From NCBI GenBank assembly GCA_002786785.1, contig PCUD01000068.1:1-54195 (forward strand): a stretch of DNA of 54,195 bases. Direction: 5' to 3'. The stretch's first letter is position 1; each line of letters starts with the position of its first letter. Made by a program: the position numbers and the translations under genes. This DNA is from Ignavibacteriales bacterium CG18_big_fil_WC_8_21_14_2_50_31_20. Its GTDB lineage: Bacteria; Bacteroidota; Ignavibacteria; Ignavibacteriales; Melioribacteraceae. Under the pieces are notes generated by a model. The model did no database searches, had not been told where the DNA came from, and saw only the letters and a list, made by a program, of their open reading frames with translations. This document shows, in pieces, positions 1-54,195 of the stretch.

Positions 1-951
1 AAAATTCGCACATCAAATTTATATGTTTTAGCAGTTACCGAAATTGAATTAATTGAATCGGCAATTAATAAAATAAACCCAGATGTTGTAATTATTGATT
101 CAATACAAACAATGCAACGCGCAGAATTGGATAACGCTCCAGGCACAGTTACACAAATTAGAGAATCAGCAAATCAAATAATGCAGCTTGCAAAAAGTAA
201 AAATTTTGTGGCGGTTCTTGTCGGTCATATTACAAAAGAAGGCTACATTGCTGGTCCTAAATTACTTGAGCACATGGTTGATGCAGTTTTGCAATTTGAA
301 GGCGATAGAAATCATAATTATAGAATTTTGCGTTCTCTAAAAAATCGTTTTGGTGGAACAAATGAAATTGGCATTTTTGAAATGCACGATGATGGTTTAA
401 CAGAAGTAAAAAATCCAAGTGAAATTTTCCTGAGTGAACATTCTGCCGATTCAACTGGTTCTGTAATTACAGCCACAATAGAAGGCAGCCGTCCTGTGCT
501 GCTTGAAGTGCAAGCTCTTGTTACACCTTCAAATTATGGTAATCCACAACGTGTAGCCACTGGCTTTGATTATAAACGATTATCAATTCTATTAGCTGTT
601 TTGGAAAAACGAGTTAAACTTAGATTATCCTCAGCAAATGTTTTTATTAATATTGCTGGTGGATTAAAAATTTATGAACCAGCTGCCGATTTAGCCGTTT
701 GTTGTTCAATTGTATCAAGTTTTAAAGATAAATCGTGCAAAGAAGGTTTTGTGGCAATTGGTGAAGTTGGTCTTGGTGGAGAAATACGCAGCGTTAGTCA
801 AATTGAAAAAAGGATTCAAGAGGCAGAAAAATTAGGCTTTACTTCAATAATAATTCCTAAAACAAATTATAAATCAGTAAAAGGAAAATATTCGATAAAT
901 GTTATTCCAGTAAAAAATATTTTTGATGCACTTGTTGAAATTATGGGATAA
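1..951 (+). CDS. radA: DNA repair protein RadA, 3' part (5' end outside window)
   Basis: The reading frame is open from base 1, so the gene starts upstream; 316 C-terminal residues are seen. RadA is a RecA-like ATPase that promotes branch migration during recombinational repair. Visible landmarks are the Walker B strand (VVIIDSIQT), the GHITKEG segment, the RadA-specific KNRFG motif, and a C-terminal Lon-protease-like domain (from about SVITATIEGSRPVL to the end, including GEVGLGGEIRSV). The N-terminal zinc finger and Walker A are missing only because the window begins inside the gene. A hairpin directly after the stop ends it against a convergent gene. Family assignment is very secure. Confidence 0.96.
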   Translation, partial: KIRTSNLYVLAVTEIELIESAINKINPDVVIIDSIQTMQRAELDNAPGTVTQIRESANQIMQLAKSKNFVAVLVGHITKEGYIAGPKLLEHMVDAVLQFEGDRNHNYRILRSLKNRFGGTNEIGIFEMHDDGLTEVKNPSEIFLSEHSADSTGSVITATIEGSRPVLLEVQALVTPSNYGNPQRVATGFDYKRLSILLAVLEKRVKLRLSSANVFINIAGGLKIYEPAADLAVCCSIVSSFKDKSCKEGFVAIGEVGLGGEIRSVSQIEKRIQEAEKLGFTSIIIPKTNYKSVKGKYSINVIPVKNIFDALVEIMG

Positions 952-954
952 AAA

Positions 955-975
955 AGGCGCCTTAAAAAGACGCCT
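955..975. terminator. Hairpin terminator between convergent genes
   Basis: Arms 955-963 and 967-975 pair with one mismatch around an AAA loop (AGGCG/CGCCT core). It lies between the stop of radA and the stop of the convergent Zn-ribbon gene. The A-run just left of the stem (951-955) gives a short U-tract for the minus-strand transcript. Confidence 0.6.
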
Positions 976-983
976 ATAGCAAT

Positions 984-1721
984 CTATTTACCTAAACTCT
1001 TTTCAGCTTCTATAGAAACCTCTGGCGAAACCAAAATTCTACCACATGATTCACATGTAAATAGTCTTCTATTTTGCCTCAATTCAATTTGTCTCTGCGA
1101 GGGAATAATATTATGGCATCCGCTACAAGCAGAACGATTTATTGTTACAATTGCTTTTCCTTTCAAGGCTTTTCTAATTCTCATGTAAACACTATAATCA
1201 GCTTTTTTTACTTGACTAGCAATTTTCTCTCTTTTTTCTCTAAGTTTAGCTTCTTCAATTTCATTTTCTTTAATAATTTTTTTTAATTCAACCTGATTTT
1301 CCATAAGAACAGCAGTGTTTTCTTCCACGCTTGGTAAAAGTTCTTCAATTGCACTCTTAAGTTTTTCACTGTTAAGCTCAAAATCAACATTTTCAGAACT
1401 AAGGCGTTCAATTTCGGATTCAGAATGGTCAATTTCTTTTGTTAAAGCATCATATTCCTTATTGTTTCTAACTTTATAAAGTTGTGCTTTAAACTTTTTC
1501 AAATTACTTGTAAGCCTCTCAATTTCTTCTTCATTATCCTTTCTTTTATCAAGAGATTCTGACCTAATGCTTTCTTTTTCATCAATTTGGTCTTGAATTT
1601 CTTTAATTTTTGCATTAAGGCTATTTACCCGTAATGGAAGATCCCCGCGTAACTCTTCTAACTGATCTAACTCATCGTCAACTAATTGAAGCGAGAAGAG
1701 TGTAATTAATCTGTTAATCAT
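984..1721 (-). CDS. Coiled-coil protein with C-terminal C4 zinc ribbon (COG1579 type)
   Basis: A 245-residue protein. Residues about 10-190 are highly charged heptad-like sequence, predicted as a long antiparallel coiled coil. The C-terminus has CSGCHN (about 198-203) and, some 20 residues later, CESCGR, forming a four-cysteine zinc ribbon. This layout is that of the COG1579 family of predicted nucleic-acid-binding proteins, whose exact role is not established. The start is supported by an AGGAG Shine-Dalgarno site about 7 nt upstream. It lies 13 nt downstream of the NIF3-like gene on the same strand, a common pairing, and the two are probably co-transcribed. Confidence 0.85.
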   Translation of the reverse strand: MINRLITLFSLQLVDDELDQLEELRGDLPLRVNSLNAKIKEIQDQIDEKESIRSESLDKRKDNEEEIERLTSNLKKFKAQLYKVRNNKEYDALTKEIDHSESEIERLSSENVDFELNSEKLKSAIEELLPSVEENTAVLMENQVELKKIIKENEIEEAKLREKREKIASQVKKADYSVYMRIRKALKGKAIVTINRSACSGCHNIIPSQRQIELRQNRRLFTCESCGRILVSPEVSIEAEKSLGK

Positions 1722-1734
1722 TTATTTCTCCTAA

Positions 1735-2847
1735 TTAATAATAAAACTTTATTGGGTTTGTTGACCCACTATATTTAAAAATTTTTATAACTTCATTTTC
1801 GTTTTTAATAAACTTATCTAATATTTTTTTTATTTGATTTAAGACAGGAACTTCTGTTTCGTAATGTCCAGCATCAATAAGCATAATTCTATTTTCAGCA
1901 TCTTGGAAGGAATGAAATTTTACATCCGCAGTAATAAACGCATCAGCATTTTGAGCAATTGCATTTTCAATTAAATCGGAACAAGAACCTCCACAAACAG
2001 CCACTTTTTTTATTTTTGCGCTTTTACCAAGAGTAAATTTTAATCCATTTGTCTGTAAATGCTTAGTAACATGAGCAAGAAATTCATTTGGTGTCATATT
2101 ATATTCCAAGTTACCAATAGCACCAGCTCCATAATTAACGTTTTTATTTTTTAATGCAAAAACATCAAATGCAGGTTCTTCATAGGGATGTACTAATTTC
2201 ATAGCGGTAATTACAGAATTTAATTCCCACGAATTGACTAAAATTTCTATCCTAACTTCATTTACAACTTCAAACATATTTGCTTTACCAATTGTTGGAT
2301 TTGAAATTAAAGAGCCTTCAAAAGTACCTTTAACATTATTTCTTGAGCTACATTTTGAATATTCACCAATAATTCCACCACCAGCATTAAAAATGGCATT
2401 AGCAACAGCTTCAACATTTTTTTCTGGAGTATAAACAACTAATTTATATTGATTGCTTTCTTGATGTTCCAAGAAATTTATGTTTTTTAATTTTATCCTA
2501 CTGGCAAGTTCAAAGCTAACTCCACCTTTTGTATAGTCCAAATTTGTATGGGCGGAATAAAGCGTGATATTATTTTTAATGAGTTCTTTAATTATTTGGG
2601 ATTTTTTACTTGAATCAAAATTGAGTTTACTGATTGGATTGAAAATGAATGGATGGTGAGTAATTATTAAGTTACATTTCTTTTTGATGGCTTGCTGCAG
2701 TACCTTTTCATCCAAGTCAAGTGCTAAAAGTACATTATCCACTTCATCTTTTGGATTTCCCACCTGCAAGCCAACGTTATCTTTAATCAAAGCAACACCA
2801 GTTGGTGCCCATTTTTCAAAATGTTTTATAACATAATTTATATTCAT
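1735..2847 (-). CDS. NIF3-like dinuclear metal centre hexameric protein
   Basis: About 370 residues, the long form of the Nif3/YbgI family (the GTP cyclohydrolase 1 type 2 homologue annotation), with a PII-like middle insertion at about residues 125-225. Metal-binding signatures are visible: ITHHPFIFNP near the N-terminus, SAHTNLDY, and near the C-terminus GHYETE. The biochemical role is unsettled, so I do not claim cyclohydrolase activity. I prefer the ATG at 2847 to an in-frame TTG at 2856. The upstream sequence has only a weak GGAT and lies directly against the terminator of the preceding aminotransferase gene. Confidence 0.88.
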   Translation of the reverse strand: MNINYVIKHFEKWAPTGVALIKDNVGLQVGNPKDEVDNVLLALDLDEKVLQQAIKKKCNLIITHHPFIFNPISKLNFDSSKKSQIIKELIKNNITLYSAHTNLDYTKGGVSFELASRIKLKNINFLEHQESNQYKLVVYTPEKNVEAVANAIFNAGGGIIGEYSKCSSRNNVKGTFEGSLISNPTIGKANMFEVVNEVRIEILVNSWELNSVITAMKLVHPYEEPAFDVFALKNKNVNYGAGAIGNLEYNMTPNEFLAHVTKHLQTNGLKFTLGKSAKIKKVAVCGGSCSDLIENAIAQNADAFITADVKFHSFQDAENRIMLIDAGHYETEVPVLNQIKKILDKFIKNENEVIKIFKYSGSTNPIKFYY

Positions 2848-2854
2848 ATAATCC

Positions 2855-2885
2855 AAAAAAAAAGCACCCCTAAATTTGGAGGTGC
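2855..2885 (-). terminator. Rho-independent terminator downstream of the aminotransferase
   Basis: Stem GCACC (2864-2868) with GGTGC (2881-2885), extended by C/G pairs. On the minus strand the stem is followed by nine U residues (2863-2855). The T-rich flank on the other side could let it act in both directions. It sits about 145 nt past the aminotransferase stop and directly in front of the NIF3-like start. Bases 2886-3030 hold nothing else I recognise. Confidence 0.75.
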
Positions 2886-3030
2886 ATTTTTAAATTTTTA
2901 TTTCAATTCTGTGTTTCTTGAATTGATACTAAAATCCTTATAATATATTTATTTCTTATTCTCATATTTTCAGGTATGTAATTTAAGATTAATTACGAAT
3001 ATTTTCAAGAACCGAATTTAAAAGAAACAG

Positions 3031-4224
3031 CTAAAATAATTTTTCTAGTGCAATTCTAATCCGTTTAACTCCTTCTACCAAATTTTCCATTGAAGTTGCA
3101 TAAGCAATACGTATAAAACCTTCGGTTCCAAAAACAGAACCTGGTATTGTAACAACTTTTGCTTCCGAGATTAAATACATAGCTAAATCATAAGAATTAG
3201 TAATTGTCACTCCATCAAAGCTTTTCCCAATAAAATGGCTAATATCTGAAAAAAGATAAAATGCACCTTTTGCATTAGATGTTATAAGTCCATCAATTTT
3301 ACAAAGTGAGTCAAATAAAAATTTTCTTCTCTCAGAAAAGACTTTGTGCATATCTTTAACATCGTCTTGTGATCCTGAAATAGCTTCAAGTGCGGCATAT
3401 TGTGATATTGAACTTGGGTTTGAAGTCATGTGACTTTGCAGCTTTCCCATTGCACTTATTATTTCTTTTTCAGCAGCAGCAAATCCAATTCTCCAACCAG
3501 TCATAGAATATGCTTTTGAAACACCATCAATAAGAATAGTTCTCTTTTTTAATTCTGAACTTAAAGAAGGAAAACTTACAAATTCGAAATTGTCATAAAC
3601 TAATCTGGAGTATATTTCATCGCTAATAACATATAAATCATAATCTAATACAATTTTGCCAATCTCTTCAAGTTCAGTTTTTGAATAAACAGAGCCAGTT
3701 GGATTTGAAGGATTACATAAAATTAATGCTCTTGTTTTAGGGGTAATTGCTGCTCTTAATTGCGTTGGCGAAATTTTAAAACCACTTTCTATAGTAGTAT
3801 CAATAATAACTGGAACCCCGTCAACTAATTCAACCAATGCAGGATATGTAACCCAATATGGAGCTGGAATAATGACTTCCTCGCCTTTTTCAACAATAGT
3901 TTGTAAAGCATTATAAATTGAATGCTTTGCACCATTAGATACAATAATTTCATTTGCCTTGTATTCAACACTCGTAAAATCTTTTATCCATTTACCAACG
4001 GCTTCACGTAATGGAATTATTCCACTTGCCAAAGTATAAATAGTATAACCTTTTTCCATTGCAGTAATTGCTGCATTTTTTATTCTTTGTGGTGTTGGAA
4101 AATCTGGTTCACCAACAGATAAATCAATAACATTAATTCCTAGTGCTTTAAGCTCTATCGCTTTAGCCGCTATTTTCATCGTTCCAGAAAATTCCATCTC
4201 TTTTACTTTTGCCGATATATGCAT
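3031..4224 (-). CDS. aspC: Pyridoxal-phosphate aspartate aminotransferase (class I)
   Basis: A 397-residue fold-type I aminotransferase transferring the amino group between aspartate and 2-oxoglutarate. The N-terminal SVGEPDFPTP, the SNGAKHSIYN phosphate-binding segment, NPSNPTG, SDEIYSRLVY and the PLP lysine K237 in DGVSKAYSMTGWRIG are all present. A C-terminal FIRIAYATS holds the carboxylate-binding arginine. These fit the thermophilic/1-gamma-type bacterial AspAT, which may also act on prephenate or other amino acids in some species. The start is backed by GAGG five nt upstream. It is divergent from the MBL hydrolase across a 338-bp AT-rich spacer. Confidence 0.9.
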   Translation of the reverse strand: MHISAKVKEMEFSGTMKIAAKAIELKALGINVIDLSVGEPDFPTPQRIKNAAITAMEKGYTIYTLASGIIPLREAVGKWIKDFTSVEYKANEIIVSNGAKHSIYNALQTIVEKGEEVIIPAPYWVTYPALVELVDGVPVIIDTTIESGFKISPTQLRAAITPKTRALILCNPSNPTGSVYSKTELEEIGKIVLDYDLYVISDEIYSRLVYDNFEFVSFPSLSSELKKRTILIDGVSKAYSMTGWRIGFAAAEKEIISAMGKLQSHMTSNPSSISQYAALEAISGSQDDVKDMHKVFSERRKFLFDSLCKIDGLITSNAKGAFYLFSDISHFIGKSFDGVTITNSYDLAMYLISEAKVVTIPGSVFGTEGFIRIAYATSMENLVEGVKRIRIALEKLF

Positions 4225-4562
4225 TCAATCCTCAAATAATTTGAACATTAAAATTAGCATTTCATTGAATTTTTTGAAAGTAAAAACTAAATATTCTTTC
4301 AGATTTCTGAAATTTTATTCTATCTTTGAAATATTAATTGAGAATTTTTTATTATAAATTCTCTTTTTAAAATTTAATTTTAATTAATTGTGATTTATCT
4401 CACATATTATTTTTTTTTCTTATTTGATTAAATCTTAAATTACTATTATTTTTCAACAATATCTATAATGATAAATATAATTAGTTAAAATTTTTATATT
4501 ACTTCTGAAATATTTATTAAAAAATAATATAATCAACATTTTATAAAAAATATTTTAATATT
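4225..4562. promoter_or_regulatory. 338-bp divergent intergenic region, no gene seen
   Basis: Extremely AT-rich spacer between the divergent aspartate aminotransferase and MBL hydrolase genes. I see no coding frame or RNA gene. It contains a TATCTTTG element (4321-4328) matching the Bacteroidota -7 box, preceded by an imperfect TTTC at 4297, and a CRP-like palindrome at 4389-4404. Neither is proven. Confidence 0.4.
4389..4404. promoter_or_regulatory. CRP/FNR-type operator TGTGA-N6-TCACA
   Basis: A perfect TGTGA (4389-4393) and TCACA (4400-4404) pair with the six-base spacer used by CRP-family dimers, flanked by AAT/ATT. It is about 160 bp upstream of the MBL hydrolase and about 165 bp upstream of the aminotransferase. 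The match is to the consensus known from proteobacteria. Whether this organism has a regulator of that specificity is not visible here. Confidence 0.4.
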
Positions 4563-5381
4563 ATGAAACTAAAATTTTATGGGACAAGGGGTTCAATTCC
4601 AATTTGCGAGCAATCATTTCAAAAGTATGGTGGAAACACGACATGCATTGCCTTATGTAATGCAAAAAATGTTTATGTTTTTGATTCTGGTACTGGTATA
4701 AGGAATTTAGGCAATGAATATTTTTCAAATCATAATCATAGTTTAACTAATGTAATTTTATTTTTTTCCCATTTTCATTGGGATCACATTCAAGGATTTC
4801 CTTTTTTTCTACCTGCTTATGACCCAAGCAGAGAATTTACAATTGCAACTATTGGTAGAAATGATGATTACTTCGATTTGAAAGCCATTTTTGAAAATCA
4901 AATGAGAAAAGAATTTTTCCCTGTACCACTTGAAAAAATGGGCGCTAAATTTAACTTTATCCAAGAAGAAACTAACTTATTCAAAAATGATGAGGTGAAA
5001 ATAATTTCTTCAGAACATAACCATCCAGGACGAGCTTTTAGCTATAGAATTGCAATTGAAGGTAAAATTATTGTTTTTGTAACAGATGTTGAACACATAG
5101 ATGGAATTGACCCAAGAGTTGTTGCTATTTCGAAAGATGCCGATATATTAATTCATGAGGCACAATATACGCCAGAAGAATTAGTAAAACATAAAGGATG
5201 GGGGCATAGCAGTTGGATGCAGGCAATTGAAGTTGCCAAATTAGCAAATGTTAAAAAGCTATTTATTACACATCATGACCCAGACCATGATGATAATTTT
5301 CTTGATAAAATAGAAGTTGAATGTAAAAAACATTTTCTTAATGTGGAATTGGCTAAAGACAATTTAGAGGTTGAGTTATAA
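4563..5381 (+). CDS. MBL-fold metal-dependent hydrolase (COG1235/PhnP-like)
   Basis: 272 residues of metallo-beta-lactamase fold. The zinc motif H70-F-H72-W-D74-H75 is intact, and further ligands are likely at SSEHNHPGRAFSYR, FVTDVEH and the C-terminal ITHHDPDHDD. The N-terminus MKLKFYGTRGSIP and the GGNTTC segment are typical of the PhnP/RNase Z-like branch acting on phosphodiester or cyclic phosphate substrates. The actual substrate cannot be read from sequence. There is no Shine-Dalgarno site before the ATG. The cytosine deaminase starts one base after this stop, so the two are probably one transcript. Confidence 0.85.
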   Translation: MKLKFYGTRGSIPICEQSFQKYGGNTTCIALCNAKNVYVFDSGTGIRNLGNEYFSNHNHSLTNVILFFSHFHWDHIQGFPFFLPAYDPSREFTIATIGRNDDYFDLKAIFENQMRKEFFPVPLEKMGAKFNFIQEETNLFKNDEVKIISSEHNHPGRAFSYRIAIEGKIIVFVTDVEHIDGIDPRVVAISKDADILIHEAQYTPEELVKHKGWGHSSWMQAIEVAKLANVKKLFITHHDPDHDDNFLDKIEVECKKHFLNVELAKDNLEVEL

Positions 5382-5382
5382 T

Positions 5383-5823
5383 ATGGATATGTTTTTGTTA
5401 GCAGCAATTGAAGAAGCAAAAAAAGGTCTTGACGAAGGCGGAATTCCAATAGGCTCTGTCCTTGTTCATAATGGCAAAATAATCGGACGCGGGCATAATC
5501 GCAGAATTCAAAAAGGTAGTTCAATTTTGCACGGTGAAATGGATGCTCTTGAAAATGCTGGAAGATTACCCGCAAAAATTTATAAAGAATCAGTACTATA
5601 TACAACACTTTCTCCCTGCCCAATGTGTTCGGGCGCAATTCATCTTTATGGGATACCCAAAGTAGTTATTGGTGAAAACAAAACTTTTAGGGGAGAAGAA
5701 GAACTCTTACGTTCAAAAGGAGTTAAAATTGAAGTTGTTAATGACAATACTTGTATAAATATGATGAATAAATTCATTGATGAAAATCCAATACTTTGGA
5801 ATGAAGATATTGGAGAAGAATAA
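5383..5823 (+). CDS. Cytosine deaminase, yeast Fcy1-like (CDA fold)
   Basis: 146 residues from the ATG at 5383; a TTG at 5371 inside the preceding gene is the only longer start. The zinc site is H50-G-E52 with C79-P-M-C82, and the H-to-C spacing of 29 residues equals that of yeast cytosine deaminase. Beyond the generic motif it shares LENAGRLP, YTTLSPCPMCSGAI, the YGIPKVVIGEN segment, and the C-terminal FIDENPxxWNEDIGE tail that closes the yeast active site. This points to cytosine-to-uracil deamination (pyrimidine salvage) rather than a TadA tRNA deaminase. It is one base downstream of the MBL hydrolase and ends at a strong terminator. Confidence 0.85.
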   Translation: MDMFLLAAIEEAKKGLDEGGIPIGSVLVHNGKIIGRGHNRRIQKGSSILHGEMDALENAGRLPAKIYKESVLYTTLSPCPMCSGAIHLYGIPKVVIGENKTFRGEEELLRSKGVKIEVVNDNTCINMMNKFIDENPILWNEDIGEE

Positions 5824-5872
5824 AAAATGACAAAAAAGCTAACTATTAAACAAGCCAATAATAATTAGTTTG

Positions 5873-5918
5873 GGCTATTTAGATTTTGAATTAATAATCT
5901 AAATAGCCTATTTTTTTT
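5873..5918 (+). terminator. Strong rho-independent terminator
   Basis: A perfect 13-bp stem (5873-5885 with 5896-5908, GGCTATTTAGATT) and a ten-base loop, followed by TA and eight T. It ends the MBL hydrolase-cytosine deaminase unit. Confidence 0.9.
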
Positions 5919-5990
5919 ATCATTTGATAATAAATTATATTATTTTATAAGTGTAAAACTTCAACAACAATAATATTTGGAATATTAAAG

Positions 5991-6755
5991 ATGGATGATA
6001 ATCAACCAGACCAAATTAAGTTTATTTATAAATTTAATTTTAAAGAACAAATTGCTGTATCATTTGAAGTTAAAATTAATTACCAAACGTTACTTATTGA
6101 GAATAATGTAACGCATAGTGATAAAGACTGGACAAAGTTGAAAAATTTCAAATGTCCTAATTGTCCTATTGATGAAGAGAAAAATGAATTTTGCCCACTT
6201 GCCATAAATCTAGAAGGTGTATTACAGTTTTTTAATGAACTACCATCATATAAAGAAGCTACAGTTTCGGTGGAAACTAATGAACGAATAACATATAAAG
6301 AAACAACTGTTCAAATTGGTGTTGGAAGTTTATTAGGAATAATAATGGCAACCAGCGGTTGCCCTGTTATTGGTGTGCTCCGCCCTCTTGTACGTTTCCA
6401 CCTTCCATTCGCATCTTTGGAAGAAACAGAATATCGTGTATTTTCCACTTATATTTTTGCACAATATTTTAAATTTGTTACTGGTGGTGAGCCAGATTGG
6501 GATTTATCAAAACTCAAAAAATCATATGAGCAGATTCAAATAGTAAATAGAAATATTGTGACAAAACTATCTGATGTTGAACTAAACGATACAAGTAGAA
6601 ACGCTGTTGTAACATTAAGTAGCTTTGCAGAATATATTATTTTTAATCTTGAAGACAAAGAATATATTCACTTAAAAGATGTTTTTAACTCGTTTGGTGA
6701 ATCTATTGATTGGGAAATTACACCAAGGACAATATTGAAAAACAGGAAAGATTAA
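5991..6755 (+). CDS. Conserved cysteine-containing protein of unknown function (DUF6901-like)
   Basis: 254 residues. I recognise the pattern CPNCP, then CPLAIN, then IMATSGCPVIG about 70 residues later, with a following RFHLPFASLEETEYR segment. This resembles the DUF6901 family, whose function is unknown. Four to five conserved cysteines suggest a metal or Fe-S site, but this is inference. There is no signal peptide or membrane segment, so it is probably cytoplasmic. The gene is monocistronic: a strong terminator precedes it and its stop overlaps the stop of the convergent DUF4342 gene by four bases. Confidence 0.7.
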   Translation: MDDNQPDQIKFIYKFNFKEQIAVSFEVKINYQTLLIENNVTHSDKDWTKLKNFKCPNCPIDEEKNEFCPLAINLEGVLQFFNELPSYKEATVSVETNERITYKETTVQIGVGSLLGIIMATSGCPVIGVLRPLVRFHLPFASLEETEYRVFSTYIFAQYFKFVTGGEPDWDLSKLKKSYEQIQIVNRNIVTKLSDVELNDTSRNAVVTLSSFAEYIIFNLEDKEYIHLKDVFNSFGESIDWEITPRTILKNRKD

Positions 6756-7045
6756 GATTGCTTTTCTGATTTATCATCATCATCATCAATAATTTCTGTA
6801 AATTCTGCATTATTTGCATCTTCTGTTTTAATTATCTCAACAGTAAAATTGGCTACCACGCCTGCTAAAGCACCAACAGCTGCTAAAATAGGGGCTGCAA
6901 AAACACCGATAACACCAAAGCTTAAAGGAATTTCAATAAATGTTTTGCCTTCGGTATCTTTTATAATTATTCTGCGGATATTCCCTTCTCTTATCAAGTC
7001 TTCAATTTTTCCTAATAATTCTTTGCCTTTTACTTTAAATTCCAT
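6752..7045 (-). CDS. DUF4342 family protein
   Basis: 97 residues. MEFKVKGKELLGKIEDLIREG, then RRIIIKDTEGKTFIEIPLSFGVIG, then an Ala/Val-rich stretch (about 48-66, probably membrane-associating), followed by an acidic tail with five consecutive Asp. This matches DUF4342, small proteins of unknown function common in anaerobes. GGAG lies about seven nt before the ATG. Its TAA shares bases with the TAA of the convergent DUF6901-like gene. Confidence 0.8.
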   Translation of the reverse strand: MEFKVKGKELLGKIEDLIREGNIRRIIIKDTEGKTFIEIPLSFGVIGVFAAPILAAVGALAGVVANFTVEIIKTEDANNAEFTEIIDDDDDKSEKQS

Positions 7046-7098
7046 TTTAACTCCAAGTTATTTGTGACTTTTAGATGGTTTACAATATTAAAAGTTCC

Positions 7099-7125
7099 AA
7101 AAAAAAACCGTGAAAAATTTCACGG
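7099..7125 (-). terminator. Rho-independent terminator of the PPIase gene
   Basis: Stem CCGTGAAA (7108-7115) with TTTCACGG (7118-7125). On the minus strand it is followed by nine U (7107-7099). It is about 20 nt downstream of the PpiD-like stop. Confidence 0.85.
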
Positions 7126-7145
7126 CTTAATTATAAATAATATTA

Positions 7146-9212
7146 TCATCTAAAAAACTGATATCTATTATCAACAATATCTGCTTCATTCTTTATTTCA
7201 AGTAACCACTGTGTGTATAAAGCAGATTTTTTTTGATTTAGCAAAGAAGTTCTAATAGAATTTTTTTGCATTGAGAAAGATGTTGAATCAAAAGGAGTTT
7301 TGCTAGTAACTTTAATTATATAACTTCCTCTATTACCTTTAAATGGCTCAGATATTTTATTTACAGGCAATTCCAAAGCTTTTTGTGAAAACGCATAATC
7401 CCTTCCTAAAGTTGGTATTGAGCCAGCTGGAGTAAAGTTAATAGCTGTTGATATTTTTGCATCTGAAAAAACTTCGGTAGCTTTATTAAAATCACTATCA
7501 GCTATTTTTGTTTCTATTTCTTTAGTAATAGATAACTCTTTTTCACTTTTTTTCTCTCTTTTTACCAATAACTCTATACTACTTTTAACTTCATCAAGAG
7601 GTTTAAACCCGGCTTTAGAAACATCTGAAATTAGTGCAACAACATAACCGCTTTGAAATTTGAAAACTGGTGTAATATCATCAACATCGTTGTCAAAAGT
7701 AAAAAGTAATAAAGAGCGGTTTGAACCAAGACCAGGAATTGAACTGGCATCTTTTAGTAAATCTGGTGTTTCAAGCACTTGATATCCTAATTCTTTTGCT
7801 GTTGATTCAAATCCGTTTTCTTCAGCTAAATATTGGAAATCCGTTGCAGTATTATACTTTTTATCAACTGTTGTTGGAGATGCAATAACTTTATTAATTA
7901 TGCTCTCAACAACATATTTATTATTTGTCTTATCAGTAACAAGAATAATATGCCATCCAAATTGAGATTTTATTGGACTTTGAATTTTTCCAACTCGCCC
8001 ATTAAAAGCAGCTTTTTCAAATTCTGGAACCATTTGTCCTTTGCCAAACCAACCAAGAGAACCACCATTTTTTCCACTTCCTGGATCTTCAGATTTTTCA
8101 ATGGCTATTTTAGCAAAATCGCCACCAGATATAAGATCTTTATAAATTGTTTTGGCTTGGTTTTCATCTTTAACTAAAATATGCGATGCTTTAACAAGTG
8201 TTTCATTTGATTTAATACTCTTGTTAACTTTATAGAGAATAAAACCTTCATTAGTTAAAACAGGGCCAACAAAAGAACCAGCTTTTGCATTTACTATTAA
8301 ATCTTGTGCCGCTGCAGGAATTTGTGAAATTTGTAATGTGTCTTTTGAATATGGTTTTTCTGAATAAATTTCAACAAAAGTTTTGAAACCACTCGTGTCA
8401 GATTTAACTTTCTCAAGAATTGCGGATAAATTTTTCTCAATTGCAATTGTATCGGAATGTGAAGCTCCAGTATTAAAAATCACATATTTTACTTTTCTTG
8501 TTTCTTCTTTTTTGTAATCATTTTTGTGCTCGGAATAATAGTTACTAATTTCATCATTAGTAGGAATTAATGTTGAATCATTTTGAATAGGTAGGCTAAC
8601 TAAAATATAATCAGCATTCATTCTAACATTATCATCATCAAATTTTCTTCTAATTTCTTCATCAGTAACAAAAGCAGAAGCATTAACAAGACTGGTCAAT
8701 TTTTCTTGAAGTATTTGCTGTCTTACTTGATCTTCTATCTGAAGAATAGCGGTTTTGTTTTGTGGATTTCTAATAGCAGCATCATAAGCTTCTCTATTAA
8801 ATCTTCCAGTAGAATCAATAAAATATTGAGTAACTGATTGTGGAGGATTTGGTCCCAGCAATAAATCTTTAATCTCATTATCTGAAACATTTAAATCATA
8901 CTCACTAATTTTTTGTTCCATTAATTTTTGACTAACTAAACTTTCCCAAACTTGATCGCGAAATTGATCCATTTGGCTTTCTGGTATTTCTTGTCCATTT
9001 TGTTTTAATTGAAATTCTCTATATCTATCCAATAAATTTGCAAAATCTTGGTAAGATATTTTTTCACCATTAACTTTACCTAAATCATTACTTCTTGTGC
9101 CAATTGCATCAGCAATTTTTGAATCTGAAAGAACCATAAAGAGCACAAATAATCCGCCAACTGTAACAATGAACCATGGAGCTAGGCTCCGCATCTTAGC
9201 CATCATTCCCAT
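7146..9212 (-). CDS. PpiD/SurA-like peptidylprolyl isomerase, membrane-anchored
   Basis: 688 residues from the ATG at 9212. A longer TTG-initiated frame would begin inside a GGAGG Shine-Dalgarno site, which instead fits this ATG with about ten nt spacing. One N-terminal transmembrane helix (APWFIVTVGGLFVLFMVL) anchors a large periplasmic part: a SurA_N-like chaperone domain (about 35-200), then a parvulin PPIase domain with KASHILVKDE, GGSLGWFGKGQMVPEFE and FGWHIILV, then a second, degenerate rotamase-like region. The layout is that of PpiD-type foldases helping outer-membrane or secreted proteins fold. It is transcribed alone. Confidence 0.85.
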   Translation of the reverse strand: MGMMAKMRSLAPWFIVTVGGLFVLFMVLSDSKIADAIGTRSNDLGKVNGEKISYQDFANLLDRYREFQLKQNGQEIPESQMDQFRDQVWESLVSQKLMEQKISEYDLNVSDNEIKDLLLGPNPPQSVTQYFIDSTGRFNREAYDAAIRNPQNKTAILQIEDQVRQQILQEKLTSLVNASAFVTDEEIRRKFDDDNVRMNADYILVSLPIQNDSTLIPTNDEISNYYSEHKNDYKKEETRKVKYVIFNTGASHSDTIAIEKNLSAILEKVKSDTSGFKTFVEIYSEKPYSKDTLQISQIPAAAQDLIVNAKAGSFVGPVLTNEGFILYKVNKSIKSNETLVKASHILVKDENQAKTIYKDLISGGDFAKIAIEKSEDPGSGKNGGSLGWFGKGQMVPEFEKAAFNGRVGKIQSPIKSQFGWHIILVTDKTNNKYVVESIINKVIASPTTVDKKYNTATDFQYLAEENGFESTAKELGYQVLETPDLLKDASSIPGLGSNRSLLLFTFDNDVDDITPVFKFQSGYVVALISDVSKAGFKPLDEVKSSIELLVKREKKSEKELSITKEIETKIADSDFNKATEVFSDAKISTAINFTPAGSIPTLGRDYAFSQKALELPVNKISEPFKGNRGSYIIKVTSKTPFDSTSFSMQKNSIRTSLLNQKKSALYTQWLLEIKNEADIVDNRYQFFR

Positions 9213-9305
9213 AATATTAACTTCCTCCAACTAAAAAACTATTTTAAAAAACACGATTGTAAATTTAGTTAGAGTATTGCCTAAAATCAATAATATAACA
9301 TACAT

Positions 9306-9338
9306 CAAAATTATGTTAAGTTATTTTATTTTAACAAA
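9306..9338 (-). promoter_or_regulatory. Candidate Bacteroidota-type promoter for the PPIase gene
   Basis: On the minus strand TTTG (9338-9335), a 21-bp spacer and TAATTTTG (9313-9306) match the -33/-7 consensus TTTG/TAnnTTTG. The start codon is about 94 nt downstream. AT-rich background makes chance matches possible. An overlapping inverted repeat TAACATA/TATGTTA (9296-9302 and 9312-9318) may or may not be an operator. Confidence 0.4.
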
Positions 9339-9443
9339 ATATGCACTAATATAAATTCGTTTCCTATTATTGTAATAAATTTAAATTAGAGTTAACTTGA
9401 TATTGTAAATATTTAACTTATAAATCAATTAATGGAGGTAATA

Positions 9444-9941
9444 ATGCCAACAACAACCGAAAATTTAAAGGAAGCCTTTGCAGGTGAAAGCCAAGCAAAT
9501 CAAAAATACAGAGCATTTGCTGCAAAAGCTGAAAAAGATGGTTTTACTAACATTGCAAAATTATTTAAAACAACTGCAGAAGCAGAAAGAATTCATGCTG
9601 AAGGACATTTGAAAGCACTTGATAAAGTTGGTTCTACATTAGAAAACTTAAAAGAAGCAATTAGTGGTGAAACTTATGAGTTTGAAGAAATGTATCCCCC
9701 AATGTATGAACAAGCTGAAGCAGAAGGACATAAAGCCAAAAGGATGTTTAAATGGGCAGTTGAAGCAGAGCAAATTCATGCAAAACTTTATGCACTAGCA
9801 CTTGCAGCAGCTGAAGAAGGCAAAGACCTTGATGTTTCAGATTTTTATCTTTGCCCAGTTTGTGGGCATATTGAATTTGGTGAAGCACCTGAAAAATGTC
9901 CAATTTGTGGTGTTTCTGGCGATAAATATATACAAGTTTAA
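9444..9941 (+). CDS. rbr: Rubrerythrin
   Basis: 165 residues from the ATG at 9444; the upstream ATG at 9432 overlaps the GGAGGT Shine-Dalgarno site and is rejected. The N-terminal ferritin-like four-helix domain carries the di-iron ligands (FAGESQANQKY, AEAERIHAEGH, FEEMYPPMY, AVEAEQIHAKLY). The C-terminal rubredoxin domain has CPVCGH and CPICGV, which bind one iron. The enzyme reduces hydrogen peroxide in anaerobes and microaerophiles. It is transcribed alone from a 230-bp divergent spacer and ends at a long perfect hairpin. The canonical domain order and length argue against reverse rubrerythrin or bare ferritin. Confidence 0.95.
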   Translation: MPTTTENLKEAFAGESQANQKYRAFAAKAEKDGFTNIAKLFKTTAEAERIHAEGHLKALDKVGSTLENLKEAISGETYEFEEMYPPMYEQAEAEGHKAKRMFKWAVEAEQIHAKLYALALAAAEEGKDLDVSDFYLCPVCGHIEFGEAPEKCPICGVSGDKYIQV

Positions 9942-9954
9942 TTTCATTTTTTTT

Positions 9955-9988
9955 AGTAAAGATGTTTTAAACATCTTTACTAATTTTA
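9955..9988 (+). terminator. Terminator-like hairpin after rubrerythrin
   Basis: Perfect 13-nt arms (9955-9967 and 9969-9981, AGTAAAGATGTTT) around a single base, so the real loop will be wider. The following AATTTTAT is a weak U-tract. Confidence 0.7.
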
Positions 9989-10055
9989 TAAATAAACTCA
10001 CCCCAATTTCTTAAATTCCCTTATAATAAAATTTTAATTAATTAAGGAAAGTACG

Positions 10056-12155
10056 ATGAAGGTAAAAATTATGGTATTATTATTTACAACACTATTCTTT
10101 GCAGGATGCAACAGCAAAGATATAAATCCATTATTGGATAAATGGGAAACTCCATTTGAAACCCCACCATTTAATTCAATTATTGAAGAACATTATTTGC
10201 CAGCATTTTATGAGACCATAAAATTGCAGAATGCAGAAATTGATGCAATTGTTAACAACACAAATACTCCAACTTTTGAAAATACAATCGTGGCAATTGA
10301 TAATAGTGGTGAGCTTCTTAAACGAGTTAGCCGAGTTTTTGGTGCGATGAATGGAGCTATGAACAGCGATAAAATTCAAGAAATTTCAAAGGAAATTTAT
10401 CCAAAACTCTCCGAGCATTTTGATAATATTAATATGAATCCCGCACTTTTTACAAAAATTAAGGTGCTTTATGAAAAAAAGGCTAAATTAAATCTTACTA
10501 AAGAACAAAGTATTCTTTTAGATAATTATTACAAAGATTTTATACGTGGTGGAGCCAATTTAAATAAAGAAGATAAAGCAAAGCTTGGTAAAATTAATAT
10601 CGAACTTTCTACGCTTTCTATTCAATTTGGTGAAAATTCATTAAAAGAAACAAATAAATTTGAACTAGTAATTGAGAACAAAGACGATTTAGTTGGGCTT
10701 CCAGAAAGTGTTATTGCTAATGCTGCCGAAACGGCAACAAGTAAAGGCAAAAATGGGAAATGGATTTTCACAATTTCAAAACCAAGTTTAATTCCATTTC
10801 TTCAATATTCTGAAAAAAGAGATTTACGCGAAAAAATTTATACCGCTTATTTTATGAGTGGAAATAATAGCAATGAATTAGATAATAAAAACTTATTAGT
10901 AAAAATGGCAAATTTACGTTTAGAAAAAGCTAAATTACTCGGTTATGATTCACATGCTAACTTTGTACTAGATGAGCAAATGGCAAAAAATCCTTCAAAT
11001 GTTTATATGCTTTTAGAAAAAGTTTGGACACCCGCAATTAACCGAGCCAAAGAGGAAAGTGTGGAAATGCAAAAACTAATTACTAATGAAGGCAATAGTT
11101 TTAAGCTCGCTTCTTGGGATTGGTGGTATTATTCTGAAAAAGTAAAAAAAGAAAAATACAATCTTGATGAAAATGAATTACGCCCCTATTTTGAAGTTAA
11201 TAATGTAATTAAAGGGGTATTTGGTTTAGCTACTACTCTTTTTGGCATTACATTTGAAGAACGAAATGATATACAAAAATATCACCCAGATGTTAAAGTT
11301 TTTGAAGTAAAGGAAGCCGATGGAAAACATATTGGAATTTTATATACAGACTATTTCCCTCGTGATAGCAAGCGTTCTGGTGCATGGATGGATGAATTCC
11401 GCCGTCAATATAAAAAAGATGGCAAAATGGTAACTCCATTAATTTATAATGTTGGAAATTTTTCTAAACCGACTGGTGATATGCCCGCATTAATAAGTTT
11501 AGACGAAACGCTGACTTTATTCCATGAATTTGGACATGCTTTGCATGGATTATTATCAAACTGTACTTACGAATCAGTTGCTGCAACTGAAACTCCTCGC
11601 GATTTTGTTGAATTTCCTTCACAAATAATGGAAAATTGGGCTTTGCAGCCAGAGGTTCTAAAAACTTATGCTAAAAACTATGAAACTGGAGAAATTATTC
11701 CACTTGAATTAATAAATAAAATTAAAAAATCATCAAAATTTAACCAAGGTTTTGCTACAACGGAGTACCTTGCTGCTTCGTTTCTTGACATGGATTGGCA
11801 TACAATTACAGAGCCAATAACAATTGATGCAATTACTTTTGAAACTAATTCAATGAATAAAATTGGATTAATTCATGAAATAAAACCCCGTTACCGAAGT
11901 ACTTATTTTAATCACATATTTTCGGGTGGATATTCTTCTGGATATTACAGTTACATTTGGTCAGAGGTTCTTGATGCAGATGCTTTTGCAGCATTTAAAG
12001 AAAGTGGAAATATTTTTAATCCAGAACTAGCAAAAAAATATCGAGAATTTATTCTTTCCTCAGGTGGAACTGATGATGCAATGGAACTTTACAAAAAATT
12101 CCGCGGCTTAGAACCAGGAATTGAACCACTTTTAGAACGAAGGGGTTTAAACTAA
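10056..12155 (+). CDS. dcp: M3 family oligopeptidase / peptidyl-dipeptidase, lipoprotein
   Basis: 699 residues. The zinc motif H490-E-F-G-H494 with the downstream glutamate E519 (RDFVEFPSQ) is that of the M3 (thimet oligopeptidase/Dcp) family. YFPRDSKRSGAW and the C-terminal FSGGYSSGYYSYIWSEVLDADAF are further M3 landmarks. The first 18 residues form a lipoprotein signal (FFAGC, lipidated Cys18), so it is probably a periplasmic or membrane-tethered Dcp-like enzyme removing C-terminal dipeptides. AAGGAAAG precedes the start. Dcp rather than OpdA is inferred from length and motif context. A terminator follows. Confidence 0.88.
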   Translation: MKVKIMVLLFTTLFFAGCNSKDINPLLDKWETPFETPPFNSIIEEHYLPAFYETIKLQNAEIDAIVNNTNTPTFENTIVAIDNSGELLKRVSRVFGAMNGAMNSDKIQEISKEIYPKLSEHFDNINMNPALFTKIKVLYEKKAKLNLTKEQSILLDNYYKDFIRGGANLNKEDKAKLGKINIELSTLSIQFGENSLKETNKFELVIENKDDLVGLPESVIANAAETATSKGKNGKWIFTISKPSLIPFLQYSEKRDLREKIYTAYFMSGNNSNELDNKNLLVKMANLRLEKAKLLGYDSHANFVLDEQMAKNPSNVYMLLEKVWTPAINRAKEESVEMQKLITNEGNSFKLASWDWWYYSEKVKKEKYNLDENELRPYFEVNNVIKGVFGLATTLFGITFEERNDIQKYHPDVKVFEVKEADGKHIGILYTDYFPRDSKRSGAWMDEFRRQYKKDGKMVTPLIYNVGNFSKPTGDMPALISLDETLTLFHEFGHALHGLLSNCTYESVAATETPRDFVEFPSQIMENWALQPEVLKTYAKNYETGEIIPLELINKIKKSSKFNQGFATTEYLAASFLDMDWHTITEPITIDAITFETNSMNKIGLIHEIKPRYRSTYFNHIFSGGYSSGYYSYIWSEVLDADAFAAFKESGNIFNPELAKKYREFILSSGGTDDAMELYKKFRGLEPGIEPLLERRGLN

Positions 12156-12162
12156 AATTACT

Positions 12163-12199
12163 AAAAAATACTGAGGGCTAATAACCCTCAGTATTTTTT
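12163..12199. terminator. Bidirectional-looking terminator after the M3 peptidase
   Basis: Long stem AAAAATACTGAGGG (12164-12177) with CCCTCAGTATTTTT (12185-12198) around CTAATAA. The U-run is part of the stem. The remainder of the 204-bp spacer up to the DUF1015 gene is AT-rich; a TAGATTTG at 12299 resembles a -7 box but has no good -33 partner. Confidence 0.85.
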
Positions 12200-12359
12200 A
12201 GTGCAATTTCTTCATGGATCAATATTTGATGTAAGTGAATATTATATTACTATTTCCAATTATTTCCTTTTTTATTCCAAATTCTCGATAAATAATCTTA
12301 GATTTGTTACTTAAAAAATTAAATAATATTTCCCCCTAATTTGAAAAACAGGAGAAAAA

Positions 12360-13595
12360 ATGGCAATTATAAGACCTTTTAAGGGATTAAGACCTGACCC
12401 CCGAGTTGCTCATTTAGTAGCAAGTGTTCCGTACGATGTAGTTAACCGAAAGGAAGCTGCAGAATTGGCAAAAGATAATCCAATTTCATTTTTGCGTGTA
12501 ACTCGTTCCGAAATTGAACTTGATGAAAGTACGGATGCTTATTCAAATGAAGTTTATCAAAAAGCAAATACAAACATGCAACGCTTAATTCAAGAAGCTC
12601 CACTTATTGAAGACGAACAAGATAGATTTTATATCTACAGACTAATTTGGAAAGATGTTACACAAGTAGGAATTGCAGCAACATTTTCGGTTGAAGATTA
12701 TAATAATGACATTATAATGAAACACGAAAAAACAAGACGTGCAAAAGAGGATGATAGAACAAATCACATTGTTACTACAAATGTTCAGACTGGTGCTGTG
12801 TTTTTAACTTACAAGGGGATTGATGACATAAATGATTTGGTTGAAAAAACTATTCGAAACGAAGAGCCAATTTATAATTTTACAACTCCAGATAAAGTTA
12901 CTCATACAATTTGGGTAATGCCAAAAGAAGCTAATGATATAATTGTATTTGAAATTGGAAAAGCAGAACATCTTTATATTGCTGATGGACATCATCGTGC
13001 TGCAAGTGCAAGCCGTGCTCAAAAAGTTAAAATGGAAGAAAATCCAAACCACACTGGAAAGGAAGAATATAACTTTTTAATGGCTGTTTTATTTCCAGCA
13101 GAACAATTAAAAATTTTACCATATAACCGAGTTGTTTTTGAACTAAACAATTTAACTAATGAATCATTTTTAGAAAAAGTTAAAGCTAGTTTCACTATTG
13201 AAGCTTCTGAAATTTCTTCTCCAAACGAAAAAGGGAAAATTGGAATGTTTTTAGATAAAAAATGGTATATGCTAACTCCAAATGAAAATGTTGTTCCAGG
13301 CGAAGCTGCAGGCGATAAATTAGATGTTTCAATACTTCAAGATTTTCTATTAGCTCCAGTTTTAGGAATTTTAGATCAACGTACTGATAATAATATTGAT
13401 TTCATTGGTGGAATTCGTGGAACAGAAGAACTTGAAAAATTAGTAAATTCTGGTGCCGCTAAGGTGGCTTTTTCAATGTATCCAGTTAGTGTAAACGATT
13501 TAATTAATATTTCCGAGGTTGGTGAAACTATGCCTCCCAAATCAACTTGGTTTGAACCAAAATTACGAGATGGTTTAGTTGTTCATAAAATTTAA
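12360..13595 (+). CDS. DUF1015 family protein
   Basis: 411 residues opening with MAIIRPFKGLRPDP and VPYDVVNRKEA, and containing IADGHHRAASASR and ILPYNRVV, all hallmarks of DUF1015. The function is not established; the family is repeatedly found beside serine-biosynthesis genes, as here, where serC begins 33 nt downstream. AGGAG lies about six nt before the ATG. A role linked to phosphoserine metabolism (possibly a kinase) is inference from context. No signal peptide. Confidence 0.9.
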   Translation: MAIIRPFKGLRPDPRVAHLVASVPYDVVNRKEAAELAKDNPISFLRVTRSEIELDESTDAYSNEVYQKANTNMQRLIQEAPLIEDEQDRFYIYRLIWKDVTQVGIAATFSVEDYNNDIIMKHEKTRRAKEDDRTNHIVTTNVQTGAVFLTYKGIDDINDLVEKTIRNEEPIYNFTTPDKVTHTIWVMPKEANDIIVFEIGKAEHLYIADGHHRAASASRAQKVKMEENPNHTGKEEYNFLMAVLFPAEQLKILPYNRVVFELNNLTNESFLEKVKASFTIEASEISSPNEKGKIGMFLDKKWYMLTPNENVVPGEAAGDKLDVSILQDFLLAPVLGILDQRTDNNIDFIGGIRGTEELEKLVNSGAAKVAFSMYPVSVNDLINISEVGETMPPKSTWFEPKLRDGLVVHKI

Positions 13596-13628
13596 TTTTA
13601 ATATTTTAATCATAAAAGGAAAAACAAA

Positions 13629-14714
13629 ATGGAAAAAAGAATTTATAATTTCAGCGCAGGACCTGGAGTTTTACCTGAGGAAGTTCTTTTAGAAGCACAA
13701 AAAGATTTTTATTCCTATAAAGGTGAAGGTCTTTCTGTCATGGAAATGAGTCACCGCTCAAAAACTTATGACGGAATAATAGTTTCAGCAGAGAATGATT
13801 TGCGAACACTTTTAAACATTGGTGATGATTATGCCGTTCTATTTTTACAAGGTGGAGCAACTTTGCAGTTTTCGATGGTTCCATTAAACTTAATGCCACC
13901 AGCAAATAAAGCTGATTATATTGTTACTGGTGCTTGGTCTAAAAAAGCTGTTACAGAAGCCAAAAGAGTTGGAACAGTTAATATTGCTGCAACTTCTGCT
14001 GATTCTAATTTTAACTTTATTCCAAAACAAGATGTTTTTAAATTATCCGAAGATGCTTCTTATGTTCATTACACCTCTAACAATACTATTTTTGGAACTC
14101 AATTTAAACGAGAACCAGAAGTAGGTAAAGTGCCTTTAGTTTGTGATGCTTCATCTGATATTCTTCATAAACCAATTGATATAAATAAATATGGTCTAAT
14201 TTACGCTGGTGCACAAAAAAATATGGGACCAGCTGGTGTTGCTCTTGTTATTGTTAAAAAATCATTATTGAAAAGAAGTCCCGAAACACTACACACTTAT
14301 TTAAATTATAATGTACATGTTGAAAACAATTCAATGTATAACACTCCAGCAACTTATAGCGTTTATATTATGGGGTTAGTTTATAAATGGTTGCTAAAAA
14401 ATGGCGGTTTAGATGTCATGTATAGTATAAATAAAGAAAAAGCAAAATTGCTTTATGATGCAATTGATAATTCTGATGGATATTATAAAGGCTCTGCAAC
14501 AGTAGAAGATCGTTCACTCATGAATGTTACTTTTAACTTACAGAGTGAGGAATTAGAAAAGAAAATAATTGCCGAAGCAACTGCAAAAGGATTTTCTGGA
14601 TTAAAAGGTCATCGTTCCGTTGGTGGATTACGTGCATCAATTTACAATGCATTTCCTAAAACAGGAGTTGAAGATTTAGTTCAATTTATGGCTGATTTTA
14701 AAGCTAAAAACTAA
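13629..14714 (+). CDS. serC: Phosphoserine aminotransferase
   Basis: 361 residues, full length for SerC. It converts 3-phosphohydroxypyruvate and glutamate to phosphoserine, a PLP-dependent step of serine synthesis. YNFSAGPGVLPEEVL opens the protein, LQGGATLQF binds cofactor phosphate, the PLP lysine is K197 in YAGAQKNMGPAG, and GHRSVGGLRASIYNAFP closes the active site. AAAGGAAAA precedes the ATG. It is downstream of the DUF1015 gene and presumably co-transcribed; no serA lies in the window. A hairpin terminator follows. Confidence 0.96.
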   Translation: MEKRIYNFSAGPGVLPEEVLLEAQKDFYSYKGEGLSVMEMSHRSKTYDGIIVSAENDLRTLLNIGDDYAVLFLQGGATLQFSMVPLNLMPPANKADYIVTGAWSKKAVTEAKRVGTVNIAATSADSNFNFIPKQDVFKLSEDASYVHYTSNNTIFGTQFKREPEVGKVPLVCDASSDILHKPIDINKYGLIYAGAQKNMGPAGVALVIVKKSLLKRSPETLHTYLNYNVHVENNSMYNTPATYSVYIMGLVYKWLLKNGGLDVMYSINKEKAKLLYDAIDNSDGYYKGSATVEDRSLMNVTFNLQSEELEKKIIAEATAKGFSGLKGHRSVGGLRASIYNAFPKTGVEDLVQFMADFKAKN

Positions 14715-14722
14715 TTATCATT

Positions 14723-14768
14723 CCTCTTTAATTTCTCACTAGAAAGAGAGATTAAAGAGGTTAATTTT
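14723..14768 (+). terminator. Terminator after serC
   Basis: Arms CCTCTTTAATTTCTC (14723-14737) and GAGAGATTAAAGAGG (14746-14760) pair with one G-U, followed by TTAATTTT. Confidence 0.85.
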
Positions 14769-14831
14769 TACTAACTATATTATTTTATTGCTGTAACAAT
14801 TAAGCACTAAACAATTGAACCATTTAAGAAA

Positions 14832-15257
14832 ATGAAAATGAAAATTAAAACAATAGTGTTCATTATATCTATACTAATTTTTACAAGCTGTTCAGAAGAA
14901 CCCAAAACAATACTCTTCAATTCAGAAGCTTTTGCATTTTCAATTGGCGATGGATGGGAAATAAACGCGTCTGTAAATGCAAAAGGATTCGCTCAAATTG
15001 AAAAAGATAATAGTGAATTATATTTCACTAATCTTAACTATACTGTTAACTTATATACTCCCGAAGATACTATTTATAATGCCGATTACGGCTCAGTTAT
15101 TGATTCAACAAATGAAGAAATTTTGGATAAACAAATTGAATCGCAAATTGAACTCAATTCTGGCTTTATGGCTGGAAATTATTTAATTGAGTTTATTGTT
15201 GAAGATAAATATTCCAACACAAAAGATACACTTTCAACAAAACTTGTTTTGGAATAA
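14832..15257 (+). CDS. Small lipoprotein of unknown function
   Basis: 141 residues. A signal peptide (KIKTIVFIISILIFTSC) with the lipobox FTSC predicts lipid anchoring at about Cys20. The remainder is beta-rich (FAFSIGDGWEINASVNAKGF and repeated short strands) and could be one Ig-like domain. I do not recognise a family. Either ATG at 14832 or 14838 may be used. It lies between serC and the pRiA4b-like gene, separated from both by spacers of 65-117 bp, so co-transcription is uncertain. Confidence 0.7.
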   Translation: MKMKIKTIVFIISILIFTSCSEEPKTILFNSEAFAFSIGDGWEINASVNAKGFAQIEKDNSELYFTNLNYTVNLYTPEDTIYNADYGSVIDSTNEEILDKQIESQIELNSGFMAGNYLIEFIVEDKYSNTKDTLSTKLVLE

Positions 15258-15322
15258 GGTTTGTCTACTTTAAAATGAATTATTGATTAGCAACTTTTTA
15301 CTAATAATTTTGGGAGAAGCAA

Positions 15323-15934
15323 ATGGGAAAAATCCACGTATTGAGAAATATATTGCAAATAAAAATAGCTTTGGCTGGTGCAAAGCCTGCTATATATCGA
15401 ACTATTTTAATTGAAGATGATAGAACTTTCTACGATTTTCATAATATCATTCAAATAGTAATGGGATGGGAAAATTATCACTTATTTCAATTTCTTGCAG
15501 GCAAATATGTTATCTCCGACCCTACCCTACTTGAAGAAGATGGCATCCTTAATTCAAAAGAAATAAGGCTTAAGCAATTGTTTCATGAAGTAGGTGACAA
15601 AATGAAATATGAATATGATTTTGGAGATGGTTGGATACACAATATTAGACTTGAAAAAATTCTACCATTTAAATTAACTGAATCATATCCAACGTGTATA
15701 AAGGGAAAAAGACGTTGTCCACCAGAAGATTGTGGAGGAATTTGGGGTTATGAAAATTTAATTGAAGTAATGGCAGACAAAAAACATCCCGAGTATAAAG
15801 AGACAAAAAGTTGGTTAGGAGGCGTGTTTGACCCAGAGGAATTTGACATTCAATATATTAATGAAGAACTAAAGGGCTTAAATGATTATATTAAAAACTC
15901 TATGTATGAAGAAGAAGATGTTGATGACGAGTAA
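15323..15934 (+). CDS. Plasmid pRiA4b ORF-3-like protein
   Basis: 203 residues of the PF07929 type. The pattern KPAIYRTILIEDDRTFYDFHNIIQIVMGW, the YEYDFGDGWIHNIRLEKI strand pair and GKRRCPPEDCGGIWGYE are diagnostic; the two cysteines of CPPEDCGG are conserved. The function is unknown. The family was first seen on a plasmid and is often in accessory or mobile DNA. GGGAG lies upstream of the ATG. The restriction-modification gene starts 54 nt downstream on the same strand. Confidence 0.88.
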   Translation: MGKIHVLRNILQIKIALAGAKPAIYRTILIEDDRTFYDFHNIIQIVMGWENYHLFQFLAGKYVISDPTLLEEDGILNSKEIRLKQLFHEVGDKMKYEYDFGDGWIHNIRLEKILPFKLTESYPTCIKGKRRCPPEDCGGIWGYENLIEVMADKKHPEYKETKSWLGGVFDPEEFDIQYINEELKGLNDYIKNSMYEEEDVDDE

Positions 15935-15988
15935 TAAGGTGCGCAACAATACTTTATATCCAATTTTAAAATAAAGAGAATTTCACAA

Positions 15989-18880
15989 ATGGTACTAAGT
16001 TGGAATGAAATAAAGGATAAAGCTTTGCAATTCTCAATAGATTGGGCTGATGAAAAAAGAGAACGTGCTGAGAAAGATTCTTTCTGGAATGACTTTTTTA
16101 GTGTCTTTGGAATTTCGAGAAGGCGTGTTGCAAATTTTGAAGAACCTGTAAAAAAATATGGTAACAAACAGGGCTTTATTGATTTGTTTTGGAAAGGCAC
16201 ACTACTTGTCGAGCACAAATCAAAAGGAAAAGATTTAGATAAAGCATATTCACAAGCAGTAGATTACTTTCCTGGACTTGCGGAGCGCGATTTACCCAAA
16301 TATATTCTTGTTTCCGATTTTGAAAGATTTAAACTTTACGACTTGGATGAAAATACTGAGCAAGAATTTAATCTAAATGATTTTTATAAAAATGTTCAAC
16401 TCTTTGGGTTTATTGCTGGTTTTCAGAAACATGTTTATAAGGAAGAAGACCCTGTTAACATAAAAGCTGCCGTGTTAATGGGTAAACTTCACGACCAGCT
16501 TAAAGAAATTGGTTATGATGGACATCAGCTTGAAATTTATCTTGTCAGATTACTTTTTATCCTTTTTGCAGATGATTCTGCAATTTTTGAAAAAGATATT
16601 TTCAAAGAGTTTGTTGAACTTAGAACTAACGAAAATGGAAATGATCTTGGAGCATTCATTGCTCAATTATTCCAAATATTGAATACTCCGCAAGAAAGTA
16701 GATTAAAAAATCTTGACGAATATCTAAAAGCCTTTCCTTATGTAAATGGAAAATTATTTGAAGAAGTTTTACCAATTGCATCTTTCAATTCCAAAATGAG
16801 AACCATCTTGTTGGAAACATCGTCTTTAGATTGGGGTAAAATATCACCGTCTATTTTTGGTTCACTTTTTCAATCAGTTATGAATCCAGAGCAACGTAGA
16901 AATTTGGGAGCTCATTATACTTCCGAAAGAAATATTCTTAAACTAATAAAACCGCTATTTCTTGATGAACTTAGAGTTGAATTTGAAAAGGTAAAAACCA
17001 GCAAACCTAAATTGAGAGAATTCCATCAAAAATTAGCAAATCTTAAATTTCTTGATCCAGCTTGCGGAAGCGGAAATTTTTTAATTATTGCATACCGAGA
17101 ATTACGGCAACTTGAGCTTGAAATTTTACGCGTTTTATATGACGACCAACTTGCTACAAATATTGAAAATTATATTTTTATTGATGTTGACCAATTTTTT
17201 GGAATTGAATACGATGAGTTTGCATCCAAAATTGCCGAAGTAGCAATGTGGCTTATTGACCATCAAATGAACATGAAAATATCGGAGGAGTTTGGTCAAT
17301 ATTTTGCTCGTCTTCCACTAAAAAAAGCACCTAAGATTGTAAATGGAAATGCATTACGAATTGACTGGAATACTCTAGTTGAGGGCAGTTATTTGGATTT
17401 ACTTGCTACAAATACAAACATTATTCAAGTAAATGAACCTTTACAACATTATGAAACAATAAACGTTTATTCTAAGTCGGTTAATTTTACAAAAGGTGAA
17501 TTACCAAAGCAAGATAATAAATGGCATATAAGCGGTAAAGGCAAGGTTGATTATATTCTTGGAAATCCTCCATTTGTGGGAAAGCAATTACAATCAAAAG
17601 AGCAAAAAGAAGATATGGATTTAATTTTTGCCAATGTAAAAGGTGCAGGAGTTTTAGATTATGTAACAGCTTGGTATATAAAAGCCGCTCAATATATTTA
17701 TGGAACAAAAATTAGGGTAGCATTTGTTTCAACAAATTCAATCACTCAAGGCGAGCAAGTTGGTGTTCTTTGGAATGAACTTTTAAACAAGTATAAGTTA
17801 AAAATTCATTTTGCTCACAGAACATTTAATTGGAGCAATGAAGCGAAAAACAATGCTGCTGTGCATGTTGTAATAATTGGTTTCGCAAATTTTGATATAA
17901 ACGATAAATTACTCTTTGATTATAGTGACATAAATGGTGAGCCAAATAAACTAAATGCAAAAAACATAAGTCCATATTTAGTAAATGCAAATGATACTGT
18001 TTTACTCAAAAGGAGAATAAATATTTCTAATGTTTCTGATATTTCATTCGGTAATATGCCAAATGATGGTGGAAATTTTTTGTTTACAACAGATGAAAAA
18101 AAAGAATTTTTAAAAGAAGAACCAAACGCCGAAAAATATTTTAGACAATTGCTAAGTGCACATGAGTTTTTAAACGGAAAAGAAAGGTGGTGCTTATGGT
18201 TAGAAAACATTAGTCCAAAAGATTTAAATACATTAAAGAAAGTTAAAGAACGAGTGATGAACGTTAGGGCTTTAAGGGCTAAAAGCAATAGAGAATCAAC
18301 ACGCAAATTAGCAGCTTTTCCAACACTTTTTGGCGAAATAAGACAACCTAAAAATGAATATATTCTAATTCCAAGACATTCTTCTGAAAATAGAAAAATT
18401 GTTCCAATGGGATTTTTCCAATCTGAAATAATTGTAAGTGATAGCTGTTTAGCTATTGATGACGCAACACTTTATGACTTTGGAGTTTTGCAAAGTTCTA
18501 TGCACATGATTTGGGTTAAATATACTTGTGGAAGAATTAAAAGTGACTATCGTTATTCCAATGAACTTGTTTACAACAACTTCCCATGGCCACAAAGCTC
18601 GAGTGCAAAAAACAAGAATGCCGTTGAAGAGAAAGCCCAAAAAGTCTTGGATGTAAGAGCAGAATTTCCAACAAGTAGTTTAGCTGATTTATACAATCCT
18701 ATATCAATGCCACCAAAATTGGTAAAAGCACATCAAGAATTGGATAAAGCAGTTGATTTATGTTACCGTCCACAAACTTTTACAACTGAAAACACACGCA
18801 TTGAGTTTCTGTTCGATTTATATAATCAATACATAACTCCATTAATCATATCTGAAAATAAATACAGAAAGAATAAATGA
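15989..18880 (+). CDS. Single-chain MmeI-like (type IIL) restriction-modification enzyme
   Basis: 963 residues combining nuclease, methyltransferase and recognition domains. The N-terminal nuclease site D65-x9-E75-H-K77 has exactly the D-x9-ExK spacing known for MmeI. A helical spacer (about 150-330) leads to the N6-adenine methyltransferase: motif I D356-P-A-C-G-S-G-N-F364 and motif IV N526-P-P-F529. A target-recognition region follows (about 640-860), then a short C-terminal domain. The family methylates one strand of an asymmetric site and cuts some 20 bp away; the site here cannot be read. Both activities look intact. Its stop overlaps the ATP-grasp start (ATGA). No separate specificity or methylase gene is present. 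Confidence 0.9.
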   Translation: MVLSWNEIKDKALQFSIDWADEKRERAEKDSFWNDFFSVFGISRRRVANFEEPVKKYGNKQGFIDLFWKGTLLVEHKSKGKDLDKAYSQAVDYFPGLAERDLPKYILVSDFERFKLYDLDENTEQEFNLNDFYKNVQLFGFIAGFQKHVYKEEDPVNIKAAVLMGKLHDQLKEIGYDGHQLEIYLVRLLFILFADDSAIFEKDIFKEFVELRTNENGNDLGAFIAQLFQILNTPQESRLKNLDEYLKAFPYVNGKLFEEVLPIASFNSKMRTILLETSSLDWGKISPSIFGSLFQSVMNPEQRRNLGAHYTSERNILKLIKPLFLDELRVEFEKVKTSKPKLREFHQKLANLKFLDPACGSGNFLIIAYRELRQLELEILRVLYDDQLATNIENYIFIDVDQFFGIEYDEFASKIAEVAMWLIDHQMNMKISEEFGQYFARLPLKKAPKIVNGNALRIDWNTLVEGSYLDLLATNTNIIQVNEPLQHYETINVYSKSVNFTKGELPKQDNKWHISGKGKVDYILGNPPFVGKQLQSKEQKEDMDLIFANVKGAGVLDYVTAWYIKAAQYIYGTKIRVAFVSTNSITQGEQVGVLWNELLNKYKLKIHFAHRTFNWSNEAKNNAAVHVVIIGFANFDINDKLLFDYSDINGEPNKLNAKNISPYLVNANDTVLLKRRINISNVSDISFGNMPNDGGNFLFTTDEKKEFLKEEPNAEKYFRQLLSAHEFLNGKERWCLWLENISPKDLNTLKKVKERVMNVRALRAKSNRESTRKLAAFPTLFGEIRQPKNEYILIPRHSSENRKIVPMGFFQSEIIVSDSCLAIDDATLYDFGVLQSSMHMIWVKYTCGRIKSDYRYSNELVYNNFPWPQSSSAKNKNAVEEKAQKVLDVRAEFPTSSLADLYNPISMPPKLVKAHQELDKAVDLCYRPQTFTTENTRIEFLFDLYNQYITPLIISENKYRKNK

Positions 18881-20052
18881 TATTAATTGATAAACCATTC
18901 GTTTCTGAGTTTTTGATAGAAACTATTAAAGAAAACAAATTTCAAATTATTTCAACAGCTATGGCAAGAGAACTTATCCATGATGATTCATTAAATTGGA
19001 TTTCTGAGGTTGAAGCTAAAGATATATTCAAAAACAATCCCAACACGTTACTTTACACAAACTCAGAAAATTCAATTAGTTGGATTGAAAACAATTTAAC
19101 TTTCACCACTTTGCCAAATCAAATTCATATCTTTAAGAACAAGATTAAATTTAGAGAGTTGCTAAAAGAAACATTTCCTACATACTTTTTTAAAGGTGTA
19201 AAATATGAGCAATTAAAATATTTGGATATTAGCAATTTTAAATTTCCATTTATCATTAAACCGTCTGTTGGATTTTTCAGTTTGGGTGTTCATAAAGTTG
19301 ATAGCTTAAATGTTTGGAGTGAAATTTTACTTGAAATTGAAAGCGATATTTCAAAGTTGGAAGGATTATACCCAAATGAAGTTATTGATGTTACAGATTT
19401 CATAATTGAAGAGTATTTTGAAGGAGAAGAATACGCAATTGATTGCTATTTTAATGGAATCGGCGAACCAGTAATTCTAAATATTCTTCATCATGTCTTT
19501 TCATCAGCTAGTGATGTTAGTGACAGAATTTATTCCACTTCCAAAGATATCATTGAGAAAAATAAAGATGGCATCCAAAAATTTCTAAAAACAATTGGAA
19601 TAAAAACTAATCTGATAAATTTTCCAGCACATGTTGAAGTTAGAATTGATAACGAAGGACAAATTTTTCCAATTGAAATTAATCCACTTCGGTTTGGTGG
19701 CTGGTGCACAACTGCCGATTTATCGTGGTTCGCTTTCGGATTTAATTCCTATGAATATTTTTTAACACAACAAATTCCAAATTGGCGAAATATTTTCAAA
19801 TTAAAAGAAGATAAAAAATATAGCATAATCGTACTTGATAATAATTCTGGAATTAAAGGAAATGATATAGAATCTTTCGATTACGAAATGTTGTTAAGTG
19901 ATTTTCAACTTCCTTTGGATTTACGCAAAGCAAATTTTAGCAAATTCCCAGTTTTTGGCTTTTTATTTGTAGAAACACAAGTTGGAAATGATTCTGAATT
20001 GACCAACATTTTAACTTCCAATCTTAGAAAATATATAAAAGTGAAGCAATGA
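18877..20052 (+). CDS. ATP-grasp domain protein, substrate unknown
   Basis: 391 residues. The ATP-grasp fold is indicated by FKFPFIIKPSVGFFSLGVHKV (nucleotide-binding lysine loop), FIIEEYFEGEEYAIDCYF, and the metal-binding VEVRIDNEGQIFPIEINPLRFGG near residue 260. These ligases join a carboxylate to an amine or thiol via acyl phosphate. No substrate-specific family is recognised. It overlaps the R-M stop by ATGA and its own stop overlaps the MauE-like start by ATGA, so the three are probably translationally coupled. Whether it serves the R-M system, or the MauE-like protein in a peptide-modification role, is open. Confidence 0.75.
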   Translation: MILIDKPFVSEFLIETIKENKFQIISTAMARELIHDDSLNWISEVEAKDIFKNNPNTLLYTNSENSISWIENNLTFTTLPNQIHIFKNKIKFRELLKETFPTYFFKGVKYEQLKYLDISNFKFPFIIKPSVGFFSLGVHKVDSLNVWSEILLEIESDISKLEGLYPNEVIDVTDFIIEEYFEGEEYAIDCYFNGIGEPVILNILHHVFSSASDVSDRIYSTSKDIIEKNKDGIQKFLKTIGIKTNLINFPAHVEVRIDNEGQIFPIEINPLRFGGWCTTADLSWFAFGFNSYEYFLTQQIPNWRNIFKLKEDKKYSIIVLDNNSGIKGNDIESFDYEMLLSDFQLPLDLRKANFSKFPVFGFLFVETQVGNDSELTNILTSNLRKYIKVKQ

Positions 20053-20939
20053 TAAAAAATAAAGATGCAATCACAAATTTTCTTAGAGCCATTTTAGGCA
20101 TTATCTTTTTAATGTCAGCAATTTCAAAATTGGTTGCTCCTGGTTTATTTGAAATTACAATTATGGAACAAGGTATTTTTACTTCGCGAGAGATTGTTGC
20201 TTATTTGAGCCGATTTTTAATAGTTATGGAATTGTTTTTAGGTCTCGCTTTGTTCCAATCGTTTTATCTAAAAAACATAATTCTGCCACTTTCCATTTTT
20301 GTTTTGTTGGCTTTTACCATTTTGCTATCTTTTTCGGTTTTTGCTGGTGATACAAATAATTGTGGATGTTTTGGTGAAGTTGTAAAAATGTCGCCTTTAC
20401 AAGCTATAATTAAAAATATTTTCCTAATTTTTATTGGAATGATTCTTTTTCGTTTGCAAGATAATAATTCGACAAAAATTTATATTCCAATTCTTATTCT
20501 AGTAGTTTCTTTTGGAACTGTTTTTGGAATTGCACCAATAAAATCATACGATAATCTTGTTTTTACACAATACACAAATTTTGAAAACGAAGGAAGAGTA
20601 GATTTAACAAACGGAAATAATTTAGTTGCTGTCTTTTTTATCGAATGCGAACATTGCATCGAAACTGCACAAGAAATAGTAAAATTGGAAAATGAAACAG
20701 GAAATATTTCAAATTTATATATACTTTTTGCTGGAGAAGATTCTGATAGCATTCATAGTTTTATTGATAAAACCCAAATTGTCCATCCGTATTTTAGAAT
20801 TCCATTGGAAGATTTTTTCGGACTAATTGGAAACTCGCCACCAAGAATTTATTGGCTTAAAGATGGAAAAGTTAAAGAATATTGGGATGATAATTTTGTA
20901 GTTAATATTAAGCGATTCCAAAATAAAATTAGTAAATAA
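20049..20939 (+). CDS. MauE/DoxX-like membrane protein with C-terminal thioredoxin-like domain
   Basis: 296 residues. The N-terminal half has four transmembrane helices of the MauE/DoxX type, including the periplasmic NNCGCFGEV signature between helices 3 and 4. One further helix at about 140-160 (PILILVVSFGTVFGIAP) precedes a soluble domain with the motif ECEHC (CxxC within a thioredoxin-like setting) and a cis-Pro-like SPPRIY. Together they suggest transfer of electrons or disulfides across the membrane. It is the third gene of the run with ATGA overlaps and converges on the secreted protein gene 13 bp away. Confidence 0.75.
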   Translation: MIKNKDAITNFLRAILGIIFLMSAISKLVAPGLFEITIMEQGIFTSREIVAYLSRFLIVMELFLGLALFQSFYLKNIILPLSIFVLLAFTILLSFSVFAGDTNNCGCFGEVVKMSPLQAIIKNIFLIFIGMILFRLQDNNSTKIYIPILILVVSFGTVFGIAPIKSYDNLVFTQYTNFENEGRVDLTNGNNLVAVFFIECEHCIETAQEIVKLENETGNISNLYILFAGEDSDSIHSFIDKTQIVHPYFRIPLEDFFGLIGNSPPRIYWLKDGKVKEYWDDNFVVNIKRFQNKISK

Positions 20940-20952
20940 AGTTTTTATAACT

Positions 20953-21924
20953 TTAATCTAAATTTACAATTACGTTATCAATAATAACTTTTAGTTTATT
21001 ATTATAATTAGAAAGTGTTAATTCACTAAATGTTTTTTTATTAATACTTTTTTCTTCTATTAACTTCCCACGATTATTGATGTTTATAATTGTTGGATTT
21101 TCATAAAACCATTTTCCATTTGCTAAAGTTGGAGTATTAGCAAAAGCATAAAATATTTCCTTATTAATATAAGCCATATCCAGTAAAATAGACCCGTTAT
21201 TCATTTCTGTTTTAAATATAATTTCCAAATTATTTGCATTAATTGCAATTACAGACTTATTTGTATTTGCAATAAATTTATTGTCTTCTGTAAAAAAGCC
21301 CTTTTCAAAATTTGAATTGAAACTTTTTACTACTTCTCCATTTTCGTCAAAAATTGTTATTTTTTTTTCAATTTCATTATATTTATTCCAAACTATGTTC
21401 GAAATAAATATTTTGTTTAATTTTTCCTTAAAAGCAATTCCATTTATATTTAATAATGAAATTTCAAATTCATTTTTTAGCATCCCATTTTCATCGTAAA
21501 TCTGTATTACTGAATTGTCATTATTCTGTAAAGCAAATGCAATTATTAAACTATTATTATCAACAACTGAAAGAATATTCCTCTCGTATTCTACCTCAAT
21601 ATCTTTCTGTATATTTAGAGTTCTAACTTTTGCTCCATTATAATTTATAAAAGTTAGTTTACCATAAAACGCATTTAATAATACGGAATTTCCATTTCCA
21701 AAAATCTGTAATTTTGAAAATGGAATATCGTAATCAACTTTATCAACAATTTGATATAATATCTTGTCATCTTTTTGCATAACTGTATATTCAATTGTAT
21801 TGTAGCGACCTATTTTGTTGTCGGTTTTAATTATGTTCTTTTTAACGGTGTATTTTGGGTTGACTGATTGACCAAAAACATTTATACTTAACATTAAAAC
21901 TATTATTAATAATTTTCCCATCAT
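20953..21924 (-). CDS. Secreted beta-propeller-like protein of unknown function
   Basis: 323 residues with an N-terminal signal peptide ending near NVFGQ. The mature part shows repeating short beta strands (GNGNSVLLNAFYGKLTFIN, VIQIYDENGMLKNEF, KITIFDENGEVVKSF), like the 6-bladed propeller proteins common in Bacteroidota. I cannot name a family. AGGAATT lies before the start. It follows the M23/T9SS gene with a 19-bp gap on the same strand, so co-transcription is likely. Confidence 0.6.
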   Translation of the reverse strand: MMGKLLIIVLMLSINVFGQSVNPKYTVKKNIIKTDNKIGRYNTIEYTVMQKDDKILYQIVDKVDYDIPFSKLQIFGNGNSVLLNAFYGKLTFINYNGAKVRTLNIQKDIEVEYERNILSVVDNNSLIIAFALQNNDNSVIQIYDENGMLKNEFEISLLNINGIAFKEKLNKIFISNIVWNKYNEIEKKITIFDENGEVVKSFNSNFEKGFFTEDNKFIANTNKSVIAINANNLEIIFKTEMNNGSILLDMAYINKEIFYAFANTPTLANGKWFYENPTIININNRGKLIEEKSINKKTFSELTLSNYNNKLKVIIDNVIVNLD

Positions 21925-21943
21925 AATTCCTAACTTCTAATTT

Positions 21944-24301
21944 TTATTTGATTAAAATCATTTTTTTGCTCACAACCATATTTCCACTTTGTAGGCGATA
22001 AAAATAAATTCCGCTTGAAATCTTTCGGTTTACTGATTCAGCATCAAAAATTACTTCATAACTGCCTGCTTTTTGTTGCTCGTTCACAAGGGTAACTACT
22101 TCGCGTCCAAGAATATCGTAAACTTTGAGAACTGTATTTTGCAAGATAGAAGCCTGCCTCTCTCCTACAGCATGAATTGAATATTTAATTGTTGTACTTG
22201 GATTAAAAGGATTTGGATAATTTTGTGATAAATTAAAATCATTTGGTTTAGATTTATTTTCCTTTTGAACATCAGTAATAATATCAAAATACTGAAGTGC
22301 TAGATTAAAGAACTGTTGCCTTTCCACCAGAGAACCTGCTGTTTCGAGAGGAAATGAAATATAAATAAGTGCTCCATCTTTTGAACTATCAACAAATTTT
22401 CCTTTATATCCAATACCAGCGTGCCTAAATGTACCATCCTTTCGTGACGTACTGTAATTAAAAAGAACTTCACTTCCATAAATTGGATCAATATCATCTG
22501 GATATTTTTCCTCTGCAGTTTGTCCATAATTAAGTGTAATTCCAGTAAAAAAAGAATTCTCAGCCCCACTGGCTGGAATCATTGTGTCATCACCGAGATA
22601 AACAAATTTTGCTTTTAAATATTGATGATAAAATAATGTGTCTGTACTTGCTGTCATTCTTTCATCAAGGTCATATCCAATTTTAGAGCCAGAAATTAAA
22701 AGATTTCCACCATTGACTAAATAAAGAGCAAGATTGGACATTTCCTTAACTTGAATTGTTGCTTCGTGATTTGTGTTATCACCAGTAAACCAAATGACTA
22801 AATCATAATCTTGAAGTGAAATTCCTTTTACCTCATCCAGAAATACTTTATGGGAAATGGAAGATATTAAAATTGAATTACTTGCAGAAAGTCCAGCAAA
22901 ATAGCTAGCAATATAATCATGCAATATATTTTCCCCATTTTCGTTTACCCTTTGAAACGCATTTACAATTAATATTTTTTTTGAATTATTTGTTTCAGTA
23001 AAATCAGATTTAGCATAAGTATCACTATAATTGCTCTCTTGTCCAGCTATATCAACCGCAGCGAGTTTATAATAAAATACTTTGTCGCTTGTAGGCACTT
23101 TATATTCTGTTGGAGAACTAATTGAAAATTCATTTATCATTTTCGTGAGTTGATGCTCATCAGCAGCAAGCTGCCAATTAGTAAGTTCAGAATCTGTCGC
23201 ATAATATAATCTATATCCTACAATATCTGATTCATCATTACTTTTCCAAATTACTTTTACTCCACGATTGTTATCAGAATTTAACATGGCATAAACAATC
23301 GGATTTTTTGGTGCAGGATCAACAATGGATATTGGAAAATATTTATTCGATTTATTTCCTCGAGTGTCTTCTGAAAATATTTCTAATTGGTAATTACCTT
23401 TCGGAAGATCAGATGCATCAAAATAGTTATCACTAACTATTTGACTACTATTAATGCTATTAGCTCCATCACCGTTTGTAAGCCAATAAACTGGATTACT
23501 AAGTGTAGCAACATTTTTTACAAATGTGTTGTGTACATAAGAATTGTTTGGTAAAAAATCGAATCTATATTTTACACCAGAATCTTTTGGTTCAAATAAT
23601 ATATCGGTTTTTGATTCGTTCCATATTCTATATCCAGCAATGTATGTCCCATTATTTCTATCAACAGAACTACTTCCATTTACTTCTTCTATTTTTATTT
23701 GAATATCAACCTTACCATAAAGTTCATTTGCTAATAATTTTTCAGCACCACCATTTGTATAAAATTTCAAACTGCTTTCATCAATTATTGGAGCCCAATT
23801 ATCAACAAATGGTGTTAATCCCCCATCCATTCTAAGATTATTAATCTCAATACCACTACTACTAACAGAGCTAACCAATTCCCTCTCTATTAAATGTACA
23901 TGCCCCATACCAGATGCAATAGTTCCAAGAATTGTCTTCCCTTTTTTCACAGAATCTCCAACTGCAATAGCAGGGTTTGGAATAATATGCAGATAGGTAA
24001 AGTGCTTCCAAGTATTCCCTAATTGAGTTACAACTCTAACATATGAATTTGTACCAGCACTAGCTTTATAATAAACAACTCCATCTATAGAAGGATAACA
24101 AGGATTTCCATCAGGCTGTGGAATATCAGCAGCATTGTGAAAATGATCTGCAGATTCAGTATTCCTAAATTCTGCAAATGTTGCACTAATTCTTAGAGAT
24201 GACGTAAATGGTGGAAATGGCCAGTCACCTTTAATATTATCTAATTGTGATAATATTGGTGTCGATAAAATGATTAGTAATCGAAATATATATTTAAGCA
24301 T
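21944..24301 (-). CDS. Secreted M23-like peptidase domain protein with T9SS sorting domain
   Basis: 785 residues. After a signal peptide (cleavage near ILSQ) comes an M23/LytM-like domain: HFHNAADI (first zinc His/Asp), DGVVYYKASAGTNSYV, and GHVHL for the HxH pair. Ig/fibronectin III-like modules follow (VKVIWKSNDESDIVGYRLYY), then a flavodoxin-like region of about 230 residues (ILIVNAFQRVNENG to QQFFNLALQYFD). The last 80 residues are a type IX sorting domain (NYPNPFNPSTTIKYS, VYDILGREVVTLVN, SSGIYFYRLQSG), so it should reach the cell surface. An unusual insert sits inside this domain (see the repeat entry). Peptidase activity is plausible but unproven. Confidence 0.82.
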   Translation of the reverse strand: MLKYIFRLLIILSTPILSQLDNIKGDWPFPPFTSSLRISATFAEFRNTESADHFHNAADIPQPDGNPCYPSIDGVVYYKASAGTNSYVRVVTQLGNTWKHFTYLHIIPNPAIAVGDSVKKGKTILGTIASGMGHVHLIERELVSSVSSSGIEINNLRMDGGLTPFVDNWAPIIDESSLKFYTNGGAEKLLANELYGKVDIQIKIEEVNGSSSVDRNNGTYIAGYRIWNESKTDILFEPKDSGVKYRFDFLPNNSYVHNTFVKNVATLSNPVYWLTNGDGANSINSSQIVSDNYFDASDLPKGNYQLEIFSEDTRGNKSNKYFPISIVDPAPKNPIVYAMLNSDNNRGVKVIWKSNDESDIVGYRLYYATDSELTNWQLAADEHQLTKMINEFSISSPTEYKVPTSDKVFYYKLAAVDIAGQESNYSDTYAKSDFTETNNSKKILIVNAFQRVNENGENILHDYIASYFAGLSASNSILISSISHKVFLDEVKGISLQDYDLVIWFTGDNTNHEATIQVKEMSNLALYLVNGGNLLISGSKIGYDLDERMTASTDTLFYHQYLKAKFVYLGDDTMIPASGAENSFFTGITLNYGQTAEEKYPDDIDPIYGSEVLFNYSTSRKDGTFRHAGIGYKGKFVDSSKDGALIYISFPLETAGSLVERQQFFNLALQYFDIITDVQKENKSKPNDFNLSQNYPNPFNPSTTIKYSIHAVGERQASILQNTVLKVYDILGREVVTLVNEQQKAGSYEVIFDAESVNRKISSGIYFYRLQSGNMVVSKKMILIK
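22141..22172 (-). repeat. Candidate in-frame palindromic-repeat remnant in the T9SS sorting domain
   Basis: A locally GC-rich stretch, about half G+C against about 30% around it, encodes AVGERQASILQ between KYSI and LKVYDILG, two segments that are normally close together in this domain. It contains a degenerate palindrome (GCAAGATAG/AAGCCTGC, several mismatches). I read it as a decayed repetitive extragenic-palindrome-like unit translated in frame. The identification is inference. Confidence 0.4.
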
Positions 24302-24434
24302 TAAGATTCCGTAAGGTTATTCTTTCAATACTACTAACATACGTATTTCTCAACAATAATTAATTTTCTTTTAACTATTCATAAAAATATTGACAAATAG
24401 AATATTGCCTTCATCAAATTGAAACTTGCGGAAA

Positions 24435-25874
24435 CTAAATTTTTGCTTTTTTATATTCATTATTCAAGATGCCAAATATTTCCATTACGTGCCTCTCTTC
24501 AGTTCTAATTCCAGAAATAACTACACGAATTGTAAATTTGCCGTTTAACACAGTATGTGAAAGAAATACTTTTCCAGTTGCGTTTATATTATCCATAAGT
24601 TTTTTGTTAAATAAATTTAACTCTTCATCAGATTTGAGATTATTTGTAATTGCTCTAAAACAGATTGTGCTAAGTGGAGTTGGTGCAAGTAATTCAAAAT
24701 TTGGATTTTCAACAATCCAATTGCTAAACATTTTTCCAAGACGCAAATGCTCGCGTATAATTTCAATTATTCCTTCCGTTCCATAATGCCTAATTATAAA
24801 CCATAATTTTAGCGAACGAAATCTTCTTCCAAGTTGAATTCCGTAATCCATAAAATTTGTAACTTCGTTATCTTCATCTGTTTTTAAGTATTCTGGAATA
24901 ATTGAAAATGCTTGCTTCAAAATGCCTTTGTGTTTTGTAAAAAGGACCGATAAATCAACTGGGGTGAACATCCATTTGTGCGGATTTACCACAATTGAAT
25001 CGGCATTTTCAACTCCATCAAATAAATATTTCATTTCTGGAACAATTGCCGCAACACCGGCGTGAGCAGCATCAACATGAAGCCAAACATTTTCGGTTTT
25101 GCATATTTTGGAAATTTCACTAACTGGGTCAATGCTTGTAGTAGAAGTAGTTCCTACTGTAGCAACAACGCAAAAAGGCTTCCAACCATTTAATTTGTCT
25201 TCGGCAATTGCATTTCCCAACTCTTTTGGAATCATTCTAAAATTTTCATCAACTTTAATTTTGCGAACACCTTCTAAACCAATTCCAGCAACAATTGCTC
25301 CTTTTTCAATTGAGGAATGAGCTTGCTCAGAAGCGTAAAGTCGCAGACGAGGTTTATTTTGAACGCCACCAAATCCTTTTTCGCGAATTGCATAATCGTC
25401 CAAATTTTCGCGAGCGGCAACAATTGCATGCATTGTGCTCGATGAAGCAAGGTCGTAAATAATTCCCCAAAAATTATCGCTCAAACCAAGCATTTTTCTA
25501 AACCAATTAAGCGTAACTTCTTCCAATTCAGTTGAGGCGGGATTCGATTTCCAAAGCATTCCATTTGTATTAAAAGCTGCGCTAACTAACTCGGCAAATA
25601 TTCCAGGATCGCTTGAAGTTGAATTGAAATAAGCCATAAATTTTGGATGATTCCAATGCGTAACTCCAGGAAGAATTATATTGTTCAAATCCGAAATAAT
25701 ATTTTCGTAGCTTTCACTTTTAGCGGGTGGATTTGTAGGTAGCTGTTTTTTTATATTGCCAGGTTTTGTGTTGGACAAAACCGGAAATTCTTCCAAATTG
25801 TTAAAATATTTTTCAACCCAATTGAGAAAAAGTATTCCAAACTCACTTATGTTTTCGCTTGTTTTATCTTTCAT
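24435..25874 (-). CDS. PLP-dependent group II (aromatic amino acid-type) decarboxylase
   Basis: 479 residues, the usual length of the AADC/tyrosine/tryptophan decarboxylase family. The cofactor lysine is K300 in VVNPHKWMFTPVD. HWNHPKFMAYFNSTSS, WLHVDAAHAG (PLP-stacking His and Asp) and the closing TIRVVISGIRTEERHV are characteristic. The substrate may be tryptophan, phenylalanine or tyrosine, or the reaction may be aldehyde-forming; motifs do not decide. It lies 25 bp downstream of the alpha/beta hydrolase on the same strand, likely one transcript. Confidence 0.88.
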   Translation of the reverse strand: MKDKTSENISEFGILFLNWVEKYFNNLEEFPVLSNTKPGNIKKQLPTNPPAKSESYENIISDLNNIILPGVTHWNHPKFMAYFNSTSSDPGIFAELVSAAFNTNGMLWKSNPASTELEEVTLNWFRKMLGLSDNFWGIIYDLASSSTMHAIVAARENLDDYAIREKGFGGVQNKPRLRLYASEQAHSSIEKGAIVAGIGLEGVRKIKVDENFRMIPKELGNAIAEDKLNGWKPFCVVATVGTTSTTSIDPVSEISKICKTENVWLHVDAAHAGVAAIVPEMKYLFDGVENADSIVVNPHKWMFTPVDLSVLFTKHKGILKQAFSIIPEYLKTDEDNEVTNFMDYGIQLGRRFRSLKLWFIIRHYGTEGIIEIIREHLRLGKMFSNWIVENPNFELLAPTPLSTICFRAITNNLKSDEELNLFNKKLMDNINATGKVFLSHTVLNGKFTIRVVISGIRTEERHVMEIFGILNNEYKKAKI

Positions 25875-25899
25875 AAATTAATCCAATACTTTAATAAAA

Positions 25900-26739
25900 T
25901 TAAATATTGCTATTTTTTAGCCAGTTTATTATTTCTGTAGTAAGTCCTATTCTCATTGACGAAAACGAATGCCCACATTTAAGTATTTTTGATTGCAATT
26001 TAACATCCATACTTTTTAAAACATAAATTAAGGGTGTATGGTGCAATTCAAGTGGAGCAACAGCATCAAATTCGGCAGCAATTAGAAAAATATTCTTTCC
26101 TATTAACTCATTAACTCGTTTTACAATATTCCACATTTCTTTATTTTCAACCATTTCGTCAAAAACTTTTTCAGCATCTGAATTTGTAACAAGCTCGGAA
26201 CCCGAAGCTAAACCTTCCATTGTAATTTCCTTAAATTCTGGATGACTTAAAATATAATCAGTAAAGAGTCCAAAATTAAATCCAGCAAGAGATGCAATGT
26301 TTTTAATTTTTGGAAATTTCATAGAAGCAAGCAATGATAGAAATCCCCCCATGCTATGCCCAATTAATACTATTTTTTCTTTATCATAATTAAACTCATC
26401 GGCAATTCCAGGTTTACTAAAATGCTCAATTATCGAATTTACATCTTCTAATGAGTTTGAAATTGAGAAATTTCCACTACTTCCCCACGAACCACGATAG
26501 TGAAAAATAACAACATTAATCCCAAATCTTCTAATAGCATGGGCAATATCATAATTAACTTCGTTTCCAGGAAACCCATGTAAAAGTAAAACAATTGGAT
26601 TTTTTTCTCTCCCGCCAGTTTTAAAAAACGAGCCAATTATTTTTTCGTTTTTGCTATTAATGATTAATGGCTGCATTGTTGGTTGATATTCTAAATTGAT
26701 ATTTGGATTATCTTCTGTTACTGGATTAAATTTTATCAT
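25900..26739 (-). CDS. Alpha/beta hydrolase
   Basis: 279 residues. LLLHGFPGNE forms the oxyanion loop, S129 in VLIGHSMGGFL is the nucleophile, and the catalytic His is probably in KCGHSFSS near residue 262. There is no signal peptide, so it acts in the cytoplasm; ester, peptide or thioester substrates are all possible. No clear Shine-Dalgarno site. It is upstream of the decarboxylase and divergent from proS across 140 bp. Confidence 0.8.
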   Translation of the reverse strand: MIKFNPVTEDNPNINLEYQPTMQPLIINSKNEKIIGSFFKTGGREKNPIVLLLHGFPGNEVNYDIAHAIRRFGINVVIFHYRGSWGSSGNFSISNSLEDVNSIIEHFSKPGIADEFNYDKEKIVLIGHSMGGFLSLLASMKFPKIKNIASLAGFNFGLFTDYILSHPEFKEITMEGLASGSELVTNSDAEKVFDEMVENKEMWNIVKRVNELIGKNIFLIAAEFDAVAPLELHHTPLIYVLKSMDVKLQSKILKCGHSFSSMRIGLTTEIINWLKNSNI

Positions 26740-26813
26740 ATATTCTTTTATTTAATTACTGAATGCTTAAAAATAGTAAAGCCAATTAAAATATTCACAA
26801 ATACTTTACATTT

Positions 26814-26844
26814 TTTGAATTGACTCACTCTTTGAGTATTTTTG
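26814..26844 (+). promoter_or_regulatory. Bacteroidota-type promoter for proS
   Basis: TTTG (26814-26817), exactly 19 bp, then TATTTTTG (26837-26844), a full match to the -33/-7 consensus of the Bacteroidota primary sigma factor. The expected start of transcription would leave a leader of about 30 nt before the proS ATG at 26880. Confidence 0.65.
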
Positions 26845-26879
26845 GAACTTAATTTTGCTCAATAAATCATAAGAAAATA

Positions 26880-28568
26880 ATGCGAATTAGTAAATCATTT
26901 ATTCCAACAATGAAGGAAGCACCTTCGGATGCAACTATTGCAAGTCATGTTTTAATGCTACGTACTGGAATGGTACGAATGCTTTCAGCGGGAATTTATT
27001 CTTTTTTGCCACTTGGATACAAAGTTGTAAAAAAAATAGCAAATATAATTAATGAAGAAATGGATGCCATTGGTGGACAAGAATTTTTATTGCCTGCTTT
27101 AAATCCACGTGAAATATGGGAATCAACTAATCGTGTTGAGGCTTTTGGAGATACAATGTTTCATCTAAAAAATAGAGATTATGTTCTTGCCCCAACTCAC
27201 GAAGAAATTATGACATTTCATGCAAAAGGTGAAATGAAATCATATAAAGATATGCCTCAAATTTGGTATCAAATTCAAACAAAATTCAGGAATGAAGCTC
27301 GCCCACGAAGTGGAATTATTCGCGGACGACAATTTTTGATGAAAGATGCTTATTCATTTGATTCAACTTGGGAAGGTTTGGATGAATCCTATGCAAAACA
27401 TTATAAAGCTTATCAAAATATTTTTGACAGATGTGGAATTGAATATTTTGTAGTTGGTGCTTCCAGCGGTGCAATGGGTGGTAGCAAATCGGAAGAATTT
27501 ATGGTAAAATCGGATGCCGGTGAAGACACAGTTGCATATTGTAAAAGTTGCGGATACGCTGCTAATGTTGAAGTTGCCAATTCAATTGTTGAACCAATTG
27601 CAAGAAATAGTGAAAGCAAAGATGTTTACGAAATATCAACTCCAAATATTCATAGCATTGATGAACTTTGTGAATTTTTGAAAATTAATGAAAATGAAAC
27701 AGCTAAATCGAGAGTTTATATTCACACTGGCAAACCAATTCTTGTTCTAATGTCTGGCAACGACGAAGTTAACGAAACTAAACTTCAATCCATTCTCGGC
27801 GGCGAAATTCGTCCAGCTCACCCAGAAGAACTTGTGGAAATAACTGGTGCAGAAGCTGGTTCTATTGGACCAATTGGATTTAAGCATAGAATAATTGCTG
27901 ATAACAGACTTAAGGATTTAAATAATTTATATAGTGGCGCTAATAAAACCGATTTCCATATTGGTGGAATTGATTTACAAAGAGATGTTGAAAATATTGA
28001 ATATTTGGATATGCGAACTATTGAAAGTGGTGAAGAGTGCACTAGGTGCGGTGAAACTCTCGAAGTTTTTAGAGCTATTGAACTTGGTCATATTTTCAAA
28101 CTTGGAACAAAATATTCAGAAGCAATGGGTGCCACATTTTTAAATGAAAATGGTCAAGCTCTACCAATAATTATGGGAAGTTACGGAATTGGCGTTGACC
28201 GCGTTCTTGCTTGTTTTATTGAGCAAAACTATGACGAAAAAGGCATTATATGGAAAGCACCTTTAAAACCATTTGATATTCACCTTCTTGCTTTAAATAT
28301 GAAGAAAGAAATTGTGGAAAATGAAAGTAATGAAATTTATGATTTACTTCTAAAAGAAGGTTATGACGTTCTTTATGATGATAGAAGAGATGCTCAAGCT
28401 GGCTTTAAATTTAACGATGCCGAACTAATTGGAATTCCTCTACAAGTTATTATTGGCGAAAAAAATATTCAAGAAGGTTTGGTTGAGATAAAGGACCGTA
28501 AAACTGGCGAAAAATTGCTGATTAGCAAAGAAATTTTACTCGACCAACTTATAGATTTAGTGAAATAA
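26880..28568 (+). CDS. proS: Prolyl-tRNA synthetase, bacterial type with editing insert
   Basis: 562 residues, the length of the E. coli-type enzyme. Class II motif 1 spans SAGIYSFLPLGYKVVKKI, motif 2 is FRNEARPRSGIIRGRQFLMKDAYSFD, and motif 3 is GSYGIGVDRVLACFIEQ. Between motifs 2 and 3 lies the INS/YbaK-like editing domain (about 225-380) that clears Ala-tRNA(Pro). The anticodon-binding domain follows from about 465. Charges tRNA(Pro) in the cytoplasm. Its TAA overlaps the ATG of the RsmI-like gene by one base (TAATG), so the two are coupled. Confidence 0.96.
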   Translation: MRISKSFIPTMKEAPSDATIASHVLMLRTGMVRMLSAGIYSFLPLGYKVVKKIANIINEEMDAIGGQEFLLPALNPREIWESTNRVEAFGDTMFHLKNRDYVLAPTHEEIMTFHAKGEMKSYKDMPQIWYQIQTKFRNEARPRSGIIRGRQFLMKDAYSFDSTWEGLDESYAKHYKAYQNIFDRCGIEYFVVGASSGAMGGSKSEEFMVKSDAGEDTVAYCKSCGYAANVEVANSIVEPIARNSESKDVYEISTPNIHSIDELCEFLKINENETAKSRVYIHTGKPILVLMSGNDEVNETKLQSILGGEIRPAHPEELVEITGAEAGSIGPIGFKHRIIADNRLKDLNNLYSGANKTDFHIGGIDLQRDVENIEYLDMRTIESGEECTRCGETLEVFRAIELGHIFKLGTKYSEAMGATFLNENGQALPIIMGSYGIGVDRVLACFIEQNYDEKGIIWKAPLKPFDIHLLALNMKKEIVENESNEIYDLLLKEGYDVLYDDRRDAQAGFKFNDAELIGIPLQVIIGEKNIQEGLVEIKDRKTGEKLLISKEILLDQLIDLVK

Positions 28569-29284
28569 TGAAAAACAAACTTTTTATAGTTTCAACGCCA
28601 ATCGGAAATTTTGACGATATTACTTTACGTGCTCTAAAAATTCTTAAAGAAGTTGATATTGTTGTTTGCGAGGAATTTAAACCCGCTCGTAGATTGCTTT
28701 CTTATTATGGAATTGCTAAAGAGCTAATTTCGGTTAATGAACATAACGAAAGCGAATCAACTTTTGAAGTAATTGCTCAAATTAAAAGTGGCAAAACTGT
28801 TGCACTTATTTCAGATGCGGGAACTCCACTTTTTTCTGACCCTGGTAATACTCTTGTTGAACAAGCTATTTTAAGTGGAATTGAGATTGTTCCGGTTCCA
28901 GGTGCAAGTTCACTTCTTGCCGCTCTTGTTGGAACTGGATATCACTTTGAGCAATTTTTTTATTATGGCTGGCTTTCACCAAAAAAGGAAATTAGACAAG
29001 GACAGCTTAAGAGATTAAAAACTGTTAATGATATTATTGTTATTCTTGAAACTCCATATAGGTTAATTGCTCTATTAACAGATATAAAAAGGACATTTGG
29101 AAGCAATCAAAATATTGTAATTGCATATAAACTAACGCAAAAAGAAGAAAAGTTCTATAGAGGAAATGTTGATACTGTTTTAAACAAAATTTCAAATGAA
29201 AAACTAAAAGGTGAATTTGTGCTTATAATTGAAAATCGCCATTCTGACAACAGCACAAAATCTCAACAGAATAGAAGGATTTAG
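28568..29284 (+). CDS. rsmI: RsmI-like tetrapyrrole-methylase-fold rRNA methyltransferase
   Basis: 238 residues. FIVSTPIGNFDDITLRALKIL, SDAGTPLFSDPG and PVPGASSLLAAL match RsmI, which 2'-O-methylates C1402 of 16S rRNA with S-adenosylmethionine. The usual EDTR(H)TxxLL segment is replaced by EEFKPARRLLSYYGI, and the protein is shorter than the typical 270-290 residues because the C-terminal extension is missing. It could be a lineage-specific form of RsmI or a divergent paralogue. Coupled to proS by a one-base overlap. Confidence 0.75.
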   Translation: MKNKLFIVSTPIGNFDDITLRALKILKEVDIVVCEEFKPARRLLSYYGIAKELISVNEHNESESTFEVIAQIKSGKTVALISDAGTPLFSDPGNTLVEQAILSGIEIVPVPGASSLLAALVGTGYHFEQFFYYGWLSPKKEIRQGQLKRLKTVNDIIVILETPYRLIALLTDIKRTFGSNQNIVIAYKLTQKEEKFYRGNVDTVLNKISNEKLKGEFVLIIENRHSDNSTKSQQNRRI

Positions 29285-29309
29285 AATCTTTTCTAATAAT
29301 TATGAAAAT

Positions 29310-29328
29310 CTATTTCTAATAGAAATAG
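29310..29328 (+). terminator. Hairpin after the RsmI-like gene, weak terminator
   Basis: Perfect arms CTATTTCT (29310-29317) and AGAAATAG (29321-29328), followed by TAAGTTTCATTT, a poor U-tract. The remainder of the 178-bp spacer to nfu has no gene I can see. Confidence 0.4.
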
Positions 29329-29462
29329 TAAGTTTCATTTCAGCCATAGTTTGGATTTTTGCATTTTTAATTTTGTATGTAATTTGTATTTTACTAAAGT
29401 GAAATGCAATAGTGTTAATTGTTTTAACAAAGTTTGAAAAAAATAAAGAAATTGAGGAAATT

Positions 29463-30005
29463 ATGTTAAAAATATTGGATGTGGATTTGACACCAAACCC
29501 ACAGGCTTTAAAATTTATATTAAGTGAAAAATTGTTAAATACAGAAACCAGAAGTTTTAATTCCGCAGAAAGTGCTGTTCATGATCCATTAGCCAAACTT
29601 ATTTTTGAACTGGAAGGTGTAGTGTCTGTTTTTTATATGGACAAATTTATAACTCTTGAAAAACAACCTTCTGCAAGTTGGTCTAAAATTCAAAAGCCTT
29701 TTACCGAGATAATTGAATCATTTGATATTGCTAATCTTCCTGCAGAAAAATATATGGATGAAAATAAAGCGGATGAAACTGCAATATTAAAAAAAATAAA
29801 TGAGATTATTGATTTGCGAATAAAACCAGCTCTTGCTGGCGATGGCGGTGGTCTTGAGGTTCTTGGATTTACGGACAATACTTTGTCTATAAAATATCAA
29901 GGTGCTTGTGGTAGTTGTCCAAGTTCAATTAGGGGTACTTTGGTTGCAATTGAAAATTTACTCCGCAGAGAAGTTAATTCAAATATTTCAGTAATTTCTG
30001 GTTAA
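29463..30005 (+). CDS. nfu: Nfu-type iron-sulfur cluster carrier (Nfu N + NifU C domains)
   Basis: 180 residues from the ATG at 29463, chosen because GAGGAAA lies about six nt upstream; an in-frame GTG at 29412 would add 17 residues with no ribosome site. Residues 1-90 are an Nfu N-terminal domain (TPNPQALKFILSEKLL, DPLAKLIFELEGVVSVFY). Residues 105-180 are the NifU C-terminal domain with ALAGDGGGLEVLG and the cluster-binding C-G-S-C. It passes assembled Fe-S clusters to client proteins. The terminator lies inside the end of the convergent kamA-like gene. Confidence 0.9.
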   Translation: MLKILDVDLTPNPQALKFILSEKLLNTETRSFNSAESAVHDPLAKLIFELEGVVSVFYMDKFITLEKQPSASWSKIQKPFTEIIESFDIANLPAEKYMDENKADETAILKKINEIIDLRIKPALAGDGGGLEVLGFTDNTLSIKYQGACGSCPSSIRGTLVAIENLLRREVNSNISVISG

Positions 30006-30016
30006 AAATTTGTTTA

Positions 30017-31426
30017 TTAAAAACACAACTCAAATAAACTTGAGTTGTGTTTTTTACTTTCCAAATTGTCTTTTATTATTTTTCTATTCTTTTCTTTTTC
30101 ATATACTTTTTGTTTCAAAATTGCAGCTAATTCATCTTCATAAAAGAATTTCTTTTCGCCAAATGCTGGAGTTAATTGAGTTAACCAAGTTGAAGTTTCA
30201 TCATATTTTGCAAAAAATGGGTGTTTAACCCAATCAGGATTTCTTGCCTGCAAAAAGTTTAGCGCAAATACTTTTTCACCTTTTATTGTGGATATACCAT
30301 TAATTACTACTTTACCAGGATTTGCAGACATAACAGGACCCCGTGCTGTTCTCTGTAATCCAGAAACTTTTTTAAATGCATCACTATATATTTCAAAAGC
30401 TCGTGATAATGGAACTTCAAAATATCCTTTAGCTCCGGTATTTCTTGCAATAAACACATAATATGGAAACATTCCCAAACTGACTTGTTTTTTCCAATTT
30501 TCTGCCCATACATCTGCAGAATCATTAATATGATTTATAATTGGGGATTGAGTTCTAATAGTTACTCCAACATTCAATAATCGTTTTACGGCTTCTTTCA
30601 CTATTTCGGTATCAAGTTCAACATAATGATTAATATGAGCCATAAATGCTATTTGTTTTCCACTATTTCTAACCTTTTCAAATAGTTGTAAAATTCCATT
30701 AGCATCTTTATCGGTAACGAAACGATAAGGCCAATAGGAAAGTGATTTTGTACCTATTCTAATGTTTTTAATATGGTCAAATTCCTTGTTCAAAAAAGGT
30801 AAAATATATGATTCCAATTTTTGTAATGACATTATTAACGGGTCACCCCCAGTAATCAAGATATCACTAATTTCTTTGTGCAATTTCAAATAATTCAAAA
30901 ATATTTTTGAAGCATCAGTTGCAAATTTCAAATCGTGATATCCAACAAATTGAGCCCAACGAAAGCAAAATGTACAATACGAGTGGCAAGTCTGGCCTTC
31001 TGATGGAAAAAATAATGCGGTTTTATCATATTTATGTTGTATTCCCGGTACAGTAACGCTATCCATTATTGGAACATTGGCAATTAATTGCCCTGCTGGA
31101 TGGGGGTTTAATTCTTGTCTAAATATTTTTGCACTATTGCTTATCTCTTCTTTTGAAGCACCACTTTTAAATAGTTTTGCAATTGTATAAAATTGGTGCT
31201 CACTTATCATTTCTTTCAACATAAAATTGAGTTGAAATATTGGATCATTTGGAATATTAGTCCAATCTATTAACTCTTCAATAATGTAATTATTAGTCTT
31301 AAATGGAAGAATTGTTCCAACAACTTTAAGTTCAAATATATCTTCATCTGATAAATATGGTTTAATAAAATCTATTGAATCTATATCTTTTAAACTGTAA
31401 AACTTTATTTCTTTTTTAGAAATCAT
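30017..31426 (-). CDS. KamA-family radical SAM protein (lysine 2,3-aminomutase-like, substrate uncertain)
   Basis: 469 residues. The cluster-binding C147-x3-C151-x2-C154 (CHSYCTFCFRW) and the GGDP motif (DILITGGDPLIM) place it among radical SAM enzymes of the KamA type, which shift an amino group using SAM and PLP. A PLP lysine candidate is in ANPGK. The aspartates that hold the substrate side-chain amine in characterised lysine 2,3-aminomutases (in the CDLS and DAPGGGGK segments) are not evident here: the corresponding segments read FIARNTGAKG and MSANPGK. The substrate is therefore unlikely to be simply lysine. Monocistronic, convergent with nfu. Confidence 0.82.
   Translation of the reverse strand: MISKKEIKFYSLKDIDSIDFIKPYLSDEDIFELKVVGTILPFKTNNYIIEELIDWTNIPNDPIFQLNFMLKEMISEHQFYTIAKLFKSGASKEEISNSAKIFRQELNPHPAGQLIANVPIMDSVTVPGIQHKYDKTALFFPSEGQTCHSYCTFCFRWAQFVGYHDLKFATDASKIFLNYLKLHKEISDILITGGDPLIMSLQKLESYILPFLNKEFDHIKNIRIGTKSLSYWPYRFVTDKDANGILQLFEKVRNSGKQIAFMAHINHYVELDTEIVKEAVKRLLNVGVTIRTQSPIINHINDSADVWAENWKKQVSLGMFPYYVFIARNTGAKGYFEVPLSRAFEIYSDAFKKVSGLQRTARGPVMSANPGKVVINGISTIKGEKVFALNFLQARNPDWVKHPFFAKYDETSTWLTQLTPAFGEKKFFYEDELAAILKQKVYEKEKNRKIIKDNLESKKHNSSLFELCF
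30019..30055. terminator. Bidirectional terminator overlapping the kamA-like 3' end
   Basis: Stem ACACAACTCAA (30023-30033) with TTGAGTTGTGT (30040-30050), then six T on the plus strand; A-runs on the left give a minus-strand U-tract. The stem encodes the last residues of the kamA-like protein (SSLFELCF). Confidence 0.8.
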
Positions 31427-31546
31427 ATATATATCCTTTCTGAATAAACTGATTTTGGGTATATGATACTTTAATCAAAAAAATGAAAAGTTCAATACAA
31501 CAGGAAATGAAATTTGAATAATGAAAAAATATTTATAAAATGAGGG

Positions 31547-31568
31547 AAAAGCGGTAAAAATTTACCGC
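31547..31568 (-). terminator. Terminator of the small DUF4295-like gene
   Basis: Stem GCGGTAAA (31551-31558) with TTTACCGC (31561-31568), abutting the stop codon. On the minus strand it is followed by UUUU. Confidence 0.7.
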
Positions 31569-31733
31569 CTATTTTAATGTTGTAACTTGACTAACGTCTT
31601 CTAATTTTACAAATTTTTCGTTGAATTTATAACTGCCTGTTTCTGATTTAACTGTTTTAATAAATTTAACAGTTATACCAGATGCTGCGCCTTTGTGTTT
31701 TGTTTTATCAACAAATGTTTGTTTTTTAGCCAT
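31569..31733 (-). CDS. Small basic protein, DUF4295-like (54 residues)
   Basis: A short gene starting MAKKQTFVDKTKHKG and ending VSQVTTLK, rich in Lys. The central FIKTVKSETGSYKFNEKFV resembles the VKSPKTGAYTFKEEMV pattern of DUF4295, a small protein family of Bacteroidota usually next to ribosomal protein genes. That resemblance is from memory and the family's role is unknown. Reality of the gene is well supported: AGGAG seven nt before the ATG, an uninterrupted frame, and a terminator hairpin directly after the stop. No ribosomal genes are adjacent here. Likely cytoplasmic and perhaps ribosome-associated (inference). Confidence 0.75.
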   Translation of the reverse strand: MAKKQTFVDKTKHKGAASGITVKFIKTVKSETGSYKFNEKFVKLEDVSQVTTLK

Positions 31734-31878
31734 GAATTATCTCCTAATATATTTAGAGAACAAATATAATAAATAAATATTGATTTTTAAAGAAAATGAA
31801 TATCTTTTAATTTTACAATTCTTACCCTTTTATAATTTTATAAATATGTTTATCATTGCACATATTTATTAGGATAAA

Positions 31879-32439
31879 ATGGAAACTGCAATAAAGCGAA
31901 TTTATTTAACTGGTTTTATGACGAGTGGAAAAAGCACAATTGGACCAATTTTGGCAAATGTTATAGGCTGGGAATTTTCTGATCTAGATAGAGAAGTGGA
32001 AGAACAGGAAGGCAAAACAGTTGTTGAAATTTTTGAAACTCATGGCGAAGAGTATTTTAGAGATATTGAGCATAGACTTTTATTGAATTTATCAAAAAAA
32101 ACGAATACTATTCTTTCACTTGGTGGCGGGACAATGGTGTTTGATAGAAATTTGAGCATTTTGAAAAATACTGGAATGACTGTTTACTTAAAATCATCAC
32201 CCGAAATGATTTATCAAAGAATTAAAAACAAAATTGACCGTCCAATTTTTAGAGATTTGGTTTTATCAGGAACTGCAAAGCCAAAAGATTTTATTGAACG
32301 AATTGAAAATTTATTATCAAAGCGTGAACCATATTATCTAGAATCGGATATTTGTATTAATACTGATTTATCAAATATTGGAATTACGGTTGACAAATTA
32401 GCAAAAACAATATTTAAGGCAATAAATGAAAACAATTAA
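31879..32439 (+). CDS. aroK: Shikimate kinase
   Basis: 186 residues. The Walker A loop G12-F-M-T-S-G-K-S-T20, the substrate-binding DLDREVEEQEGKTVVEIFETHGEEYFRDIE, and GGGTMVF are all present. It phosphorylates shikimate with ATP in chorismate synthesis. AGGATA precedes the ATG. The last 14 bases overlap aroB, indicating an aroK-aroB operon with coupled translation. Confidence 0.95.
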   Translation: METAIKRIYLTGFMTSGKSTIGPILANVIGWEFSDLDREVEEQEGKTVVEIFETHGEEYFRDIEHRLLLNLSKKTNTILSLGGGTMVFDRNLSILKNTGMTVYLKSSPEMIYQRIKNKIDRPIFRDLVLSGTAKPKDFIERIENLLSKREPYYLESDICINTDLSNIGITVDKLAKTIFKAINENN

Positions 32440-33523
32440 CATTAATCTTCCTCAAAATGGATATGATATTTATATTGGAAATGGAATAATTAAACAAGTA
32501 ACTAAAAAGATAAAATCACTTGATTTGAAAAAAAATCTATTTTTTGTCGTTGATAAAAATGTTTATGAATTATATTCTTCTCAAATTGATTTGTTAATTA
32601 AAAATTATAAAGGAAAAGTTAATTTATTGGTAGTTGAAGCAAGTGAAAAATTCAAATCCTTTAAAACATTGGAATTAATTTATAAAAATCTACTAGAAAA
32701 TGATTATTCGCGAGATACTTTACTTTTAGCTATTGGTGGTGGTATTATTGGGGATATTTGTGGTTTTGCAGCTGCAACTTTTTCACGAGGAATTCAGTCA
32801 GTGCAAATTCCAACAACTCTTCTATCCACAGTTGATAGCTCAGTTGGTGGAAAAACAGGAATTAATTTTTCAAATACAAAAAATATTATTGGGACTTTTA
32901 ATCAACCAAATTTTGTTTTAATTGATGTCAATTTTCTTAAATCACTTAGCAAAGAAGAATTGCTTTCTGGACTCGGGGAAATTGTAAAATATGCTTTTTT
33001 AACAAACATTCAATTTTACAAATATGTAAAAAAAAATATTAACGAAGTCTATAGTAAAAATCCTAAAACATTTACAAAAATAATTGAAGAGACAGTAAGA
33101 TTTAAAGGAGATGTGGTAATAAGCGACGAAAAAGAAACTGGAAATAGAAAAATGCTAAATCTTGGTCATACATTTGCTCACGCTTTTGAAGTTGAAACTA
33201 AATTTGAACTCAAACACGGACAAGCAGTAATAGTTGGAATCGCTTCTTCCCTTTTTCTATCATTTAAAATTGGCCTAATTTCAAAACTAAAATTGGACGA
33301 ATTACTCGAACTAATTTATATTTTCAAGGATGAAATTAGAATTGGGAGGATAAATTTTGATAATGCTATTTCAATTATGCAACGTGATAAAAAGAATAAA
33401 GATGGAAAAATTAAATTTGTACTTATAAAAGACATCGGAAATATTTTGATTGATGTTGAGGCTAATAGAGATGATATTATTTATTCGCTCGAAAACGGAA
33501 TTGGAGTTTTTAAATGGAAATAA
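32426..33523 (+). CDS. aroB: 3-dehydroquinate synthase
   Basis: 365 residues, full length. NAD-binding IGGGIIGDICGFAAATFSRG, the PTTLLSTVDSSVGGKTGINF active-site segment and the metal ligands in HTFAHAFE and KHGQAV are conserved. It closes DAHP to 3-dehydroquinate, the second step of the shikimate pathway. It starts inside aroK (14-nt overlap) behind AAGG and its end overlaps the GHL10 gene by ten bases. Confidence 0.96.
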   Translation: MKTININLPQNGYDIYIGNGIIKQVTKKIKSLDLKKNLFFVVDKNVYELYSSQIDLLIKNYKGKVNLLVVEASEKFKSFKTLELIYKNLLENDYSRDTLLLAIGGGIIGDICGFAAATFSRGIQSVQIPTTLLSTVDSSVGGKTGINFSNTKNIIGTFNQPNFVLIDVNFLKSLSKEELLSGLGEIVKYAFLTNIQFYKYVKKNINEVYSKNPKTFTKIIEETVRFKGDVVISDEKETGNRKMLNLGHTFAHAFEVETKFELKHGQAVIVGIASSLFLSFKIGLISKLKLDELLELIYIFKDEIRIGRINFDNAISIMQRDKKNKDGKIKFVLIKDIGNILIDVEANRDDIIYSLENGIGVFKWK

Positions 33524-35274
33524 TTTCATTGAAAAACTGTTCACAATTAATTGAATTTAGTAAGTTTTCCTCACACCATTTAATTCCCACTCCAAAGCTG
33601 AAATATTTTTTTGTAATTTCATTACTTCTAATTCAATTAAATATAAATTCTCAAACTCCACGCGAGACAAGAGCTGTGTGGGTTTCTACAAATTATAAGT
33701 TGGATTGGCCTCCACCAACCTACGATGAAATAATTCAAAAAGAAGCATTAATTAATATTTTCAACAATCTTGAAAGTAAGAATCTTAACACAATTTATTT
33801 TCAAGTTAGAAGCAATGGAACTGTTTTATTCAAGAGTTCTTTGGAATTATTTTCGCCATATATAACTGGCGAAATAGGAAAATTTGGTGGCTATGACCCA
33901 CTTGAATTTGCAGTTCAAGAAGCACACAAGCGTGGAATTGAAATACATGCGGTAGTAAACACAATGCGAGTTTTTAGTGGAAATGATAATTCAACAAAAA
34001 ATAATCCGTTGCATATTACTCAAATTCACCCAGAGTGGGCTTACACAAAACTAGATGATAAATCAATATGGCTTAATCCAGGAATACCTGCTGTAAGGGA
34101 ATATCTAATTGAGCTTATAGATGAAATTGTCCAAAATTATGATGTTGATGGAATTCAGCTTGATTTTATAAGATATTCAGAAAATCAAATAAATGACAAT
34201 TCACTATTAAATGAAAAATCACAAAATGAAAGTACTGAAGATTGGCGGCGCAATAATATTACAAAATTTATTAGTCACCTAAATCAGAAAATAAAAGTGA
34301 CAAATCCTAAAATTAAACTTGGCGTTACTCCAATTGGTATTTATAAATCAATACCTAATGGGCGAGGTATGGAAGGATTTTCAAATGTATTCCAAGATAC
34401 ACGAAAATGGCTACAGCTTGGAATTATCGATTACGCTGTACCTCAAATTTATTGGGATGCAAAAACAAATCCAAAATTTGACGTTCTTACAAAAGATTGG
34501 GTTGATAATTCTTTTGGTAAAAATATAATTATTGGAATTGGTGCTTATAAATCAGAAGTAATCAATGAAATTGAACGACAAATAAATATTACTCGTGCCT
34601 TAAATGCTTCTGGAATGGCTTTTTTTAAATATAAAAATATTGAGCAAAAAAGGTTTTATTCATTTGAAGATAAAGCACTACCTACCGAAATGCCTTGGAT
34701 TGAAAATATTCCAAAACTTGCTGAACTTAATTTAGCTTCTAATTTTATTAATAATAAGATTTTATTAAATTTTAAAATTGACAGAAAACTTAAAACAGAT
34801 AATGGTTATTTTGCTTTATATGAATGTGATAACTTTCAGATTAACTCCAATAAAAACTTGATAAAAGTGTTTCCTAATTATATTTCTGAAATGGATTTTT
34901 CAATACTACATCCCAATAAAATAAATTACTATTATTCAGCTATTCAATATGACCAACTTTGGAATGGGACAAGTACAGAAAGCAATATTGCCAAAATTTC
35001 AATTCCTAAGTTAAAGTTAATTGAAAACAGTATTGAAGTTTATAATAATCCAGTTCTTTTGAAAAACGGAAACACAAGTGTCCTTCTAATTTATAGTAAT
35101 TTGGAAGAGGAAATAACTCTATACAGCAATAAAGGCAACAATACTAATTCATTGCTTTCAAAGCATTTCCTGAAAAAAGGATATAATGAAATATATTTAA
35201 ATTATGATTTGTTGAAATATAATAATGCCATTATTAACTTTTTGAAAGATAATAGATCGGTCAGTTTGCAATAA
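33514..35274 (+). CDS. Secreted family-10-like glycosidase (GHL10/DUF187)
   Basis: 586 residues. RETRAVWVSTNYKLDWP, NTIYFQVRSNGTVLFKSS, AHKRGIEIHAVVNTMR and YDVDGIQLDFIRYS are landmarks of the GHL10 (YngK/DUF187) barrel, putative hydrolases of cell-wall or extracellular glycans. The C-terminal 180 residues are beta-rich. A signal segment (KYFFVISLLLIQLNINSQ) lies after an unusually long charged n-region of about 28 residues. The start at 33514 is supported by GGAG seven nt upstream inside aroB; no other in-frame ATG precedes the signal. It ends two bases before uvrA ends on the other strand. Confidence 0.8.
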   Translation: MEIISLKNCSQLIEFSKFSSHHLIPTPKLKYFFVISLLLIQLNINSQTPRETRAVWVSTNYKLDWPPPTYDEIIQKEALINIFNNLESKNLNTIYFQVRSNGTVLFKSSLELFSPYITGEIGKFGGYDPLEFAVQEAHKRGIEIHAVVNTMRVFSGNDNSTKNNPLHITQIHPEWAYTKLDDKSIWLNPGIPAVREYLIELIDEIVQNYDVDGIQLDFIRYSENQINDNSLLNEKSQNESTEDWRRNNITKFISHLNQKIKVTNPKIKLGVTPIGIYKSIPNGRGMEGFSNVFQDTRKWLQLGIIDYAVPQIYWDAKTNPKFDVLTKDWVDNSFGKNIIIGIGAYKSEVINEIERQINITRALNASGMAFFKYKNIEQKRFYSFEDKALPTEMPWIENIPKLAELNLASNFINNKILLNFKIDRKLKTDNGYFALYECDNFQINSNKNLIKVFPNYISEMDFSILHPNKINYYYSAIQYDQLWNGTSTESNIAKISIPKLKLIENSIEVYNNPVLLKNGNTSVLLIYSNLEEEITLYSNKGNNTNSLLSKHFLKKGYNEIYLNYDLLKYNNAIINFLKDNRSVSLQ

Positions 35275-35275
35275 A

Positions 35276-38059
35276 TCAATTATCCAAACATTCTTTCAAA
35301 TAACGTCCAGTGTGTGATTTATCATTTTTCACAATTTCTTCTGGAGTTCCAAAAGCAACAATCTCCCCACCATTATCACCTGCTTCTGGACCTAAATCAA
35401 TTACATAATCAGCACATTTTATTACATCCAAATTATGTTCAATAATTACAACAGAATTATTTTTTTCGAGCAGTAGATAAAAGCTTTCTAGCAATTTATT
35501 TATATCGTGAAAATGGAGACCAGTTGTTGGTTCATCAAAAATAAATAATGTGTGGCGTTTTTCTTTTTGTGTGGAAAGGTGAAGGGCCAACTTTATTCGT
35601 TGAGCCTCGCCACCAGAAAGAGTATTAGATGGTTGTCCAAGTTTTATGTAACCCAATCCAACTTGCTCAAGAACAGTTAAATATTTTAATATTTTGGGAT
35701 TATTCTCAAAATATTGAATTGCTTCATCAACAGTCATATCAAGCACATCAACTATATTCTTTCCTTTATAAGTAATTTCGCGGACTTCTTTTTTGAAACG
35801 AGTTCCTCCGCAATCTTCACACTCAAGAAATAAATCGGCTAAAAATTGCATTTCAATTTTCACAAAGCCATCACCAGAACAAGTTTCACACCTTCCACCA
35901 GGAACGTTAAATGAAAAATATCCTGGTTTGTATCCTCTTGCCCGAGCTTGGGGAGTTTGAGAAAAAAGTTCTCTTATCTGCTCGTAACCTTTTACATAAC
36001 TTATAGGATTTGATCGAGGTGATTTTCCAATTGGAGTTTGGTCAACAATTTCAATTTCATGAATAAACTGTGTGCCTTTTATTTCGTTATATTTTCCGAT
36101 TGATTTTGGATTTCCACCAAACGCTTTTACAATTCCACCATAAAGAACTTCGTGTATTAAAGTGCTTTTGCCAGAGCCACTAACTCCCGTGACAACAACA
36201 AATTTATTTAACGGAATTTCAACATCAATATTTTTCAAATTGTTTTCAGTTGCACCAAAAATAGATATTGATTTTGTTTCTTTAGTATTTCTCAGTTTAG
36301 GAATTGGAATTTTCATTTTGCCAGAAAGATATTTGCCAGTAAGTGATTTTTCATTTTTTATAATACCAGCATAATTATCAATTGCAATTATTTCTCCGCC
36401 ATTAACTCCAGCAAGTGGACCCATATCAACAATTAAATCAGCTTCCCGCATCATTTCAGAATCATGTTCAACAACTAAAACTGTGTTGCCAATATCGCGT
36501 AATGACTTTAATATATTTATTAATTTTGCATTGTCTCGTGGATGCAAGCCAATACTTGGTTCATCCAAAACGTATAAAGTGCCCATTAACGCTGAACCAA
36601 GTGAAGTTGCAAGATTAATCCGCTGCATTTCACCGCCAGAAAGAGTGCTGCTTAATCTATCTAGTGATAAATATCCTAATCCAACTTGATTTAAAAATGA
36701 AAGTCGTTTTTGAATTTCCAGCAAAACTCTTTCACCAACGGTTTTATCATAGTTTGATAATTCGATTGAATTAAAAAACTCACTTGTTTTTCCTATTGAT
36801 AGTTTTACAATTTCATCCAAAGATTTACTTCCTACCTTAACCTGCAAAGCTTCACGCCTAATTCTAGAGCCTTTACAAGCACGGCATTCTGTGTAGCCTC
36901 TGTATTTACTTAGCAAAATACGAATGTGCATTTTATAGGTTTTTGATTCCAGTTTTTCGAAGAATTTATTTATACCTATGAAACCACTAAAGCCGTTAAA
37001 TACTAAATTTCTTTCAACTTTTGTTAATTTTTCAAAAGGAGTATTTAATGGTATTTTAACTTCGCTTGCTAGGCGGACTAAATCTCTTAAATATTTACTA
37101 AATTTAACAGTTCGCCAAGGAGCAATTGCTCCTTCAAGCAAAGTTAGTTTTGAATTTGGGATTATCAATTCCTCATCAAATCCAACCGTTTTTCCAAATC
37201 CTTGACAAACTGGACAAGCCCCAAAAGGATTATTAAATGAGAAAAATCTAGGTTCAGGTTCTTCATATTTAATTCCACAGCATTCATAAAATTGTGTAAA
37301 ATTTTGTACTATATTTGTATCAATTCCAATTACCGAAAGCCTGCCTTCTCCTTCTTTAAATGTAGTTTCAATTGAATCCGCAAGCAATTCTCGGACTTTC
37401 CCTTTTTTAATTTTAAATCTATCAACTACTACTACAAGATTTTTTTTTGAGCGTGGAACAGAATAAGTTTCATTTAAATCGATAATTTTATTTTTGTTAA
37501 ATATTCGGAAAAATCCGCGTTTTTTTAGAAGTTCTAATTCTTCTTTAATAGTCCTTCCTTCATGTTCGTGAATTGGAAATCCAATAAAAAACTTTTCTCC
37601 TTCTTCTTTAGTTTCAAGCCAATCCGTTATTGACATTACCGAATCTTTTTTTACTTCTTTACCGCAATCGAAACAAATTGTTTTTCCAATGCGCGCATAT
37701 AATAAACGAAGGTAATCGTAAATTTCTGTTGTTGTTCCAACTGTTGAACGAGGATTACGAACTCCTTTTTTCTGTTCAATTGCAACTGCAGGACTAATTC
37801 CAGAAATTAAATCTACGTCAGGTTTGCTCATTCTTTCCAAAAATTGGCGGGCATATGAGGAAAGCGATTCCACATATCTACGCTGTCCTTCTGCGTATAT
37901 TGTGTCAAAAACTAAAGACGATTTTCCACTACCGCTAACACCTGTAACAACAGTTAATTTGTTGCGTGGAAGTTCAATATCAATACTTTTTAAATTATGC
38001 TGACGAGCACCCTTCACAACTATGTTTTGATTAGATATTTTTTTTGATTTTTCTGTCAT
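35276..38059 (-). CDS. uvrA: Excinuclease ABC subunit A
   Basis: 927 residues, complete. It has two ABC ATPase modules: Walker A GVSGSGKSS near residue 41 and GVSGSGKST near 630; signatures LSGGEMQRI and LSGGEAQRI; Walker B YVLDEPS and FIFDEPT. Zinc-binding cysteine pairs are visible at CFDCGK, CPVCQG, CRACKG, CETCSG and CEDCGG, the last group being the DNA-binding UvrA zinc module. It scans DNA for bulky damage with UvrB. No SOS-type operator is evident upstream. Convergent with GHL10 with a one-base gap and no terminator between them. Confidence 0.97.
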   Translation of the reverse strand: MTEKSKKISNQNIVVKGARQHNLKSIDIELPRNKLTVVTGVSGSGKSSLVFDTIYAEGQRRYVESLSSYARQFLERMSKPDVDLISGISPAVAIEQKKGVRNPRSTVGTTTEIYDYLRLLYARIGKTICFDCGKEVKKDSVMSITDWLETKEEGEKFFIGFPIHEHEGRTIKEELELLKKRGFFRIFNKNKIIDLNETYSVPRSKKNLVVVVDRFKIKKGKVRELLADSIETTFKEGEGRLSVIGIDTNIVQNFTQFYECCGIKYEEPEPRFFSFNNPFGACPVCQGFGKTVGFDEELIIPNSKLTLLEGAIAPWRTVKFSKYLRDLVRLASEVKIPLNTPFEKLTKVERNLVFNGFSGFIGINKFFEKLESKTYKMHIRILLSKYRGYTECRACKGSRIRREALQVKVGSKSLDEIVKLSIGKTSEFFNSIELSNYDKTVGERVLLEIQKRLSFLNQVGLGYLSLDRLSSTLSGGEMQRINLATSLGSALMGTLYVLDEPSIGLHPRDNAKLINILKSLRDIGNTVLVVEHDSEMMREADLIVDMGPLAGVNGGEIIAIDNYAGIIKNEKSLTGKYLSGKMKIPIPKLRNTKETKSISIFGATENNLKNIDVEIPLNKFVVVTGVSGSGKSTLIHEVLYGGIVKAFGGNPKSIGKYNEIKGTQFIHEIEIVDQTPIGKSPRSNPISYVKGYEQIRELFSQTPQARARGYKPGYFSFNVPGGRCETCSGDGFVKIEMQFLADLFLECEDCGGTRFKKEVREITYKGKNIVDVLDMTVDEAIQYFENNPKILKYLTVLEQVGLGYIKLGQPSNTLSGGEAQRIKLALHLSTQKEKRHTLFIFDEPTTGLHFHDINKLLESFYLLLEKNNSVVIIEHNLDVIKCADYVIDLGPEAGDNGGEIVAFGTPEEIVKNDKSHTGRYLKECLDN

Positions 38060-38143
38060 AAATACTTTCTAAAATGGAGATACAAAGTACAAAATATTGT
38101 TGAATTTGGTGAAATAATTGTGAGATTTTTTTGTAATTACTTT

Positions 38144-38186
38144 CTAATCTTAATCTAACCCAAGGCAAGGATTAGATTAAGATTAG
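38144..38186. repeat. Perfect 15-bp inverted repeat between DUF3078 and uvrA
   Basis: CTAATCTTAATCTAA (38144-38158) pairs perfectly with 38172-38186 around a 13-base loop. It is 20 nt beyond the DUF3078 stop and about 85 nt before the uvrA start. A terminator is likely from position, but no U-tract follows the stem on either strand, so an RNA-stability or attenuation role is possible. Confidence 0.6.
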
Positions 38187-38205
38187 GAAAAAATAAGAAC
38201 TTCAT

Positions 38206-39051
38206 TTAGAACAAGCTATATACAACTCCTACTTGAAGTGCTTGTTGTGTTTGAGTTTTTAACGATTCGCTAACTTTATGAATAACTAAATAAGTAAAAC
38301 TAACATTTAACCAGTTATTAACTTTGGCTGTAAATGAGTTATCCATTGAAACATCCCAAGTATCAAGTCTATCAAACGCTGAAAAAAGTCTTAGTTTGCC
38401 TTTATACAAAACATTTTCCACAATTTCATATTTAACATCTGTTATACTTTCGATACCCGTTTCAAATTTAAACTTTTCAATTTCATTTGCAGTTTCTGGA
38501 TCATCAGTGTAATGAAGGGCAAATTTATCGGCAAAGCTTTCCTCTAACGCAAAACCCAATCTGGTTTTAATAACTTCTGATTTATCATATGAAAACCCAA
38601 TTGATTGTGTAATATAACCAGGATCAAAAAATGCAACTATCTGTTCCTTTGGAATTACATCATAATTGAAGCCATCTGTAATTGGTGTACGGATTAAATT
38701 ACTTGCATAAGGTTCAAAAAGCCAACCTGGATTATAGAAGAATACTGTTTCGTTAAATATATTGTTGGAAGTAATTTTTGCTTCATCTGAACCAGTTTTT
38801 GATTGTCCCCATTCACCTTTTAATTGATTTTTAAAGGACCAACCCGAAGCTTTATAAGCCATTCCCCAGTCAACTCCAAAAGAATATGCAAGCGAATTTT
38901 CGCCACCTTTTGTCCAGTTATTAAATGCAACTTGACTTAAATTAGCAGAAGCAATTAGGGATGGATTCCACTTATTTATTGTTGAATCTACTTCTTGAGC
39001 AAATAAAAAATTTAAAGCTAGGAACGACAGTAACAACATCATTTTTTTCAT
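38206..39051 (-). CDS. DUF3078 family secreted/outer-membrane protein
   Basis: 281 residues from the ATG at 39051, which has GGGG about five nt upstream; ten further upstream codons in frame lack such a site. A signal peptide (MLLLSFLALNFLFAQ) precedes WNPSLIASANLSQVAFNNWTKGGENSLAY, the DUF3078 signature. Alternating short strands ending in VGVVYSLF suggest an outer-membrane beta-barrel. The function is unknown; the family is common in Bacteroidota-related phyla. Confidence 0.8.
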   Translation of the reverse strand: MKKMMLLLSFLALNFLFAQEVDSTINKWNPSLIASANLSQVAFNNWTKGGENSLAYSFGVDWGMAYKASGWSFKNQLKGEWGQSKTGSDEAKITSNNIFNETVFFYNPGWLFEPYASNLIRTPITDGFNYDVIPKEQIVAFFDPGYITQSIGFSYDKSEVIKTRLGFALEESFADKFALHYTDDPETANEIEKFKFETGIESITDVKYEIVENVLYKGKLRLFSAFDRLDTWDVSMDNSFTAKVNNWLNVSFTYLVIHKVSESLKTQTQQALQVGVVYSLF

Positions 39052-39078
39052 TTTTCCCCTTTTGTTTTTTATTAAATA

Positions 39079-39110
39079 CAAATATAAAAGACAACTTATC
39101 TAAATTCAAT
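39079..39110 (-). promoter_or_regulatory. Candidate Bacteroidota-type promoter for DUF3078 gene
   Basis: On the minus strand ATTG (39110-39107), 20 bp, then TATATTTG (39086-39079), matching TTG/TAnnTTTG. The start codon is 28 nt downstream of the -7 box. Confidence 0.45.
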
Positions 39111-39134
39111 TCTGTTATAAAAAGCAAACTACAA

Positions 39135-40214
39135 TTACATTTTTCTATAATAATTTGCAATATCTTCAACTGTCCATTTTTGTTTCCAATCCATACCAAT
39201 TGCATGGTTCCACATGTGTGTTAAATTATAAGCTATTTTGGACATTTCCATAATTTCATCTTCAGTCCAATCTTTAGCTAAGTTTTGTGGTAAGTCAATA
39301 TTATGTATTTCTAACATATTTCTGAATTCATCAACAGCCTCACCATAAAATTCTTTGAGATGATTAAATGCAATACAATTAGCAATTCCATGCCGGTAAC
39401 CTTTTACAACCGATAATCCATAAGAAAAAGCGTGACAAGCACCAACTTCGGAATATGTTAAACTTAATCCACCAAATAATGAAGCAATCATTAATTTTTC
39501 ATTATTCTCATCATTTTGTCCACGTCCTTCGTTAACAAAAACTTCACGACATAATTGTAAGGCTTGATCACCGTATGCTTTTGAGTATGCATTATAAAAT
39601 ATACCGCTTTCTGATTCGATACAATGAATATAGCAATCCATTCCTGTATAAAACCATTTATCTGTTGGAACACTTGCAATTAGCTCTGGATCAAGTATAA
39701 CTTGATTAAGAACAGTCCATTCGCATTTAAGCCCAAGTTTTTTTTCTGGACCAGTTAAAACGGCAGTCATAGAACATTCAGCACCGGTTCCAGAAATTGT
39801 TGGAACACCAAGATGATATATTCCAGGTTTTTTAATTAAATCTAAACCTTGATACAAAGTTGATGAACCTTCGTTTGTGAACATGAGCGCAGTAGCTTTT
39901 GCAATATCAAGAATACTTCCTCCTCCAATTCCAACAATACCGGATGGAAGTCCTTTTTTTTCCAAAATTGAATCTCTGAGATTATCAATTTGCTCTGTGT
40001 ATGGTTCTTTGATATCAACATCAATAAATATTAATAAATCTTCATCGCGGTTTGGAATTCTATTTGCTAATTCCTTTCCTTCAAAATATTTATCAACCAC
40101 AAAAACAAAAAACTTATCGTTTTCTTTTCTTATTGGTTCAATAATAGCATTTAATTGACTAAAGGCTCCTTTGCCATATACAATTTTATCTATATTTTTA
40201 AAATTTTTATGCAT
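39135..40214 (-). CDS. kdnB: KDO 8-oxidase (iron-type alcohol dehydrogenase), Kdo8N pathway
   Basis: 359 residues of the iron-containing alcohol dehydrogenase fold: IVGIGGGSILDIAKA binds NAD, GVPTISGTGAECSMTAV follows, and metal ligands are in MDCYIHCIES, CHAFSYGLS and YRHGIAN. Identification as KdnB, which oxidises C8 of 3-deoxy-D-manno-octulosonate to the aldehyde, rests on overall resemblance plus the neighbour kdnA two bases upstream and kdsB/kdsA across the divergent promoter. AGGA inside the end of kdnA serves as its ribosome site. Isolated, it would only be called iron-ADH. Confidence 0.87.
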   Translation of the reverse strand: MHKNFKNIDKIVYGKGAFSQLNAIIEPIRKENDKFFVFVVDKYFEGKELANRIPNRDEDLLIFIDVDIKEPYTEQIDNLRDSILEKKGLPSGIVGIGGGSILDIAKATALMFTNEGSSTLYQGLDLIKKPGIYHLGVPTISGTGAECSMTAVLTGPEKKLGLKCEWTVLNQVILDPELIASVPTDKWFYTGMDCYIHCIESESGIFYNAYSKAYGDQALQLCREVFVNEGRGQNDENNEKLMIASLFGGLSLTYSEVGACHAFSYGLSVVKGYRHGIANCIAFNHLKEFYGEAVDEFRNMLEIHNIDLPQNLAKDWTEDEIMEMSKIAYNLTHMWNHAIGMDWKQKWTVEDIANYYRKM

Positions 40215-40216
40215 TT

Positions 40217-41413
40217 TTATCCTATTACTTTTTTAATTGCGTTAACCATTTTATCACCCAAAATTTCAAGTTCTTCTTGATTCCATGTTGCTCTAATGCC
40301 TAAAGACACTAATCTGCTCATTACATCTTGCGATTTTGGTAATTGAAGATTTTTATAATCTTGAGGAGCACCAAAATAATGAACACCAAGTTTTGCTGGA
40401 AAGCTCAAATTCTTGATGTGATCCCATTGATTAATGAAGTGATATTGATTTTTGAACCAATAAGCTGCACCACTAATTCCAACAGCCGAAAATTGTTCAA
40501 TAACTTTTACCGCTAAATCAGCAGTGGGTAAAAAGAAATTTAAAGTGGCGGCAGAATCGCCTTCAATATCCACTTTTGCTCTAAATTCTAATTGTGGAAT
40601 TTCTTTTAATCTATTTTTCAAATAAACTTTATTTTTTTGATTATTAGCTTTTACTTCACCAATTTTTCTCATTTGAGCTAAACCAACAGCGGCACTTAAC
40701 TCACTGATTCTGTAATTAAATCCCATTATATGATGAGGTTCCATTCCTCTATTATTTCCCTCGTGAGTGTGACCGTGGTCTGCTACTTGATCAATTTTAT
40801 TATAAATATCCAAATCATTAGTAATAATTACTCCACCTTCTCCACAAGTTGTAATCTTAAAATAATCGAATGAAAATGAACCAACTTTCCCAAACAATCC
40901 TACTGATTTCCCTTGCCAAAAAGCACCCATTGCTTGTCCACAATCTTCAATTAAAATTAAATTATGCTTTGCGCATACTTCCATTATTCCATCAATATCT
41001 GCAGCGGTTCCAAGCATGTGAACTAACAAAACAGCTTTAGTTTTTGGAGTAAGTGCAGCTTCAATTCCTTCTGGACTTAAGCAAAGAGTTTCATCAATTT
41101 CTGCAAATATTGGTAACGCACCAGCTAAAAAAGCTGCTTCAATTGGAGCTACAAATGTAAATGGTGGAACAATAATTTCATCTCCAAGTCCAATGCCAGC
41201 GACAGCGAGAAGTGTTGCTACAGCTGTAGAACCACTAGAAACAGCGTGAGCATATTTTGCGCCAGTATAATTTGCAACTTCGGCTTCAAACTCTTTCGAT
41301 TTCCACATCCCCTTTCTAATTTCATCATGTCCATAACGAAATAAAGCTCCTGTATCTAAAACATCATTAACTTCTTTTCGCTCTTCTGTACCATAAACTT
41401 CCATTCCTGGCAT
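40217..41413 (-). CDS. kdnA: 8-amino-3,8-dideoxy-octulosonate aminotransferase
   Basis: 398 residues of the DegT/DnrJ/EryC1 sugar aminotransferase family. VSSGSTAVATLLAVAGIGLGDEIIVPPFTFVAPIEA, EDCGQAMGAFWQGKSVG and the PLP lysine in SFDYFKITTCGEGG are visible. With kdnB it converts KDO to 8-amino-KDO (Kdo8N) using glutamate as donor. The next gene, kdnB, begins two bases after its stop. GGAG lies before the ATG and forms part of an inverted repeat shared with the divergent operon. Confidence 0.9.
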   Translation of the reverse strand: MPGMEVYGTEERKEVNDVLDTGALFRYGHDEIRKGMWKSKEFEAEVANYTGAKYAHAVSSGSTAVATLLAVAGIGLGDEIIVPPFTFVAPIEAAFLAGALPIFAEIDETLCLSPEGIEAALTPKTKAVLLVHMLGTAADIDGIMEVCAKHNLILIEDCGQAMGAFWQGKSVGLFGKVGSFSFDYFKITTCGEGGVIITNDLDIYNKIDQVADHGHTHEGNNRGMEPHHIMGFNYRISELSAAVGLAQMRKIGEVKANNQKNKVYLKNRLKEIPQLEFRAKVDIEGDSAATLNFFLPTADLAVKVIEQFSAVGISGAAYWFKNQYHFINQWDHIKNLSFPAKLGVHYFGAPQDYKNLQLPKSQDVMSRLVSLGIRATWNQEELEILGDKMVNAIKKVIG

Positions 41414-41416
41414 AAT

Positions 41417-41490
41417 AACTCCATTTTTCTATTTTTATAAGGTGAAATTTACAAAATTTCAAGATTCTCTTCTATATATAAAATGGAGTT
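41417..41490. repeat. Separated inverted repeat AACTCCATTTT ... AAAATGGAGTT
   Basis: Perfect 11-bp arms at 41417-41427 and 41480-41490, 52 bp apart, flanking the palindrome at 41443-41461. The left arm contains the kdnA ribosome-binding GGAG. It could bring two bound regulators together or fold the leader of the minus-strand transcript. Confidence 0.4.
41443..41461. promoter_or_regulatory. 19-bp operator-like palindrome in the kdnAB/kds divergent promoter
   Basis: TGAAATTT-ACA-AAATTTCA is a perfect 8-bp dyad. It is 30 bp from the kdnA start and 140 bp from the aldo/keto reductase start, well placed for joint control of both arms of the sugar cluster. No binding protein is identified. Confidence 0.4.
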
Positions 41491-41599
41491 TTAATAAAAT
41501 AGTTTAAGAAGCATAAAAGAATAACTAATTTTTTGTTATTTTATTAGTGCTTGAAAATATTTAGTAATTTCTACATTAAATTAGTTAACTGGAGAATAT

Positions 41600-42577
41600 A
41601 TGAGATACAGAAAACTCGGAAAAACAAACATAGAAGTATCAGAAATTAGTTTAGGATGCTGGACTATGGGTGGACTTAATTGGCAAGATGGTTCTTCCAT
41701 CGGTTGGGCAAATGTTAACGAATCTGAAATAAATAGAGCTATTAATTATGCTATAGACAATGGCGTAACCCATTTTGATAACGCTGATAATTATGGAAAT
41801 GGTCGTGCAGAGCGTATGCTTGCCCGAGTTCTTGGAGAGCGAACAAGCCAATTTATTATTTCATCAAAAGTTGGATGGTTTTCTGGAACTGCTGAAAATT
41901 CATATGAGCCAGCTCATATTCGTCATCAATGTGAACAATCTTTGATAAATCTTAAACGAGATTATATTGATATTTATTATTTCCATCATGGATATTTTGG
42001 AGATAATGACGAATATCTTGATGAAGCAGTTGCAACAATGAATCGTTTAAAAGAAGAAGGGAAAATTAGGCTGATTGGACAATCTGCATATTCAAATGAG
42101 GATTTTCAGAAACTCGTTCCAAAAGTAAAACCAGATGTACTTCAAAGTTCTGCCAATGCAATTGACGATCATTATCTCGCCGATGGAACTCCAGTGAGAA
42201 AACTACTTGAAAAAAATAATATTTCATTTATAGCTTTTTCGCCATTAGCACAAGGAATTTTGCTTGATAAATATAATAAGGACAATCCTCCTCAATTTGA
42301 ATCAGGTGATCACAGAAATAGAAATGAAAGATTTAAGCACGATTATCTTGCAAAAATTGAATGGCGTTTAAGTCAACTTAAAGAACGGTTTGGTAATTCA
42401 AAGGAAGATTTAGCTCGTGCAGCTTTGCAATATTTATTACATTATCAGGTTGTTGGTTCGGTAATTCCAGGATTTAGAAATTTGGAACAAGTAAAAATTA
42501 ATCTTTCGGCAACTGAGAACCCGCTTTCAGATGAGGATTTCAATTTTATTAAAGCACTATTTTCTGAACCAATTTAA
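41600..42577 (+). CDS. Aldo/keto reductase
   Basis: 325 residues, full-length NAD(P)H-dependent reductase. MRYRKLGKTNIEVSEISLGCWTMGG opens the barrel. The catalytic tetrad is visible as Asp in THFDNADNYG, the following Tyr, Lys in IISSKVGW, and His in YYFHHGYFG. It is the first gene of the plus-strand sugar operon, 85 bp before kdsB, but a role in KDO or Kdo8N synthesis is only contextual. GGAG lies before the ATG (TGGAGAATAT). The physiological substrate is unknown; a small hydroxyaldehyde is one option. Confidence 0.85.
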   Translation: MRYRKLGKTNIEVSEISLGCWTMGGLNWQDGSSIGWANVNESEINRAINYAIDNGVTHFDNADNYGNGRAERMLARVLGERTSQFIISSKVGWFSGTAENSYEPAHIRHQCEQSLINLKRDYIDIYYFHHGYFGDNDEYLDEAVATMNRLKEEGKIRLIGQSAYSNEDFQKLVPKVKPDVLQSSANAIDDHYLADGTPVRKLLEKNNISFIAFSPLAQGILLDKYNKDNPPQFESGDHRNRNERFKHDYLAKIEWRLSQLKERFGNSKEDLARAALQYLLHYQVVGSVIPGFRNLEQVKINLSATENPLSDEDFNFIKALFSEPI

Positions 42578-42662
42578 ATTTTTGAGATTTATTATTAACC
42601 ATCAATAAAGATGATTAATATTAATTTCATTATCTTTGTTTTTTAATTATTATACGGTGTAT

Positions 42663-43415
42663 ATGAATTTTTTAGGAATAATTCCAGCTCGTTTCGGTTC
42701 CACAAGATTGGAAGGAAAACCCCTTGCAGATATTTGTGGAAAGCCAATGATACAGCACGTTTATGAACAAGCACAAAAAGCTATTGAAAATGTTTATATA
42801 GCTACTGATGATAAAAGGATAGAAGACGCAGTAAAATCATTTGGTGGAAATGTTGTAATGACTTCCGAAGAACACAATTCTGGCACTAATAGATGTCTTG
42901 AAGCGTACAATATTATTCAGCAAAATTCTAAAATTAAATTTGATGTTGTAGTAAATATTCAAGGTGATGAGCCAATGCTGGTGCCAGACCAAATTTTGGA
43001 ATTAGCTGCATGTTTTAACAATCCAAATACAGAAATTGCTACATTGATTGCTAAAATAACAAAAGCAGAAGATTTAGAAGATTTAACAAACGCATTTGTA
43101 ATTTTTGATAAAAATATGAAATCAATTTATTTTAGCCGCAGTGTAATTCCAGGTGTTAAAGATATTGAAAAATCAGAATGGCTTGGAAAAACGGATTTTT
43201 ATAAACATCTTGGAATGTATGGATACAGACCCAATACTTTAGAAAATATTGCTAAACTTCCTCAATCAAGACTTGAAATAGCAGAAGGTCTTGAACAAAA
43301 CAGATGGATTGAAAATGGTTACCCAATTCATGTTGCAATTTCAAAATATAATAATAGTATGTCCGTTGATACTAAAGCAGATTTGGAAAATATTAGAAAA
43401 ATAATGTGTAAATAG
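42663..43415 (+). CDS. kdsB: CMP-KDO (CMP-Kdo8N) synthetase
   Basis: 250 residues from the ATG at 42663; a longer TTG frame would begin inside a TATCTTTG promoter-like element and is rejected. IIPARFGSTRLEGKPLADICGKPMIQHVYEQA, VVMTSEEHNSGTNRCLEA, NIQGDEPM and GMYGYRPNTL are KdsB motifs. It activates the octulosonate with CTP for transfer to lipid A. Next to kdnA/kdnB it probably uses Kdo8N, as the Shewanella orthologue does; this is inferred from context. Confidence 0.93.
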   Translation: MNFLGIIPARFGSTRLEGKPLADICGKPMIQHVYEQAQKAIENVYIATDDKRIEDAVKSFGGNVVMTSEEHNSGTNRCLEAYNIIQQNSKIKFDVVVNIQGDEPMLVPDQILELAACFNNPNTEIATLIAKITKAEDLEDLTNAFVIFDKNMKSIYFSRSVIPGVKDIEKSEWLGKTDFYKHLGMYGYRPNTLENIAKLPQSRLEIAEGLEQNRWIENGYPIHVAISKYNNSMSVDTKADLENIRKIMCK

Positions 43416-43426
43416 GAAATGGAATT

Positions 43427-44260
43427 ATGAGCTTAAAAAGAGTTAATGTTGGAAATATAGAATGTGGAGCAGATCAATTATTTTTAATTTCTGGTCCATG
43501 CGTTATTGAAGACGAAAGTATAATGATGAAAGTTGCTGAAGAGCTAAAAGAAATTACTGAGCGATTAAATATCCCGTTAATTTATAAATCATCATTTCAA
43601 AAGGACAACAGAAGTTCGGTTGAATACTACAGTGGTCCTGGAATTGAAGAAGGATTAAGAATTCTTGAAAAAGTGAAAAAGGAATTTGGATTTCCATTAC
43701 TTACCGATATTCATTATCCTGACCAAATTAAACCAACTGCCGATGTTGTTGACGTAATTCAAATTCCAGCATATCTAGTTATGCAAACTCATCTTGTTGT
43801 AGAAGCTGCAAAAAGTGGAAGTGTTATTAATTTAAAACATGGACAATTTTTAGCTCCAGAAAATATGATTAAACCAGTTCAAAAAATTGAAGCATCTGGA
43901 AATAACAAAATAATACTTACCGAACGTGGATACACTTTTGGTTATAACGATTTGGTTGTTGATCCACGAAGCTTTTACCATTTAAATGAAACTGGCTATC
44001 CAGTTGTTTTTGATGTTACGCACGCAATAAGAAAATATGGAATTCCTAGTGCGGATCCATCGGGTGGCGCTCGTCAATATTTGCCAGTGCTTGGTAGAGC
44101 AGGTGTGGCTTCGGGAGTTGATGGAATTTTCATTGAAACTCATCCATGCCCAAGCGAAGCACTTTGTGATGCTGCAAGTCAATTAGATATTACTCAGTTG
44201 GAAGAATTCTTGAAGCCACTAATAGAATTGCACAATATAGAAGTTAAATACAGAAAGTAG
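43427..44260 (+). CDS. kdsA: KDO-8-phosphate synthase, metal-dependent type
   Basis: 277 residues. It condenses D-arabinose 5-phosphate with phosphoenolpyruvate. FLISGPCVIEDE carries Cys25 at the position that is Cys in metal-dependent enzymes (Aquifex) and Asn in E. coli, so this is the metallo class. KSSFQKDNRSS, NLKHGQFLAPENM, DVTHAIRKYG, SADPSGGARQYLPVLGRAG and the FIETHP metal site are conserved. It starts 11 nt after kdsB behind GGAA and precedes the transaldolase-CBS gene by 29 nt. Confidence 0.96.
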   Translation: MSLKRVNVGNIECGADQLFLISGPCVIEDESIMMKVAEELKEITERLNIPLIYKSSFQKDNRSSVEYYSGPGIEEGLRILEKVKKEFGFPLLTDIHYPDQIKPTADVVDVIQIPAYLVMQTHLVVEAAKSGSVINLKHGQFLAPENMIKPVQKIEASGNNKIILTERGYTFGYNDLVVDPRSFYHLNETGYPVVFDVTHAIRKYGIPSADPSGGARQYLPVLGRAGVASGVDGIFIETHPCPSEALCDAASQLDITQLEEFLKPLIELHNIEVKYRK

Positions 44261-44289
44261 ATTTTTATAAATAAAACAGAGATGTAATT

Positions 44290-45312
44290 ATGGAATTATA
44301 TTTAGACTCCGCCGATATGGAGGAAATTAAGGAAGCTTTTCAATTAGGTTTTCTTTCAGGATTAACAACTACCCCAACATTTATGCATCGTCATGGAATT
44401 ACTGATATTGATGCGACAATAATTGAACTTTCCAAAATTGTTCCCGTTTTACAAATTGAAGCTCTTGGAGACAGTGCAGAGCAAATAGTTACAGAAGTTT
44501 ATAGACAAGACGCACTCGGACTTGATAAAGAAACCACCGTTTATAAAATTCCAATTTCTCTTGAAGGTGTTAAGGCCTGCAAAATATTAACTGATAAAGG
44601 CTTTAAAGTAAACGTCCATCTTGTTTACACTTTGCAACAAGCATACATGGCAATGGCTGCCGGCGCTACTTATGTTTGTCCATTGGTTGGAAGACTGCAA
44701 GACCAAGGTCACGATGCTCTTTCGCTTGTTGAACAATGCGTTGATGCTGTTAATTATTATGGCTATAAATCTAAAATTATGTTCTCTTCAGTTAGAAACA
44801 TTGAGCATGTTAGAAATGCATTGAACATTGGAGCTCATACTATTACAGCACCTTGGAAAGTAATTCAACAAATGACTAAAAACAATTTAACCGATTTAGG
44901 CACACAACAATTTGTTGAGCATACTCGTTTAATGACTTACAAAATAAAAGATATTTTGGGAACTGATAATCCCACTGCTATTGTTGAAAATACAATTTCG
45001 GAATGCCTGCTTGAAATGACAGTCGGTAAATTTGGTGCAGTTACAATTGTTAACGAAAAAAAAGAAGCCATTGGAATTTTCACAGATGGTGACCTACGCC
45101 GTTTAATTGCTAGCAAAGGTGCTGATGCTGTTAATAAAAAAGTGATTGACACTTTAACTCTTGTTAAACCATTTACTATTGATGAAAATGAATTATTAAA
45201 TGATGCGAATAATATCTTTAAACAGAATCCAATAAATAGCATAGTTGTAACTAGAAAAAATCAAGTTATAGGAATGCTTCACATTCAAGATATTCTTGGG
45301 TTAGAGCGATAA
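44290..45312 (+). CDS. Transaldolase/F6P-aldolase domain fused to KdsD-type CBS pair
   Basis: 340 residues. Residues 1-215 are a transaldolase-family barrel beginning MELYLD as in fructose-6-phosphate aldolase. Asp6, the Schiff-base lysine K86 (VYKIP) and Arg135 are kept. E57 aligns with the transaldolase acid/base Glu. Asn28 of the TTNPS motif is Thr (TTTPT), FSA Thr109 is His110, and FSA Tyr131 is Leu132. Residues 220-340 are two CBS domains with GIFTDGDLRR and GMLHIQDIL, closely resembling the C-terminus of KdsD/KpsF arabinose-5-phosphate isomerase, whose SIS domain is absent. It is last in the operon after kdsA. Reaction unknown; supply or control of arabinose 5-phosphate is my hypothesis. 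Confidence 0.85.
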   Translation: MELYLDSADMEEIKEAFQLGFLSGLTTTPTFMHRHGITDIDATIIELSKIVPVLQIEALGDSAEQIVTEVYRQDALGLDKETTVYKIPISLEGVKACKILTDKGFKVNVHLVYTLQQAYMAMAAGATYVCPLVGRLQDQGHDALSLVEQCVDAVNYYGYKSKIMFSSVRNIEHVRNALNIGAHTITAPWKVIQQMTKNNLTDLGTQQFVEHTRLMTYKIKDILGTDNPTAIVENTISECLLEMTVGKFGAVTIVNEKKEAIGIFTDGDLRRLIASKGADAVNKKVIDTLTLVKPFTIDENELLNDANNIFKQNPINSIVVTRKNQVIGMLHIQDILGLER

Positions 45313-45356
45313 AATATTAGGTTAGAGATTTAAGCAGTAAAATTTAAAACTTTTAT

Positions 45357-45383
45357 AAGACGTTCCGTTGGAACGTCTTTTTT
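45357..45383 (+). terminator. Terminator of the kds operon
   Basis: Stem AAGACGTTCC (45357-45366) with GGAACGTCTT (45370-45379), loop GTT, followed by T-rich sequence. Confidence 0.9.
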
Positions 45384-45388
45384 ATATA

Positions 45389-45427
45389 TAAGAAAAAGGC
45401 TATTCATAAATTGAATAGCCTTTTCTT
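45389..45427. terminator. Bidirectional terminator, chiefly for the TonB receptor
   Basis: Stem GGCTATTCA (45398-45406) with TGAATAGCC (45412-45420). A-run on the left and T-run on the right give U-tracts in both directions. It lies 20 nt past the receptor stop. Confidence 0.85.
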
Positions 45428-45447
45428 AATTCTAAATTAGTTAGAAT

Positions 45448-48400
45448 TTAATTAAACAAATATCTCAAACCAATTTGCATTTGCCATCTTGAAGCAATGC
45501 TTGTGTTATCAATAAATGTTGTTGTCATGACTTTTCCATTAGAAGTTGGGAATGCAAATTCTGGTTCACCCTGAGCATTATAACCAGCAAGAGAAAGTGG
45601 AGATTTATTTTGTGGGAATGATCTAACCCCCCAATCAGAATTAATCATATTACCAACGTTCAAGACATCTAAACTTAGTTGGAAAGCATGTGTATTCTCT
45701 CCAATATTTATAGCAAAGTCTTGCAGAATTCTTAAATCTATTTGGCTAAACCATTCGCCAATAGAACCATTTCTTTCTGCATAATCACCTCTTCTTGTAC
45801 TAAGGTAATCATCTTGTTCAATGTATGAATTTAACTGATTCCAAATCTCCTCTGGGCTTCGTGTATCACTAGCATCTGTTGGAACTAAGTTAATTTCAGA
45901 TGAATTTGCTGGGACATAAATAAGGTCATTATTTTGTCCGATTCCATCTTTATTTACATCACCAGCATATGTATATGAGAATCTTGAACCTGAACCAGTT
46001 TCAAAGAATAGTGATATTGTTGTTGCATAACTTCCACCATAAACAAATTTCCAAGATCCAGCACCAATAAATCTGTGGTCCATCCCCCAATCTGAATAAC
46101 TTAATTTTGGAGTATTATTATTTCCAACAACTGGATTTAATTGGAACGCATCGGCAGCAATTTCGCCAGGGCTACTTGTAATATCTTTTGACTGTGCATA
46201 AGTATAAGCAACCATAGCAAATGCAAATGGTGAGAAGTTTTTTCTTAATTTTGCTGTCATACTATACTGATAACCTTCGTCCGTGTTATCAAGAACAATT
46301 GCTCCAGCATCCATCCAACTTCCTACATCTGTAAAATCATTGATTTTACTTTCTGAACCTTGGTAAACAGCTCTATTATCAGCTCCTTTTAATGTACCAG
46401 TTGGAACATCCATATTGTAGTTTTTGTGAACAACTGCATTAATATCTTTATTATAGATTCCTTCTAAAGTACCAATCATTCCCCATGGTAATTCTTGATC
46501 AATTGCAAAATCTGTTCTCCAAACTTGAGGCCATTTGAAATTTTCAGAAGTCGCATTAATTTGGAAAGTATAAAATGGATCTATTGTTCTGTTTGAGAAT
46601 TGATTTCCAATCCATACAAAACGTAAACGACCTGTAAAGACACCTGTACCACCGCGCAATTGAGTTGATCTATCTCCCTTAACATCATAATTAAAACCAA
46701 TTCTAGGCGATAATAATGGAGTAGCTGAAGGTAAATGACTTACATCAATTTTTACATCATTCCCAAATTCATCTTTAAATGTTTTAGCTTCAATTACTGG
46801 ATTTGCTTCTGGCTTATCAAAATAAGTTGGCATATCCATTCTGATACCGCCAGTAAGTTTAAGTTTATCATTTACTTGCCATTCGTCTTGAGCATAAAGC
46901 GAAACTTGCCCAACACTAAACTCAGCTACTTTGTATGGTTTTGTATTTGAGTTTGCAACATCTGCATTAAAATCGTTGAAATTAGCTGGATCATTTGGAT
47001 TTGTGTGCAATCTAAAATCATCCATTGAAGCAAATGTATAACCTGGATAGTAGAATAAGTTAAAAGAATTCATAAATCCAAATGTTTCCATTGATGCACC
47101 AACAGTTATTATGTGATCATTCATATAGATTGAAAAATCATCAGTAATTTGGAAAACATTTTGATCAAGTATATTATTAGTAGAAAATCTTTCAAGACCG
47201 AATGATGCGTAATTTAATCCGTTTTTATTAATATCAATTGATGGGAAATTTGCACTTTTAGATTCTCTATAATCTCTGAAAGCTGTGTAAGCAACTGTAA
47301 GATGATTGGAATAATTATTACCAAATCTACTTGTTAACTGAGAAACGAAAGAATTTATATCATTATTAATAATATAACTTGTGTTTTCAAAAGGAAGAGA
47401 ATTTAAATTTGGTCCACGTCCACCAGCAGAAATAGCTGGATGAGGAAGTACGTCTCTCCAAGATCTCAAATAATTATAACGGAATGAAAAATCGTGATCT
47501 TGATTTATATTCCAATCAATTTTTGCAAGTAATTTTTCGTTTTCTGTTTTGTGATTGTAATTTTCGTAAGCACCTGTTTCATAACCATAAACATCTTTTA
47601 AAGTTTTTTGGATTTCATCTAAATCAGACGCAGAAACATTTGAAACATTTGCTCCACTTGAACCTGGTTTTGAAGCAAGTAGAGTTGTTGCGGGTTCTTC
47701 TCTTCTTTCCATTTCGGCGTTAACAAAGAAGAATAATTTATTTTCTAATATTGGGCCACCAACTCTAAAACCATATAATCCATAACTTAAATTAGGATTT
47801 TCAAGTTCTAAGTTACCAACTTTTTTCCCAATCATAGATTCATTTCTAATAAAACTATAAACAGAACCTTTAAAAGTATTAGTACCACTTTTTGTCACGG
47901 AATTAATACCCGCACCGGTAAATCCGCCTTGACGAACGTCATAAGGAGCAAGAGTTACTTGAATTTGGTCAATAGCATCTAAACTAACTGGCTGTGCATT
48001 AGTTTGCCCACCTGGAGTAGGGACATCAAGTCCGAATGAGTTATTAAAGATTGAACCATCAAGAGAAAAGTTATTATAATAAGAATTTCTGCCACCAAAA
48101 CTTCCACCACTTGCTTGCGGAGTTAAGCGAGTATAATCTGAAGTACTTCTTGAAATTGTAGGTAATGCATCAATTTCTTTTTTGGAAATGTTTGTGGCTG
48201 CACCTGTTCTATCAGCATTCAAATCATTATCCTGGTGTGAAGATACAACAATTTCTGACAAACCAACTGATTCATCAGAGAGCTTAAATTCTACTCTCAC
48301 ATTTTGCCCAAGAGCTAAAAAAACATCTTCTTTTGTTTGTGCTTGGTAGCCAACAAAAGAGGCGGTAATTTTATAAGGGCCACCAATACGAATATTTTGC

Positions 48401-48612
48401 AAAGTGAATCTACCATTATTTTGTGAAGCAACACCATATTCAACGCCACTAGGAACATGGATTGCAATAATATTTGCAAATGGCAATGGATCATTTTCTT
48501 TATCCGTAACAATTCCGTTCAACGAGGCAGTAGTAACACCTTGTGCAAAAATTGTAGTTGTGAATATAGAAAAGATGAAGATAAGAATAAAAGCAGTGAA
48601 AAGTTTTTGTAT
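45448..48612 (-). CDS. SusC/OmpA-type TonB-dependent outer-membrane receptor, probable ATA start
   Basis: About 1054 residues. After a signal peptide come a carboxypeptidase-like regulatory domain (LNGIVTDKENDPLPFANI, YKITASFVGYQAQ), a plug (GAATNISKKEIDALPTISRSTSDYTRLTPQ, NNFSLDGSIFNNSFG, IDQIQVTLAPYDVRQGGFTGAGINSVTKSGTN) and a long beta-barrel ending MQIGLRYLFN. The first ATG/GTG/TTG in frame (TTG at 48522) would remove the signal peptide. The frame upstream encodes QKLFTAFILIFIFSIF to IFAQ and opens with ATA at 48612-48610, four nt after a near-consensus AAGGAGG, directly preceded in frame by a TAA stop. I take ATA as the start or as a base error for ATG. The ligand is unknown; no SusD is adjacent. 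Confidence 0.85.
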   Translation of the reverse strand: MQKLFTAFILIFIFSIFTTTIFAQGVTTASLNGIVTDKENDPLPFANIIAIHVPSGVEYGVASQNNGRFTLQNIRIGGPYKITASFVGYQAQTKEDVFLALGQNVRVEFKLSDESVGLSEIVVSSHQDNDLNADRTGAATNISKKEIDALPTISRSTSDYTRLTPQASGGSFGGRNSYYNNFSLDGSIFNNSFGLDVPTPGGQTNAQPVSLDAIDQIQVTLAPYDVRQGGFTGAGINSVTKSGTNTFKGSVYSFIRNESMIGKKVGNLELENPNLSYGLYGFRVGGPILENKLFFFVNAEMERREEPATTLLASKPGSSGANVSNVSASDLDEIQKTLKDVYGYETGAYENYNHKTENEKLLAKIDWNINQDHDFSFRYNYLRSWRDVLPHPAISAGGRGPNLNSLPFENTSYIINNDINSFVSQLTSRFGNNYSNHLTVAYTAFRDYRESKSANFPSIDINKNGLNYASFGLERFSTNNILDQNVFQITDDFSIYMNDHIITVGASMETFGFMNSFNLFYYPGYTFASMDDFRLHTNPNDPANFNDFNADVANSNTKPYKVAEFSVGQVSLYAQDEWQVNDKLKLTGGIRMDMPTYFDKPEANPVIEAKTFKDEFGNDVKIDVSHLPSATPLLSPRIGFNYDVKGDRSTQLRGGTGVFTGRLRFVWIGNQFSNRTIDPFYTFQINATSENFKWPQVWRTDFAIDQELPWGMIGTLEGIYNKDINAVVHKNYNMDVPTGTLKGADNRAVYQGSESKINDFTDVGSWMDAGAIVLDNTDEGYQYSMTAKLRKNFSPFAFAMVAYTYAQSKDITSSPGEIAADAFQLNPVVGNNNTPKLSYSDWGMDHRFIGAGSWKFVYGGSYATTISLFFETGSGSRFSYTYAGDVNKDGIGQNNDLIYVPANSSEINLVPTDASDTRSPEEIWNQLNSYIEQDDYLSTRRGDYAERNGSIGEWFSQIDLRILQDFAINIGENTHAFQLSLDVLNVGNMINSDWGVRSFPQNKSPLSLAGYNAQGEPEFAFPTSNGKVMTTTFIDNTSIASRWQMQIGLRYLFN

Positions 48613-48647
48613 AAAACCTCCTTAGCAAATTTAGTGATTTGGGGTTA

Positions 48648-48673
48648 TTATTGTGTAAATTGTTACACAATAA
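48648..48673. promoter_or_regulatory. 26-bp perfect palindrome upstream of the TonB receptor
   Basis: Arms TTATTGTGTAA (48648-48658) and TTACACAATAA (48663-48673) flank ATTG. It is 35 bp upstream of the receptor start and could be an operator for a dimeric regulator or a leader hairpin. It has no adjacent U-tract, and the neighbouring minus-strand gene pstS-like ends elsewhere, so it is not an obvious terminator. Confidence 0.55.
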
Positions 48674-48760
48674 GTAAATGTTGGAATGTAAGATACAAAT
48701 ATTTCTACCAAATGGAATAGATATTTTATCAATTCAGCATTAAGATTTATGTGTTTTTGG

Positions 48761-49600
48761 TTAATAATTTATTTCCCAAAGCGGTACAAATCCTTCTTCT
48801 TTCACTACTTTTTGCCCTTCTGGACTAAGAACCCAATCTATAAATTTTTTGACCTTCCCCGATGGAGATTTGGTTGTAAAAAAATGCAAATACCTTGTTA
48901 ATGGATAACTGTCATTTTTAGCATTTCTTTCATTAGGTTCAATTCCATTTATGGATAATAGTTTAACCCCTTTTGCAAAACCAATGCCTCCAAAGCCAAT
49001 TCCATTTTTGTTCTCTTTAATAAAATCAACAATTTCCTCTGTTGTGGCAAAAGTTTTTGCAGTTTCGCTAAACTCATTATTTGGCAATACCAAATCTTGC
49101 AGAAATTTTCTGGTGCCTGAATCAGAATCGCGTATCGCTAAAATTATTTTCCCCTTTCCAAGATTAAGAGAATCTAAATTGGAATACTGCCCAGTTAAGA
49201 TTTTATTTAGTTCTTCTATAGATAAATTATTTATTGGGCTTTCATAGTTTGCATAAATGCTCATTGCATCTTTGGCAATTAAATAATACATACCAATGCT
49301 GCCGTAATATTCTGCTAAATTTTTGGCTTCTTCAGATGTTAAATTTCTTGAAGCACTACAAATATCTATAGTGCCAGCAAGTAGCTGGTCAATTCCACTT
49401 TTAGTTCCACCGCCAAAAACTTGAAATTTTACATTCGGATTTATTTCAGAAAATCTATTTGCAAGTTTTCTAGTGAGTTGAAACATGGTGTCTGAACCTT
49501 TGATTAAAATTATATCTTCTTTTGCAGAAGGCACCGAGCTGCCACACCCAGCAATATAAAGAGAAAATATTACAATAATTAAATTTATGCTTCGACTCAT
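48761..49600 (-). CDS. pstS: PstS-like phosphate-binding lipoprotein
   Basis: 279 residues. A lipoprotein signal with lipobox IAGC (Cys19) is followed by a periplasmic binding fold: IKGSDTMFQLTRKLANRF, GGGTKSGIDQLLAGTIDICSASR, and RDSDSGTRKF, the phosphate-binding segments of PstS. YLHFFTTKSPSGKVKKFIDWVLSPEGQ is the usual C-terminus. No pstC/A/B genes follow, so it may serve a distant transporter or a sensing role. Its ATG overlaps the stop of the M28 peptidase (ATGA), implying coupled translation. Confidence 0.85.
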   Translation of the reverse strand: MSRSINLIIVIFSLYIAGCGSSVPSAKEDIILIKGSDTMFQLTRKLANRFSEINPNVKFQVFGGGTKSGIDQLLAGTIDICSASRNLTSEEAKNLAEYYGSIGMYYLIAKDAMSIYANYESPINNLSIEELNKILTGQYSNLDSLNLGKGKIILAIRDSDSGTRKFLQDLVLPNNEFSETAKTFATTEEIVDFIKENKNGIGFGGIGFAKGVKLLSINGIEPNERNAKNDSYPLTRYLHFFTTKSPSGKVKKFIDWVLSPEGQKVVKEEGFVPLWEINY

Positions 49601-51204
49601 TTTTTATCTCTCTGATATGGCGATGAGTTATTCCACTCAATTTGGTTTTCACTATTTGCAGTTTCTAATATAAAATCGTATAAAATTTTAATATGCTTTT
49701 TAACAGCTTTATAATTAATTTTTTGAGATAAATCGTCAAATGGTGAATGGTATTTATCCTTAATATAATCCATCCATTTCATTACTGCTGCTTCTCTATT
49801 ATAATTAACATAATCAATTCCATCCGAAATTAATATTGAAGGAATTCCAGCAAGAGCAAATGATAATTGATCTGAATGAAAAAATGATTCGTAGGAATCA
49901 AATTCACTTGGAATTTCATCCACGTTTAATTTGTTTTTTTTAGCAGTTTCCACAAGTATTTTCTTAAGAGAAGAAAACTCAGATCCAATTCCAACAACGG
50001 AATTGAAATCGTCAATAACTGCAAGACCATCAATATTAATATTTGCAACAATTTTTTCTTTAGGAATTGGCGGATGATCAACAAAATAAGATGAGCCGAG
50101 CAATCCTTTTTCCTCACCAGTAACAAAAAGAAAAATTATGGATCTTTTTAGTGATGAATTATTTTCACTAAATAGTTTTGCTAATTCTAACAATGCCGAA
50201 ACTCCAATTGCGTTATCAAAAACTCCATTATATACTGAATCACTTTCAATAGCCAAACCAACACCAAGATGATCATAGTGAGCAGAAATTACAATAAATT
50301 CATCATTCAATTTATTGTCAGTACCTTGCAAATATCCAACAACATTTGGAGCAACAAAATCGCGTCTATCATATTTGGGTTCTAGAAGCAATTTGCTTTC
50401 TAACTCAAAACTCTTCATCTTATTATCTTGAAACATTTCCATTACTGAATTAAAAGAAAATTTAGAACTATTAAAAATAAGTTCGCCTGATTTTGGATTT
50501 AACAAAATGCTCAGCAGCGGTGTAGGCAAATATGCTAATGAAATATCTTCGAAAAAGAATTCTTGATTTAACTTCTCCCAATCTGAATCTAATTGGCAAG
50601 AATATGTAGGAATTTGTATTGTTCCAACAGCTCCCTTAGATAGAGCAATTTTTTGTTTAGTTCCAGCAAAACTATAGTTCGAAGGATATATTCCATTAAA
50701 ATATTCTGGGTTATTAGAACTTGGCTCACCTTCAAAAAACAATACAATTTTTCCAGCAACGTTTACATTTTCATAGTCGTCATAATTAAACTCTGGCGCA
50801 GCTATTCCATATCCAACAAAAACAAGTGATATTGAATTAGGAGCAAACATTCGTCCACCAACGTGGTAAAATTGAAAATCCTTTTTAATCTGAAGTGTAT
50901 CTTTCGTGTTGTTTATAATTATAATTTTAGAATCATCTTTGGGTTTTATACCGTGCATTGGAATATATTGATAGAAAGTATTTTCGTAACCCATAGGCAA
51001 AAGTTCATAATTGTTCGAACAAAGTGCTAAATATTTCGCCGAAAGTTCTCCTCCAATTGTTCCAGTTCCTCTGCCTTCAAACAAATCACTTCCTAAATAA
51101 TTTAAGTGTTTTTTAATTGTTGTTGAATCCTGAGGATAATTTGCTTGGGGAACAATTATCATTGCCAGTAGGAATAAAAATATTTTATTGTAACATTTTA
51201 TCAA
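49597..51204 (-). CDS. Secreted M28 family aminopeptidase with PA-like insert
   Basis: About 535 residues. Zinc motifs of M28 are complete: AHYDHLG (H309, D311), the bridging Asp in VFDNAIGVSALLEL, EE in VTGEEKGLLGS, Asp in NINIDG, and the last His in KDKYHSPFDD. A PA-like region (about 110-220, VFVGYGIAAPEFNYDDYENVNVAGKIVLFFEGEPS) is inserted before them. No in-frame ATG precedes the signal peptide. TTG at 51204 gives a normal one (IKCYNKIFLFLLAMIIVPQ); TTG at 51258 would add 18 residues without a ribosome site. It overlaps the PstS-like gene by ATGA. Confidence 0.82.
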   Translation of the reverse strand: MIKCYNKIFLFLLAMIIVPQANYPQDSTTIKKHLNYLGSDLFEGRGTGTIGGELSAKYLALCSNNYELLPMGYENTFYQYIPMHGIKPKDDSKIIIINNTKDTLQIKKDFQFYHVGGRMFAPNSISLVFVGYGIAAPEFNYDDYENVNVAGKIVLFFEGEPSSNNPEYFNGIYPSNYSFAGTKQKIALSKGAVGTIQIPTYSCQLDSDWEKLNQEFFFEDISLAYLPTPLLSILLNPKSGELIFNSSKFSFNSVMEMFQDNKMKSFELESKLLLEPKYDRRDFVAPNVVGYLQGTDNKLNDEFIVISAHYDHLGVGLAIESDSVYNGVFDNAIGVSALLELAKLFSENNSSLKRSIIFLFVTGEEKGLLGSSYFVDHPPIPKEKIVANINIDGLAVIDDFNSVVGIGSEFSSLKKILVETAKKNKLNVDEIPSEFDSYESFFHSDQLSFALAGIPSILISDGIDYVNYNREAAVMKWMDYIKDKYHSPFDDLSQKINYKAVKKHIKILYDFILETANSENQIEWNNSSPYQRDKK

Positions 51205-51406
51205 AACAATTCCATATAAATATAAAGCACTTTGGTAAATTACATATTTTTTTATCAAAAGCTAAACTATTGATTCTTATCCGAGAGTCTTAACAATTAA
51301 TTAATACTTTATTAACACCAACTTAACGTGTCTTAATAATTATTTGTTGAGTTTACATAATGGAATTTTATGTTTTTGTCAAACGATAATGCATGGAGAG
51401 AAATAG

Positions 51407-53146
51407 ATGAAGGAGATAAATTTAGAAAATATTCTAAATGAAAAAGGGATTAAAATATTTGAAAACAATACATTCCTAAAGAGAATTACAATAAATTTGT
51501 TTAAAAAGATTCTTCATGTGGATGAAATAAATAGTTTTTTAATTGGAAAAGAAGATATTTGTGGAATAGAATTTATTGATGAAATATTTGAATATTTAAA
51601 TTTTACTTTTAACATTTCCTCTTCTGATATCCTTAAAATTCCAGCTGAAGGACGTTTAATTGTTACCGCAAATCATCCAATAGGTTCTCTAGATTCACTT
51701 GCATTAGTAAAAGCTATTTCACTTATAAGGCATGACATTAAAATTGTTGCAAACGATATTCTTTCTTCAATTGACAATATTAGCGATTTTATATTACCTG
51801 TAGATATTGAAAATTCAAGTTTTAAACGAGAGCGACTTCTTGCAATTTCACAAGCTCTAGAAGAGGAAAAGGTTGTTATTATTTTTCCAGCTGGTGAAGT
51901 AAGCAGATTAAAAGGGATAACAATTAAAGATTCAAAATGGAATAAATCCCCAATATTTCTTTCAAACAAATTTAGCGCTCCAATCTTGCCAGTTTTCATT
52001 GGGGCTAAAAATTCAATTACGTTTCATTTACTTTCACAAGTAAATAAGCGTCTTTCAATTGTCCTACTTGCACATGAACTTTTTAATAAAAAAAATAAAT
52101 CTTTGGAAATTGTAATTGGAAATCCGATACCATCAAAAACTTTTTATTCCAATATTAGAGACAGTGTTTATATAAAATTACTAAAAAAACATGTTGATAA
52201 TATTGGGAAAAACAAGAATGGTCTTTTTGCTACAGAGAAAAACATTATTCATCCAGTTGACTGTCGTTTAATAATTATGGAATTAAGAAATGCAAAAAAA
52301 CTGATGCAGACAAAGGACAATAAATCAATTTACATAGTTGATTATTACAAATCGCCAAATGTTATGAAAGAAATTTCGAGATTACGCGAAATTACTTTTC
52401 GGAAAGTTGGTGAAGGCACAGGCAACAAAAAGGATATGGATAAATTTGACAAATACTATAGTCACTTACTAATATGGGATAATGATTCACTTGAAATTGT
52501 TGGTTCATATCGTATCGGATTTGGTAAAGCGATACTTGAAGAACATGGTATAAATGGATTTTATTCATCTACACTTTTTAATTTTTCAGATGATTTTATT
52601 CAAAATGTGCTACCATATTCAATTGAGTTAGGAAGAAGTTTTGTTAGGCAAAAATATTGGAACAGTAACGCTCTGGATTATCTTTGGCAAGGTATTGGTT
52701 CAATAATTTCAAATACACCCGATCTCAAATATCTATTTGGTCCACTTAGTATTAGTGAGAATTTTACAAAGCAAGCAATATGTTTGATAATTACTTATAC
52801 CTCCAAATGGTACAAACCAAATGGAGAAATAGTTGAAGCAAAAAATCCTTTTATCATTGAGAGTGAAATTTTAGAGGAGTTAAAATCAGTATTTATATCT
52901 AAAGATAGAAGAAGTGATTACAATATCTTAAATTTCAAACTCAAAGAAATGGATTTTAACTACCCAGTTCTCTTTAAACATTATGCTGAAATTGCGAACG
53001 ACGATGGTGTTGATTTTCTTGCATTTAACCTTGATTCAAATTTTTCAAATTGCGTAGATGGATTAATTAAAATTGAAATAGAAAAAATTAAAGAGAGGAA
53101 AAAAGAGCGTTATATTTATCCTCATAAAAATAAGGAATTAGTATAA
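51407..53146 (+). CDS. olsF: OlsF-type bifunctional aminolipid synthase (PlsC-like + GNAT)
   Basis: 579 residues with two acyltransferase domains. Residues about 60-265 are lysophospholipid-acyltransferase-like: N-H90-P-I-G-S-L-D96 and FPAGEVSR are the catalytic and glycerophosphate-type motifs. Residues about 290-470 are an OlsB-like GNAT (LREITFRKVGEGTGNKKDMDKFD, YRIGFGKAI, LGRSFVRQKYW, LWQGIGSI). This order matches OlsF, where the C-terminal domain N-acylates ornithine and the N-terminal domain adds the second acyl chain. The amino acid could instead be glycine or lysine. The GH1 gene starts on the base after its stop. Confidence 0.82.
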   Translation: MKEINLENILNEKGIKIFENNTFLKRITINLFKKILHVDEINSFLIGKEDICGIEFIDEIFEYLNFTFNISSSDILKIPAEGRLIVTANHPIGSLDSLALVKAISLIRHDIKIVANDILSSIDNISDFILPVDIENSSFKRERLLAISQALEEEKVVIIFPAGEVSRLKGITIKDSKWNKSPIFLSNKFSAPILPVFIGAKNSITFHLLSQVNKRLSIVLLAHELFNKKNKSLEIVIGNPIPSKTFYSNIRDSVYIKLLKKHVDNIGKNKNGLFATEKNIIHPVDCRLIIMELRNAKKLMQTKDNKSIYIVDYYKSPNVMKEISRLREITFRKVGEGTGNKKDMDKFDKYYSHLLIWDNDSLEIVGSYRIGFGKAILEEHGINGFYSSTLFNFSDDFIQNVLPYSIELGRSFVRQKYWNSNALDYLWQGIGSIISNTPDLKYLFGPLSISENFTKQAICLIITYTSKWYKPNGEIVEAKNPFIIESEILEELKSVFISKDRRSDYNILNFKLKEMDFNYPVLFKHYAEIANDDGVDFLAFNLDSNFSNCVDGLIKIEIEKIKERKKERYIYPHKNKELV

Positions 53147-54195
53147 ATGCGAAATTTTCTCTGGGGTGTTGCAACTTCTGCTTTCCAAATTGAAGGAGAT
53201 ATTGAAAATGATTTTACCGATTGGGAAAATCTCGGTAAATTCAAAAACGACAATGCAGATCCCCGCTATGAAAATGGAAGCAACCATTGGGACCTTTGGG
53301 AAACTGATTTTGAATATTTAAAGGAACTAAATTTAAATGCTTACAGATTTTCGATTGAATGGGCCCGAATTGAGCCTGTTAGAAATGAATACTCAAATGA
53401 AGCAATTCAAAAATATCATAAAATGATTGACAAACTTATAGAGATGGATATTGAACCAGTAATTACTCTTCATCATTTTACTCATCCAAGCTGGTTTCAC
53501 GATTTGTCACCTTGGACAGATGTAAGTTCAATTGAAATTTTTACAAAATTTGCTAAAAAAATGATTGAAGAATTTGCCGCTAAAATTAAATTTTGGATTA
53601 CTTTTAACGAGCCACTCGTTTGGGCTTTGGCAGCTTATGGCGATGCAAAATTTCCTCCTGGACAAAAAGATCTATACAAAGTAATGGATGTAACATATAA
53701 TATTCTTTATGCACATATTCGTATTTACGATATGCTTAAAAATTTTGATGAGGACATAAAAGTTGGAATTGCTAAACATTTTGTTATTTTCAAACAAGCA
53801 CGTAGCTGGTTTTGGGATAAAAATTTAGCAGATCGTTTACATAATTTTTTTAACGTAATGCTCTTAGATGCATTTAAAACAAATACTCTTGAAATTAATT
53901 TCCCCTTTTTGCTGAACTATATTTCATTTCTGCCATTAGATAACAAAATAGATTTTTGGGGGATAAATTACTATTACCGGCTCCATGCAAAATTTAAAAT
54001 TAATTATAAAAATCCAATGGAGCTTTTCGCTAAAAATCCTACTACAGATATGGGGTGGGAGATTTATCCTAATGGATTAAAAAAAATAATTAAGCTTGTT
54101 TCAAAGTATGATAAAGAAATGATAATTACTGAAAATGGGATTGCAACTGATAATGAGAAATTGCGAATTAAATTTATAAAAAAACATCTAAAAGT
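53147..54195 (+). CDS. GH1 family glycosidase (beta-glucosidase-like), 3' end beyond window
   Basis: 349 codons are present and the frame is open at the window edge. RNFLWGVATSAFQIEG opens the barrel. NHWDLWETDFEYLKELNLNAYRFSIEWARIEP follows, the acid/base glutamate is E155 in TFNEP, and the nucleophile is E329 in IITENG. These define GH1. There is no signal peptide, so it is cytoplasmic. The length between the two glutamates (174 residues) is shorter than usual for GH1, as in compact archaeal and anaerobe forms. The ATG directly follows the OlsF-like stop (TAAATG), suggesting one transcript. Substrate not readable. Confidence 0.9.
   Translation, partial: MRNFLWGVATSAFQIEGDIENDFTDWENLGKFKNDNADPRYENGSNHWDLWETDFEYLKELNLNAYRFSIEWARIEPVRNEYSNEAIQKYHKMIDKLIEMDIEPVITLHHFTHPSWFHDLSPWTDVSSIEIFTKFAKKMIEEFAAKIKFWITFNEPLVWALAAYGDAKFPPGQKDLYKVMDVTYNILYAHIRIYDMLKNFDEDIKVGIAKHFVIFKQARSWFWDKNLADRLHNFFNVMLLDAFKTNTLEINFPFLLNYISFLPLDNKIDFWGINYYYRLHAKFKINYKNPMELFAKNPTTDMGWEIYPNGLKKIIKLVSKYDKEMIITENGIATDNEKLRIKFIKKHLK

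Follow-up and report, generated by a model that had tools for sequence, protein, structure and literature searches.

A transaldolase-CBS fusion protein encoded beside a divergent KdsA as a candidate replacement for KdsD in Bacteroidota

Described systems and how the locus compares

D-Arabinose 5-phosphate, the sugar phosphate from which Kdo is built, is generally taught to be the product of a SIS-domain isomerase acting on ribulose 5-phosphate. The protein considered here is encoded in a 54,195-nucleotide stretch of DNA from an Ignavibacteriales bacterium, which is referred to throughout as the window. With the isomerases KdsD, KpsF and GutQ (EC 5.3.1.13) it shares a KdsD-type pair of CBS domains at the C-terminus and a place between kdsA and a KdsC-like gene, and it occurs where KdsD is absent. 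However, whereas these isomerases contain a catalytic SIS domain, the protein has an unrelated transaldolase barrel instead. Shewanella, the source of the described Kdo8N pathway, has the standard Kdo genes. Orthologues of the Shewanella enzymes KdnA (5k8b) and KdnB (5k8c) are both found in the window, but the accompanying Kdo branch has no KdsD and is equipped with a divergent, type II KdsA and the fusion.

Several enzymes of the transaldolase fold also bear comparison. The short transaldolases (3r8r, 1vpx from T. maritima and 3s0c from T. acidophilum) have the same fold as the fusion (TM 0.92) and the same residues at D6, E57, K86, N108, R135, S167 and R169, but the fusion departs from them at N28 (Thr), T110 (His), S130 (Cys) and F132 (Leu), and in its CBS pair. 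Fructose-6-phosphate aldolase, FsaA, is of the same superfamily, has the Schiff-base lysine and catalyzes a plausible reaction, the joining of glycolaldehyde and glyceraldehyde 3-phosphate to give arabinose 5-phosphate, which has been obtained in vitro as well as in E. coli strains engineered for it (PMC9947464). In contrast to the fusion it has no CBS domains, the two match at only 65 bits, and the fusion has Glu in place of its Gln59 and Leu in place of its Tyr131. By description, the fusion may further be likened to LmbR, the dedicated transaldolase that builds octulose 8-phosphate for lincomycin (PMC5854111), and to the sulfofructose transaldolase BmSF-TAL (8c4i), in each of which a transaldolase fold has been recruited to one pathway, be it of biosynthesis or of degradation; unlike the fusion, these two serve other pathways with other partners and have no CBS pair. 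No earlier description of a transaldolase-CBS fusion was found in the titles and abstracts of the openly accessible literature, a scope outside which most subscription papers lie.

The operon and the fusion protein

The fusion gene (44290..45312, plus strand) begins with ATG, encodes 340 amino acids and is the last gene of a plus-strand run in the order aldo/keto reductase, kdsB, kdsA, fusion. The run opens with the aldo/keto reductase (41600..42577; PF00248, 194 bits), which among the cassettes is confined to those of Melioribacteraceae, where it leads the operon. It is followed by kdsB, encoding CMP-Kdo synthetase (42663..43415; TIGR00466, 218 bits against a cut-off of 155), which is listed as an open reading frame from 42636 but is likely to start at MNFLGIIPARF, and then by kdsA of the type II clade (43427..44260, 277 amino acids; TIGR01362, 330 bits against a cut-off of 314). 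The initial annotation placed the fusion directly after kdsA, and indeed it starts 29 bp 3' of the kdsA stop, with no terminator-like site detected between the two genes in a consensus scan. The same scan alone places a terminator-like hairpin with a T tail at 45357..45379 on the plus strand, 45 bp past the fusion stop. Beside the operon, and divergent from it on the minus strand, lie the orthologues of kdnA, for the Kdo8N transaminase (40217..41413; 424 bits to 5k8b over nearly the full length), and kdnB, for the Kdo 8-oxidase (39135..40214; 410 bits to 5k8c over the full length). The adjacency of these two genes argues that the product of the operon is Kdo, which would later be converted to Kdo8N.

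Within the protein, the barrel covers residues 1 to about 212 and the CBS pair residues 215 to 338, again approximately. The Pfam family TAL_FSA (PF00923) matches residues 3-248 at 118 bits against a cut-off of 27, and the C-terminal part contains two stretches of CBS sequence that reach 50 bits against a cut-off of 24. The best NCBIfam model for residues 215-331 is kpsF of the KdsD family (TIGR00393), at 71 bits against a cut-off of 204, with the match limited to positions 153-268 of 268, the CBS half of that model. As only these last 116 positions are matched, and no SIS catalytic domain was found in the comparison with the TIGR00393 profile, the fusion carries the regulatory half of KdsD without its SIS half. 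The closest solved structures to the CBS pair are the CBS domains of arabinose-5-phosphate isomerases (4o9k, 3k2v and 3fna), and on these matches the pair is assigned to the C-terminal pair of the KdsD type. The initial annotation had proposed just this combination of a transaldolase/FSA barrel with a KdsD-type CBS pair and a missing SIS domain; the profiles bear it out, and the residues it listed (D6, T28, E57, K86, H110, L132 and R135) and its motifs GIFTDGDLRR and GMLHIQDIL can all be read off as claimed.

Judged by bit scores, the barrel is nearer to the short transaldolases than to the aldolase from E. coli, with 133 bits to the B. subtilis transaldolase 3r8r. An AlphaFold model (mean pLDDT 91.9) has the transaldolases 1vpx and 3s0c as its top PDB matches, each at TM 0.92, and the predicted-structure check that had been suggested thus returned a transaldolase fold. 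Profile score and barrel fold both place the protein in the transaldolase/FSA superfamily (PF00923), and the curated equivalog TIGR00875, named fructose-6-phosphate aldolase/TalC, gives 163 bits, below its cut-off of 246. An artefact of contig or reading frame was considered and ruled out, as homologues of equal length and 84-98% identity are found in other assemblies and full-length copies occur across GTDB species.

The active site was compared by alignment of 81 fusion sequences. D6, T28, E57, K86, N108, H110, L132, R135, S167 and R169 are invariant in all 81, including the Schiff-base lysine K86 and the catalytic aspartate D6, and C130 is kept in 80. From the full transaldolase set (EC 2.2.1.2) of N28, E57, T110, S130 and F132, the fusion retains E57 alone, and the aldolase residues Gln59 and Tyr131 are likewise absent, with Glu57 and Leu132 invariant in their stead. 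The barrel is also held more tightly across the family than the CBS region, with a mean identity of 77% versus 50%, which together with the invariant substitutions points to a fixed, distinct specificity and not to decay. Lacking Asn28, Thr110, Ser130, Phe132, Gln59 and Tyr131, the barrel has a chemistry that cannot be read from any known member. In sequence terms, Glu57 leans to the transaldol mode, whereas the new His110 leans to neither the transaldol nor the aldol mode.

Distribution of the fusion and of KdsD

The assembly that contains the window is 99.4% complete in 182 contigs. A search of it with the SIS profile returned both domains of GlmS, MurQ, a regulator of the RpiR type and, where a contig ends, a fragment of GmhA, and no KdsD, an outcome that, according to the initial annotation, would favour replacement. 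WaaA is encoded, and its presence together with that of KdsA indicates that a Kdo-type sugar is made. A canonical transaldolase with N28, E57, K86, T110, S130, F132 and R135 is located elsewhere in the genome (C83:30343-30975). Two ordinary KdsC genes lie outside the kds operon (G000:C34:647-1105 and G000:C168:2997-3449), each beside a related neighbour gene. Ignavibacteria with KdsD have the order kdsA, kdsC, kdsD, lptC, lptA, lptB, where the lpt names are drawn from position and sequence resemblance; the site between ruvB and lptC that holds kdsA-kdsC-kdsD in relatives was sought, empty, in this genome and was not found.

Among 58 genomes, made up of this one and 57 relatives, the fusion is restricted to the genome itself, three congeners, one of them with a copy truncated where its contig stops, and one other member of the family, and nearly all the others have a KdsD-sized protein in its place. 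A wider scan of GTDB species confirmed 307 relatives, from which the best 80 loci were kept, including one truncated at the end of its contig. With identities of 60-98%, these best 80 of 307 show that the fusion is a real family and not a one-off; they come almost entirely from Bacteroidota and include cultured carriers, namely Flammeovirga pacifica, F. aprica, Thermonema rossianum, Thermoflexibacter ruber and Chryseolinea serpens.

The gene neighbourhood is conserved along with the protein. Within the best 80 of the 307, kdsA is directly upstream on the same strand at 54 loci, a KdsC-like HAD phosphatase is directly downstream at 57, and the complete series of kdsA, fusion and phosphatase is found at 46. 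The linkage to kdsA, which had been put forward as a test, therefore holds across genomes, and at 54 of those 80 loci it rules out chance adjacency. The phosphatase itself (L055, L075, L078 and 54 other loci) is a divergent protein of about 230-245 amino acids, whose best match is KdsC at 59 bits, below the cut-off. It is part of the Bacteroidota cassette and is absent beside the Melioribacteraceae copies. Matches to kdnA/kdnB are found at 15 of 84 cassette loci.

A search of 50 fusion genomes with the KpsF profile gave KdsD above the cut-off in five, a borderline match in one and none in 44, while KdsA is present in 48 of the 50 and WaaA in 29 of 30. The carriers without KdsD include the cultured Flammeovirga, Thermonema and Thermoflexibacter, and also a genome assembled into three contigs at 99% completeness (G419). 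When 393 genomes of at least 90% completeness were drawn evenly from the Bacteroidota, 283 of them had kdsA, 277 had KdsD and 273 had both. The fusion was present in six of the ten genomes with kdsA but not KdsD versus none of the 273 with both, and these six were all the carriers in the draw; the associated Fisher p of 3e-10 is inflated by the kinship of the taxa. The proposal that the fusion has replaced KdsD is thus supported by the absence of KdsD, the linkage to kdsA, a near-perfect mutual exclusion and the separate ordinary transaldolase. As far as can be judged from sequence, neither a kdsD elsewhere combined with ordinary transaldolase activity of the fusion nor a want of linkage to kds genes, either of which was to count against the proposal, was encountered.

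Some genomes fall outside this pattern. The KdsD of G395 is probably cut at a contig end, being represented by a 127-amino-acid frame. Three Bacteroidota genomes (G173, G331 and G411) have kdsA and neither KdsD nor the fusion, reflecting either assembly gaps or a further source of arabinose 5-phosphate; the lack of KdsD may accordingly have other causes too, and by itself is no proof of replacement. Where both systems occur (L157, L154, L155 and L159), KdsD adjoins recQ and a gene resembling that for mannose-1-phosphate guanylyltransferase. The copy in G150 (L159) has a low score of 193 bits and is possibly decaying.

The partner synthase and the reaction of the fusion

What is new here is that, on alignment and tree, the KdsA proteins of fusion genomes form a separate clade, termed type II, whose arabinose-5-phosphate pocket carries invariant substitutions. 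A branch of 0.96 changes per site, supported at 100/100, separates the clade, and its members are 74% identical among themselves versus 45% to other KdsA. In the numbering of A. aeolicus the distinguishing changes are Ala47 to Asp, Phe103 to Tyr, Arg106 to Met, Lys125 to His, Gln188 to Arg, Pro190 to Tyr and Ser232 to Cys, which in the window KdsA are D60, Y116, M119, H138, R202, Y204 and C247. Each is found in 61 of 61 type II sequences, and the other type has its own state in 31-32 of 32, with one exceptional row at F103. Thus the KANRS motif with Arg106 and Phe103 is lacking, and KDNRS, Met119 and Tyr116 are present instead, throughout the 61. The metal ligands C25, H199, E237 and D248 are retained in the window KdsA, all four are kept in the clade, as are K124 and R154 of the PEP site, and the window protein accords with Kdo8P synthase both in the curated profile and in its Cys/His/Glu/Asp ligands.

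Arg106 of the neighbouring KdsA subunit binds the phosphate of arabinose 5-phosphate. Five A. aeolicus KdsA entries in the PDB have this residue changed to Gly. Phe103 corresponds by constant offset to Phe112 of N. meningitidis KdsA, a residue of the pocket for arabinose 5-phosphate (PMC6650799). Type II KdsA has gained two basic residues in the substrate-closing loop, R202 and K203, which from their position in the alignment could replace the phosphate contact of Arg106. Four genomes (G129, G139, G144 and G152) have KdsD and the fusion together and one KdsA of each type, whereas G132 and G150, the latter with the borderline KdsD, have KdsD beside the fusion yet a type II enzyme as their sole KdsA. 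The Melioribacteraceae copies nest inside those of Bacteroidota in the tree, and for this reason it is probable that transfer brought in the cassette, with kdsA and kdsD replaced together. The initial annotation missed that kdsA, like kdsD, had been exchanged, in its case for a member of a divergent clade whose sugar-phosphate pocket is altered. This strengthens the link to the pathway, yet it also keeps alive the second option of that annotation, an altered sugar phosphate.

On balance we favour, with moderate confidence, the fusion as a non-orthologous replacement of KdsD that feeds type II KdsA, most likely with D-arabinose 5-phosphate formed by C-C chemistry on a Schiff-base lysine. The barrel would form a Schiff base on Lys86 and hold the phosphorylated sugar by Arg135, Ser167 and Arg169. 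It might join glycolaldehyde to glyceraldehyde 3-phosphate in the manner of FsaA or, by stereochemical derivation, cut octulose 8-phosphate between C3 and C4 in the transaldolase style, with D-arabinose 5-phosphate as the product of either route. The adjacent KdsA would then join the sugar phosphate to phosphoenolpyruvate to yield Kdo and, in this organism, Kdo8N. By analogy with its KdsD ancestry only, the CBS pair may allow a pathway product or a nucleotide to regulate the fusion. Replacement is favoured by the lack of KdsD in 44 of 50 fusion genomes, isolates included, with KdsA kept in 48, by the contrast of six in ten with none in 273, and by the kdsA/KdsC-like linkage, the KdsD-like CBS pair and the co-occurrence with type II KdsA. 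The KdnA/KdnB orthologues at 15 of 84 loci point to Kdo as the product, and an enzyme of the FSA family provides an in vitro precedent for forming arabinose 5-phosphate from glycolaldehyde (PMC9947464). Against this reading, six of the 50 genomes keep KdsD, two of them with type II as the only KdsA; the substrate may differ in a KdsA that has Met, Tyr and Asp for R106, F103 and A47; and glycolaldehyde could be traced to no dedicated source.

This last difficulty would vanish were the barrel a true isomerase, converting ribulose 5-phosphate to arabinose 5-phosphate with no aldol step and so no need of glycolaldehyde or octulose phosphate. Lys86, Glu57 and His110 would then do the work that a Lys/His/Glu set does in triosephosphate isomerase, a comparison that is our own analogy. 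It would be the simplest metabolic swap for KdsD and would suit the invariance of His110 and Glu57 in 81 sequences and the retention of the phosphate-site residues, and we regard it as the main chemical rival. We nevertheless think it unlikely: the Schiff-base residues Lys86 and Asp6 are equally invariant, an enediol isomerase has no need of these in that form, and we know of no aldose-ketose isomerase of the transaldolase fold. A little less doubtful is the reading in which the fusion makes some sugar phosphate other than arabinose 5-phosphate, which type II KdsA condenses to a Kdo analogue in lipid A. The seven KdsA positions that separate the clades (save for the one row at F103), of which R106, F103 and A47 belong to the arabinose-5-phosphate site, speak for it, as do the co-inheritance of type II KdsA with the fusion and the four genomes with both pairs of KdsA and supplier. 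But KdnA and KdnB, whose orthologues occur in type II cassettes, act on Kdo, WaaA is present in nearly all the fusion genomes searched, the genome of the window has an ordinary KdsC, and R202 and K203 could stand in for R106. The fuller form of this idea, that the pair constitutes a second self-contained route through another sugar by C-C chemistry and that many Bacteroidota anchor their LPS through an undescribed Kdo isomer or analogue, is likewise improbable.

Two more conservative readings appear very improbable. If the fusion were an ordinary transaldolase with acquired CBS domains and an accidental place beside kdsA, its overall fold and catalytic lysine would be explained, but not the linkage, the complementarity with KdsD or the co-inheritance with a KdsA clade; this reading was rejected because the canonical enzyme is encoded elsewhere in the genome and the four replaced active-site residues of the fusion are fixed in a different state. 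Nor is it any more credible that KdsD was simply missed, through an assembly gap or as another SIS protein, with the fusion regulating or tuning the pathway. The 182 contigs and the existence of GmhA- and RpiR-type SIS proteins lend this some plausibility, but the absence recurs in 44 of 50 fusion genomes, isolates among them, and in the near-closed G419, while 273 of the 283 kdsA-containing genomes of the phylum do reveal their KdsD; it was set aside on the SIS search of the genome and the KpsF search of the fusion genomes.

If the favoured explanation is true, a transaldolase-fold replacement with its own KdsA clade would provide a second start to Kdo synthesis across many Bacteroidota. It would explain those genomes that seemingly do without an essential step of lipopolysaccharide synthesis, and would give a better annotation to a family that can now be recognised only as a transaldolase or a CBS-domain protein. 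As fusion and KdsA change jointly, nature has also set up a clean comparison by which channelling, or a change of intermediate, could be tested.
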